Shown: one piece after another, positions 1 through 64,000 of the stretch | How the letters are laid out: each line of letters opens with the position of its first letter | How positions within the stretch are numbered: the first letter of the stretch is position 1 | Source of the DNA: Spinacia oleracea | Taxonomy: Eukaryota; Streptophyta; Magnoliopsida; Caryophyllales; Amaranthaceae | Assembly: GCF_020520425.1 (NCBI RefSeq) | Contig: NC_079488.1 | Coordinates: forward strand, 31,983,247-32,047,246 | DNA length: 64,000 bases | Direction of reading: 5' to 3' | The notes under the pieces: model-generated | Database searches by the model: none | Seen by the model: the letters and a program-made list of their open reading frames with translations, nothing else | Told to the model about the DNA's origin: nothing | Made by a program: the position numbers and the translations under genes

Positions 1-640
1 GAAGGTTTGTAGCCTATGAACCTTTTACGCTCATCACGAATCTGAGGGATATCTGTCGTGGAAGCACGGAGGACAGGGACCTGAACGTCCATGAGTTGAT
101 TGAATCAATGTCTGGTCTAAAGGTTAGTTCTCCCAACAGGTGTTATAGGATGGAAGTCCAAGAAACACATGTTCAGCTCCTTCGCACTAAACAGAGGGTA
201 GGCGTCCCACTAAGGTTCCATGTGGATCTTATGCGTTCATACTTTGATCGCCTAAGTCTACTAGGAACACCAATAAGCGAAAGGATGGCAGTCTCTATCT
301 TGCTCAATTCACTACACAGTGGGTTTGGTCGCTTCAAGAAACTATACCTAGTGAACCAAGAGAAGAAACAGTTGCAGAATTTGTTCACCTTGTCAGAAAG
401 GCTGAAATAATACTGGACTGTGAAGCCAAAGATTTACTCAAGGCTAGAAGGAGACCGTTCAAGAAAAGTGGAAAGTCCAAGGGCGATGCTAAATCAAAGC
501 AGGACAAGTCCACATCAAGCTGTCTTTATTGTGATGGAATAGGCCATTACAAAAGAGAATGTCCAAAGCTAAAGGAAGATCAGAAGAACGGAACAGTCGT
601 TCCATCTTCAGGTATTTTCGTTATAGACTGTATACTTGCT
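1..640 (+). pseudogene. copia gag fragment with zinc knuckle (5' truncated)
   Basis: Gag would form the retrotransposon particle. The frame from 96 gives a typical copia gag helical stretch, with the motif ILLNSLHSGF near 299-328. The frame shifts near 360 and continues as AEFVHLVRKAE, a basic region, and a CCHC zinc knuckle CLYCDGIGHYKREC (CX2CX4HX4C) at about 520-562. The gag of element 3 has a different knuckle (CFYCKKKGHWKRDC) and a different basic linker, although the two elements become almost identical from about 578 onward. The first 95 bases continue gag from outside the window. Confidence 0.8.
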
Positions 641-3600
641 AATTCAACTTATTGGGTATTAGATACAGGTTGTGGCTCACACTTATGTTCCAATCCACAG
701 GGACTAAGAAGAAGTAGAAAGTTAAGCAAGGGTGAAGTCGACCTACGAGTGGGAAATGGAGCACGGATTGCTGCATTAGCTGTAGGAACTTATTATTTGT
801 CGTTGCCCTCCGGGCTAGTTTTGGAACTGGAAGAATGTTTCCATGTTCCAAGTCTTACTAAAAACATCATTTCAGTTTCTTGCTTAGATGCTAAGGGATT
901 TTTCTTTTTAATAAAAGACAATAGTTGTTCGTTTTATTTTGAAGAGATGTTTTATGGATCTGCTAGATTAGTCAATGGACTTTATTTATTAGATCACGAC
1001 AAACAAGTATATAACATAAATACCAAAAAGGCCAAAAAGGATGATTCAGATCTCACCTATCTGTGGCATTGTCGATTAGGCCATATAAACTTGAAACGCT
1101 TAGAAAGACTTCAAAAGGAAGGAATTCTAGAACCATTTGACTTAGAGGATTATGGTAAATGCGAATCATGTTTACTTGGCAAAATGACAAAGCAACCTTT
1201 CTCTAAAGTTGGAGAAAGAGAAAATGAACTATTGGGTTTAATCCATACAGATGTATGTGGACCAATGAGTACAAATGCTAGAGGTGGTTTCAGCTACTTT
1301 ATCACTTTCACTGATGACTTCAGTAGATATGGTTATGTCTACCTAATGAAGCATAAGTCTGAATCCTTTGACAAATTCAAGGAATTTCAGAGTGAAGTAG
1401 AGAATCAATTAGGCAAGAAGATTAAGGCACTGCGGTCTGATAGAGGCGGTGAATATCTGAGCTATGAATTTGATGACCATCTGAAAGAATGTGGAATTCT
1501 ATCAGAATTGACTCCTCCTGGAACACCACAATGGAACGGTGTGTCGGAACGGAGGAACAGAACCTTGCTAGACATGGTCAGGTCAATGATGGGTCAGGCC
1601 AAACTTCCATTAGAATTTTGGGGACATGCACTAAATACAGCTGCACTCACTATAAATAGAACTCCGTCTAAAGCTGTCGAAAAGACTCCATATGAATTAT
1701 GGTTTGGAAAGCCTTCAAATGTGTCTTTTCTGAAGATTTGGGGATGTGAAGTATACGTCAAACGATTAATTTCAGACAAACTTCATCCAAAATCTGACAA
1801 ATGTATCCTTGTGGGCTATCCAAAGGAGACAAAGGGGTATTACTTCTACAATGCATCTGAGAACAAGGTGTTTGTTGCTCGAGATGGTGTCTTTTTGGAG
1901 AGAGATCACATTTCCAAAATGACAAGTGGGACATTTCCAAAATGACAAGTGGGAGAAAAAGTAGACCTCAAAGAAATTCGAGTCGAACAACAAACTCTAG
2001 AGAATGCTCAAGATGACATTCAGGATGAAACTCAGAGATCTTTAGAAGAATCTGGTGGGAATCATGGTCAATCTAGAAATGTTACCCCGCGTAGATCGCA
2101 AAGATATAGATCTCAACCGGAAAGGTACTTAGGTATTTTGACGAACAAGAGCTATGACGTTCTATTACTTGAAAGTGATGAACCTGCGACTTACAAACAA
2201 GCTATGACGAGCCCTAGCTCCAAGCAATGGCAAGAAGCCATGCAATCTGAATTAGACTCCATGTCTGAAAACCAAGTATGGGATTTGGTCGATTTGCCAG
2301 ATGGCTACCAAGCCATTGGAAGCAAATGGGTTTTCAAACTGAAAAAGGACAAGGATGGGAAACTTGAAGTTTTCAAAGCTAGATTGGTTGCAAAAGGTTA
2401 CAGGCAAGTCCACGGTGTGGATTACGATGAAACCTTTTCACCAGTTGCAATGCTAAAGTCTATTCGGATAATGTTAGCAATCGCTGCATATTACGATTAC
2501 AAAATATGGCAGATGGATGTCAAAACTGCTTTCTTAAACGGCGTTTTAACAGAAACTGTGTTTATGACACAGCCTGAAGGTTTTGAGGATCCAAAGAATG
2601 CTAAAAAGGTATGCAAGCTAAAGAAGTCAATCTACGGATTGAAGCAGGCATCCAGGAGCTGGAATATACGTTTTGATGAAGCAGTCAGTGACTTTGGTTT
2701 CATCAAGAACGCAGACGAATCTTGTGTATACAAGAAGGTCAGTGGGAGCAAGATTGATTTCCTAGTATTATATGTCGACGAAATATTACTTATCGGAAAT
2801 GACATTCCTATGTTGAACTCTGTCAAGATTTGGCTTGGGAAATGTTTTTCGATGAAAGATCTAGGAGAAGCACAGTACATATTGGGCATCAAGATTTACA
2901 GAGATAGATCTAAAAGGATGATTGGACTTAGTCAAAGCACTTATATCAATAAGGTGCTTGATAGGTTCAAGATGGCGGACTCCAAGCGAGGCTACCTACC
3001 CATGTCTCATGGAATAACTCTAAGCAAGACTCAGTGCCCAAAAACACTTGATGAGCGTAGACGAATGAATGGGATTCCATATGAATCATTGATTGGTGTA
3101 TGCTATGATATGTACACGCCCGGATGTTGCGTACGCACTCAGTGCTACGAGCAGATACCAGTCAGACCCAGGAGAGGCGCATTGGACTGCTGCCAAGAAT
3201 ATTCTAAAGTACCTGAAAAGGCACAAAGATGACTTCCTGGTCTATGGTGGAGATGATGAATTAATTGTTAAAGGCTATACGGACGCAAGTTTCCAAACCG
3301 ACAAAGATGATTTCAGATCACAGTCTGGGTTTGTCTTCTGCCTCAACGGGGGTGCAGTAAGCTGGAAAAGTGCTAAGCAAAGCACCATTGCGGATTCTAC
3401 AACTGAAGCGGAGTACATTGCTGCACATGAAGCAGCAAAGGAAGCTATATGGCTAAGGAAGTTCATAAGTGAACTTGGTGTAGTCCCCTCCATTAAAGGA
3501 TCAATAGCCCTGTATTGTGATAATAACGGAGCTATTGCACAGGCAAAGGAGCCTAGACACCACCAGAGAGTCAAGCATGTACTTCGTAGATTTCACCTTC

Positions 3601-3752
3601 TACGAGAGTTCGTTGAAAGAAAAGAAGTCGAGATAAACAAGATTGGAACTGATGACAACATATCAGATCCATTAACTAAACCTCTGCCGCAGGCGAAGCA
3701 CAACTCGCACATTGCAGCTAATGGAATCAAGCATATTGGAGAATGGCTTTGA
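641..3752 (+). pseudogene. copia pol (protease-integrase-RT-RNase H), frameshifted
   Basis: Protease shows the LDTGCGSH motif near 658. Next come the integrase zinc region (WHCRLGH ... CESCLLGK), the integrase core (HTDVCGP, SDRGGEY, WNGVSERRNR), RT (ARLVAKGYRQVHGVDY) and RNase H (GYTDASF, STTEAEY), ending at 3752. Against element 3 the breaks are clear. A 23-bp tandem duplication (1908-1930 and 1931-1953) introduces a stop and shifts the frame. An 8-bp deletion near 3097 shifts it again. The RT catalytic box reads YVDE instead of YVDD at about 2772. Each change alone should abolish a full polyprotein or RT activity. Confidence 0.95.
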
Positions 3753-4617
3753 TATCCCTGTTTAATGTTTTAAAGTTTTAGAGTTTAAATCTTTGTAAAA
3801 CATTATTGGTTAATCATTCACAATAAATGAAGAGAATTCATTTTTCCATTTAATTTGTGGTTTATTAAATGATGAGTCCCTTCAATTTGGCGATATATTC
3901 AAGATAGACTGTCAGGACCAGTCCTGTGACTAAGAAATGTCTATCAAGTGAACTTGAATGTCAAAGGTTGAAAATGGTCCCTAGTCGGAGTTTTCTATAA
4001 AATTGGACGCATAGAAAACGTTAGACGACTAGAATGCAAGATGACTAGTAGTTCTGTTTCTTGAACTATGTGGACATGGCAATGTCATAATCATTTGCAT
4101 AGATACTTACTTTGGGAAGACTAGTATCGGACAAGACCTATGAAACTTTACTGTAAGAGATGAAAATCTGTCATAAGTAAATTTCATTAAAATTATTAGA
4201 CACTAAATCCTCAATACCTGAGTGATTTGAGATTACTTGTTTAAGAACTGGTTGCTTTGACGTTGACCAACCGTCGCACCGTAAAAGGAGGCTATAAAGG
4301 CAACGCTCAGGTAATCACCTATCAAACGAAGTCTAATCTCAAGATCGCAAGATTGGGATTGTCCTCCCATAAATCGGGATGAGATTCTTAAAAGTTGTAC
4401 AAGGCCACTCGGAGAGCTAGAAACTGTGAAATGCATGGCCGTGCTCGGATGAATCATAGGCTATGATTATCTGTTTATTTGATCAGTTGAACTCTGAAAC
4501 CGAGAAACACCTCTGGACATAATAAGGATGACAACTCTTACCTTATGTTCAAGAGCAAGCATCGAGCGACAAAGGAATTAGGAAATGCACACTTGTCCCT
4601 AAGGACAAGTGGGAGAC
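3753..4617 (+). other. copia 1 3' untranslated region and polypurine tract
   Basis: No coding sequence. This stretch is shared in reverse complement by elements 2 (29681-30430) and 3 (47281-48144). It ends in GGACAAGTGGGAGAC (4603-4617) directly before the LTR, the expected place of the polypurine tract that primes plus-strand synthesis. Confidence 0.8.
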
Positions 4618-5993
4618 TGAAGGAAATAATGCCCTTGGTCCAAGTATGCATTCTATGTTAAGTCTAATAAATGCGGTTCAGTATTAATTAACAAGTTAAT
4701 AATTCAGTGAGATCAAGTGAGCTGAATGCCTAGCTAGAGGCCGCTTCAGTTCAAGTGGAATTAATGATATTAATCAACAGCTTACTCTTGACTGAACCCG
4801 TAGGGTCACACAAATAGTACGTAAACGGATCAAGTATTTAATGACATTAAATACTCCATCTATGGATATTCGGAATCGACGGATCTTGGTTTCAGTGGGA
4901 GCTGAGATCGTCACAGGCAAGAAAAGAATGCTCCGGAAACGATGATATTACCGGAAACGGAAATATGGATCGTATCGGAAATGTAAATATTATCCAAGTC
5001 GTAGATGTTGCCGGAAACGGAAACATGGTACGTATCGGAAAATATTATCGGAAATGGAAATATTGCCGGAATCGGAAATATTGCCGGAAACGGAAATATT
5101 GTCAGAATCGGAAATATTATCGGAATCGGAAAATAATTCCGGAAACGGAAATATTAAATATTTGTTCGAAACGGAAATTAATTCCGGAATCGGAAATATT
5201 AAATATTGTTCGTATCGGAAATAAATTTCAGAATCGGGAATTTAATCGGAAGCGCGTCGTACGAATTAGCATCGGACGAGACTTGCTAGACGAAGGCCCA
5301 GCACGAAGCCAGGCCACGCTCAGCAAGCCCAAGCGCCCAAAAACACGCTGCCAAGCCACGCCCGGTCCAGCGCAAGGCCAGGCCCAGCAATGGCCTTGGC
5401 GGGCACGCGGGGCTGCGACGAGTGGGCTGGCGCTGTGCGTGGGCCGCAAGGCCTGCGTGCGGTGCTAGCGTATCACTCGAAGTGTGTTACTCGAATCCTA
5501 AGGCTACCGGGATTTGTCATATGATTAAATCTAATCCTAAAAGATTTAGTTTGTTTAATTAGAGTCCTAGTAGGATTATAATTAAATAAATTAGTATCCT
5601 AATAGGATTCCAAATCCTTTTCCATAACTCTATAAATAGGTGCCTAGGGTCACATATTTAAACAGAGTATTCAAGTATTCAAAGTGGTTTTTGAGAGCAA
5701 AAATTCAGTCATACAATTGCCTAATAAGTGCCGAAAATTCTAAGTACCTTAAGGGCGATCCTAGTTGGTCAAGCTTAAGGCGGATCCGGACGTGCTATGG
5801 ACTATCTACGGAGGGACGACACTTGGAGTCCTAAAGACTTGTTCTTGTTCGGTTCGGGCTCAGCTAGGGAAGGCACGCAACAAAGAGTATGCATCTAAAC
5901 TATGCTAAATGATTATGTGTAAATAATATGCTTTCCTGGCTTTATGGTTTTTCCGCATGATTTATGAATTGTCATATGTATCATAACCTAACA
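4618..5993 (+). repeat. 3' LTR of copia element 1
   Basis: It begins TGAAGGAAATAATGCCC right after the purine tract and ends CATAACCTAACA, giving the standard TG...CA ends. Length is 1376 bp against 1426 and 1387 bp in elements 2 and 3. A TATA box CTATAAATAGG lies at about 5629-5639, so U3 is roughly the first 1.0 kb. About 400-700 bp upstream of it is a run of CCG-rich subrepeats. A GC-rich block lies at about 5290-5465. Confidence 0.95.
4940..5245 (+). repeat. Degenerate CCG-rich tandem subrepeats in LTR U3
   Basis: About 15 imperfect copies of an 18-20 bp unit built on CGGAAACGGAAATATT or CGGAATCGGAAATATT. The same array lies in every LTR of the family, inverted at about 29045-29360, 38075-38390, 46650-46965 and 55690-56005. 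It sits upstream of the TATA box, where plant LTRs often carry enhancer repeats. A regulatory role is an inference. Confidence 0.85.
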
Positions 5994-6242
5994 GAATATC
6001 TCTCTAGTGGGTGTGGGTTTAAGAGGTTGAATATGAGAGACACCTTTTATTTTCTTAAGCTAACCTAACCCTTGTATGACTGCATAATAGCTGAACCTGT
6101 TTGTTTAATGTTGTATGTCCCAAAGTTTTAAGTCTTCTATTATGCTTTACTCCTTTTGAAATGAATTATGACCCCAACAAACTTAAAATTATCCAGAGGG
6201 AAGAAACCTTAGTTTTGAAAGTTAGTACATTTTCAGACACAT

Positions 6243-6905
6243 AATTCACCGATGCTGTTCCAATGCTTAGGTTCTTAAATAAGGCTTGCATTGTTGGAAA
6301 TGTTGAGGAAGAACTCACACCTGATGGAGTAGCCTTAGATCCATGGAACCTTTGTACCGTAAATCAGGTTGAAGAGATAAAAGCCCTGATAAAGGTAATC
6401 CCAATATGGTGAACAGGGATTATGATGTCAGTAACTACCACTCAGTTCACATTCCCTGTTCTACAAGCTGGGTCTATGGATCGTCATATCACCTCAAATT
6501 TTCAAGTTCCTGCTGGTTCCTTCAGGACATTCACAGTCATGAGTCATCTCAATAATGTTATGGATTGTCATTTATGATCGCATTGTGATTCCTTTAAACA
6601 CGAGAATAACAGGAAAACCAAGACAATTGAGTGTAAGGAAACAAATGGGAGTTGGTCTCATACTCTCATTCATGTCAATGGTTGTGTGCGCGATAATTGG
6701 GGTGTTCGGCGTGAGAGAGCTATTAAGGAAGGATTCTCAGATGATCCAAAAGGGGTGACTGACATGTCAGCTTACTGGTTGCTGTTTCACCATTGGATTT
6801 CTGGAATGGCTGAGGCTTTTTTTATAGTTGGCCAAAATGAGTTCTTTTACTCTGAATTCCCAAAGAGCCTGCAAGGAGTTCGCAAGAAGGCAAGAAACTC
6901 ATTGC
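6243..6905 (+). pseudogene. NRT1/PTR (NPF, NPF1-like) transporter fragment
   Basis: NPF proteins are proton-coupled nitrate, peptide or hormone transporters with 12 membrane helices. The visible pieces come from the second half: [31 protein letters not shown] (6264-6410), then QAGSMDRHITSNFQVPAGSF, YDRIVIPL (about 6560-6600), GLILSFMSMVV and FSDDPKGVTDMSAYWL ... GQNEFFYSEFPKS (to about 6875). A TGA follows VIPIW at about 6410. Frames change near 6545 and again near 6690, and the last helices are missing. The wording is closest to the NPF1 clade as I remember it. It is dead, same-sense with the fragments downstream, and lacks its first half. Confidence 0.8.
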
Positions 6906-6983
6906 CTTCACAGTCAAATTAGATTTTTTGATTTAATTTCTCTATGAATATTAGTTAACTGACCCTGCATCCTACAAATGCAG

Positions 6984-7604
6984 GAACAAATCCTTACAAA
7001 TGAGATTCAAGAGCTTAATCACAAGGTCTTTTAAAGGAAATACCTATCTTTTAATGTTGTCACAAGTATGATTGCACATTTTACCATATTCAAATCCCAA
7101 TTTCTTTTTACAGGGGAATATCATTCAGCAGGAAAATATGGAACTATGTGAGAAAGTGAACCTAATTCGCCAAGAAAACACCGACTCGTATAAGAAGGTA
7201 TGAGAAGGCCGTTGAGAAAACATGACCCTATGTAGAAATTGACATAATAACACCATCGATCTCAATAATGTTCTCTACAAATTCCTTGTTTCGAATTAGT
7301 CCCTTATTGTTCTCTGAAGTAAGGTCCTACACAGCTACACATATTTTATGCTATCACATTTTCAGTTTCTTTAATCTTGTTCAAATTGCTCATGTATTAG
7401 ATTAGGTTAAGATGGATGATCCCAGCATATCAATTTACCTTTTCTTGGCTTTATAGTATAGGAAGCGTGAATGGGAAGAGCAGAAATTCCTTGATTCTAA
7501 ATGGATTTAGCAGCAGAGAGGATCCGCAAGAGCTCATTCATCTTCGATCAAGCCATTTTGAAAAACACGGAAATCAGGCAATAGGAGTAAAAACAGCATT
7601 GGGG
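6984..7604 (+). pseudogene. MADS-box (AGL17-like) K-domain and C-terminal fragment
   Basis: Two exons with correct splice sites match the K-box of AGL17/ANR1-type MIKC MADS factors. One is 6984-7025 (42 nt, EQILTNEIQELNHK), the usual size of a MIKC K-box exon. The other is 7114-7197 (84 nt, [20 protein letters not shown]...). A third piece at about 7454-7604 reads SVNGKSRNSLILNGF...TALG and then stop, resembling the family C-terminus; its frame does not join cleanly to exon 2. The DNA-binding MADS domain is absent, so it cannot act as a transcription factor. Confidence 0.7.
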
Positions 7605-9457
7605 TAAGATTATTACGTCTGTTATGAAATGTTCATTTGCAAAAACTATTGCTGAAACTGATCCAAGCTTTTCGATGTAACGCAGCAGACTATGATGGTA
7701 TTAAGAAACTAAGCATGTATGAATCAAAAAGTTATAAGATCGCCAGTATCGAACAAATTTTCTGTACAAAAGACGAGAGAAATGCATGGAGGTAGAGTGA
7801 TTATTGGACATAATTCAGTACGTTGCTGCATCAACAAGTAGATGGAAGCCAACAACTCTCGTAAGTGCAATAATTTGGCATCTTTGGCAATTAATATTTT
7901 TTTTACCATGCTTCTGTTTTATGTTATAAGTGTACTTATAAGCGCTGAATATGTGACATGACCTACTAAAATTCCTTAAATTATGCATATGGTCACAAGG
8001 TATTTGAGGTTGGTAGGAGGACCCACATAGAAGTCGTTCTGTAGAGTCCATATATACTCACTCGTAATCACTTTTCGTCACCTTCTTTTTAGTGAACTGT
8101 CCTAATAGGAAAGAGTAGTTTAGTAGTTGCATGATTTAGTCGGTTAGTAGAGGGAAATGAAAAAACAATACTACTATAAATAAGGGAGAGTAGGCAAAGA
8201 GAAAGGTATCCAGATGTTATCTTAGTTTTATTTGATAACTATCCTCTATGTTCTGTTATTCCATATTATCAATCTACCTCTCTTTTCTTTCTATAAATTC
8301 TAATGTAGCTATGCTGATGCATAACATTCTCTTACAATATTGTTCATCTTACACTCTACCGTACCCATGGCTAGTATGCTAAAAGCCCATGTACGTTTAT
8401 TAATGCTAATTGGCAACTGAAGGTTATGATTTAGTGTTAAATTGTCAATGTTGTTAAAGATGTTTTGTAACTGTCAGACTATCAGTATGTTGCAAGTTAG
8501 CTGCTTTTTCTTTCTTTTATCTGGTGGTCAGCTGCTGAATTTATTATAAAAGCTTATTTAGATAATTAAAACAGCTTACATTCCTCATTCCTTGGCTTAC
8601 TTCGTAGAACATTTCTATGTTGTCTGCAATCATTCAGGGTCATGGGCACATATTGATTGATTGTCCACTATATAGTGTAGCATTGGATGCATGGAAATTT
8701 GTCTATGATTAAACAGCGAGGTTCTATTCTCCCATGCATGGTAGTAATTGTAGTGGTTTACCTTCTTCCTTTGACTCGAGTTCTGATGAATTAATCTGTT
8801 TAACCTTGCATCCAGTTGAGAAAGTATGTAATTTATACATGGGGCTAAGTTAATCGTACATCATAAGTGTTTTCGAAACTGTTAGTTACCCCCATGTCTC
8901 TAGGAAAACACCAACTTGGTGAACTTTTTAAATCTTGTTTTGATTTTGATTTTGATTTTCTCCTCTTAAAGTTTGATTTGTTAAAAAAATGTGATTATGA
9001 TTTTGTTAGTTTGATGGGGTAAACTAAATAAAAAACAAATTCAATTTTTTTAAAAAATTCAAATTTGAATGATACTTTTAGGAAGGTTGGTTTGAATTTT
9101 TGATACAATATTTTGTTTGCAACTATTATTGGGTGGAAGCGGCATGCATGTGTTAGGTTTAATTAATTTTGAAATGTAAATTGTCCCTTTCCACGTATTG
9201 GAATTTGGGATCTTGCGCAATTATTTTTTCCAATTGGTCTCCTTTTTTCCAGCCTTTTCTATCTTTATTTATCATTGTTGATTGATTGATTAGATTTTGA
9301 AGTGTTTTCTGGGTAAAAAATTTGAAATTTTCTTTGTTTTTGGGTTTGATTTGATTAATTGCTGGATGCTAATAATTTGTCATGTGAATTCTGCAGATGA
9401 TTAAACTGGATTGATTGTTGATTGTATATATTATTGGTTGAAGCTGTGGTTCCTCAA
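7605..9457 (+). other. No gene seen; probable upstream and 5' UTR region of the epimerase fragment
   Basis: AT-rich sequence without convincing exons. A short (TTGATT)-like run lies near 8938-8960. The last few hundred bases may be the captured 5' untranslated region of the epimerase fragment that starts at 9458. Confidence 0.5.
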
Positions 9458-11259
9458 ATGCTCGGGTTAACCAGAGCGCGAAATCAATCGAGAAACGGTA
9501 GATCTTTGCATGTTGCAGGTTGGTTTTCTTTCATCATCAATTTTATTTTGTTTCTTTTAGTTTTTGTTTTGGTGTATAAGGAGCCACGAAGAACAATGGC
9601 GTAGCCAAGAATTGATCAGGGTACCACCTACCTAGACTTTAACCAACTAAGCTAATCAGGCTCTAGAAATTATTTCTGTTAGTAATTGATTTTTTATTTG
9701 GCAATTGAATTTTTGTTGAAGTTATACATTTAGCTAATTGAAAAAGAAGAAAAGGAAAGAAGGGTAGTATGTAAAAGTAACAGAAAGCTGATTTTCGTTT
9801 CTTCTTTCGCATTTAGTGAGAAATGATGGATCTCGTTTAACCTGTTCTGTAAGCTGAATCAGTTGTGTTTGTTAGAGTGTAATGCTTTTCTGGTGCTTTT
9901 CTCGCATGTCTATAATGTCACAAAGTACATGATGCTAATCTAAAAGGTATGCAGATTAGGCTGATGAAGTATATAATGTAGGTTGTCTGGTCTGATTATA
10001 TGTTATTTGTTTCCTTTGGCTTTGTAGGCATGGATTTCGCTGATCCAAAGCGGAAAGCTAATGTCGTAGGTAAAATAGTCGTAGCTGCTGGGTTAATTGC
10101 ATTTTGCCTTATTATGATCAAGCAGTTTCCAACTTTCAACAGCCCCAGCCAAGTAAGTTTAATATCACAACCTTTCAGTTATATCTATATGTATGGGTTC
10201 AAATGAGTGTTTGCATTGAAAACAGACAGGTAAAGTTGTGAGTCAACATCTAAGCTTGTTGGTGGATTTATTATTTTGTTATGTAGTGGTAGGGTAAGCC
10301 TAAGTTAAGATAGAAATTCTGGATTGAGTCTCCTTTAAGACATCAATTTTTCTTCTTTTAAGTAACTGTGACTTTGTTATGTACTCCATATCAATTAGTA
10401 TTAGTTTTGTCTCATTGGAAGGTCCTTCGTTATAGTCTAATCTTGGATCCTGTGATGTTTAAGTAATCCACTTTATGTTTTCATTTGTTCTTAATTTCTT
10501 TTTTCATTTCTATTCAGTTTTCCCGCCGTGAAATGGGTGTCACTCATGTCCTGGTAACTGGGGGTGCTGGCTTTATTGGATCCCATGCAGCACTAAGACT
10601 TCTAAAAGACTCCTATCGTGTGACAATTGTGGTATCCCCTTAATCATCGTTGTTGTCCACTACTCATTTAGTTCTATAGGTTTACAAAGAGATCGTTTTT
10701 GTTGTGTAGGACAATCTTTCTCGTGGGAACCTGGATGCTGTTAAGATTTTGCAACAAATGTTTCCAGAACCAGGAAGACTTCAGTTTGTATATGCTGATC
10801 TGGGAGATGCTAATGCTGTATCCTTATCGTGGCAGGCCATTGTTTATGTGCTATTATTCTTTCCTTTGGGCCTTCCCTATCAGAATTTGAGATAAATATG
10901 AATTGGATTCAACAGCATTATCTAGATCAATTTGCCAGTGTAATTTTTATACTGCAACTTGCTGATAGTACTATCTCTCGTAGTTATTCTGAAAGAAATG
11001 TGCCTTAGGCACTTTCCATGAGGCTTCAATTTGGCATACAACTGAACCTTTTAAACTGATATCTAGCAAACATATATTTCTATTTTGTCCTGTCTCATTT
11101 CCAGACCGTAATTTAGACAGAATAAGAGACTTTTATTCTTCGTATTTTCCCTTAATATAAATGCCAGGTAAACAAACTTTTCTCAGAAAATGCTTTTGAT
11201 GCTGTGATGCATTTCGCTGCTGTTGCTTATGTTGGAGAGAGCACTCTTGACCCTCTTAG
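9458..11259 (+). pseudogene. UDP-arabinose 4-epimerase (UXE/MUR4-like), first five exons only
   Basis: The family interconverts UDP-xylose and UDP-arabinose in the Golgi for cell-wall synthesis. Five exons with GT-AG borders keep one open frame: 9458-9518 (MLGLTRARNQ...), 10028-10152 (GMDFADPKRK, then the membrane anchor VVAAGLIAFCLIM), 10518-10631 ([20 protein letters not shown], the NAD-binding Rossmann glycine motif), 10710-10817 ([11 protein letters not shown]...YADLGDANA) and 11168-11259 ([20 protein letters not shown]). The next exons, which would bring the catalytic Tyr-X3-Lys, are absent; within 610 bp a glucanase exon starts. The open frame and intact splice sites point to recent capture. 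Roughly the first 35-40 percent of the protein is present. Confidence 0.85.
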
Positions 11260-11867
11260 GTAAGCATTATTTATATAGCCGTGTTTGAATGTTTCTATGA
11301 AGTTTGGTTAGAACACTTAAAAGTTGTAGTCATATTTTATTGGGTTATTTCCTACACATTATAGTTGGGAATATATTTTTAGAAGTGACTACAGTTGATG
11401 GTAGGTGGAATATTTACATGGAAATGTGAAAACTTCTTCCTTACATTACCTTATTTTTCTTTTGATAAATAAAAATTTCTACTTCAAGAGATTCAAAATT
11501 GAATAACGGATATATGTTAAATACTACTTTTTCATCTTATTCATTATGGCTAGGGTTGCTAGACTATTGGTGTGTAAATGTGGATGAGAAATAAATAAAG
11601 AAATAAATGTATTTAGAAATGATAGGACGGTTTACAATGACGATTCCGGTATCTGGGCCTTGGTGCGTTTCTCTTCCGCCCTTTCTTGTGGTTTACTGTT
11701 TATTTATCATCTGCAATTGTGGTTTATGGTCATTTAGATGTTTTTAAAATATAATATGCTTTTAAAACAGATTGCTTTTAAAACACATTTTTTTGTTTGA
11801 TTACAACATGTTAATCTGTAAATAAATGGACTTAAATTGTGAGTAATTGCACAACTTTTTCCTGTAG

Positions 11868-12016
11868 AAAGTACGGTATCTAATAGACCTGCACGCAGCA
11901 CCCGGGTCACAAAATGGGAATGAACACCGTGCAACTAGAGATGGATCTCTTGAATGGGCAAAAACTGATGAAACTGTTCAACAAAGTGTTGATGTTATCG
12001 ACTTCTTAGCTTCACG
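11868..12016 (+). pseudogene. GH5 glucan 1,3-beta-glucosidase-like exon fragment
   Basis: The frame reads IDLHAAPGSQNGNEHRATRD and goes on GSLEWAKTDETVQQSVDVIDFLASR to a donor at 12017. This is the conserved IDLHAAPGSQNG block of plant GH5 exo-beta-1,3-glucanases. The codons just before it (KYGI) are out of frame, so there is a small indel near 11880. Only one exon of the gene is present. It lies between the epimerase and NECAP fragments in the same sense. Confidence 0.7.
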
Positions 12017-12794
12017 GTACATTCCCAGAACTAAATGATTCAGTTCCCTTCTATCGTAGTTTCATGTACCTTACACTGCTTTTCTGCCTGTCAAAAGAGG
12101 GAAACATGTATCGAAACCATCTGTTTCAATTCTTTCTGAAATTTCCCTTAGATGTTCTAGAGAGTTTGGATTTGTGGAAAGAACATGAATCAGACTGACA
12201 TGAACGACATGAATCAGCTTTTGTTGGGATAGGGTTTCATGAGAGAACTGAAGCTTATGACTTCCAAGCTGCTCTGCATGACCATATGAAGTATCTCTTT
12301 GTTTATCTTTTCTGCAATTATAATTTCTTTTTGTGTTAGATGCAACAAGTAAACATATAAAAAGTAGTTTTCTGTGTTAGATGCATGTTGTCTTCAAACA
12401 ATTACCTGAAAGAACTGAGGCATGCATTGAATAACTAACTGTCTGTTTGATATCCAAATTTCCAATTTAGATATCTTGATAACAAGAAAACTGCTGAAGA
12501 AACGGAGCAGCAATTCTAGAATTCTTCAGCCATTGATTACAGTTTGAAAGATGGAGAGACCCTTGTTCTTCAGTTAAAAAGTAAGCTCGTTATTTGTCTG
12601 TTTCCTCACTGATTAAATAAATAATTTGCTACTCGAATGAATGATAATCTGTTTATGCTCAACATTTTATTGTTAGAAACCTAGTGGCAATATAAAGCTG
12701 AAATCCTTTGATGAGGGTGTGAACAACCTATGAATAACAGATAAAAGTAAAGCTAAAGCTCCCTTGTTTTCTATCAGAGCACCTCCTCCTCCAC

Positions 12795-13606
12795 CAGGGG
12801 CGGACCTACATGGACCTTGAGGGGACCAAAGGGACTCCCATTTTCTGAAAAAATAAACCAGGAATCTATATATTCTTGCTTAATGTCCGCTCAAAATAAT
12901 AATAAATTGGTGTATCTTAGTGGTTAATCTACTTGCTGTAACTCTATCCTTTGAACGCAGAAGTCTTGTGTTCGAGTCCCGACCCTACACTCTTCAAAGC
13001 TATTACACTCTTTCCCTTACCCGTGACCATTCATCTTCATGGTTTCTTACTTTCTAAAATGTTTTTGGCTTTATTTTTTACTTTTACCATTTTCTGATGT
13101 TTTCATGATTTATTTCTTGCTCTTCTCTTGTTTTTTTTTCTTCTGATTTTAGTACCGTATTTATATTTTATAATTGCTTAATTTCATTGCATTTTTTAGG
13201 GGTCTAATTATATAATAACAATATGCCCCACAAGTATTGAAAAAGATGCAACTTTTTTTTATACAATAGTGTAGTTTTGTCATTCTTTTTGTTAGTAATT
13301 TGTAATGAATCAGATTTCTTATAACATGTAAAAACTCATCGTATACACTCGTAATAATTTTTTTCTTGAGATGAATCGCTGTAAATTATTGTTTGGACTG
13401 ATATATTGATTTCTATTGCTCTTAAGACTACACACAAATTCCTAAATCTTCACTGCATAATTTTGTTATGGATATTAAGAAAATTTATTACCTAACGTTC
13501 CCTAATTCCCCTTAACAAAAGGGGTAAAATAGAAGGATAAGCAATTTTGTTTTTTAAAAAAGTAAAAAGTTGGACCCCCATTTCTATATTACTGAGTCCA
13601 CCACAG
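12795..13606 (+). mobile_element. Non-autonomous hAT element (812 bp)
   Basis: It begins CAGGGGCGGACC and ends GAGTCCACCACAG, an imperfect terminal inverted repeat of the hAT type, and is flanked by a perfect 8-bp duplication TCCTCCAC (12787-12794 and 13607-13614), as expected for hAT insertion. It has no transposase. A tRNA-like block lies 114 bp from the left end. A relative lies inverted at about 39960-40842. Confidence 0.9.
12909..12990 (+). other. tRNA-like sequence inside the hAT element
   Basis: It starts GGTGTATCTTAGTGGTTAA, resembling an A box, and has TGTGTTCGAGTCCCG, a good B box, spaced as in a tRNA gene. The acceptor stem is imperfect (GGTGT against the CCCTACAC end). The same block sits at a similar distance from the end of the related element at 40632-40709. 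Probably not a working tRNA gene. Confidence 0.5.
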
Positions 13607-13816
13607 TCCTCCACCACCAACCCTCTCACCAACTTCTTCTCCTAAAACTCCTAGATCCCCAAGTTCTAATCCTAATAAAATATTCGAAGAGGAGAAAGAA
13701 GATCCCAGTAAAGAGTAGGTTCAACCTGATTTTAATTTTAAGGAAAATCAAAGTTCAGAAGATACAACAGATGAGGACTTTAGGGATTTTCAAGCAGCTG
13801 GATGGTTTTTTAACTT

Positions 13817-14068
13817 GTATAAATAAACTTCTGTTCATAAATGAAATTTCTTTCGGACAAGGCTGGTGTACATTGTGCATGATCAAGTCTATGCTATGCG
13901 AATTTTTAAGGCATGGCAACGTTCAGAAGGTGAGGAAAGGAGAAAAGATTGATATTTACACAGATGTGTGGTGATGGTGAGTAGTTAAATTGTTAACTTT
14001 TGGCTTAACCCAACTTTTTCGCTCGTTTATGTGATTGATAGTTGATAGACGACATACAACGGGAAACA
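13817..14068 (+). other. No gene identified; short exon-like stretch
   Basis: One frame at about 13860-13955 reads LVYIVHDQVYAMRIFKAW and on through a charged stretch, which looks coding but which I do not recognise. It may be a further captured exon. The rest is AT-rich. Confidence 0.3.
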
Positions 14069-14073
14069 GGTAC

Positions 14074-16451
14074 TGTAATACCCATATTTTTAGGGATTTT
14101 ATTAATCATTTTATGCATTTTTTTTAATATATATTTGATATTAAATTATTTTGGAGGGAAAAATATTCAAATATTTTGGAGGGAAAATATTCAAATGTAA
14201 ACATTATTTTCAAAACTGAATTAAATTATATTTTTCATATTTTATTAATTCCTAATTCTATTAGGAATCAATTTTGGAGAAAAAGAGTTTTAATCAACTT
14301 AAAATTATTTTATAAATCCAAAAATTACGTTTAGTATTTTATAAAATCAGTTTTATATTATATGATATTTATGAGAATATATTTCGGAATTTGTTTTGGA
14401 AAAATAAGATAATTCTATTTAAAATTGGATTTAAAGAGTTTTACCAATTCAAAATTCCCTAAAAATCCGAATTCTTTGAGATAAATTCTGAAAATTTCAG
14501 GATAAATCTTAATTAATTATTCAAGCCTCTGTTTAAAATTTCGTGATTTTATCTTTTATATTTCTATTTTAAACGATTTTACTCTAAATCGAATATCACC
14601 AAAATCATGACTAGATTCAGAATCCTATCACAACTTGAACACCAACCACGGCCATACCCCTTAGGGTTCCATTATAACCCTAACCCTAATCCTACACCTA
14701 TAAATACCCCCTACTTCATTCATAATTCCTCACACCAAAAGTTGAGAGTTTTCCCAAGCCCGCTCTTAAACTTCTTCTCCCTCTTTGGCTCTAAACCTTC
14801 TTACCTAAAACCCTTACACAACCACCACGACACCCCCGCCGTGCACTCCTTGCCGCCGACGTCTACCTTTTGGTGTCGTGACTTCCACACCCCAATTGTT
14901 TTCAAAGCCTTCTCTTTTACGGTCAGTTTTTACTATTTAAAGTCTTCTAAATTAATGCCGTAATTTTTAAAAAGTTTATTTTTAAAACCATAGTTCTAAA
15001 TTTTGATTTATAATACTATTATTATGCATTCATAACTCATGAATTAAATTTATGTCCATTAGATTTATTTTTATTAATTTAATTGTTTAATCATGAATTA
15101 ATTAGGGTTTTATTTATTAATTGTTAGGAACTCGTGAGTGATCCGTAGTATGATCAAATTTATCTTTGTGTGAGGTATTATTTAATCAAGGTACGTGTGT
15201 GTGGCTAGATTGTTATAGATTGAAATCTATGTATGGTTTGATTATTAACTTTAAATTGAAAATTGTGAATTAGTGATTTTGAATTGTTTCTTGATTTGTG
15301 AAAATTGTTTGAGGATTTTTGAAAGGTTAAATATTTTTCTTGATTTTAATATGATGATGGATTTGTTCAAGTTGTGTTTGAAATAGTTTGTTTGGTTTTG
15401 ATGAGTTATAAATCTTTATTTCAAAATACGTTGTTTTCTTTAAAAATACGTTTGATTAAATAAAAGAAGGATTGTTGGTTTATCATATGGTTGGAACTGG
15501 ATGGTCTTTCATGACATTATTATACTTTTATAAAGTCTCAAGGTGGAATGGATTTCATGGAACTTTTATGTTCATACGCATCACTTGTTGTGTAAGTCGA
15601 GGGTCACTTGTTGACTATTATTTGGTTAGTACCCCAATGTATAGATTTGTGATGGAATACTAGCATGGGGGTGTGCACATTTAGGAAGGAAGGGGAGATA
15701 AGAAGAGGTGTTTTGATTTCCATATTCTAATTGGAATCTATTTTTTTGGAAAGTTTCTCCTTTTGGAATATTGTTATATTTGGAAAGTTTATATATTTGG
15801 AATATTTCTTTTCATGGAAAGTTTCTACTTTTGGAAAGTTTCTATTTTGGGAATCTTAAATCTTGAAATGTTTATACTTTTGAAAAGTTACTATTTATGG
15901 AAAGTTACTATTTATGGAAAGTTACTATTTATGGAAAGTTTCTAATTTTGGAAAATGAATATTCTATGATTTCAATTAAGCAAGTTTGAATTAAATGGTT
16001 TGTGAAAGTATGTTCAAATATATATAAATGTTTTACATGTCTTGCATATATTCGTACTTAGCTTTTGCTAACCCGTATTTCCTATTTGTTTTGGCTTGGC
16101 CCTGTTCACCTTTTGGTGAGCAGTTTTCAGGAACTTGATGTGATGATGTGACATGCTTGCATACGGGATTAATGGAGAGTTCACTAGTTAGGATTTATTT
16201 TTCTAAGTTGGTTTCATTTGTGAGTTCAGATTTTAGTATTTTAATTTCAAGGGTTTATTCAATATACACTATTACTATTTCGATTATCATTATTCAATAA
16301 AAAAAAAAAGTATTGAGTTATTCCGCTGCATTAGTTGAGTTAATTAGCCTTTAACGTAATCACGTGGCAGTAATACTCCTAAGTTTCTCTCCATGTTAGT
16401 TTGTTCAAATAAATGTTGGTTTTAAAAAGAGAGAAATTTGGGGGTGTTACA
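14074..16451 (+). repeat. Solo LTR (2378 bp)
   Basis: It begins TGTAATACCCATA and ends GGGGGTGTTACA, so the ends are TG...CA with a short inverted repeat, flanked by the 5-bp duplication GGTAC (14069-14073 and 16452-16456). No internal protein region is present. A TATA box CCTATAAATACC lies at about 14697-14708, just after an AACCCTAACCCTAA telo-box-like motif. The length and ends fit a long LTR, perhaps Ty3/gypsy; orientation follows the TATA box. This looks like the product of recombination between two LTRs. Confidence 0.85.
15737..15950 (+). repeat. Tandem GGAAAGTT-type repeats within the solo LTR
   Basis: About 12 imperfect repeats of a 16-17 bp unit such as GGAAAGTTACTATTTAT, the last three nearly exact. 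Confidence 0.8.
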
Positions 16452-16456
16452 GGTAC

Positions 16457-17168
16457 AAGATAAAACTATGGATGATAGGAAGACAGAACAAGTTGGGTTA
16501 ATACATTCTTTGTAATTATTTTTGTGGAGATGGGGGCGGGGGGGTTAGGGGTGACTTTTATATATACTCTTATTCAGAGTTGGGTCTAATCTACTCAGCG
16601 CATTCTGTCCTGCTCATATCACTTAGTTTTTGGTTGTGTCAGCTGTTCTTAGTTGTTCTTTCAAAGTACTAGCAACACTGGTGCCACAGTTCTATTCTCC
16701 GAAGTATGCTGATGTTTTTGTGTTCTGGCTTGCATGAAGTTTGCTGGTCCGTGGCAGTGCAACAAGTTAGCTCAGGGTTGCTGGGTAGTCTGTTGTCTGT
16801 TGCTGGTTGTGTTTGTTGCTCCGTGAAGTTTTAACCAAAGTGGTCAGGTTGACTTGGTGTGGTGTTGTTTGCTATAAAAACATAGTCCCAATGAGTTTGC
16901 ATAATAGCCCAAGAATTTTTGTAATTGATTTCTTATTTATATACCTCATGTGTTTGCATATTTGTAATTTTTTATCATTTCATATCCTCAGTTGTCGGAA
17001 AAGGAGGTGTTGCAACGTGATATATCAGCTCCCTTACAAAACAAATGTTATTAGTAATCCTTAAACAATAGGTTTGTTCCTAAAAATACATGATTATAAT
17101 ACTAATTAAACATTCTTGATATATTTTAATAAAAATAACTACGCCATACGTTTTTCCCTACCTTGGGG
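16457..17168 (+). other. No gene identified
   Basis: AT-rich. An exon-like stretch after an AG at about 16992 reads LSEKEVLQRDISAPLQNK, not recognised. This is the 3' subterminal region of the proposed Helitron C. Confidence 0.35.
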
Positions 17169-17202
17169 GACGGCGCGCGATAGCGCGTCGGCCAACAACT
17201 AG
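17169..17202 (+). repeat. Helitron C 3' terminus: hairpin plus CTAG
   Basis: Ten-base arms GACGGCGCGC (17169-17178) and GCGCGTCGGC (17183-17192) pair at 8 of 10 positions around a GATA loop. Six bases later comes CTAG (17199-17202), then T. This is the canonical Helitron 3' end; insertion is between A and T. Confidence 0.8.
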
Positions 17203-18419
17203 TCAATGAAAAAGGGTAAAAAAGAAATACTCTAACTTTGCAAGTAGTAGAAATGACGTGTGATCCCACTACAAAGAAATAATCTAATTAATTTTGATTA
17301 AGCTTCCCCTGTAAGCTTCACTTCATCGGGTTTTTCTTTTTTTTTTGGGCGATTGAACTTCATCGTTTTTCACGAACTATATTGTGGTTCATCTTCTTTG
17401 ATAAAATCCTGAACATGCATCTGCAACAATCTTTGACTCTTCGTTAATTAGGTATACATCTTAATCTCTTATCCATTATATTATGAGCTTGTAATATTTA
17501 TGAGTTTATCTTCTTATTCCTTATTAGATCTAGTATAGTACCCGACTTAAAGTCATCTTGATTGTTCAAAACCTGTGATTGAACTCTTGATTGTTTGTTT
17601 TATTTCAATCCTATTCTATTTTTTGGATCTACGATTTTTTTGGTTTTCATTATTAGTGAAAAATGCACTTAACTTTTTTTTTTCCCTGTTTTGAGGGGGT
17701 GTTTATTTTGAATGTGTGATTAAGTCAGCCCAATCATAAGATGTAAAATTTGGGTTTGAAAAGTTTTGGATAAATTAATGCTAAAATGGAGTATATGATT
17801 TTCCATTAAATTATCTTGATTGCAGAATTAGTCACCGGATTAGTGATTGAGGAGTTGAGAAGAGCCAAGGGCCTTACTGCAATTGCCTCAGATTCGATAA
17901 TAGCAATATAATCTGATCAGACCTCTTCTGACCACGAAAGAGGTACACGGAGCAGAGGTTATAAGTCCAGAATCTACAAATAAATAGCTAAGTTGGAAAT
18001 ATTCCAGGTATATTAGTACAACAGACTCTCTTTCTATTGCAATTAATTGAATGTTTAGCGAATGTTTTATAGTGTATATGGTTCAGGCCATCTTGTTTTT
18101 GGTGACATAAATAATAGACTAAAAAAATGTAAATAGTTGATGGTAAAAGAAAAATAACATTGTATTTTGGGGTAGAAGACTAAAAAGCATGTAAAATAGT
18201 CAAGTTCGTCCTACTTATTTTGCACCAAACGCATCACAATAGACAAACGATTTGATACTTAGCGGTAACTGGACCGGTTCTTGCTGATAAGTGAAACTTT
18301 GGAGCCTGCATAAAAGAAAGTGAGACATAAAAATAAAGTCAAAAACACTTGGAATTTTTTTTTTAATAAAATAACAAAGAGGTTAACAACATAACTGAAT
18401 AGGCTAAAAGAATAACTCC
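17203..18419 (-). other. 3' flank of RepHel in Helitron A, non-coding
   Basis: No gene. It matches the B copy at 44110-45333 closely over its whole length, apart from poly-T length differences, so it is part of the Helitron rather than host DNA. Confidence 0.7.
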
Positions 18420-21400
18420 TCATATTGACAAGTTCTGAAAGACTTCTTTGTATACTACATTGCTCGTAGTATTATTAAGCTTATCTTCCTTGTCACAAAT
18501 TAAAATTCTCAGTCCTTTCTTGGTCGTTACTCGGGATAATGCAACATAAAGTTGACCATGACTAAAGACTGGTCTAGGAAGATATAAACCAACATGCGAG
18601 AGTGATTGGCCTTCGCTTTTGTTTATCGTCATAGAAAAACAAACCACTAATGGAAACTGCCTTCGTTGAAGCTTGATTGGAAGAATAGTAGTATCTGATG
18701 GGCTTAAGGTCATTCGAGGAATGAACACCTTATGCCCTATATTGCTACCTGAAATGATTTTAGCTTCAACAACATGGTTTCCAAGCTGAGTTATAATTAA
18801 TCTTGTACCATTGCATAAGGTTGACGACTGATCTATATTTCTGAGAAGCATCACAGGGGCCCCAACCTTCAACTTAAGTACGTGATTTGGTACGCCTGAG
18901 AACGTAAGGGTGTTTAGGAACTCAAGTGGATAAAAATCTTCAATTACCATGTTCCCATCTTCCTTAGATATGCTGTCTGGACTTAAATAAATTCTCTCTT
19001 CACCTGGTATTAAGGATAGCAAGTAGGCGTTGATAATATGTACGTCATTATGAGTTGGGGCTAGAATTGCTCTTTCTTGAAAGTAGGTTGGATCCCACAA
19101 ATTCTGTAAAATGGAAGGATAAGTACTTTCTATGATAGCTTCAACCGGATTTCTCTCTTCCTTTATAAGGTTTTCATCAGGGATTACTATAGCTTCTGTA
19201 CCATCATTCGATTCTTTTACCTTACCATCACCGATCTTTAGTATCCACTCTGAGAATTCCCTGATTTCATGACTAATCGAATCTGGACAACCTACTGTAA
19301 GCCTCATGTTTCTTGTCAGTGTAAGGACTTCACAATAATTCCACAAGTAAGATGAGTTAATCGTGGCAAAAACAATGTCCTGCCTACTTCCCCTTGGGAT
19401 CACAGGTAGAATTTGTCGAAAGTCTCCTCCAAAGACAACTACTTTGCCCCCAAATGGTTGCTCTGTTGGCCTTAGAATATCCCTTAAGCTTTTGTCCAAT
19501 GCTTCAAAGAAGAATTTATTCATCATGGGTGCTTCATCCCAGATAATAAGCTTTGTTTTTATTAAAAGGTTGGCCAAATCACTTCCTGGTTTAATGTTAC
19601 AAGTCGAGTCTTCATTTACATTCAGAGGAATTTTAAACCTTGAATGCGCAGTTCTTCCCTTAGGAAGTAAAAGTGATTCTATTCCACTTGAAGCAACGGG
19701 AAGCACGATATCTCCTTTTGACCGTATAGCTGCACATAGAGTTCTCCAAATGAAAGTTTTCCCTGTCCCACCATATCCATAAATGAAGAAAACACCGCTT
19801 TCACCTCTTGAAACAGCATCCATAACTTTATTGTAAATCTTTCTTTGTTCATCAGTAAGACTCGAAAATAGTCTATCATGCTCTACAAGTAAGGATGGTC
19901 TATCATACTGCAATTCATCTTGGATTAACTTGTTCCTCCCTTCTGATATGAGCATGTCATCTGGATAAGGTATCATGGGAAATTTTCGAAGTGTACTGCC
20001 ATTACTTTGCAAGAGTTTTTCAATGTAAGACAAAGTGAGATTTTGAATTTGGTCTTCGGATAATTCTAAGTCTGTAAAAACCCAGAAAAGTAACAATCAT
20101 TAGATTTCTTATATAGTTAATATTTGTTAAACATTAAAATGAAATACATAAAACGTCCTTGTAATGTTTACTATAATTTGATAAAAAAAATAGACGATTA
20201 CCATCTATCCCAAGTTCACGTCTCTGTTCTTCAAGAATACCCTCTGCTAATATATACCACGTCGCATTCCATACAAATTCTGGTCTTGAGAGGCTTTCTG
20301 ACAACAATAATATTGCAAAAAGGTTTCTTAAGTAGCGCGGAGTTCCCCATAAACTTGCTTCTGTGATTCCATCAATGTATTCCTTATCATCATCTAACAA
20401 TCCTCTTGCATAGCAAGCTTCTTTAAAAGAAGCGTGCAAAACACCATTGAATATTCTAATATCTTCATAACATGTTGGACCGTTAACATAATTAAGTAGG
20501 ATTCTTAAGTAGTACTTTTCACCACTACCTGGGGGGACGTGGTAGATCCTTCCAATAGAAAACCGATCCAATACTCTTTCTTGCCATATACCTTTCTCTG
20601 GCTTCCATGAAAACTGTGTTGGGAACTCCACATAAGTGAGTTTTCTAGCCTTTTCAGATGTCTTGTTACACTCCATCCAGGCTAAGAACTGAGATTTTTC
20701 AATAGAAGGCCTATTAATGACTGAATCTAGTGGATCATTGTCTTTGAATACAACACTCTGCTCATTAGGTAGATGAAAACTTAGCCTTTCTACAGGAGGA
20801 GTTCTATAATGCAGGTCAAATCCAAAAATTCTCCATACTGCTTCGCATGGTGAAATATACCTACATACAATATATTTAAATTTATACATTCTCAACCTGA
20901 TGAAAAGTTAGCTCAATGTATTGTCCTCCAAACTTTTAGATAAGTACATGGTTAAATATACCTGCAGTCATAGTATGCTTTAATTTCATCAACATTATCA
21001 CAACTATCTTCAGTTCCTTGAGAAATGGCAGCAGTGATTCGATCATTTCCCTTATTTATATATTTAAATAAGTATTTGATCGACTTATGTTGATTACACC
21101 ATTCAACATTAATATGAGCACCATACTTAAGGAGAAGTGTTTTGTTATATGGAACAACAAACCTGTTGTCTAGTTTCACTCCGTTTTTTTCAACAAATCT
21201 ACCATTATCTTGTCTTCTATAATGTGGAAATCCATCTTCATCCACACTTGTCTCTTCCTGGAAATCCTTAGGGAAATGTTTCGAGCACTTTCCTTGTTTC
21301 ATGCATGGAGAACTTGTATTCATTGCACCGCAAGGACCATGCATCATGCTATCTCCCACCAATTTATACAATTCGGGATCTGTATCCGGATCTGGAATCT

Positions 21401-21886
21401 CAGCACATATAACTTTATCAATGTCTTGAGCATTAGTAATCTTGTCTTCTGGGTGCAAAAATAGAAGGATATGGGCATGAGGCAATCCACGCTTTTGAAA
21501 CTCCACTGTATAGACCACTGAAATCAATAGTGTTAGACAATGTAATGAGTATATTAACATACGTTTGACATTTATAACACTGGCTATTTTTTTTATCTAT
21601 CTATATATTATTTTTCAAGTGTGTTAGAAATTAATAATATTAGTCTACTTAAATCCACGCACTTGTTCAAATATCTTTTTTTTCATTTGTATAAGCTAGC
21701 ATGTCTCAATCAAATGGTCATAGTAGTCTGACTTAAATTCCAACTTGGTCATAAATGGATTGCTATAGGGAAATATACAGAGTACTAATTCATAGTCACT
21801 GTTTTGCTGTTATAAATAAATTAAAAAAATAACAAACTCAGGGTCTAAATGTTGGACATACCAACTTTCAATCAGAACTTGTTGTA

Positions 21887-22157
21887 GTAGACTTAGTCCG
21901 TGCTTGCTTTGGAATATAGTAGACTTAACGCAATATAGAAAATTCTATATTAATTTTATATATTAGGAAAACTATATTAAATAGTAGACTAAACTTGTAC
22001 AAAAAATTCTATATCAATTAACAATTATATGTTCACCAATAATACCCGTGCTTGCAATAAAAGTAATAAGGTAATCTACACATATAGATTAATGTAGGTA
22101 TATATTAAAGAAGTCAATAAGAATGTAAGTTATTCTTATTCCGTATTTTGAACTATA
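21887..22157. repeat. Dispersed ~275-bp repeat, copy 1 (in RepHel intron)
   Basis: Closely related to 25033-25310 in the same direction; both share TAGTAGACTTAGTCC near one end and GTATTTTGAACTATAAG at the other. This copy lies in the 723-nt intron 22240-21518. On the minus strand a TCTATAACTAAAACACAGG motif precedes it near 22219, recalling a Helitron 5' end, so it may be part of a small non-autonomous element. Confidence 0.7.
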
Positions 22158-23190
22158 AGATCTTATTATTATATAGAAGAGTATATTGTATTTTGACTAT
22201 GCGCCCTGTGTTTTAGTTATAGATTTGTTAAGAAACTTACAAGCTTTAACTCTGAAGGGGAAAATTTGTCCAGTCTTGAGATCCTTGATTAGCCTATCAA
22301 GTTTCATTTTAAAAACCCTACAAAGAATGTCCGGTCTATCCTCTGATCTGAGCCCTCTTTTTTGAACAAATCGGGTTATTTCGGGCCACTTTGGATTGCA
22401 AGTGTATGTGATAAATAAATCTGGATATCCATACCACTTACAAAGAGCCATGGAATCTTGATAATTTTGCATCATATATCTCGCACCACCTGTAAATGAT
22501 GAAGGTAAAATTATCCGTTTTCCGGTCGATGCAGGATCGGTGTCTCCTCTTAACACAGCATCTGTAAGATTCTTATACAATTTCGCTCTTAGTTGCTTCT
22601 GATGTGTTCGTACAAAATTTAGTCTTTCAGTCTCAATCATTGTATAAGCATCTACCAGAAATTGTTGAAATAATTTTCTTGACAACAACAATGTTGCAGC
22701 TTCATTGACTCTATCTTGAATCCTGTATGCAAAAAACTCTCTCATACTCAATTTTTTTCTCTTCCTCGTCCCGTCAGTGCCTCTAAATGGAATATCAACC
22801 CTATAACCATCCTCACCGTATGGAAATAGTAACGGGTATTGCATTGCCAGGTAAGAAGGATGAAGCTCGTTAATACGTTGTAGTAAACCTGATTGCTTTT
22901 CAACAATAATATCCCTATCTGATGTGCTTCCAATATCACCTACAATAAGTGTTACTACTTTAGATGCACTTGGGAGGTTATATGTCCTCCCATCAGTTTC
23001 CCTTCTTCCAATGAGTTTAAGTTTGACATTTTGAGAATTATTATGACTAAAACGATCCCTTGCCATTCTAAAAGCTTTAGCAATAGGGTTGTGTTGGTCG
23101 AGCATTGCAGTGAGATCATTAATAATTGCATCATCAATGCCGTCATAATTTCTTGATTGGCCATGCAAAAAGAACAGACAGATTGTTAGA

Positions 23191-23191
23191 A

Positions 23192-23264
<73 letters not shown>
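23191..23264. repeat. (TA)n(TG)n microsatellite
   Basis: About 10 TA units followed by about 26 TG units, inside the RepHel intron 23300-23152. Confidence 0.95.
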
Positions 23265-23266
<2 letters not shown>

Positions 23267-24654
23267 CTATGATAGTGCATAAAATAAATTAGCTACAAAC
23301 CTCCAAGCACGTTTTCTGTTTGAAACCTCATTTTCTGTATCGTATATGTACAGTTGAGGGAATTTTGGAGATGATCCAGAAGTTGGCAACAAACTTCCTA
23401 TTTGGTGGTAGTTTTGGCCTGCTAACTTAAAGACATAAGGCCCTCGCCCATGGTTGACTGTTGAGTCAATCTTTCCCCCATTGAGGTAAATGAGAGCATA
23501 CCATTTAAACACCTTATATTTTCTTGAACAATTCTACTCTGTGCATCATCATTTTTCAAAAATTCATTGAGTGGTGATGGTGGTTCTTTTAACAAAGGAA
23601 GTTCGACTTTTCCTTGCATGCAACACAATGAGAATTTAGGATTTTTTGAATTTCTCTTTTTCTCTAATCTTTCCTCATACCATAACATTGCACCACAGAA
23701 TTTACAAATGTATATTGGATCTCCAATGTCCCAATACCCTACGTAAACATAATATCAGGATGGTTAGAGCTGCATCATAGACTTTTTGATAAGCAACAAT
23801 AATTATAATTTGTAAGTACCTTGAAATGAAGTCGATGAATAATTGTACTCACCTATACACATAGCTAGAACCATTCAGATATCATCTCCAATAAATCATA
23901 TAAGGCATGATACAAAATAAAACGATAATGTAATATACCGTGCGGTTCATGACCTTCATTATCCATATGAGTATCTTGTGACAATGTTGAAGCAGAAGCA
24001 TCTATGCCTATACATACAAATGAAGAATTAGATGCTTGTTGATGAGATAAGTAGCATTTGTGTAGTAGCCTACTGATATCATTGTGGGTGTAACTATACT
24101 AAGCTTCATATGTGTAACAATTTACATACCAGATGCTGTATAAATTTCCATGTTTGGGATGTTGCTTGTAGAAGAATTGACAATACTATCTTTTTCAATC
24201 AAACCATGTTTCTTGGGAGGGTGGTTTGCTTCATGAGATTCCAAAATTTAAACATGGTTAGCTTATAGTAGTCAAATTATCATGATCTATGCGTATTCAA
24301 TTTGTATAAGTTAATTAGTGAAATAAGTAAAATATAAAGTTAAATAGGATAGACCTGAACCATTCGAAATGTCGGACATAGGGATCCTCTGACCACGTAC
24401 CAGACTTTCAACATCTCTTCTTTTTCCAGTACCTTTTGTTTGCTTTACACCACCTGCATAATTTTTAATATGTTTGATCAAATCTAGCAATGATGTATTT
24501 CTCTATTAAAGAAAAGTAGTTTCTGCCACAATACATCACGAGTATGATATTCAGTTTAGATATTACTAGGATTTTCGTTGTTATTTGATCTTCGGCGTTT
24601 ATTTGCGAGAATTGCTTTCCTATTGAGCCGTGCCGAGGTACAATTTGACTCCAT

Positions 24655-25951
24655 TGATGTATCTATTATCAACATGTTATACTAATTAATAATAACGCAG
24701 ATAATAAGCCATTGTAATATCATAATTTGCAACAAAGAGTAAAAGATTAAGGTAGCATACAATTAATTACTCACAAATTTCGTTAGATGTAGCCATTGTA
24801 ATAGCATAATTTGCAACAAAGATGATTAGATTAAGGTATCATATTCCTTTGGGTTAGCATATCAAGATTCTTGCCATAATTATTCAATTTGACTACATAT
24901 ATAATAATACATAGTTGTCTTATATAATGATCCACTGTTTGGGATTTTTCCTTACGGAGTACCACTTATTCTTTTAATTATGGCATTTTAAGATTCTTGC
25001 CGTAATTAAAAGATCATGAGTTACCTATATTTTATAGTAGACTTAGTCCCTGCTTGCTTTGGAATATAGTAGACTTAATGTAATATAGAAAACTTTATAT
25101 TAATTCTATATGTATTAGGAAATCTATATTATATAGTAGATTAAACTTTGAACAAAAAATTCTATATCAATTAGGAATTGAATATTCACCAATAATATCC
25201 GTGCCTGCAATAAAAGTAATAAATCTACACATATAGATTAACGTAGGTATATGTGAAAGAAGTCAATAAGAATATAAGTTATTCTTATTCTGTATTTTGA
25301 ACTATAAGTTACCATAAAAAATATTTGTAATAGATTGCTAATATATTTTTAGATTTCGAATAATGTAAATTTATTACAAATATAACTTTTTATTTCATAA
25401 AAGTAATACATATCATCAATCGTAATATACTATTCCTCAAATTAACACAATTATTATAATAATAAATGTCTTTATATTTTAATTGAATTCCTCAAGTTAG
25501 CACGATTTGTCAATAATAAATTTGTCAAGTTAGCATAATAAATTGTCTTTGTGTCATTAAAATAATAGGTATCTATGTAATAAAAGTCATAGTATATTCC
25601 ACGTTTAGCATTAGCCCACGCGGCAATCTTAAGATTCAACTGTATTTTGAATATATTATTCTTCTACTTATGTAGTTGTATACTATAGAATAAGAATATT
25701 CTGTGTCTCATTTGACTAAGATATAGTCGAATTTAAACCGAAACAAAACTATTCTTATTATAGAAAGACTTTGAGATTGATGATCGAAATGAAAATATTC
25801 TTTTCGTCACTTAAAGATAGTAAATATAGAGTTAAATTTAAATATTCTAAATTATTTTTAAACTCTAACCACTAATAGTAATCATAATCTTTCAAAACAA
25901 CTAAAAACATCCTTAAGTATCTTCACACCTACATAAAAAAAAGATAGATAC
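24655..25951 (-). other. Spacer between RepHel and RPA genes of Helitron A
   Basis: AT-rich, no exons seen. Upstream region of RepHel, so its promoter would lie here. It contains the second copy of the dispersed repeat at 25033-25310. Confidence 0.6.
25033..25310. repeat. Dispersed ~275-bp repeat, copy 2
   Basis: Same direction as 21887-22157 and similar along its length with small indels; it lacks the TCTATAAC-like end of copy 1. Confidence 0.7.
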
Positions 25952-28254
25952 TTAATCTTTGTTCGCCTTGTCATCCTTTTCAATCTTTATAAAAGTTTTC
26001 CTCTTGTTGGATGAGTGCTGAGCCGAATCTGATTTTTTTTCGATCCCAGTAGTTGATACGTCCTCAAGAGGTCTTTTCATTGGAGTAACAAATCCCTCAT
26101 TTGTGTCTTCATTATCACAGATAATAGAAGTAGATTCCTGTTGATAAAGTTTTGGTTATTAAAAAGAATATTATTAGTATTTATGTTTAAGGGTAAATAA
26201 CATTTAGGTAATATCAAAAGAATAAAGAAAGAAACATGTCAATGTATTTGTATTTTATACTACCTTTTCTTTCTCATGCAAAGGAATTGACGAAGTCACA
26301 GTGGATTGTACCTCTATATCACGTTCCTGTCAAGAAATATATGCCATACAAAATATGACCGTGATATAAAGAATTGATAAATGTGTGTATAATCATATGA
26401 CAAAAAAAGAAAAGAAAAAAAAGATAGGTATTCACCTCCATATCATTATTAACCTCCAAGAAAGACTTTATCAATTCTTCACCATCACTTATTCGGAGGA
26501 CGGTAAAGTGATCCCAATTTTTGTCAATATTGTAGTTTGATATATGAAACCTAAACAAAAAATTTCTATCTAAAAGTACATCAAGTTCATCCGGAAATGA
26601 ACTATTTTTACCATCCTGCAAAACATGAAAGACCAAAACTTTGTCACTTTTTGAAAGCACCTAGATTATAGGTAGGTTATCATACCAAGATGATAGTGTA
26701 CCTATGGATTTAATTATGTTCCCAACCGTTTATGCCAATGATATTGGTAGTGTATGATTTACCTTAGCTATCTTTTCTCTCAAATTTTCGGCTGATATTT
26801 GTACTTGAACGACTTCTCTATCAAACATCACAAATGTAGCATTTCCGCTATCATCTTCAACAGTTATCGTCAGTTTGTATCTGATTCAACAATAAAATTA
26901 ATATTGTGTGAGAAACCAAATTTTCTATATAATAACATGAAATGATTTTGATAATATCAAAATATAATACTTCTATACCTTGGTGGTGCAGATTTAACAT
27001 GTTTATCGCATTTGATACACCAATACTTTCCACCTCCTTCATAATCAACCTTTTTGTTACATTGTTTGCATGAGTTATAATACCATTTTGTATCAGTTTC
27101 AAACCCAACAATGGTAGCAAATACTACACAATAACATTCCTGCAAATATATATAAATAGATTCTTATCAAATATTCACTTATGATAGATTGTATTAGACG
27201 TATTTATTTACTGCTTAGTATTACGTTTGGTATAATAACCATACTTATAACCTACCTTTTTAGTGTCACTTAGTTCATCCAGTTGTTTCCGCTCGGACTT
27301 TAGTCAGAACTCGTCGGATAAAGAGTGTGTAGAAGTGTTTGACAAATGAGTCAATCTTTGCGAATGAGAATCATCTTCATCAACAATGCTACCGGAAAAA
27401 TAAATGCATTAACAACAATTTTTATATATTTTCATGAAAAATACGCTTATAAATGAAAATATAATACAACTAACCTGTGTTTGAACTGTTTAATTTCAGG
27501 TATTTGGTCACCGAGTAAGATCTTTGTTGCAAAAAGTGAGTTTGATAGAGAAACTTCATCTACATCCATAAGAGATTATTATGTGTGCATTAAAAATAAT
27601 TATTTTTATTAATTATTTACCAAAACACGCAACATTAAATTCACAATAGTTATAAGAGTACTAATTGACTACCTCGCCAAAGTTTGACCTGTGCAAACTG
27701 CAAAATAATGACAATGGGTCCTTCAATGTTTTCTTGTGTAATTTGCATCATCTTCTCAGCGTACTTTCCCCACAAAGTAGAATTCAACATGTTGTTTCTA
27801 TAATGAAAATTAAAATAATGTAAGAAATTATGTTATTTATGGGTAAATAACATATAGATACTATCAAAATAATATAGAATATATACTCGTAAAAAATAAC
27901 AAAAGAATGCTTACTCCAAGTCTTGTAATACGAGGGGTAATTTGTAGTTTGGTGTAGTGTCTTTGGACATATCAACAGGATCTCCCTTTTTTATCACTTC
28001 CGCAATCACATCTGTTATGATTTTATTTATAAAATTAAGTAATGATATTAAACGCATTATCCAAAAAATAAAAATCAATAGAAGAAGGTTAATAGGACAA
28101 AACAATAGATAGTGACTATTGTCATACCAACTAAATCAATCTCACTAATTTCTCTTTTCAATATTTTATCAAATGAGACCAAATTCAACCCGTGTAGGGA
28201 GAGTCCCACATCATCGCATTCCTTCACTTGAGTCTTGAAATAAAAGCTAAGCTT
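25952..28254 (-). pseudogene. Helitron RPA1-like gene, 3' part (from the copia insertion to stop)
   Basis: RPA-like proteins bind single-stranded DNA; plant Helitrons carry one beside RepHel. From the insertion point the frame reads LSFYFKTQVKECDDVGLSLH to a donor after 28128. Further exons give DVIAEVIKKGDPVDMSKD (about 28013-27915), NSTLWGKYAEKMMQITQE (about 27790-27672), VSLSNSLFATKILLGDQIPE (about 27560-27480), the C-terminal zinc-binding fold NSCKQCNKK...YWCIKCDKH (CX2C-X13-CX2C, about 27070-27000), LTITVEDDSGNATFVMFDRE (about 26875-26770), LDVLLDRNFLFRFHISNYN, and a charged tail ending at 25952. A TGA at 27306-27304 lies inside the exon before the zinc fold. The gene is broken by this stop and by the insertion. 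Confidence 0.85.
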
Positions 28255-29680
28255 TGTTAGGTTATGATACATATGACAATTCATAAATCATGCGGAAAAA
28301 CCATAAACCCAGGAAAACATATTATTTACACATAATCATTTAGCATAGAATAGATGCATACTCTTTGTTGCGTGCCTTCCCTAGCTGCGCCCGAACCGAA
28401 CAAGAACAAGTCTTTAGGACTCCAAGTGTCGTCCCTCCGTAGATAGTCCACAGCACGTCCGGATCCGCCTTAAGATTGACCAACTAGAATCGCCCTTAAG
28501 GTACTATTATTTTCGGCACTTTATAGGCAAATGTGTGACTGAATTTTTCTCTCAAAAACTCACTTTGAATACTTTGAAACTTGTGTTATAAATTGTGAGC
28601 CCTAGCCTCATATTTATAGCGGTATGGAAAGGGAATCGAAATCCTATTCAGATACAAATTAATCAAACCTAGAATCCTACAAGAACTCTAATTTAATTAA
28701 TTTATCAAATAGAATTAGGAATTTAATCATTAACCGAACTCTGCATGTTTTAGGAAACGTGCACGAACACACACACTTGCACACACACGCACGACAGCCA
28801 CGATGGGCCTCATGCGTGCGCGCGAGCAGCAGCCCACTCAGCGCCCGCGCGCGCTGCGCGCTGCGCGCGCTGTGCGCGCTGTGCGCTGCGCGTGCTGTGC
28901 GCGCTGTGCGCGCTGCGCGCTGCGCGCAGCCTGCTGGGCCTGGCCTTGCTGTTTGTGCGGCGCGCTTGGCTTGCTGGGCGATGGCCTGGCTTCGTGCTGG
29001 GCCTCGTCCGGCAGGCCTCGTCCGATGCTTATTCGTACGATGCGCTTCCGATTAAATTTTCCGATTCCGGAATTCATTTCCGATACGAACAATATTTAAT
29101 ATTTCCGATTCCGGAATTAATTTCCGTTTCGAACAAATATTTAATATTTCCGTTTCCGGAATTATTTTCCGATTCCGGTAATATTTCCGATTCTGACAAT
29201 ATTTCCGTTTCCGGCAATATTTCCGATTCTGGCAATATTTCCATTTCCGATAATATTTTCCGACACGTACCATGTTTCCGTTTCCGGCAACATCTACGAC
29301 TTGGATAATATTTATATTTCCGATACGATCCATATTTCCGTTTCCGGCAATATCATCGTTTCCGGAGTATTCATTCCTTGCCTGTGACGATCTTAGCTCC
29401 CACTGAAACCAAGATCCGTCGGTTCCGAATATTCATAGATGGAGTATTTAATGCTATTAAATACTTGATCCGTTTACGTACTATTTGTGTGACCCTACGG
29501 GTTCAGTCAAGAGTAAGCTGTGGATTAATATCATTAATTCCACTTGAACTAAAGCGGCCTCTAGCTAGGCATTCAGCTCACTTGATCTCACTGAATTATT
29601 AACTTGTTAATTAATACTGAACCGCATTTATTAGACTTAACATAGAATGCATACTTGGACCAAGGGCATTATTTCCTTCA
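28255..29680 (-). repeat. 3' LTR of copia element 2
   Basis: On the + strand TGTTAGGTTATG...TTTCCTTCA. The TATA box (reverse CTATAAATATGAGG) is near 28607-28620. A GC-rich CGCGCTGCG run lies at 28815-28930 and CCG subrepeats at 29045-29360. The purine tract (reverse) follows at 29681-29697. Confidence 0.95.
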
Positions 29681-30429
29681 GTCTCCCACTTGTCCTTAGG
29701 GACAAGTGTGCATTTCCTAATTCCTTTGTCGCTCGATGCTTGCTCTTGAACATAAGGTAAGAGTTGTCATCCTTATTATGTCCAGAGGTGTTCCTCGGTT
29801 TCAGAGTTCAACTGATCAAATAAACAGATAATCATAGCCTATGATTCATCCGAGCACGGCCATGCATTTCACAGTTTCTAGCTCTCCGAGTGGCCTTGTA
29901 CAACTTTTAAGCATCTCATCCCGATTTATGGGAGGACAATCCCAATCTTGCGATCTTGAGATTAGACTTCGTTTGATAGGTGATTACCTGAGCGTTGCCT
30001 TTATAGCCTCCTTTTACGGTGCGACGGTTGGTCAACGTCAAAGCAACCAGTTTTCAAACAAGTAATCTCAAATCACTCAGGTATTGAGGATTTAGTGTCT
30101 AATAATTTAATGAAATTTACTTATGACAGACTTTCATCTCTTACAGTAAAGTTTCATAGGTCTTGTCCGATACTAGTCTTCCCAAAGTAAGTATCTATGC
30201 AAATGATTATGACATTGCCATGTCCACATAGTTCAAGAAACAGAACTACTAGTCATCTTGCATTCTAATCGTCTAACGTTTTCTATGCGTCCAATTTTAT
30301 AGAAAACTCCGACTAGGGACCATTTTCAACCTTTGACATTCAAGTTCACTTGATAGACATTTCTTAGTCACAGGACTGGTCCTGACAGTCTATCTTGAAT
30401 ATATTGTCAAATTGAAGGGACTCATCATT
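29681..30429 (-). other. Copia 2 polypurine tract and 3' untranslated region
   Basis: It opens with GTCTCCCACTTGTCCTT, the reverse of the purine tract, and is nearly identical to 47281-48030 of element 3. Similarity falls away sharply near 30430. Confidence 0.8.
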
Positions 30430-33400
30430 TAATACTAAACCAAGATTAAATGGAATATGAAAACACATTTCATATATGATAAATGTTCAACCCCAATGTT
30501 TTACAACCATGGGCCTCTAACCCATCTTTAAAACATTTCATGGAATTCAAAGCTATGTTTGATTTCCAGTGCTACAACGTGAGTGTTGCTTCTCACTTGT
30601 TGCATAGGTTTAGTTATCATGCTTTGCCAATCTTAATATCCTTTTCATCGAATGTTCTTCGAGATATGATGATAAGATCTTTTGAGTTTGTTTATTATGT
30701 GATCTAGTCTTTCTTACTTCGATAGTGGTTCTACGCATTTTGCAATGAAGAATCATCAAGTTAGCAGACATGTGATCCACCCAAGTTCAATGAAGAACTC
30801 ATTAATATAAACAACTCTGTTTTATTGCTTCTTAGGCAATAAGTACTTTTACTTCAACTGTTTAGGTTGCTAGTGATGCTTTGTTTGGATTTGCTTATCC
30901 AAGCAGTTCACAGATATGTGGAAGACTTTCCAGCTGTATCTTAGAACATAGAAATTAATATTTTAATTTCCCACGCAACAACTCATGGTCTCCAATCCAT
31001 GTTGCCATTTCGAAACACGATGCTCTTTAGCTCGCCCTTGTCAATGGTTAACTCCAAAGGGTCTTTGCTTGATCCTTTGCCAGTGTTTATGCGTGTAGCA
31101 TCAATATTTAGCATATCTTTATTTCCTTGAATCAAGAACTATTCCTATGTACCTTTTCAAGTACCATAAGTATTCTTGATCTCAATCTAGTTGATCTTCA
31201 ATTAGATCAATAGAGATTGGTATATGTTCGTCATGCCTAAAGTCATACGATACGTTTTTGGCGATCCTCATATTATATCATACATGATAAATTCTTTTGC
31301 AGAATAATTCCCAATTGAATTCTATTCATGTAACTTTAGCTTATCTAGTTTCAGTAGATACTAAATTCAGCTAAATTCTTTGACATATAATATAGGTTAA
31401 GAATCTTATTTAGATCCTTTGATGTTTAACTTAGTAAATGCTTATACATAGTTCAAACATCCTTTACTTAGATTTATTCACATGGGTCGAATATCTCCAA
31501 TGGAGACTTTCGTGTTTGATTTAGTAAATGCCATTACTTAATCCAAAACAATATCATAAGATCTTTGTAAATAGATCTTAATACCCAGTATGTACTAAGT
31601 TTCGCCATGGTCCATCATTGATGAATAATCTCAAATCTAAGTCATTAGCATTTGAATGTTATTTTACAATAGAGAGATATGTGTGTGATACACATAGGAC
31701 CAATTAAGTTTTTATGTACTCCCACTAAACTTCTTATATATGTATAAGAATCATGTATATTTTATGAAACTAAAATGCTTATTAGCTTCACTTAAAATAC
31801 AGTTCAAATTCCCAATTGCTTGCTTAAATCTGTACTTAGATTTTATAAGCTAGCTTTCTCTTTCAAGCATTTATTTGGATCCACAAATCCTATGACATAC
31901 CATGTACATAGTTTATTCCAACATTTGATTGAGGAATACGTTTTGTCATCCAATTGCTATATGTACCAATATGCAATCATTGCTTGAATTATAGACTTGA
32001 GCATTACGATTATGCATGAGGTTTCAACACAATTTACACCATGAATTTGCTTGTAACCTTTAGCAACTAATCTAGCTTTGTGTGTGAACACAATTCCATG
32101 TTTGATGGTTTTTATCCTTAAAACAAACTTGCAACCAATAGGTGTGAACCCATTCTTGCAAATCAACAAAATTTCAATTTTGTCATCAAAACATTGAGTA
32201 TGTTTTATGGCCTCTAACCATTTAAAACATTTGAGTCTATATATGGCCTCTAACCATTTTAGGGAATCTAGGTTTCGTCATAGCTTTCTTACAAGTCACA
32301 AACTCATTAATCTACATGATAATAGTTTGACTGCAAGTTGTAGGTTTCTTCACTATTTAATAGAAGAATCTCATAGTTTCATTGACCTGATCTCTATGTT
32401 TCTTTACTATCTAATAGAAGAATCTCATAGTTTCAGTAACTTGAATTCTATGCCTACTTGGGTATAGAACATCAAACAATAGAATATCAATAGCCACTTG
32501 AAAGTCCTTTGAATATTCTGTTCTCCTTGAAGCACTTGTAAAGTCTTCTAAGAGATATCTATTCTTTAAAGCCACTTCTAAAGTCCTTAAAGAATAAGTT
32601 CGGATTTTCTGAAGCACTTCGAAAAGCCTCCGGAATGTCCGTTTATGTTTGTTGTTCGCCTCGAAGACTTTCGAGGTCTATTTTCTCCCACTTGTCATTT
32701 TGGAAACGAATCTCCAAAAGGACATTATTTCGAGCAAACAAACATTATGTTCTCAAAAATTCGTGGTAGAAATAATACCCTTGTGTCTCATTTGAATAAA
32801 TCACAATAAAACATATATCTATATTTGGGCCTTAGTTTGTCGAATAACAAACACTAAGCTCCCACTGAATTTAGCAACTCTCTAGATATATATTATCGAA
32901 AAGATATTCTGAAATTTCTTTTCTATAGCTTTGACGAATTTAGTTTAGTTTGGTGGTAGTTGAGCATTTTGTTTTAGAAATTATAGGAAAAGTCTTTATG
33001 ATTCATCATTGATCGAATCAAGTACTAATTGACTTCGATTATTCCAACTAAGATATGCCATATCTTATGGACCTAGATTGTGAAATTACAACACACAATC
33101 ATTGATGATCATATTTGGTCTCAAGTAATCATCAACATGATCTAACCTAGATCTTTATGATTTCTTGCCAAGTGGATTTTATACCTCTGAATCTTTGAAC
33201 TAGCCAAACAGATTCAACTTATATCACATTTGAGTAAATAAACCTATATTCACTCAAATCCATGTGAAATAATAAAGTCATAAAACCTTTCTTTAGCTTT
33301 GAATTCTATCGTCTAGGCGTTCTAACAATAGTTCATATTCCTTGTTACTTTCAACAAGTAAGACTAGCTTGTCTTAAGTTGATCTAGAAATCAACCAACT

Positions 33401-34540
33401 TTCAAAAGTCCATCAAAATAGAGATTTTTAATGTTAACTTGTTGATATGGTCTAAGCAACAATGCCAAAGATTAGTGGAACTCAAATCAAGAAGTTGATT
33501 TGAACCTAGTAAAGTTCTTTAAAGAGTTGTTTGTTTTAATCAAGCATATTGACTCAATCTGTAATTGACCATTTCATTCAAATAAACAAACAAACATTGT
33601 TTTTGTTTTTCTTGAATGTGAGTTTTTCTGTGTTTTGAAAAACAGAAATTTAGGTATGCTGATTATGGAACAAAATAGCCATTAAGTTCCAGCCTTTGAA
33701 AGGACTTAAAACAAACTAGATGACCCTACAACTAATGTAGCATTGCCATGCTTCATTTCCCACTTGTAGGTCATTAGTGTATCCTAGCTTCCATTGTTTG
33801 AGTTATTACCGAAGTAAGAACCTCAAGCGGTATATGATACCAAGGAAGTTTGATTGCTAGGTCACTTCTCTTTAAACATAAACTTATAGGTAGAAACGGA
33901 ATCGTAAATTCCTTTCATTTGTTCCTCGTTTTCCTATTTCTTGTACCCTTTCTTATAGTCTTAAGAATTGAATTCTTTAGTGTTGACTTTTTATACTTTG
34001 TTAGACATGTCCAATGTCACCAACAAGGTTCTTTACCATTTTGATTTATGTTGAATATTTTGTTTCAACTAGATGATCTTACCAGAAGCTTCTAAAGTTC
34101 TCTAAGCATCGATCTATTCGAATGTCTAGGGACTAGACTCATTCGAGAATTAAATGGACAAAGATATTAGGTTGTTAACCATTGGTAAAGCTGAGCGTAT
34201 TAAACTCAATGCTTTATGATCTCAAAACTACAGTGTATTTTGAATTCACAAGCACCAATTGGTTTGCTATTCAATTTTGATATTCGAAAACAACCATAAA
34301 AGTCGATATAAGAAACGTACATTTTAAATTGCTCACTTTCTCTCTTTTCCGTGAATCGTTCTTGGATTCACTACCAATCGAGGAAATTTACTGTTACCTT
34401 TCTAAAAGGATTTATTGCAGTGCAAGATATTTAATTATAAACAATAATTAAAACATACATTGAAGCATGCAAAGTCTAAACATTTATCATGAATAATAAC
34501 TTGAAATTAAAGCAACCATGCAATTCAAACAAGTTATTAG
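30430..34540 (-). pseudogene. Degenerate copia gag-pol remnant
   Basis: No frame longer than about 85 codons survives. Recognisable relics: an RT stretch HKARLVAKGYKQIHGVN at about 32095-32025; a region near 32670-32750 that still matches the integrase-RT linker of element 3 (CTCCCACTTGTCATTTTGG is conserved); and scattered integrase-like phrases. The order matches a full copia polyprotein, so this is a decayed original rather than foreign filler. It cannot make any of its own proteins. Confidence 0.8.
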
Positions 34541-37266
34541 CATTTTATTCGATTTTATTGTTCCGGCAGGTGTGAATAAAATGATTCCAAGATCCTAAAA
34601 TCATTGAAGAACTAAGCACAGTTTGTCGACTTAATCCTAAAACATTTTAGGTAAGCAAAAGCCTTTTGCTAATAGTCTAGAAACTACTCTTGGTTGATAG
34701 GTACGTCTAAGAACTTATTAGGTAAACCTATCGATTTTGCCACGACATAAAAGGACTCCTTACTTATATCGTTGAGTTTCACCAAAACTAACGTGTACTC
34801 ACAATTATTTGTGTACCTTGCCCCTTTAGGACCAATAAGTAACACCTCGCTGAGCGAAAACTATTACTAGATTGATGTAAAGGATATCCAAGCAAGTGTA
34901 TATTTTGGCATGGCACCTTATAACTCAATTTTTAAGTTTGGAACTTAAGGCTCTTACTATGTTGGTTAGATTTTAAGTGAACTAAAATCCTTAATCATGC
35001 AACATAATCAAGCTTTTGATCTCATGCATTTTAAGACATATTTAAAACAATAAATAACTTAAAACATGCATAAGATATTTGTGATCTAGTATGGCCCGAC
35101 TTCATCTTGAAGCTTTGACTTCAAAGTCCGTCTTGAAAATCTCCGTGGGAGGCACCATTTTCTTCAAATAGGATAAGCTATAACTAATTACAACTATTTG
35201 ATGGTTCGCATACCATATTTGAATTGAAAAATAACTTTGGTACTTTAGACCAATTACATTCAAATTAATGGTACGCAGACCATATTTTCTATCCTATTTG
35301 GGCCATACTAGTCACTTCATAACCTGCAAAACAGTACATATACAATATATACCATTCACCCATTCATTATCATGAATGGCCCACATAGCTGGTTAGTAAA
35401 ACACATTATGCATCACGTAAACATTTGCAGCAATTAATCAAGGGCACCAATAATCTACCAATTATTCAGTCCTTATTAATTCTAATCAAGTTGTTTTAAC
35501 CTTAAGGATTTGTAGACCTAATCAAGAGTTTATGACTAAAAAACGCTCCCACTTAAACCAATAAATTCATATGCTTTACCAATTTTAAACATAAAAATGT
35601 ATTTCTAGTCTAACCGGAAACATACAAATTTAATTAAAATTTAAAGCTCATATAAATTTATAATTGAATCCAAAAAGTTTAATTTAATTTCAGTCGCATT
35701 TAAATTAATTCATGATTTTAATTTTAGTAAAATAATTAGAATAAATAACATTTATTATAATTATAATATTCAAAATTAAAATCCAAGAAAATAATTTAAA
35801 TTATTAATTTTAAAATTAATTAAAATTACGTGAACTGAAATTTTCAAATTAAACATTCAGAACGATCTAATCGTAACGCAAACACCCTACGCGTTGCACG
35901 CCCATGGGCCGCACGCACACAGCCATTGCTGGCCATGTGCGCGCAGCCCATGCGCTCGTCGCATAGCTGCTGCTTCCCTATCGCAAGCCTCCGCACGCAT
36001 TGGTGCTCGCTGCGCGCGCCAGCGCTCATCGCACGCGAGCTATCGCTCGCAGTGCGCGCGCGCGACATCGCTCGCTGGGCGCGCGACATCGCTCGCTGGG
36101 CGCGCGAGCCATCGCTCGCTGGGCGCGCGACATCGCTCGCTGTGCGCGCGAGCCATCGCTCGCTGGGGCGCGACATCGCTCGCTGGGCGGGCGACATCGC
36201 TCGCTGTGCGCGCGAGTAATGCTGGGCGCAGCGCTCGTGGCACGCGAGCTTGCGCTCGCTGCGCGCGAGGCTGCGCGCTCTTGTGCGAGGCAGCGCGCGT
36301 TGTGGCGCAGCTCGCTTGCTGCCCACACGCGACTGCCTTGGCTCGCCCTACGCCCATGCCCATTTGTCCATTGGTCGTGGCACACGACACAAGGCAGGGC
36401 TGCTGCCTTGTGCTCGTGCACTACGCCCTTGCTCATTGCATTCGTGCCGCACGGGCGACGAGCTCCCTTGCTCGTCGTCGCATGCCCGCATTATACAACA
36501 CCCCTTAAGGGTAACACGAAGCGTCCATTGCTTCGTGCGTGCAAGTTATATGAACGAATCGCATAAAATTTTAAATTTATTTTTAAAATTAATGACAAAT
36601 TAATAAATAATATTAATTTCATAATTTTAGGGCGAAAAATCGAAAATTTATTATCCAATTGATTTCCGATTGATATGGATTCAAGTCTAGGTCATAAAAA
36701 TTTAAAATTTATCGTAAATTTACAATTTTTATGGTGGTTTTTAATCATAGGTTTCTAATTAAATTACAATTAATTATGAAAATTAAATTAATTCTAAATT
36801 ATTCTAATTTTCAACAAATTAATCATAATTAATAATTAGATTGCATAATTAACAAGACTAGGCATTCAAACTTGTTAAACATATGCAGTAGGTCAATCAA
36901 AAATTCAAGATTTATCAACAAGAATCGCAAATATTTAATTTAACATCTTAAATTTACGAAATTTTGCATTCGAAAAACTAAAACCTTCGAAAAGTCATAG
37001 TTAGGCTTCGAATTTGAGAATTCTGGGTTCGGCAGAAAAAAACTATTTTTGTCAAAATTTTAGAATGCCTTTTACATGCGGAATTGACACAAAAATCACT
37101 CAATTCGGATGAGTAACGAAGAAACTGCCGAAAAACTGCGTACGTATAATTAAATAAACGCAATTTGCAATTAATTAACAATTACGAAAATTAATCACCC
37201 CTTTTAATTCTTGCAAATTTGTAATATTTAACCATGTTCATGCAATTTAGATTATGAAAATAATAA
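34541..37266 (-). other. Copia 2 leader (5' untranslated region)
   Basis: A 2.7-kb stretch between PBS and gag position, closely matching 52204-54916 of element 3. It includes the GC-rich minisatellite at 35880-36520. The small frames on both strands in it are by-products of that repeat. Confidence 0.85.
35880..36520. repeat. GC-rich minisatellite in copia 2 leader
   Basis: Core at about 36050-36220 with roughly eight units of 21-24 bp such as CATCGCTCGCTGGGCGCGCGA, flanked by related GC-rich sequence, in an otherwise AT-rich leader. The unit length near 21 leaves all frames open on both strands. Confidence 0.9.
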
Positions 37267-37282
37267 GGGGCTCGTGATACCA
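37267..37282 (-). promoter_or_regulatory. Primer binding site of copia element 2
   Basis: The minus strand reads TGGTATCACGAGCCCC one base inside the 5' LTR, close to the TGGTATCAGAGC site of initiator-Met-tRNA-primed copia elements. Confidence 0.85.
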
Positions 37283-37283
37283 C

Positions 37284-38709
37284 TGTTAGGTTATGATACA
37301 TATGACAATTCATAAATCATGCGGAAAAACCATAAACCCAGGAAAACATATTATTTACACATAATCATTTAGCATAGAATAGATGCATACTCTTTGTTGC
37401 GTGCCTTCCCTAGCTGCGCCCGAACCGAACAAGAACAAGTCTTTAGGACTCCAAGTGTCGTCCCTCCGTAGATAGTCCACAGCACGTCCGGATCCGCCTT
37501 AAGATTGACCAACTAGAATCGCCCTTAAGGTACTATTATTTTCGGCACTTTATAGGCAAATGTGTGACTGAATTTTTCTCTCAAAAACTCACTTTGAATA
37601 CTTTGAAACTTGTGTTATAAATTGTGAGCCCTAGCCTCATATTTATAGCGGTATGGAAAGGGAATCGAAATCCTATTCAGATACAAATTAATCAAACCTA
37701 GAATCCTACAAGAACTCTAATTTAATTAATTTATCAAATAGAATTAGGAATTTAATCATTAACCGAACTCTGCATGTTTTAGGAAACGTGCACGAACACA
37801 AACACTTGCACACACACGCACGACAGCCACGATGGGCCTCATGCGTGCGCGCGAGCAGCAGCCCACTCAGCGCCAGCGCGCGCTGCGCGCTGCGCGCGCT
37901 GTGCGCGCTGTGCGCTGCGCGTGCTGTGCGCGCTGTGCGCGCTGCGCGCTGCGCGCAGCCTGCTGGGCCTGGCCTTGCTGTTTGTGCGGCGCGCTTGGCT
38001 TGCTGGGCGATGGCCTGGCTTCGTGCTGGGCCTCGTCCGGCAGGCCTCGTCCGATGCTTATTCGTACGATGCGCTTCCGATTAAATTTTCCGATTCCGGA
38101 ATTCATTTCCGATACGAACAATATTTAATATTTCCGATTCCGGAATTAATTTCCGTTTCGAACAAATATTTAATATTTCCGTTTCCGGAATTATTTTCCG
38201 ATTCCGGTAATATTTCCGATTCTGACAATATTTCCGTTTCCGGCAATATTTCCGATTCTGGCAATATTTCCATTTCCGATAATATTTTCCGACACGTACC
38301 ATGTTTCCGTTTCCGGCAACATCTACGACTTGGATAATATTTATATTTCCGATACGATCCATATTTCCGTTTGCGGCAATATCATCGTTTCCGGAGTATT
38401 CATTCCTTGCCTGTGACGATCTTAGCTCCCACTGAAACCAAGATCCGTCGGTTCCGAATATTCATAGATGGAGTATTTAATGCTATTAAATACTTGATCC
38501 GTTTACGTACTATTTGTGTGACCCTACGGGTTCAGTCAAGAGTAAGCTGTGGATTAATATCATTAATTCCACTTGAACTAAAGCGGCCTCTAGCTAGGCA
38601 TTCAGCTCACTTGATCTCACTGAATTATTAACTTGTTAATTAATACTGAACCGCATTTATTAGACTTAACATAGAATGCATACTTGGACCAAGGGCATTA
38701 TTTCCTTCA
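37284..38709 (-). repeat. 5' LTR of copia element 2
   Basis: 1426 bp, same length as the 3' LTR. Differences seen: a C/A near 37801, a C/A near 37874 and a C/G near 38374. Confidence 0.95.
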
Positions 38710-39085
38710 AGCTTATAGGTATGGTTAGTTTCTCTATGTTTACCACCATTCGGCACTACTCCAAAATTTGATATTATCCGACAAGAACCATCTTTCACCA
38801 GACGGCCAAAACGTTCAATGAGAGATTTTTTAATACTGGCCTGTATTTTGGATCCCTGGCGTACAATCCGAAATGTTGTAAGAAATAATTAGTAAAACAT
38901 TATAAATTGCATAATACAGTATGTAATCAATTAGACATTACCTTCTCATCAATTAGAACCATCTCAATTGAATTAGTTACTTTTGGGTTGTTCCATTCAG
39001 GAGCAAGCCAAAGTCCAACAATTCGAACCTTAATTCGCCAATTTTCTTTGACAGGTGTGATGTCACATATCATAGTATATGCCAT
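38710..39085 (-). pseudogene. Helitron RPA1-like gene, 5' part
   Basis: Exon 1 (39085-38942, 48 codons) starts MAYTMICDITPVKENWRIKV and ends SIEMVLIDEK at a GTAATG donor. Exon 2 (from about 38875) reads QASIKKSLIERFGRLVKDGS and on to NGGKHRETNHTYK, where copia element 2 is inserted. These are the N-terminal OB-fold phrases of Helitron and plant RPA1 proteins. The frame resumes at 28254 in LSFYFKTQVK when one AGCTT copy is ignored. Confidence 0.85.
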
Positions 39086-39959
39086 TTGCTTGAGTGGTTT
39101 TTGAATATGTTCTGATGCTAATAGAATGTCTTATATATTTATGGGTGATACCGTGATACGCTGCAAACCCTAGTAAACGTAAAATCTTTTCCTACTATTA
39201 TTCTAGTAACCGTAATACAAAGCAAATGTAAATATGGCAAAATATATTCCTAGTACACGGTTTATTCTTAACTATATTCTATAGTAGATTGCCATCTAAG
39301 ATATTTTCCTATCTAATATATTATAATATATGAAATATGCTAAAATCTTTTCACAGCACACGATTTTATTGCTTATTCTATAGTAGATTCTGGTGCTAAC
39401 AATATTATATGGTAAATTGCAATCCAAAATCTTGTCCAAGTTCACGGTTCATAATAGTAAGAATTGGAAAGTATTTTGAAGCAGTTGATATTCTTACGCA
39501 TTTTTCAGAAATTTAGTAGTATCATATCTTCTATTAATCAACGGTGCTCGCTACGTTAGTATTTTAGAAATTTCATATCTTCTATTAATCAATGGTCCTC
39601 GCTACTTCCAATAAATTATTCTTGGAAGTATATTTTGAACCACCAGAATTAATATTTTATAGTAGTTTATATTTTTTTTGTATCTAATAATGTAAATAAT
39701 AGTAAGAATAGTATACATTTTTCGGTATCTAATAATGTAAACAACAATAAGAATTTATTTTTGAAAAAAAAAAGTATTAACACAGGGACACTTGTCAGCT
39801 CCAAACTGAGCGTCCTGTGTTTTAGGGTTATAGTGGGTATTAATAGAAATATTAAGGGGCAACCTTTGGCTTTTTAAAGGGTAAGGATTAATGAATTAAA
39901 AAAAACTAAACTAATTAAGTTAGAAATACCAAAAAAAACCTAATTAAAAAAAATATATA
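39086..39959. other. Upstream region of RPA, probable Helitron A 5' end
   Basis: AT-rich and without genes. Around 39790-39850 the minus strand reads TCTATTAATACCC...CCTAAAACACAGGACGC, a possible Helitron 5' end. A similar TAAAACACAGGGCGC phrase occurs near 22205. Confidence 0.4.
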
Positions 39960-40842
39960 TCAACTCCCTTTCCTCGTACGTTTTACCTAAAGTTGATGCT
40001 CTTACCCATTGTTAGAGCTTCTCTTATGGAATTTCTACTGTTCTTCATCCAAAAATCATTTAGTGAAGATTTAAGAATTTTGTATGTGGACTTAACAGCA
40101 ATAGAAATTAATATATTAGACCAACAATAATTTACAACGATTCATCTCAAAGAAAAAAAAAATATTACAAGTGTATACAACGAGTTATTAATATGTTAAA
40201 ATAAATTTAATTCATTACAATTATATTGGCAAGTAGGAAAAAGAACAACAAAACTACACTATTTTTTAAAAAAGTTGCATCTTTTCAATGCTTATGGGGC
40301 AGATTATTGTTAAATAATTAGACTCCTAAAAAATTTAATGACATTAAACAATTATAATATATAAAATACGGTCATAAAATCTTATTATACAAGAAAACAA
40401 AAACAAAAAAAAGAGCAAGAAATAAATTAATCATGAAGACATCAGACAATGCTAAAGGCAAAAATAAAGACAAATATTTTAGAATGTAAGAAATCATGAA
40501 GATGAATGGTCATGGGTAAAGACAAAAAAAAATTAAATAGCTTTGAAGAGTGCAGGTGTTAGGATTCGAACACAAGACCTCCGCGTCCATAGTCTGGACA
40601 AAAAAAAATGAAAAAGCATTGAAGAATTGCAGGTGTTAGGATTCGAACACAACACCTCCGCGTTCAAAGTCTAGACTCTCTACAAGTACCTCAACCATTG
40701 AGCTACACCAATACATTATTGCATTAAGCGGATATGAAATAAATATACTAATATACTTTTTCCCAGATTTTATTAATTTTTCTTTTTCCAGAAAAATGAG
40801 GGTCCCTTTGGTCCCCTCAAAGTACATATAGGCCCGCCCCTG
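39960..40842 (-). mobile_element. hAT-like non-autonomous element, relative of 12795-13606
   Basis: The right end is GGCCCGCCCCTG, the reverse of CAGGGGCGGGCC, and much of the inside matches 12795-13606 in reverse, including the tRNA-like block. The left end and the 8-bp duplication were not found, so the left limit is a guess and the copy may be truncated. Confidence 0.6.
40632..40709 (-). other. tRNA-like sequence in the hAT-like element, with a partial duplicate
   Basis: 78 nt on the minus strand starting GGTGTAGCTCAATGGTTGAG (good A box) with GTGTTCGAATCC (good B box) and ending CTAACACC, which pairs with the start. The 3' half is repeated at about 40553-40600. The anticodon-loop region is not standard. 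Confidence 0.55.
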
Positions 40843-41106
40843 CAACAGATCCAAGTGACATATATTCAAAGTGGTACAGACCACCTATATGCTGGGTTGG
40901 CAGATGAAAGATCATCCAAAGTTGAAAACATCATCTATAAGTGTTACTTCCTCCGTCCCTAATACTCACATCGGTTTGACCAGTGCAGAGTTTAAGACAC
41001 TTGAATTGAGTTATTAATTTAATGGGTGTTAGTTGATAGTGGAGTATTTTTTTAATATAGTTAGTGGGAAATGTGTAAGGGGTGGGAGTGGTGAGGAGGA
41101 AGTCAT

Positions 41107-41652
41107 TTCGGCATGCTGTGATGTGTTTTGAAACACATCACAGGGGCAATTCTGTAAATACATTGAATTTCAATGGTACATGTTTTACTCGGAATGGTAC
41201 TCTGTTTTTATCGTAATGGTAAATGTTTTATCGTAATGGTACATATTTTTATCGTAATGGTACTCCGTTTAACGAAATGGTACTTTCTTTTTAATGAATG
41301 TTACTCCCTCCGTCCCAGAATAGTTGTTAAACTCTCCTGGACACACAGTTTAATGCGATAAGTAGTAATGTGGTTATCAATTGTTATTTTATTAAAAAAG
41401 TAGATGTGATAAGAGTTAGTGGGGTATTTTTTTAATTGAATGAGAGAGAGTGTGGGGACAAAAAATAATTTAGTGGGAAGAGAGAGACAATATAATAATT
41501 GTGGGGTCATTCCTAATTTAGAAGTGTAACAACTAATCTGGGACGGACGAAAAAGGAAAGTGTAACAACTAATCTGGGACGGAGGGAGTACATGTTATTC
41601 ACCAAAATGCCCCTGTGATGTGTTTTGAAACACATCACAGCAATGCCGAAAT
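41107..41652. mobile_element. Middle inverted-repeat element of the nest
   Basis: About 42-bp inverted repeats containing GCTGTGATGTGTTTTGAAAC lie at 41110-41147 and 41608-41650, each with an inner palindrome. Between them run ATCGTAATGGTAC repeats (41170-41280) and the inner MITE. The family is not certain. Confidence 0.7.
41304..41588. mobile_element. Inner Stowaway MITE (285 bp)
   Basis: Ends CTCCCTCCGTCCCAGAATAG and, reversed, CTCCCTCCGTCCCAGATTAG, with TA on both sides (41302-41303 and 41589-41590): a classic Tc1/mariner-type Stowaway. A short internal duplication of the right end is visible at 41523-41580. Confidence 0.9.
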
Positions 41653-41845
41653 TTCGCTCCCAGTGGTGAGCGGGGGTGTGAGTTTTTAAATCATTTTTTG
41701 TAGGGAGTAGGGGTGTAGGTGGGTTATTAGGTAAGTGTGAGAAATAATATAATATTGGTAAAAATTTCCATTTATAGAAGCGGTGCAAGTATTAAGGGAC
41801 GACCCGAAAAAGAAACCGGTGCGAGTATTAAGGAACAGAGGGAGT

Positions 41846-42985
41846 ACGACAATATATACGGAGTATATGGTAATATATATATGTTGTTAATATTGTAATA
41901 TTCTAGATATACGGAATTGCCGAGAATAGCCTTCCCTATGTAATATATATACGGAGTTCATTAATAAGAATAACAGAGTTTGAGCGCTATTTATCATGGT
42001 ATCATGAGCCTAGGTTAAAACCCTAATTTTCTTTTTTCCGCGCGAGATTGATCGAGGCATTCACAAAATTGATGCGAGAGATCGGTACATGAATTGCTGA
42101 GTTGTTCGAGTATTTGTTGGTTTGCAATTTCCAAATTACTACGTCCCTATTGTTTTGCGTGAGGACTGTTGGATTTGTTTGTTTGAGTATTTGCAAATTT
42201 GAGTGAGTAGAATATTAACATTGAAGGAGGTTAGGAGAAGAAGCTACGAGGTGCTTCCAATTACGTACATGGGGCAGCAACTCTATAAGGACTCGTTGGA
42301 GTTTCTAGTGAATAAGTGCAACAAACTGTTGATATTCTATCTAAGCCTAAAGCCAAAATGTAAGGTCATATTTAATTACGATGGATTGTTGACATCAGAG
42401 CCTCTAATCATGTGACGGGTAACATTTCGATTTTGAGAAATATCACGACATTAGAAAATTGTCCGGTTGTATTATCGGATTGTCAAACGACAAATTCAAA
42501 CCAACACCGATCCGTAACATTAGAGAGTGGATTTGTCCTGTATAATGTTTTATTTGTGCCAAAATTAAACTGCAATTTAATTTCTTTAACTCAATTAAGT
42601 GACGATTTAAATTGTCCGACTCAATTTACTAACAAAATATGTGTTATACAGGACCACTCGATGAGGACGGTGATTGGCGTGGGTGATCGGCATGAAAGAC
42701 TATTTTTTCCGTGGGGTTCCGCGAGTGAGGGCCTTTGCGGTGGATTGTGTGGTTGATTTGTGGCATCAGCGTTCCGTTGGAGAAAATATTGTACTTCCTC
42801 TTGTGAGTAATACTATTAGCAAGAATAATACAATTTGTGATGTGTGTCCTCGTGCAAAGCAATGTAGAGAGAGTTTTCCCATTAGTGATAGCCACGCTAG
42901 TCGAATGTTTGAATTGATTCATATTGATTTGTGGAGTCCATACAAGACACCTTCGTCTTGTGGAGCGAAATATTTTTTGACAATT
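41846..42985 (+). pseudogene. Fragment of a second copia family: LTR end, PBS, protease and integrase start
   Basis: An LTR end ...TTATCA (41996) is followed by the PBS TGGTATCATGAGCC (41997-42010). Gag is largely deleted. Protease remains as WIVDIRASNHVTGN (about 42380), where the catalytic D-S/T-G is lost. Then come NVLFVPKLNCNLISLTQLSD and, after a frame change near 42690, CPRAKQCRESFPISDSHASR, FELIHIDLWSPYKTPSSCG and AKYFLTIV, where it stops. It is a different family from elements 1-3. Confidence 0.8.
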
Positions 42986-43650
42986 GTTGTGGGATCTTTT
43001 ATGGTGATGACGTGTCACGCGTTCCTCAGAGGTATCAAGTATGAGCTGGCACGAACTTCTGGCAACCTGCAAAACAAGAATATTCCGGTAGGAATATTCC
43101 CTCCGATGCTTAAGTAAGTATAAGCTAGAGAGAGAAGGAATTTGTAGAGAGAAGGCAGAGTAAAAATAGTTTGAGGTTGGTGGGAATGAATTGATGCCCC
43201 CTTTTACCTAGGTATCTGCACTATTTATAGTGCTAGGGTTTCTTGGGAACTGGTCCTGCATGATTGGATGCTCTGTAAGATCAAGACACGTGTCCTGCTA
43301 AGTTTTGGGGGCCTGATGGTAGACCTGGTGGCCCTCTTAAGCTTTTGGGCCTTTCTTTTTGGGAGATAGCGGAATGGGCTCCTTCTGAGCAAGTGGATCT
43401 CATGACCCACTGATGGGTCTTGACCCTGTGTGTGCATGCGGGTTTGTGAGACAATCCCGGATTTGCCTGCTGATGGGCCTTTGGTTCTTCTTTCTGGGCT
43501 TTCATGGTACATCCAGGTGGCGTTCATTTTAGGCCACATCATTTGCCCCTCAAAGAGGATTCCCCTCGCCCCTGTGGGGTAGGCTGCTTGATCGAAGGGA
43601 GTGCCACGTGGGGTTGCTTTCCAGAGCTTGGCTTCCCCCCTTTAAAACCT
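42986..43650 (-). repeat. Probable Ty3/gypsy LTR fragment
   Basis: Read on the minus strand it has CACTATAAATAGTGCAG (TATA box, about 43230) and, some 120 nt later, TTAAGCATCGGAGGGAATAT, a phrase typical of the U5 part of Tat/Ogre-type gypsy LTRs. No protein region is attached. The exact ends and any target duplication were not found. Confidence 0.45.
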
Positions 43651-43656
43651 TCAGAA

Positions 43657-45333
43657 GTATAGTACTCGTGCGATGCACGGTTTACAAATCTGAATAATAA
43701 TTTTTATATAAATCTAACACATTATGTATTTGGTGATCATTTGGGGATTCATTTATTAGTTCTAATACACTAATCATCAACATTATTGTATCATTTTCGT
43801 ACGACTGATTGACACATACTTCATCGAAGTACAATAACCGTGCATAATTTATAATATATATATAATGTTCACATATCCTACAATCATCATATAGCTATAT
43901 AGTCAGGCTAAATAATATAAATAACCACCTCCAAAATTTGTAATTCTATAATATTCATCTAAATGTTTATTTTGTACTATAGTTGCTTAATGATAATAAC
44001 ATATTATAAATTGATAATCTACCACAAACTTAAAAGAAAAAGAAATAGAAAAGGAAAAAGAAAAAGAAAAAAGAAAAGTCAAAGATAGTTAGAAAAGGAA
44101 AAGGAAAAATCAATGAAAAAGGGTAAAAAAGAAATACTCTAACTTTGCAAGTAGTAGAAATGACGTGTGATCCCACTACAAAGAAATAATCTAATCAATT
44201 TTGATTAAGCTTCCCCTGTAAGCTTCACTTCATCGGGTTTTTCTTTTTTTTTTTTGGGCGATTGAACTTCATCGTTTTTCACGAACTATATTGTGGTTCA
44301 TCTTCTTTGATAAAATCCTGAACATGCATCTGCAACAATCTTTTACTCTTCGTTAATTAGGTATACATCTTAATCTCTTATCCATTATATTATGAGCTTG
44401 TAATATTTATGAGTTTATCTTCTTATTCCTTATTAGATCTAGTATAGTACCCGACTTAAAGTCATCTTGATTGTTCAAAACCTGTGATTGAACTCTTGAT
44501 TGTTTGTTTTATTTCAATCCTATTCTATTTTTTGGATCTAAGATTTTTTTGGTTTTCATTATTAGTGAAAAATGCACTTAACTTTTTTTTTTTTTTCCCT
44601 GTTTTGAGGGGGTGTTTATTTTGAATGTGTGATTAAGTCAGCCCAATCATAAGATGTAAAATTTGGGTTTGAAAAGTTTTGGATAAATTAATGCTAAAAT
44701 GGAGTATATGATTTTCCATTAAATTATCTTGATTGCAGAATTAGTCACCGGATTAGTGATTGAGGAGTTGAGAAGAGCCAAGGGCCTTACTGCAACTGCG
44801 TCAGATCCGATAATAGCAATATAATCTGATCAGACCTCTTCTGACCACGAAAGAGGTACACGGAGCAGAGGTTATAAGTCCAGAATCTACAAATAAATAG
44901 CTAAGTTGGAAATATTCCTGGTATATTAGTACAACAGACTCTCTTTCTATTGCAATTAATTGAATGTTTAGCGAATGTTTTATAGTGTATATGGTTCAGG
45001 CCATCTTGTTTTTGGTGAAATAAATAATAGACTAAAAAAAATGTAAATAGTTGTTGGTAAAAGAAAAATAACATTGTATTTTGGGGTAGAAGACTAAAAA
45101 GCATGTAAAATAGTCAAGTTCGTCCTACTTATTTTGCACCAAACGCATCACAATAGACAAACGATTTGATACTTAGCGGTAACTGGACCGGTTCTTGCTG
45201 ATAAGTGAAACTTTGGAGCCTGCATAAAAGAAAGTGAGACATAAAAATAAAGTAAAAAACACTTGGAATTTTTTTTTTAATAAAATAACAAAGAGCTTAA
45301 CAACATAACTGAATAGGCTAAAAGAATACCTCC
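43657..45333 (-). other. 3' region of Helitron B
   Basis: 44110-45333 matches 17203-18419 of Helitron A. 43657-44109 is present only here. On the minus strand it ends in CGTGCATCGCACG, a perfect 5-bp stem with ATC loop, followed by AGTACTATAC; the terminal CTRR is not clean (CTAT), so the exact end is unsure. 44036-44106 is a purine-rich AAAAGG tract. Confidence 0.55.
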
Positions 45334-45893
45334 TCATATTGACAAGTTCTGAAAAACTTCTTTGTATACTACATTGCTCGTAGTATTATTAAGCTTATCT
45401 TCCTTGTCACAAATTAAAATTCTCAGTCCTTTCTTGGTCGTTACTCGGGATAATGCAACATAAAGTTGACCATGACTAAAGACGGGTCTAGGAAGATATA
45501 AACCAACATGCGAGAGTGATTGGCCTTGGCTTTTGTTTATCGTCATAGCAAAACAAACCACTAATGGAAACTGCCTTCGTTGAAGCTTGATTGGAAGAAT
45601 AGTAGTATCTGATGGGCTTAAGGTCATTCAAGGAATGAACACCTTATGCCCTATATTGCAACCTGAAATGATTTTAGCTTCAACAACATGGTTTCCAAGC
45701 TGAGTTATAATTAATCTTGTACCATTGCATAAGCTTGACGACTGATCTATATTTCTGAGAAGCGTCACAGGGGCCCCAACCTTCAACTTAAGTACGTGAT
45801 TTGGTACGCCTGAGAAGGTAAGGGTGTTTAGGAACTCAAGTGGATAAAAATCTTCAATTACCATGTTCCCATCTTCCTTAGATATGCTGTCTG
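45334..45893 (-). pseudogene. Helitron B PIF1 helicase, C-terminal part
   Basis: It matches the end of the A-copy helicase ([35 protein letters not shown], ending at 45334). A TGA replaces the Arg before MTLSP, so the stretch splits into two frames (45864-45628 and 45627-45334). The coding sequence runs straight into copia element 3 at 45894 and continues at 56321. Confidence 0.9.
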
Positions 45894-47280
45894 TGTTAGG
45901 TTATGATACATATGACATTACATAGATCATGCGGAAACAACCATTAACCCAGGACAACATATTATTTACACATAATCATATAGCATAATTTAGATGCATA
46001 CTCTTTGTTGCGTGCCCTCCCTAGCTGCGCCCGAACCGAACAAGAACAAGTCTTTAGGACTCCAAGTGTCGTCCCTCCGTAGATAGTCCACAGCACGTCC
46101 GGATCCGCCTTAAGATTGACCAACTAGAATCGCCCTTAAGGTACTAGAAAATTTCGGCACTTTATGAGCAAGATGTGTGTTTTAATTTTCTCTCAAAAAA
46201 CTCACTTTTGAATACTTTGAAACTTTTTTGTGTAAATTATGACCCCTAGGCCTTTATTTATAGAGTTATGGAAAAGGAATCGTAATCCTAGTAGGATACG
46301 AATTAATTGAAATTAGAATCCTACATGAATTCTATTTAATTAATTTATCCAATTAGGAATAGAAATTTAATCATACACTGACTCTTGTAGATTTAGGAAT
46401 CACGCATGAGCACAAACTCACACACACACGGCAGCCACAAGGGCTGCCCATGCGCGTGCGAGCAGCAGCCCACGCAGCGCGGCCCACGCAACGGTGGCCT
46501 TGGCGCGCGCTGGGCCTGCCTTGTGGTAGGCCTGGGCGCTGCCTTGGCTGGGCTTGTGGCGCGCGCGTGCTTGCTGGGCGATGGCCCGGCTTCGTGCTGG
46601 GCCTTCGTCCGGCAGGCCTCGTCCGATGCTAATTCGTACGATACGCTTCCGATTAAATTTCCAGTTCCGGAATTTATTTCCGATACGAACAATATTTAAT
46701 ATTTCCGATTCCGGAATTAATTTCCGTTTCGAACAAATATTTAATATTTCCGTTTCCGGAATTATTTTCCGATTCCGGTAATATTTCCGATTCTGACAAT
46801 ATTTCCGTTTCCGGCAATATTTCCGATTCTGGTAATATTTCCATTTCCAATAATATTTTCCGATACGTACCATGTTTCCGTTTCCGGCAACATCTACGAC
46901 TTGGATAATATTCATATTTCCGATACGATCCATATTTCCGTTTCCGGCAATATCATCGTTTCCGGAGTATTCATTTCTTGCCTGTGACGATCTTAGCTCC
47001 CACTGAAACCAAGATCCGTCGGTTCCGAATATTCATAGATGGAGTATTTAATGCCATTAAATACTTGATCCGTTTACGTACTATTTGTGTGACCCTACGG
47101 GTTCAGTCAAGAGTAAGCTGTGGATTAATATCATTAATTCCACTTGAACTGAAGCGGCCTCTAGCTAGGCATTCAGCTCACTTGATCTCACTGAATTATT
47201 AACTTGTTAATTAATACTGAACCGCATTTATTAGACTTAACATAGAATGCATACTTGGACCAAGGGCATTATTTCCTTCA
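45894..47280 (-). repeat. 3' LTR of copia element 3
   Basis: TG...CA ends; TATA box (reverse) near 46254-46264; GC-rich block at 46435-46620; CCG subrepeats at 46650-46965. Confidence 0.96.
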
Positions 47281-48144
47281 GTCTCCCACTTGTCCTTAGG
47301 GACAAGTGTGCATTTCCTAATTCCTTTGTCGCTCGATGCTTGCTCTTGAACATAAGGTAAGAGTTGTCATCCTTATTATGTCCATAGGTGTTCCTCGGTT
47401 TCAGAGTTCAACTGATCAAATAAACAGATAATCATAGCCTATGATTCATCCGAGCACGGCCATGCATTTCACAGTTTCTAGCTCTCCGAGTGGCCTTGTA
47501 CAACTTTTAAGCATCTCATCCCGATTTATGGGAGGACAATCCCAATCTTGCGATCTTGAGATTAGACTTCGTTTGATAGGTGATTACCTGAGCGTTGCCT
47601 TTATAGCCTCCTTTTACGGTGCGACGGTTGGTCAACGTCAAAGCAACCAGTTCTCAAACAAGTAATCTCAAATCACTCAGGTATTGAGGATTTAGTGTCT
47701 AATAATTTAATGAAATTTACTTATGACAGACTTTCATCTCTTACAGTAAAGTTTCATATGTCTTGTCCGATACTAGTCTTCCCAAAGTAAGTATCTATGC
47801 AAATGATTATGACATTGCCATGTCCACATAGTTCAAGAAACAGAACTACTAGTCATCTTGCATTCTAATCGTCTAACGTTTTCTATGCGTCCAATTTTAT
47901 AGAAAACTCCGATTAGGGACCATTTTCAACCTTTGACATTCAAGTTCACTTGATAGACATTTCTTAGTCACAGGACTGGTCCTGACAGTCTATCTTGAAT
48001 ATATCGTCAAGTTGAAGGGACTCATCATTTAATAAACCACAAATTAAATGGAAAAATGAATTCCTTTCATTTATTGTGAATGATTAACCAATAATGTTTT
48101 ACAAAGATTTAAACTCTAAAACTTTAAAACATTAAACAAAGACA
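47281..48144 (-). other. Copia 3 polypurine tract and 3' untranslated region
   Basis: It opens with the reversed purine tract GTCTCCCACTTGTCC. Nothing coding is seen. It is homologous to 3753-4617 of element 1. Confidence 0.8.
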
Positions 48145-51100
48145 TCAAAGCCATTCTCCAATATGCTTGATTCCCATAGCTGCAGTGTGCGAGTTGTGCT
48201 TCGCTTGCGGCAGAGGTTTAGTTAATGAATCTGATATGTTGTCATCAGTTCCAATTTTGCTTATCTCGACTTCTTTTCTTTCAACGAACTCTCGTAGAAG
48301 GTGAAATCTACGAAGTACATGCTTGACTCTCTGGTGGTGTCTAGGCTCTTTTGCCTGTGCAATAGCTCCGTTATTATCACAATACAGGGCTATTGGTCCT
48401 TTAATGGAGGGGACTACACCAAGTTCTCCTATGAACTTCCTTAGCCATATAGCTTCCTTTGCTGCTTCATGTGCAGCAATGTACTCCGCTTCAGTTGTAG
48501 AATCCGCAATGGTGCTTTGCTTAGCACTTTTCCAGCTTACTGCTCCTCCGTTGAGGCAGAAGACAAACCCAGACTGTGATCTGAAATCATCTTTGTCGGT
48601 TTGGAAACTTGCGTCCGTATAGCCTTTAACAATTAATTCATCATCTCCACCATAGACCAGGAAGTCATCTTTGTGCCTTTTCAGGTACTTCAGAATGTTC
48701 TTGGCAGCAGTCCAATGCGCCTCTCCTGGGTCTGACTGGTATCTGCTCGTAGCACTGAGTGCGTACGCAACATCCGGGCGTGTACATATCATAGCATACA
48801 TTATTGAACCAATCAATGATGCATATGGAATCCCATTCATTCGTCTACGCTCATCAAGTGTTTTTGGGCACTGAGTCTTGCTTAGAGTCATTCCATGAGA
48901 CATGGGTAGGTAGCCTCGCTTGGAGTCCACCATCTTGAACCTATCAAGCACCTTATTGATATAAGTGCTTTGACTAAGTCCAATCATCTTTTTAGATCTA
49001 TCTCTGTAAATCTTGATGCCCAATATGTACTGTGCTTCTCCTAGATCCTTCATCGAAAAACATTTCCCAAGCCAAATCTTGACAGAGTTCAACATAGGAA
49101 TGTCATTTCCGATAAGCAATATGTCGTCGACATATAATACTAGGAAAGCAATTTTGCTCCCACTGACCTTCTTGTATACACAAGATTCGTCCGCGTTCTT
49201 GATGAAACCAAAGTCACTGACTGCTTCATCAAAACGTATATTCCAGCTCCTGGATGCCTGCTTCAATCCGTAGATCGACTTCTTTAGCTTGCATACCTTT
49301 TTAGCATTCTTTGGATCCTCAAAACCTTCAGGCTGTGTCATAAACACAGTTTCTGTTAAAACGCCGTTTAAGAAAGCAGTTTTGACATCCATCTGCCATA
49401 TTTCGTAATCGTAATATGCAGCGATTGCTAACATTATTCGAATAGACTATAGCATTGCAACTGGTGAAAAGGTTTCATCGTAATCCACACCGTGGACTTG
49501 CCTGTAACCTTTTGCAACCAATCTAGCTTTGAAAACTTCAAGTTTCCCATCCTTGTCCTTTTTCAGTTTGAAAACCCATTTGCTTCCAATGGCTTGGTAG
49601 CCATCTGGCAAATCGACCAAATCCCATACTTGGTTTTCAGACATGGAGTCTAATTCAGATTGCATGGCTTCTTGCCATTGCTTGGAGCTAGGGCTCGTCA
49701 TAGCTTGCTTGTAAGTCGCAGGTTCATCACTTTCAAGTAATAGAACGTCATAGCTCTCGTTCGTCAAAATACCCAAGTACCTTTCCGGTTGAGATCTATA
49801 TCTTTGCGATCTACGCGGGGTAACATTTCTAGATTGACCATGATTCTCACCAGATTCTTCTAAAGATCTCTGAGTTTCATCCTGAATGTCATCTTGAGCA
49901 TTCTCTAGAGTTTGTTGTTCGACTCGAATTTCTTCGAGGTCTACTTTTCTCCCACTTGTCATTTTGGAAATGTGATCCTTCTCCAAAAAGACACCATCTC
50001 GAGCAACAAACACTTTGTTCTCAGATGTATTGTAGAAGTAATACCCCTTTGTTTCCTTTGGATAGCCCACAAGGATACATTTGTCAGATTTTGGATGAAG
50101 TTTGTCTGAAATTAATCGTTTGACGTATACTTCACATCCCCAAATCTTAAGAAAAGACACATTTGGAGGCTTTCCAAACCATAATTCGTATGGAGTCTTT
50201 TCGACAGCTTTAGACGGAGCTCTATTTATAGTGAGTGCAGCTGTATTTAGTGCATGTCCCCAAAATTCTAATGGAAGTTCGGCCTGACCCATCATTGACC
50301 TGACCATGTCTAGCAAGGTTCTGTTCCTCCGTTCTGACACACCGTTCCATTGTGGTGTTCCAGGAGGAGTCAATTCTGATAGAATTCCACATTCTTTCAG
50401 ATGGTCATCAAATTCATAGCTCAGATATTCACCGCCTCTATCAGACCGCAGTGCCTTGATCTTCTTGCCTAATTGATTCTCTACTTCACTCTGAAATTCC
50501 TTGAATTTGTCAAAGGATTCAGACTTATGCTTCATTAGGTAGACATAACCATACCTACTGAAGTCATCAGTGAAAGTGATAAAGTAGCTGAAACCACCTC
50601 TAGCATTTGTACTCATTGGTCCACATACATCTGTATGGATTAAACCCAATAGTTCATTTGCTCTTTCTCCAACTTTAGAGAAAGGTTGCTTTGTCATTTT
50701 GCCAAGTAAACATGATTCGCATTTACCATAATCCTCTAAGTCAAATGGTTCTAGAATTCCTTCCCTTTGAAGTCTTTCTAAGCGTTTCAAGTTTATATGG
50801 CCTAATCGACAATGCCACAGATAGGTGAGATCTGAATCATCCTTTTTGGCCTTTTTGGTATTTATGTTATATACTTGTTTGTCGTGATCTAATAAGTAAA
50901 GTCCATTGACTAATCTAGCAGATCCATAAAACATCTCTTTAAAATAAAACGAACAACTATTGTCTTTTATTATAAAGGAAAATCCCTTAGCATCTAAGCA
51001 AGAAACTGAAATGATGTTTTTAGTAAGACTTGGAACATGGAAACATTCTTCCAGTTCCAAAACTAGCCCGGAGGGCAACGACAAATAGTAAGTTCCTACA

Positions 51101-52110
51101 GCTAATGCAGCAATCCGTGCTCCATTTCCCACTCGTAGGTCGACTTCACCCTTGCTTAACTTTCTACTTCTTCTTAGTCCCTGTGGATTGGAACATAAGT
51201 GTGAGCCACAACCTGTATCTAATACCCAAGAAGTTGAATTAGCAAGTATACAGTCTATAACGAAAATACCTGAAGATGGAACGACTGTTCCGTTCTTCTG
51301 ATCTTCATTTAGCTTCAAGCAATCTCTCTTCCAATGCCCCTTCTTCTTGCAGTAGAAGCATTCGGATTCAGAAGTGGGTTGACTGACCTTCCTCTTTGCA
51401 GATTTGGCGCCAGTTTGCTTAGTTGGGCTGGCCTTGTTGCCACCTTTCTTAGCATTCCTCTTCTTTCCAGATTTCTTGAACTTGCCCCCACGCACCATAA
51501 GCACATCCTGCTTATCACTTTTGAGCGTCTTTTCAGCGGTCTTCAGCATACCGTGAAGCTCAGTGAGCGTTTTGTCCAGACTATTCATACTGTAGTTCAG
51601 TTTGAACTGATCATACCCGCTATGAAGAGAATGGAGGATGGTGTCTATAGCCATTTCCTGAGAAAATTGCTGATCCAGCCGACTCATATTCTCAATGAGT
51701 CCAATCATTTTGAGAACATGTGGACTTACGGGCTCGCCTTTCTTAAGCTTGGTCTCAAGAATTTGCCTATGAGTCTCGAATCTTTCGACTCGAGCCAGAT
51801 CTTGGAACATGTTCTTCAACTCACTGATGATTGTGAAAGCATCTGAGTTGATGAACGTTTTCTGCAGATCCGCACTCATGGTGGCGAGCATTAGACATTT
51901 CACATCCTTGTTGGCATCAATCCAACGATTGAGGGCAGCCTGAGTGACCCCGTCGCCTGGAGCTTCGGGCATCGCCTCATCTAGGACATACTCCTTTTCT
52001 TCCTGCATAAGAACTATTTGCAAGTTCCTTTGCCAGTCAAGGAAGTTTTTCCCGTTCAACTTCTCCTTTTCGAGAATTGATCGAATGTTGAATGAATTGT
52101 TGTTTGCCAT
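48145..52110 (-). pseudogene. copia gag-pol polyprotein, one internal stop
   Basis: The frame has 1322 codons from ATG at 52110 (MANNNSFNIRSILEKEKLNG) to the terminal stop. The open frame extends up to 52203, but this internal Met matches copia Gag starts. Order by residue: Gag with zinc knuckle CFYCKKKGHWKRDC (about 251-264), protease LDTGCGSH (Asp near 298), integrase zinc region and core (HTDVCGP near 492, SDRGGEY near 557, E in NGVSERRNR near 593), RT with intact YVDD (near 992) and RNase H (GYTDASF, STTEAEY). The single defect is a TAG at codon 888 (49449-49447), where element 1 has a Lys codon; the frame continues unchanged after it. A programmed read-through is unlikely because the related copy lacks it. 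Confidence 0.95.
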
Positions 52111-54916
52111 ATTAAAAACTACAATTGAAAAGAATAAACAAATAAATAACCATTCACAGTTTCTCTTAATAAACTTAAATTCTAGCATACATGCATAATT
52201 CAATGTTTATTAAGCATTTTATTCAAGTTATGTGTTCCGGCAGGTGTGAATAAAATGATTCCAAGATCCTAAAATCATTGAAGAACTAAGCACGGTTTGT
52301 CGACTTAATCCTAGAACATCTTAGGTAAGCAAAAGCCTTTTGCTAATAGTCTAGAAACTATTCTTGGTTGATAGGTACGTCTAAGAACTTATTAGGTAAA
52401 CCTATCGAATTTGCCACGACATAAAAGGACTCCTTACTTATATCGTTGAGTTTCACCAAAACTAACATGTACTCACAATTATTTGTGTACCTTGCCCCTT
52501 TAGGACCAATAAGTAACACCTCGCTGAGCGAAAACTATTACTAGATTGATGTAAAGGATATCCAAGCAAGTGTATATTTTGGCATGGCACCTTTTAACTC
52601 AATTTTTAAGTTTGGAACTTAAGGCTCTTACTATGTTGGTTAGATTTTAAGTGAACTAAAATCCTTAATCATGCAACATAATCAAGCTTTTGATCTCATG
52701 CATTTTAAGACATATTTAAAACAATAAATAACTTAAAACATGCATAAGATATTTGTGATCTAGTATGGCCCGACTTCATCTTGAAGCTTTGACTTCAAAG
52801 TCCGTCTTGAAAATCTCCGTGGGAGGCACCATTTTCTTCAAATAGGATAAGCTATAACTAATTACAACTATTTGATGGTTCGCAGACCATATTTGAATTG
52901 AAAAATAACTTTGGTACTTTAGACCAATTACATTCAAATTAATGGTACGCAGACCATATTTTCTATCCTATTTGGGCCATACTAGTCACTTCATAACCTG
53001 CAAAACAGTACATATACAATATATACCATTCACCCATTCATTATCATGAATGGCCCACGTAGCTGGTTAGTAAAACACATTATGCATCACGTAAACATTT
53101 GCATCAATTAATCAAGGGCACCAATAATCTACCAATTATTCAGTCCTTATTAATTCTAATCAAGTTGTTTTAACCTTAAGGATTTGTAGACCTAATCAAG
53201 AGTTTATGACTAAAAAGCGCTCCCACTTAAACCAATAAATTCATATGCTTTACCAATTTTAAACATAAAAATGTATTTCTAGTCCAACCGGAAACATACA
53301 AATTTAATTAAAATTTAAAGCTCATATCAATTTATAATTGAATCCAAAAATTTAATTTAATTTCAGTCGTATTTAAATTAATTCATGATTTTAATTTTAG
53401 TAAAATAATTAGAATAAATAACATTTATTATAATTATAATATTCAAAATTAAAATCCAAGAAAATAATTCAAATTATTAATTTTAAAATTAATTAAAATT
53501 ACGTGAACTGAAATTTTCAAATTAAACATTCAAAACGATCTAATCGTAACGCAAACACCCTACGCGTTGCACGCCCATGGACCGTACGCACACAGCCATT
53601 GCTGGCCATGTGCGCGCAGCCCATGCGCTCGTCGCATAGCTGCTGCTTCCCTATCGCAAGCCTCCGCACACATTGTGCTCGCTGCGCGCGCCAGCGCTCA
53701 TCGCACGCGAGCTATCGCTCGCAGTGCGCGTGCGCGACATCGCTCGCTGGGCGCGCGACATCGCTCGCTGGGCGCGCGAGCCATTGCTCGCTGGGCGCGC
53801 GACATCGCTCGCTGGCGCGCGACATCGCTCGCTGGGCGCGCGACATCGCGCGCTGTGCGCGCGAGTGATGCTGGGCGCAGCGCTCGTGGCACGCGAGCTT
53901 GCGCTCGCTGCGCGCGAGGCTGCGCGCTCTTGTGCGAGGCAGCGCGCGCTGTGGCGCAGCTCGCTTGCTGCCCACACGCGACTGCCTTGGCTCGCCCTTC
54001 GCCCATGCCCATTCGTTCATTGCTCGTGGCACACGACACAAGGCAGGGCTGCTGCCTTGTGCTCGTGCACTACGCCCTTGCTCATTGCATTCGTGCCGCA
54101 CGGGCGACGAGCTCCCTTGCTCGTCGTCGCATGCCCGCATTATACAACACCCCTTAAGGGTAACACGAAGCGTCCATTGCTTCGTGCGTGCAAGTTATAT
54201 GAACGAATCGCATAAAAATTTAAAATTTATATTTAAAATTAATGACAAATTAATAAATATTATTAATTTCATAATTTTAGGGCGAAAAATCGAAAATTTA
54301 TTATCCAATTGATTTCCGATTGTTATGGATTCAAGTCTAGGTCATAAAAATTTAAAATTTATCGTAAATTTACAATTTTTATGGTGGTTTTTAATCATAG
54401 GTTTCTAATTAAATTACAATTAATTATGAAAATCAAATTAATTCTAAATTATTCTAATTTTCAACAAATTAATCATAATTACAAATTAGATTGCATAATT
54501 AACAAGACTAGGCATTCAAACTTGTTAAACATATGCAGTAGGTCAATCAAAAATTCAAGATTTATCAACAAGAATCGCAAATATTTAATTTAACATCTTA
54601 AATTTACGAAATTTTGCATTCGAAAAACTAAAACCTTCGAAAAGTCATAGTTAAGCTTCGAATTTGAGAATTCTGGGTTCGGCAGAAAAAAACTATTTTT
54701 GTCAAAATTTTAGAATGCCTTTTACATGTGGAATTGATACAAAAATCACTCGATTTGGATGAGTAACGAAGAAACTGCCGAAAAACTGCGTACGTATAAT
54801 TAAATAAACGCAATTTGCAATTAATTAACAATTACGAAAATTAATCACCCCTTTTAATTCTTGCAAATTTGTAATATTTAACCATATTCATGCAATTTAG
54901 ATTATGAAAATAATAA
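52111..54916 (-). other. Copia 3 leader (5' untranslated region)
   Basis: A long leader of 2.8 kb between PBS and gag ATG, AT-rich except for the GC minisatellite at 53560-54170. It is nearly the same as in element 2, so it is a conserved part of the family and may hold packaging signals (inference). Confidence 0.8.
53560..54170. repeat. GC-rich minisatellite in copia 3 leader
   Basis: Core at about 53700-53865 with six to seven units of about 21 bp like CATCGCTCGCTGGGCGCGCGA. It differs from the element 2 array in unit number and in a 1-base change of spacing. Confidence 0.9.
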
Positions 54917-54932
54917 GGGGCTCGTGATACCA
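54917..54932 (-). promoter_or_regulatory. Primer binding site of copia element 3
   Basis: TGGTATCACGAGCCCC on the minus strand, one base inside the 5' LTR, identical to element 2. Confidence 0.85.
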
Positions 54933-54933
54933 C

Positions 54934-56320
54934 TGTTAGGTTATGATACATATGACATTACATAGATCATGCGGAAACAACCATTAACCCAGGACAACAT
55001 ATTATTTACACATAATCATATAGCATAATTTAGATGCATACTCTTTGTTGCGTGCCCTCCCTAGCTGCGCCCGAACCGAACAAGAACAAGTCTTTAGGAC
55101 TCCAAGTGTCGTCCCTCCGTAGATAGTCCACAGCACGTCCGGATCCGCCTTAAGATTGACCAACTAGAATCGCCCTTAAGGTACTAGAAAATTTCGGCAC
55201 TTTATGAGCAAGATGTGTGTTTTAATTTTCTCTCAAAAAACTCACTTTTGAATACTTTGAAACTTTTTTGTGTAAATTATGACCCCTAGGCCTTTATTTA
55301 TAGAGTTATGGAAAAGGAATCGTAATCCTAGTAGGATACGAATTAATTGAAATTAGAATCCTACATGAATTCTATTTAATTAATTTATCCAATTAGGAAT
55401 AGAAATTTAATCATACACTGACTCTTGTAGATTTAGGAATCACGCATGAGCACAAACTCACACACACACGGCAGCCACAAGGGCTGCCCATGCGCGTGCG
55501 AGCAGCAGCCCACGCAGCGCGGCCCACGCAACGGTGGCCTTGGCGCGCGCTGGGCCTGCCTTGTGGTAGGCCTGGGCGCTGCCTTGGCTGGGCTTGTGGC
55601 GCGCGCGTGCTTGCTGGGCGATGGCCCGGCTTCGTGCTGGGCCTTCGTCCGGCAGGCCTCGTCCGATGCTAATTCGTACGATACGCTTCCGATTAAATTT
55701 CCAGTTCCGGAATTTATTTCCGATACGAACAATATTTAATATTTCCGATTCCGGAATTAATTTCCGTTTCGAACAAATATTTAATATTTCCGTTTCCGGA
55801 ATTATTTTCCGATTCCGGTAATATTTCCGATTCTGACAATATTTCCGTTTCCGGCAATATTTCCGATTCTGGTAATATTTCCATTTCCAATAATATTTTC
55901 CGATACGTACCATGTTTCCGTTTCCGGCAACATCTACGACTTGGATAATATTCATATTTCCGATACGATCCATATTTCCGTTTCCGGCAATATCATCGTT
56001 TCCGGAGTATTCATTTCTTGCCTGTGACGATCTTAGCTCCCACTGAAACCAAGATCCGTCGGTTCCGAATATTCATAGATGGAGTATTTAATGCCATTAA
56101 ATACTTGATCCGTTTACGTACTATTTGTGTGACCCTACGGGTTCAGTCAAGAGTAAGCTGTGGATTAATATCATTAATTCCACTTGAACTGAAGCGGCCT
56201 CTAGCTAGGCATTCAGCTCACTTGATCTCACTGAATTATTAACTTGTTAATTAATACTGAACCGCATTTATTAGACTTAACATAGAATGCATACTTGGAC
56301 CAAGGGCATTATTTCCTTCA
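54934..56320 (-). repeat. 5' LTR of copia element 3
   Basis: 1387 bp; line-by-line reading against 45894-47280 showed no differences. TATA box (reverse) near 55294-55304. Confidence 0.96.
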
Positions 56321-56325
56321 GTCTG

Positions 56326-57342
56326 AACTTAAATAAATTCTCTCTTCACCTGGTATTAAGGATAGCAAGTAGTCGTTGATAATATGTACGTCATTATGAG
56401 TTGGGGCTAGAATTGCTCTTTCTTGAAAGTAGGTTGGATCCCACAAATTCTGTAAAATGGAAGGATAAGTACTTTCTATGATAGCTTCAACCGGATTTCT
56501 CTCTTCCTTTATAAGGTTTTCATCAGGGATTACTATAGCTTCTGTACCATCATTCGATTCTTTTACCTTACCATCACCGATCTTTAGTATCCACTATGAG
56601 AATTCCCTGATTTCATGACTAATCGAATCTGGACAACCTACTGTAAGCCTCATGTTTCTTGTCAGTGTAAGGACTTCACAATAATTCCACAAGTAAGATG
56701 AGTTAATCGTGGCAAAAACAATGTCCTGCCTACTTCCCCTTGGGATCACAGGTAGAATTTGTCGAAAGTCTCCTCCAAAGACAACTACTTTGCCCCCAAA
56801 TGGTTGCTCTGTTGGCCTTAGAATATCCCTTAAGCTTTTGTCCAATGCTTCAAAGCAGAATTTATTCATCATGGGTGCTTCATCCCAGATAATAAGCTTT
56901 GTTTTTATTAAAAGGTTGGCCAAATCACTTCCTGGTTTAATGTTACAAGTCGAGTCTTCATTTACATTCAGAGGAATTTTAAACCTTGAATGCGCAGTTC
57001 TTCCCTTAGGAAGTAAAAGTGATGCTATTCCACTTGAAGCAACGGGAAGCACGATATCTCCTTTTGACCGTATAGCTGCACATAGAGTTCTCCAAATGAA
57101 AGTTTTCCCTGTCGCACCATATCCATAAATGAAGAAAACACCGCCTTCACCTCTTGAAACAGCATCCATAACTTTATTGTAAATCTATCTTTGTTCATCA
57201 GTAAGACTCGAAAATAGTCTATCATGCTCTACAAGTAAGGATGGTCTATCATACTGCAATTCATCTTGGATTAACTTGTTCCTCCCTTCTGATATGAGCA
57301 TGTCATCTGGATAAGGTATCATGGGAAATTTTCGAAGTGTAC
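56326..57342 (-). pseudogene. Helitron B PIF1 helicase, N-terminal part
   Basis: It matches the A copy from about 18986 to 20002. Walker A reads GYGATGKTF (A copy GYGGTGKTF) near 57115 and Walker B is LIIWDEAPM. Two nonsense changes against copy A are visible: E to stop after HEIREFS (about 56595) and K to stop in DEQR-IYNK (about 57187). The match ends abruptly near 57342, so the Rep domain and RPA gene of copy B are absent. Clearly non-functional. Confidence 0.9.
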
Positions 57343-58317
57343 TGCTTATATATAAAGGAGACATATTCGGATTAAGCGGGTTACGCGTTATAACAGTTTG
57401 TATTGTAAACGGGTTTTCCTCGGGCTCAAACGGTTTGGATTGAAACGAATTTCGTCATTAACAGCTTCCAGATCCATTCGTTTCGGGTTGAAGCAGATCG
57501 GGTTGTTGTGGAACGAGTTTGTTATCGGGTTTCGGATCTTAATTGGGTTAATATTTTTCGATCGTTCGGATTGAATATAATAGGATCGGGTCTTGGGTTA
57601 CAGCTTGCGGGTTATTAACGGTTTTGGTTCTAAAAGATCGGACCAACCTAGCGGGTCCAACGATTCAGCTTGAGAATTGACATCTCTCATAATACATGAT
57701 GATAACTGTTTGTTATACCTAACATGAAACTATGTGTGGTGCATGAAAATGAATAAAAAAAACTATGTATTTTTCTATGTTTCTTTTCTAAATTAATTTA
57801 ACTTTGCACTTAAATTTTAAAATATATAAACCGTGCATCGCACATAGGAGACATATTTGCTGAATTATTAGAGTGCCACGTAGGATTACTAATGGTTTCG
57901 GCCAATGAAAAATAAGATTTCTAATTTAATTTTGAATTAAAAAATTCGAGTGCCACGTAGATATTTTAATTATTTAATTATTAAATATACAACTCTATCC
58001 AAAATTAAACACTCTAATAATTAAAAAAATAAATCTAAAATAAAAATCATCCAAAATCAAACACTAATCTAAAATAAAATTTAATCCAAAATCAAACATT
58101 AATCTTATATTAGAGTGCCACTAGGAAATCTAATGGTTTCGGACAATGAAAAATAAGATTTCAAAATAATTTGTTAATTAAAAAGTCGAGTGTCACGTAC
58201 ATATTTTTATTGATTAATTATTAATATTACGCATATATAATTTCATCCAAAATCAAACACTCTAATAATTAAAAAAATAAATCTAATAAAAACCGTGCAT
58301 CGCATAGGCTAAAATCT
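57343..58317 (+). mobile_element. Helitron-like non-autonomous element (D)
   Basis: The right end reads CCGTGCATCGCATAGG (imperfect hairpin), then CTAAAAT, then CTAG before T (CTAG at about 58314-58317), as in Helitron 3' ends. The left end near 57345 reads TTATATATAAAGGAGACAT, plausible for a Helitron 5' end but lacking a clean TC. A second ACCGTGCATCGCAC phrase lies at 57830. Two diverged direct units of about 240 bp (about 57868-58100 and 58110-58300) share GGTTTCGG-CAATGAAAAATAAGATTT-type sequence. No coding capacity. Confidence 0.5.
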
Positions 58318-58363
58318 AGTTTATAATATAAATAGAGGTGTATGCCGACGAATAATAACACAA

Positions 58364-59221
58364 TAATATAATTTCCCTCAATAATATTTTACAATTGACT
58401 TTTAAACTTCATGAATGAGGATATTGGACAAATTGTTTTTTACCACCTAAAAAAATTGAAAAATTGTTCTTTACCACCCGAAAGACTAAAACTTGTATTT
58501 TACCACTTAATTTTTAAAAAAACTTGTTTTTTACCACTTAACAATAGGAAAATTATATAAAAATGTTATATGGGGGCCACAATAACAGTAATATTTCTAA
58601 TATGTTCTATTCTTCCACGGTTTCATATATTTAATCTCTTCTCTTCCACAACATCCTTGTTTTCCATAAACTCACATAATTTTTCACCACTTTTGATTCA
58701 TAAAATTGACAAAATTCTATGGAAATAAAGAGAGAAGGGTGAAAAAGTAAAAGAAAATCACGCATGGTCACATGAAGTGTAAAAAATGGAGAGAAATTGA
58801 ATTAGGTAGCTACGCATAAAAGTTTCATCTACTTTTTAGTTTCCATGTGGTAAAAAACCAGTTTTAATATTTTTTTTAGATGATAAAAAATAATTTTTCG
58901 ATTTTCTAGATGGTAAAAAATAATTTGTCGGAGGATATTTTATTAAAGAAAAATTCCCAAATACATGGAATGATGCAATACAAACTTTTAATTAAGAACC
59001 TCTTTTATGAATATAAGACAATAATTACACTTTATGGTCAAGTAATGTCTAACTTTCTTTTTTTAAGAATAGTATTCTTTTTGAGGGAATCCCAAATCAT
59101 TTTGGGACTAAGATTTTGTTATTGTTGTTGTTGTAGTATTCTTTTTGAGGGAAACGAATAGTATCCTCATTCATGAAGTTTAAAAGTCACATGTAAAATA
59201 TCATTGAGGGAAATTATATTT
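58364..59221. mobile_element. Element with ~60-bp terminal inverted repeats
   Basis: Left arm 58366-58423 (TTTAAACTTCATGAATGAGG) and right arm 59160-59218 (CCTCATTCATGAAGTTTAAA) are inverted copies. Outer limits and target duplication are unclear. The MULE-type MITE 58426-58930 sits just inside the left arm. Confidence 0.6.
58426..58930. mobile_element. Mutator-like MITE (505 bp)
   Basis: Inverted ends GGACAAATTGTTTTTTACCA and, reversed from the right, CGACAAATTATTTTTTACCA, extending about 45 bp, with a perfect 9-bp duplication GAGGATATT (58417-58425 and 58931-58939). A 9-bp duplication with long inverted repeats fits Mutator-like elements. No transposase. Confidence 0.85.
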
Positions 59222-60089
59222 TTTGTATTGCATCATTCCATTAACTTATGAAAATTATATTTTTTGTATTGTTCAATGAAATTATGTTTGAATTTTTTTT
59301 CAGAAGTTAAATTTTCTACTTTATATTTATATTAATTTTGCAAATATAGCATATAAAAAGTCATAGCTCAATTGGATAACATTTTAGTGTAGAAAATGAA
59401 GATCGCGGGTTAGAATCTTATGCAAACCATTTAACTCATTCTTTTAAATGAAAGTGGATTGATAATAATGTTGATTTATGGATTAAGGGAGAGCGTCACG
59501 TGGCATGTAAACGTTTATAGAATCGTCTTTTAATATAAAGTATAAATTTGTGTTAATAGACGTTGTAAGTTTCATGTTAACATGCATTTATATAGTACAA
59601 AATTTGGGTTAATAGACGTTGTAAGTTTCAGGTAAACATTTAATAATTTTTGTATTATTAGATATTACAATCGTTTAAAAATGATCTTAACATTGACTAC
59701 CTCCTTTTCAGACGGATCATTTGAATATGATCTCTTTAATAGTTATGATTTTTGTGTTTTTGGCTAACTAGACAATGACCTTACTTATACTTCACCGAAG
59801 ACCTTGTCTTGAGATAAAAAATAGTTCTTTGAAAAGTACGATATGACACAAAAGAGGAGATGAATTACATAGCATTTTTCTTGGTATTATTTTTGAAAAG
59901 TAAGATACGACTTGAGAATTATTTTACATGTATATATATTTTTGTCTTTAATTAAACCCGAAGACCTTGACTTGAGAATTGAGACACGGTGTAAAGGCCC
60001 CACAAACACAGGTCTTGTTGTTCTTAAATTAACATTGAAATCACACACTTCCACTAATTCATCAATCTGCTTTCTCGAAAAAAAAAATT
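59222..60089. other. AT-rich flank and probable WAK promoter region
   Basis: No gene seen. 59360-59425 is weakly tRNA-like (TAGCTCAATTGG and GGGTTAGAATC), perhaps a SINE relic. The last few hundred bases precede the WAK start and should hold its promoter; no clear TATA box was assigned. Confidence 0.4.
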
Positions 60090-61793
60090 ATGTTGAAAGG
60101 GGAAATTGGTTGGTGTTATTACCATAGTTTCATTATTATTGTTGCAATATTTCCTTTAGTACACCAAATTATAGGCCAAGACGACATTACGACTGGTACA
60201 ACGTTACCGGTATCCCGTCCTAATTGTCCTGACAAATGCGGTAACGTCACCATCCCTTACCCTTTCGGTATAGGGGATGGGTGCCATTATGATCACCCTA
60301 AAGACGGCGCATTTTACAATATTACATGCGACTATAGTAAAGAACCACCGGTTGCAACGTATGGTGCTACTATCGAGGTAACAAATATTACTTTAGATGG
60401 TGAATTCCGTATACGTAACTATATTTCATACATTTGTTATGATGGGTATGGTGTGGAGACTAGAAACTTTACATCTTGGATCAGTGTAGTAAGATTTGCG
60501 CTTTCGACCACCCAAAATATTGCTGGTGCCATTGGTTGCGACAGCATTGCATTATTCTCTGGTACAAGGATGAATAATACTAACGAGTTTACTTCGGGTT
60601 GTGTAACCGGGTGCACCGAACAAGCCGATGTGAGGGATGAATGCACCGGAATTGGCTGTTGTCTAGCCTCAATTCCAGATGGAGTAACCAATATTACATT
60701 ACAGACTACGAGTATCTCAAACCACGCCGAGGTGCAAAGGTTTAACCCGTGTAGTGTTGCATTTGTGGTAGCTAAGGATCAAATTGAAAACGAAAATCAC
60801 TTCTCTATTAAGTCCATTCTCACGCGAAATGTAACCTATTTCGAGAATAGTAGTAATTTGTTGTATCCAATGGTCTATAATTGGTCTATTGGAACAAAAG
60901 ATTGTGACACAGCAAAAAAAGACAAGCTGTGTTGATGGCTTGTCCGGCCAATGGGGATACCGCTGTCAGTGCAACCCTGGGTTTTATGGTAATCCTTACC
61001 TTAATGATTGTCAAGGTAATCTAACTTTCACTTCTACCTAATTTATCATGCTTAATGATACAGGATCACGGGAGAACCATCCTAAAAGCTAGTTCAAGGG
61101 GAGGAGAGTTCATAATCCTATAAATCACACATCAGTCACTTATATGACCGATGTGGGACGTAAGCCCCATAACTTTAAAATGGGCCGTAATATACCACCC
61201 CTTTTTGCAGCCAAATGCCCTCATGTGGCAGGTTTTTTTGCTAGGCAGAGAGAGAACACAATTTGAATTATACACCCATGTGCACCCAGGTATATAAACC
61301 ATATTTTGGAGAGAGAAGGTTCTTAGTCCCGGACGAGCACCGGTGGCCGGCTCTTATACCATTGATACAGGACCACAGGAGAACCATTCCTAAAAGCTAG
61401 CTCAAGAGGAGGAGAACCTATGATCCTATATAAATCCCACATCAACCACCCATACGACCGATGTGGATAATCTTATAATGGACTGTAACACTTAATTTTA
61501 AGCTTCTGATGATAAAAAATTTGGATGTCTAGTAGTTTGTTTAAACTTAATTCATGAAAAACATACGAAATCATATTTATATTGTAGCTAATTCTTTGTT
61601 CCGTTTATATATACAGATATTAATGAATGCGTGAATAATCCTTGTGGAAATAACGAGTATTGTGACAACATTCCTGGATATTATACTTGTACATGCCGAA
61701 AAGGCTACCGTGGCAAGGCTACCGTGAACGATCCTTGTATTGTCATTGATGGAACACCGAAGAAATTGTTGCTGTCAATTAAAATCATCGTTG
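60090..61793 (+). CDS. Wall-associated receptor kinase (WAK)-like gene, exons 1-2, kinase part not in window
   Basis: WAKs are plasma-membrane kinases whose outer part binds pectin. Exon 1 (60090-61015) encodes a signal peptide (SFIIIVAIFPLVHQIIG, residues about 13-29), then the GUB_WAK_bind domain starting CPDKCGNVTIPYPFGIGDGC, with many N-glycosylation sites, then CVDGLSGQWGYRCQCNPGFY (EGF-like). Exon 2 (61617-61793) gives a calcium-binding EGF domain, DINECVNNPCGNNEYCDNIP, and the start of the membrane helix (KKLLLSIKIIVG). The joined splice sites keep frame. Within exon 1 a seven-A run at 60914-60920 throws the frame to a TGA just before CVDG; one base fewer would keep it open. This may be a real mutation or an assembly error. 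The kinase exon is not seen before the window ends. Confidence 0.8.
61056..61490 (-). mobile_element. TRIM (miniature LTR element, 435 bp) in WAK intron 1
   Basis: Terminal direct repeats of about 130 bp (61056 to about 61191 and 61363-61490) start TGATACAGGA and share CCTAAAAGCTAG and ACCGATGTGG. The flanking 5-bp duplication is CTTAA (61051-61055 and 61491-61495). On the minus strand TGGTATAAGAGCC (about 61348-61360) beside the right repeat matches an initiator-Met PBS, and AAAAAGGGGTGG beside the left repeat is a polypurine tract. No coding capacity. Confidence 0.85.
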
Positions 61794-61851
61794 GTCAGTA
61801 TCCAAGGCTTCTATTTTCTTCTTCCTATTTCTTGCCAAATTATTCAATCAT

Positions 61852-62372
61852 CTGAACTTATCTGACCTTATCTGAACTTATCTGATCTGAACTTATCTGA
61901 TCTGAACTTATTGGAACTTATCTGAACTTATCTAAACTTATTTGAACTTATCTGAACTTATTGGAACTTATCTGAACTTATCTAAACTTAATAATTAATA
62001 ATTAATAATTAATAATTAATAATTAATAATTAATAATTAATAATTAATAATTAATAATTAATAATTAATAATTAATAATTAATAATTAATAATTAATAAT
62101 TAATAATTAATAATTAATAATTAATAATTAATAATAAAAAATAAATAAAAAATAAAAAATTAAAATATTATTATTAATATTGGAACTTATTGAAACTTAT
62201 CTGAACTAATATTGGAACTTATTGAAACTTATCTGAAATTATCGGAACTTATCGGAACTTATCTGAACTTATCTGAACTTATCGGAATTTATTGGAACTT
62301 ATCTGGACTTATCTGAACTTATTGAAACTTATCTGAACTCATCTGAATTTATCTGAACTTATTGGAACTGAA
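61852..62372. repeat. Tandem repeat block in WAK intron 2
   Basis: Two runs of a 10-bp unit, ATCTGAACTT and variants (61852-61988 and 62164-62372), surround about 20 copies of a 7-bp unit TTAATAA (61990-62132). Confidence 0.95.
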
Positions 62373-62560
62373 ACTTATTTTTTTTAAGGTGAACATAACG
62401 CACCCTACGTAGTATTTTGTAAAAGTATAACATTTTAGTTCAACTTTTTTTTTAACTAGCCTAAATGTGATAGATTACACTAGTGTAGATAACTAAACAT
62501 CAATATGATTTTCTTTATGAACAAGTTAATCTAGTTAAAGATTACCTCATTATTTTACTA

Positions 62561-62885
62561 CTCCCTCCGTCCCAAAAGTATAGTTCTGTTTTCTAAATCG
62601 GGCGTCTCAAATTTATAGTCCTGTTACTAATTTTTGCTATTAAGGTCCTCACTTTCTCATGTACTATATTAATTAAAAATGCATTGAAAAATCCACTCAT
62701 GTACTATATTCCACTTTCCTATTTACTATATTTTCTTTCACATGTACTCCGTATTTGTTTCCACTTTTTCATGTAACTCAATCATCATTTGTACTTTAAT
62801 CCACTTTTCCATGTACTATATTTTATATTTTCTTAAAATCTCGTATTTTTGGTCAAACGAGACTATAATTATGAGACAGAGGGAG
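62561..62885. mobile_element. Stowaway MITE (325 bp)
   Basis: Ends CTCCCTCCGTCCCAAAAGTA and, reversed, CTCCCTCTGTCTCATAATTA, flanked by TA (62559-62560 and 62886-62887). Confidence 0.85.
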
Positions 62886-63232
62886 TAATTTTTTTGGCCA
62901 AATTTAAAAATGTCAACTATGAATTCTCATTACTTTAGAAAAAAAATACAGTAATATGGGATATTGTTACCTTTTTTTCAATATATATTCATAAAATATC
63001 AACTTTTTATAAAAACAATTCAAGTGTAAAATTAGAACTATTTACATTTTAAGCCTTATCTGAAAGATTATAATTAAAAAGTCAAATGAGACAATCTTTA
63101 AGAAAAAAAAAAGTATATCTTTCATCGTATCTTTATGATCTCCATTCCCATAGTGGATGTTTCATTGCAGAATCCAATGGTTTCACACAACGATACGTAC
63201 AATATCAATGTACGTAAAGGACAACGCGTGGA

Positions 63233-63274
63233 TGGTGCAGGGGCCTGCACGTAGATCTACGTGCACCTGCACCA
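63233..63274. repeat. 42-bp near-perfect palindrome
   Basis: Arms TGGTGCAGG...TGCACGTAGA and TCTACGTGCACCTGCACCA meet at AGATCT; the left arm has four extra bases (GGCC). It could form a cruciform or mark the end of an unidentified element. Confidence 0.8.
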
Positions 63275-64000
63275 AAACGCAAAAACATTAAAAGAAAACG
63301 CAAAAAACAAAAAAACGAAAAAGAACATAAAAAAACTAAACAGAAAGAACTAGAGTAAACAAAAAGAACATTAACTAAACCTGAAAAGAACACTAATGTC
63401 AAAAAACTAAAGAAAATGTACAAAAATAAAAATAACATATTCTCTCTCCTGATAACTATAAAAAGAACAACTATTTTTCAAAAAGAACATCGTGTGAAAA
63501 TGCAATAGAAAAACAAAAAAAAAATACATATTATCGATAATATTATTAAAAATTAAAAAACTGTAAAAAAAATTAAAAAGAACACAAAATAATTATAAAA
63601 AAGAACAACAACTTTTTTACAAAACACAAAGAACAAAATTAGAAGAAAAATAAAATAACAAAAACTCAAAAAAAAAAACCACAATAAAAAAGGAAAAAAG
63701 AACAGAACACATGAAAAAAGAACATCATTTTCTTTTTCCTTACCAAACAAAAGAACAGAATGAAAGGGACGAAAAGAACAACAAATCTATGTTCTTTTAT
63801 TAGTTGTATTTGTTCTTATCAAACCAATTAGTGTTCTAATTAAAAAGACGAAAACGACGATACTTTGATGCACTTAAAACTAGATCTATATTTTTATTTA
63901 AATGTATTTTTGTTTTTATCCCACACATAAGATCTATGTTCTTTTATTAAGTGTTATTTGTTCTATTCAAACGATTTTATGTTCTAATTAAAAAGACAAA
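63275..64000. repeat. A-rich AAAAGAAC-type low-complexity tract
   Basis: About 500 bp of adenine-rich sequence with many AAAGAAC phrases (63275-63785), then a mirror zone with TGTTCTTTTATTAG phrases repeated near 63790 and 63940. No coding sequence. The frames across it are composition artefacts. Confidence 0.7.

What the first reader, a model, noticed from the sequence alone, without database searches (positions are those of the whole stretch)
6243..13816. Five unrelated host-gene fragments in one orientation: a gene-capture mosaic
Seen: NPF transporter, MADS-box, UDP-arabinose 4-epimerase, GH5 and NECAP-like pieces follow one another on the + strand within 7.6 kb, introns kept. Known: plant Helitrons capture genomic gene pieces, introns included, usually in their own sense. 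Inference: this is a chimeric Helitron cargo that might yield a fused transcript, with epimerase exons 1-5 supplying an open frame that encodes a Golgi-type membrane anchor.
Basis: partly seen in the sequence, partly recalled or inferred. Interest (0 to 1): 0.75.

Follow-up and report, generated by a model that had tools for sequence, protein, structure and literature searches.

The report
Jumping gene carrying six gene pieces
A plant mobile element of the Helitron type has picked up pieces of six unrelated genes, and related copies in the same genome show that one piece was later pasted into the middle of an older one; this is a clear example of a known process, not a new kind of thing.

Summary
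The window lies in an 894-Mb plant genome. The element runs from about 5.9 kb left of the window to 17202. It begins TCTACAAC and ends with a hairpin plus CTAG, at A^T sites. Seven copies share the cargo; the 34-base 3' end occurs at 123 places against 0 for a control. An LTR retrotransposon and a solo LTR are nested in it.

There are six gene pieces, not five: a non-coding SGF11 piece, NPF transporter, MADS K-box, GH5, epimerase, NECAP. All six are in sense orientation, each with a separate donor locus.

The most informative point is that the epimerase piece sits inside the GH5 piece and replaces about 0.23 kb of it. Four related copies keep GH5 uninterrupted; one other keeps the whole epimerase piece and one its last 88 bp, with the same right junction. 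So the epimerase was captured later, internally. This fits gap repair ('filler DNA') and not capture at the element's ends.

The epimerase exons are open in the window copy but frameshifted in the only other full copy found, and show no sign of selection. Fused transcription could not be tested. Stepwise Helitron capture is already published. This is a new member of a known kind.

The parts
1..5993 (+). Right part of an LTR retrotransposon nested in the Helitron (whole insert: W -4563 to 5993; right LTR 4618-5993). The Helitron's own 5' end (TCTACAAC) lies at W -5860 (L028:4140).
   Evidence: 5-bp duplication GAATA on both sides; the two LTRs differ at 23 of 1376 sites; c2 to c7 have no insert at this place.
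5994..17202 (+). Right-hand part of the non-autonomous Helitron
   Evidence: Block structure shared with 6 other copies at other loci; ends read.
5999..6119 (+). End of the captured non-coding SGF11 piece, probably intron (its start lies left of the nested retrotransposon, at W -5004)
   Evidence: 92% match to C3:17052383-17052959 minus, which ends some 60 bp upstream of an exon encoding PF08209 Sgf11, E 2.5e-16.
6118..6875 (+). Captured NPF (POT family) transporter exon piece, with stops in all three forward frames
   Evidence: Donor C1:122843659-122844401, 71 differences in 741 sites; PTR2 hit on the donor ORF; window frames.
6866..8709 (+). Captured MADS-box piece (K-box exons and introns)
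   Evidence: Donor C3:129611067-129612263 minus for W6917-8016 and C3:129589192-129589917 minus for W8010-8709; start at 6866 from the K-box exon SLQGVRKK and a C6:97.70 Mb relative that matches from W6862; K-box PF01486.
8833..8938 (+). Captured GH5 piece, left part
   Evidence: 94% to C3:13219080-13219971 minus.
8939..11528 (+).
   Evidence: Donor C6:118498369-118501011, 82 differences in 2588 sites; c3, c4, c5 and c7 match the GH5 donor without break across this place.
9458..9518 (+). Epimerase exon 1 (coding)
10028..10152 (+). Epimerase exon 2, encodes the hydrophobic stretch VVGKIVVAAGLIAFCLIMI
10518..10631 (+). Epimerase exon 3 (start of the epimerase domain)
10710..10817 (+). Epimerase exon 4 (2-bp deletion here in copy c2)
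11168..11259 (+). Epimerase exon 5, last captured exon
11528..12079 (+). Captured GH5 piece, right part, including the exon from 11868
   Evidence: 92% to the C3:13.22 Mb donor; PDB 8z2w match of the donor exon.
12091..12158 (-). 68-bp GH5 piece in reverse orientation at the GH5/NECAP joint
   Evidence: 96% to L032:1984-2051, opposite strand to its neighbours.
12217..12796 (+). Captured NECAP piece, first part
   Evidence: 89% to C4:186882706-186883550 minus; DUF1681 on the donor exons.
12797..13606 (+). Later dispersed-repeat insertion inside the NECAP piece
   Evidence: Contiguous in the donor, about 10 bp duplicated at the edges; copies at 67-84% elsewhere.
13607..13881 (+). Captured NECAP piece, second part
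   Evidence: 90% to the C4 donor.
14074..16451 (+). Nested solo-LTR-like insertion
   Evidence: TGTAATACCC...GGGTGTTACA with 5-bp duplication GGTAC; absent from c2 to c9, 8 of 8 other copies looked at.
17171..17190 (+). Terminal hairpin (8-bp stem)
   Evidence: Folding z-score -3.21, 2 of 200 shuffles as good.
17199..17202 (+). Helitron 3' end CTAG, followed by host T
   Evidence: 34-base end at 123 places in the genome, control 0.

Best explanation
A non-autonomous Helitron, about 10 kb without the two later LTR insertions, that gathered pieces of six host genes at different times and spread. Shown here: the ends, the copies, the donors, and that the epimerase piece sits inside the older GH5 piece with loss of about 0.23 kb, in the window copy, c2 and (as a remnant) c6 only, among seven copies. 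Inferred: one capture by repair of a break inside the element, using a distant locus as patch ('filler DNA'), followed by replicative transposition with Rep/helicase supplied by an unidentified autonomous relative. The cargo is most likely decaying without function.
For: Ends: the seven copies align from TCTACAAC, preceded by A in 6 of 7 (T in c3); 3' hairpin plus CTAG or CTAA, followed by T in 9 of 9 ends read (c3's own 3' end was not in hand). Same block order at 7 loci. Donors. Internal capture: c3, c4, c5 and c7, 4 of 4, match the GH5 donor without break where the window carries 2,590 bp of epimerase (the missing stretch is 234 bp in the donor, 215 bp in these copies). c6 keeps the last 88 bp of the epimerase with the identical right junction. 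The donor-rooted tree groups window, c2 and c6 (support 83 without c8 and c9, 74 with them). Junctions show about 3 and 1 bp of shared bases (my reading, no control made). Similarly, c9 keeps 961 bp more of the NECAP piece where the window has GH5 material and 58 unassigned bases. No constraint seen on the epimerase exons.
Against: Distances do not fit a simple clock. The epimerase piece differs from its donor by 3.17% (introns 3.7%), more than the 1.9-2.8% between the window copy and c3, c4, c5 or c7, which lack it. GH5 (5.0%) likewise exceeds the distance between the window copy and c9, 2.6% in the NECAP core, 3.2% in another NECAP stretch and 4.0% in the 3' end. Donor haplotype diversity, an unsampled donor paralogue, or exchange between Helitron copies would be needed. 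No autonomous partner was found: none of 100 listed 3' ends lies within 40 kb downstream, on the same strand, of any of 150 listed Rep matches (lists incomplete). The tree support for window+c2+c6 is moderate. The shared bases at the junctions are few.
Confidence: 0.88

Rival explanations
1. The fused cargo is transcribed from a promoter in or near the element and spliced into a chimeric mRNA; the epimerase exons give a short membrane-anchored protein with a role or with an effect on the parent gene.
For: All six pieces are in sense; the 5 donor and 4 acceptor splice sites of epimerase exons 1-5 are kept; the frame is open for 166 codons, and splicing onto the GH5 exon would give a 171-residue product ending in STLDPLRKYGI.
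Against: c2 is frameshifted; between the window copy and c2 there are 6 non-synonymous against 1 synonymous change; exon changes are no rarer than intron changes. The piece ends before further donor exons that can be seen in the donor's frames, and the GH5 exon carries a stop shared with its donor.
Confidence: 0.12
2. The older 5' block (SGF11-NPF-MADS-GH5) and the NECAP-3' end block came from two different Helitrons that recombined, rather than by single captures from host genes into one element.
For: c8 and c9 carry the NECAP-3' end block with other DNA upstream. Donor distances of the 5' block (4.4-9.6%) exceed the divergence between the window copy and c8 or c9 (2.6-4.0%). The GH5/NECAP joint is complex, with an inverted 68-bp piece.
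Against: The NPF-MADS joint was found only in the 7 copies, all of which also carry the NECAP core; no copy of the 5' block with another 3' block was found, though no search was made for that alone.
Confidence: 0.3
3. Capture happened at the element's ends (end bypass: transposition fails to stop at the 3' end and takes in flanking DNA).
For: Could account for the outermost pieces in principle.
Against: The epimerase piece lies inside an older captured piece that is unbroken in four copies, and the 9 3' ends read keep the family's own terminus.
Confidence: 0.05
4. The mosaic is a segmental duplication or an assembly artefact.
For: None found.
Against: Seven copies with different flanks and nested insertions; donors on C1, C3 (three loci), C4 and C6.
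Confidence: 0.01

Closest known systems
Maize gene-capturing Helitrons with stepwise capture (Dong et al. 2011, PMC3288121; passages seen, among them part of the abstract)
   Same: Non-autonomous Helitrons holding several gene pieces; related elements differ by captured pieces; internal loss also occurs.
   Different: Here the later piece is shown inside an older captured piece with about 0.23 kb lost, the unbroken state surviving in four sister copies, and donors found for both the piece and the segment it broke. Whether the maize paper has such a case beyond the passages seen I did not check.
Insect Hel1 Helitrons, filler DNA model (Han et al. 2019, PMC6544945; passages seen, among them most of the abstract)
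   Same: Internal acquisition argued to exclude end bypass and to support break repair.
   Different: In the passages seen the acquired pieces are short (about 70-170 bp) with 2-13 bp end junctions; here it is a 2.6-kb genic piece with about 1-3 shared bases.
Pack-MULEs and Pack-CACTA elements (named in the review PMC13317346, passages seen)
   Same: Transposons carrying gene pieces.
   Different: Those have terminal inverted repeats; here the ends are TC...hairpin-CTRR.

Membership tests
Helitron | 5' end TC | tested here: met
   TCTACAAC where the alignment of 7 of 7 shared-cargo copies starts (the pattern requires these letters). c10 starts differently, TCTTATACC. The 5' ends of c8 and c9 were not found.
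Helitron | 3' CTRR preceded by a short hairpin | tested here: met
   CTAG in 7 and CTAA in 2 of 9 ends (its pattern asks for CTAA or CTAG); 8-bp stem ending 8 nt before CTAG, z -3.21. Three ends elsewhere read CTAT.
Helitron | Insertion between A and T without target duplication | tested here: met
   5' A in 6 of 7, 3' T in 9 of 9. No empty site was available.
Helitron | Dispersed copies sharing the termini | tested here: met
   123 places within 3 mismatches of the 34-base end, control 0; 13 places at 93-100% identity over the 753-bp 3' region, a lower bound as 40 of 167 candidates were scored.
Helitron | Rep/helicase gene (autonomous elements only) | tested here: inconclusive
   No listed 3' end within 40 kb downstream of a listed Rep match; only 150 of 353 Rep candidates scored, 100 of 123 ends listed. 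In c10 the longest frame is 245 codons and lies in an LTR-like stretch.
Gene-capturing Helitron | Cargo from separate host loci with introns | tested here: met
   Six donors; epimerase introns kept with splice sites.
Gene-capturing Helitron | Chimeric transcripts | not testable with these tools
   No RNA data.
Pack-MULE / Pack-CACTA | Terminal inverted repeats with 9-bp or 3-bp target duplication (recalled) | tested here: not met
   Read by eye, the ends and flanks show neither.

The most novel reading that the evidence does not exclude
This Helitron lineage grows and renews its cargo mainly from within: breaks inside older captured pieces are patched with distant genic DNA, repeatedly and in sense orientation (6 of 6 pieces here, plus an F-box piece in c8), so cargo is overwritten and not only appended. 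The surviving pre- and post-capture copies would make the repair mechanism directly readable.
Probability: 0.3. Interest if true: 0.5.

Novelty: new member of a known kind. Interest (0 to 1): 0.35.

Why it matters
How Helitrons take up host gene pieces is still argued (end bypass against filler DNA; PMC6544945, passages). This family preserves the state before the capture (four copies), after it (two copies) and a decayed form (one copy), together with the donor of the piece and the donor of the segment it broke, so the event can be read base by base. The gene products themselves look dead.

Tried and rejected
Segmental duplication was rejected: donors are at six loci and the copies have different flanks. 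Pack-MULE or CACTA was rejected: the ends do not fit. Purifying selection on the epimerase frame was rejected, with few changes to count. c10 (C3:156739726-156750201) was tested as the autonomous partner: it shares about 390 bp of 5' end and 190 bp of 3' end (plus an unrelated LTR-like stretch) and shows no long Rep-like ORF (longest frame 245 codons). Pairing Rep matches with 3' ends by coordinates gave nothing within 40 kb on the same strand; three 5'-3' end pairs came out instead (spans 8.7, 8.7 and 26.4 kb). Pfam on 16 ORFs (8 of c10, 7 of c8, 1 of c9) gave one hit, an F-box LRR piece in c8. Pfam did not recognise the GH5 exon; a PDB search did. Pfam and PDB searches with a 28-residue MADS piece alone gave nothing; the joined 51 residues hit K-box. 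Pfam on one NECAP donor ORF alone gave nothing convincing. One protein search for GH5 paralogues in the genome did not complete.

Distances used the 7 copies where segments existed: c3 is missing from the 3'-end table, c4 from the 5'-end table, c2 from the 11528-11985 table and c6 from the 7498-8938 table; the epimerase table has only the window, c2 and the donor.

Full report
SETTING. The window is G000:C2:31983247-32047246 of an 894-Mb assembly in 242 contigs. Size and six large contigs fit spinach; that is recalled, no call names the organism. W means window coordinate; W0 is the base just left of the window, negative values lie further left.

THE OBSERVATION. A search with W6243-7500 found the same NPF-MADS joint at seven places at 96-100% identity, two of them over the first 1.2 kb only (15 matches, the others partial). 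I fetched their surroundings and aligned them: cW (the window copy), c2 (C5:106.58 Mb), c3 (C2:67.78), c4 (C5:12.39), c5 (C5:31.03), c6 (C2:73.89), c7 (C4:176.64). They share one block order from W -5860 to W17202, apart from insertions and deletions. Donors for each piece were found at separate loci. Protein families agree: POT/PTR2 and Epimerase, DUF1681 (NECAP) and K-box, glucan 1,3-beta-glucosidase for GH5 (no Pfam hit). A sixth, non-coding piece, probably an intron of an SGF11-type gene (C3:17.05 Mb, PF08209 on the next exon), lies between the Helitron 5' region and NPF, split by the nested retrotransposon. The MADS piece has a second donor match, W8010-8709, about 21 kb further along the same strand of C3, so today's donor locus probably gained an insertion.

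WHAT IT IS. The seven copies align from TCTACAAC, after A in 6 of 7 (T in c3). The 3' end is a GC-rich hairpin and CTAG or CTAA, before T in 9 of 9 ends read: cW, c2, c4, c5, c6, c7, c8 (C3:71.12), c9 (C5:79.88) and c10 (C3:156.74). These are Helitron ends. The 34-base end occurs at 123 places within 3 mismatches, against 0 for the reversed control. Thirteen places hold the 753-bp 3' region at 93-100% identity, a lower bound. Later insertions in the window copy: an LTR retrotransposon at W -4563 to 5993 (duplication GAATA; LTRs differ at 23 of 1376 sites), a solo-LTR-like insert at 14074-16451 (duplication GGTAC), and an 810-bp dispersed repeat inside NECAP that the other copies also carry.

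HOW THE CARGO GREW. In c3, c4, c5 and c7, 4 of 4, the GH5 piece runs on unbroken and matches its donor at about 90%. In the window and c2 a stretch of it (234 bp in the donor, 215 bp in those copies) is replaced by the epimerase piece W8939-11528. c6 has lost most of the middle but keeps the last 88 bp of the epimerase with the identical right junction. The tree rooted on the donors groups cW, c2 and c6 (support 83, or 74 with c8 and c9), so one capture explains all. At the left junction about 3 bp and at the right about 1 bp are shared between recipient and donor (my reading; the left one lies in a simple repeat, and no control was made). Similarly, c9 keeps the NECAP piece to donor position 3511, whereas the window starts at 2550, preceded by 58 unassigned bases and a reversed 68-bp GH5 scrap. 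Both are replacements inside the element. This favours repair with filler DNA over end bypass, in line with the argument made for insect Hel1 (PMC6544945, passages). Stepwise capture as such is published for maize (PMC3288121, passages).

IS ANYTHING EXPRESSED OR KEPT? The NPF piece has stops in all three forward frames, and the GH5 exon carries a stop present in its donor. The epimerase exons 1-5 are open for 166 codons with 5 donor and 4 acceptor sites kept and a hydrophobic stretch at residues 33-51. But c2 has a 2-bp deletion in exon 4. The window differs from the donor by 4 non-synonymous and 1 synonymous change, c2 from the donor by 4 and 0, and the two copies from each other by 6 and 1; between the two copies exons changed at 7/498 and introns at 19/2079. 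That looks like neutral decay, on small numbers. The lower exon than intron distance to the donor (5/500 against 77/2088) is roughly what constraint on the donor alone would give: half the intron rate would be about 9 changes, 5 are seen. If exon 5 were spliced to the GH5 acceptor before W11868, the product would stop after 171 residues; unspliced it stops after STLDPLR. All six pieces are in sense; by chance 1 in 64 for this strand, and an F-box piece in c8 is in sense too.

WHAT DOES NOT FIT. Substitution distances to donors are 3.2% (epimerase), 5.0-5.7% (GH5), 5.3% (SGF11), 6.2-6.8% (NECAP), 9.6% (NPF), 9.5% and 4.4% (two parts of MADS). Copies c3, c4, c5 and c7, which lack the epimerase, differ from the window copy by only 1.9-2.8% by segment, and c9 by 2.6-4.0%. 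So captures look older than the split from copies that lack them. Donor diversity, unsampled donors, or exchange between Helitrons would explain it; I could not decide. An autonomous partner was not found in incomplete lists.

NOVELTY. A spinach TE survey counted 1297 Helitrons (PMC6337768, passages). Searches for spinach Helitron gene capture (listings only, 25 of 89 and 1 of 1 papers shown) showed no title or abstract start describing this family; the library is partial. The finding is a well-resolved new member of a known kind.

Noticed in passing
window 22200-23288 (- strand): A Helitron_like_N (Rep) match at 22260-22736, E 2.0e-43. One search lists a 778-residue open frame; my own stop-to-stop reading gives 363 codons. 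No end of the family described here was found beside it in the window, so it probably belongs to another Helitron.
   Followed up: partly
C2:67721779-67773483 (copy c3): The 3' region of c3 is broken up: the part matching W16564-17016 occurs twice (C2:67750451 and C2:67732475) and the last 191 bp lie at C2:67721779, suggesting nested insertion plus local duplication.
   Followed up: no
C2:88965918-88974946 and C4:151901931-151910960: Two candidate Helitrons of about 8.7-9 kb with the same 5' end and a one-base hairpin variant (GTTAGC); this variant makes up 33 of the 45 listed one-mismatch 3' ends. A possible larger subfamily, cargo unread.
   Followed up: no
C2:93684655, 93699728, 93706555: Three 3' ends within 22 kb that read CTAT instead of CTAG, looking like a local array.
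   Followed up: no
L037 (c8, C3:71119700-71129699): A sister Helitron with the NECAP core and the same 3' end but other upstream DNA, including an F-box LRR piece (PF24758, E 8.4e-7), in sense.
   Followed up: partly
C3:129589917-129611067: The MADS donor locus appears to have gained about 21 kb after the capture, since the Helitron keeps the two flanking parts joined.
   Followed up: no
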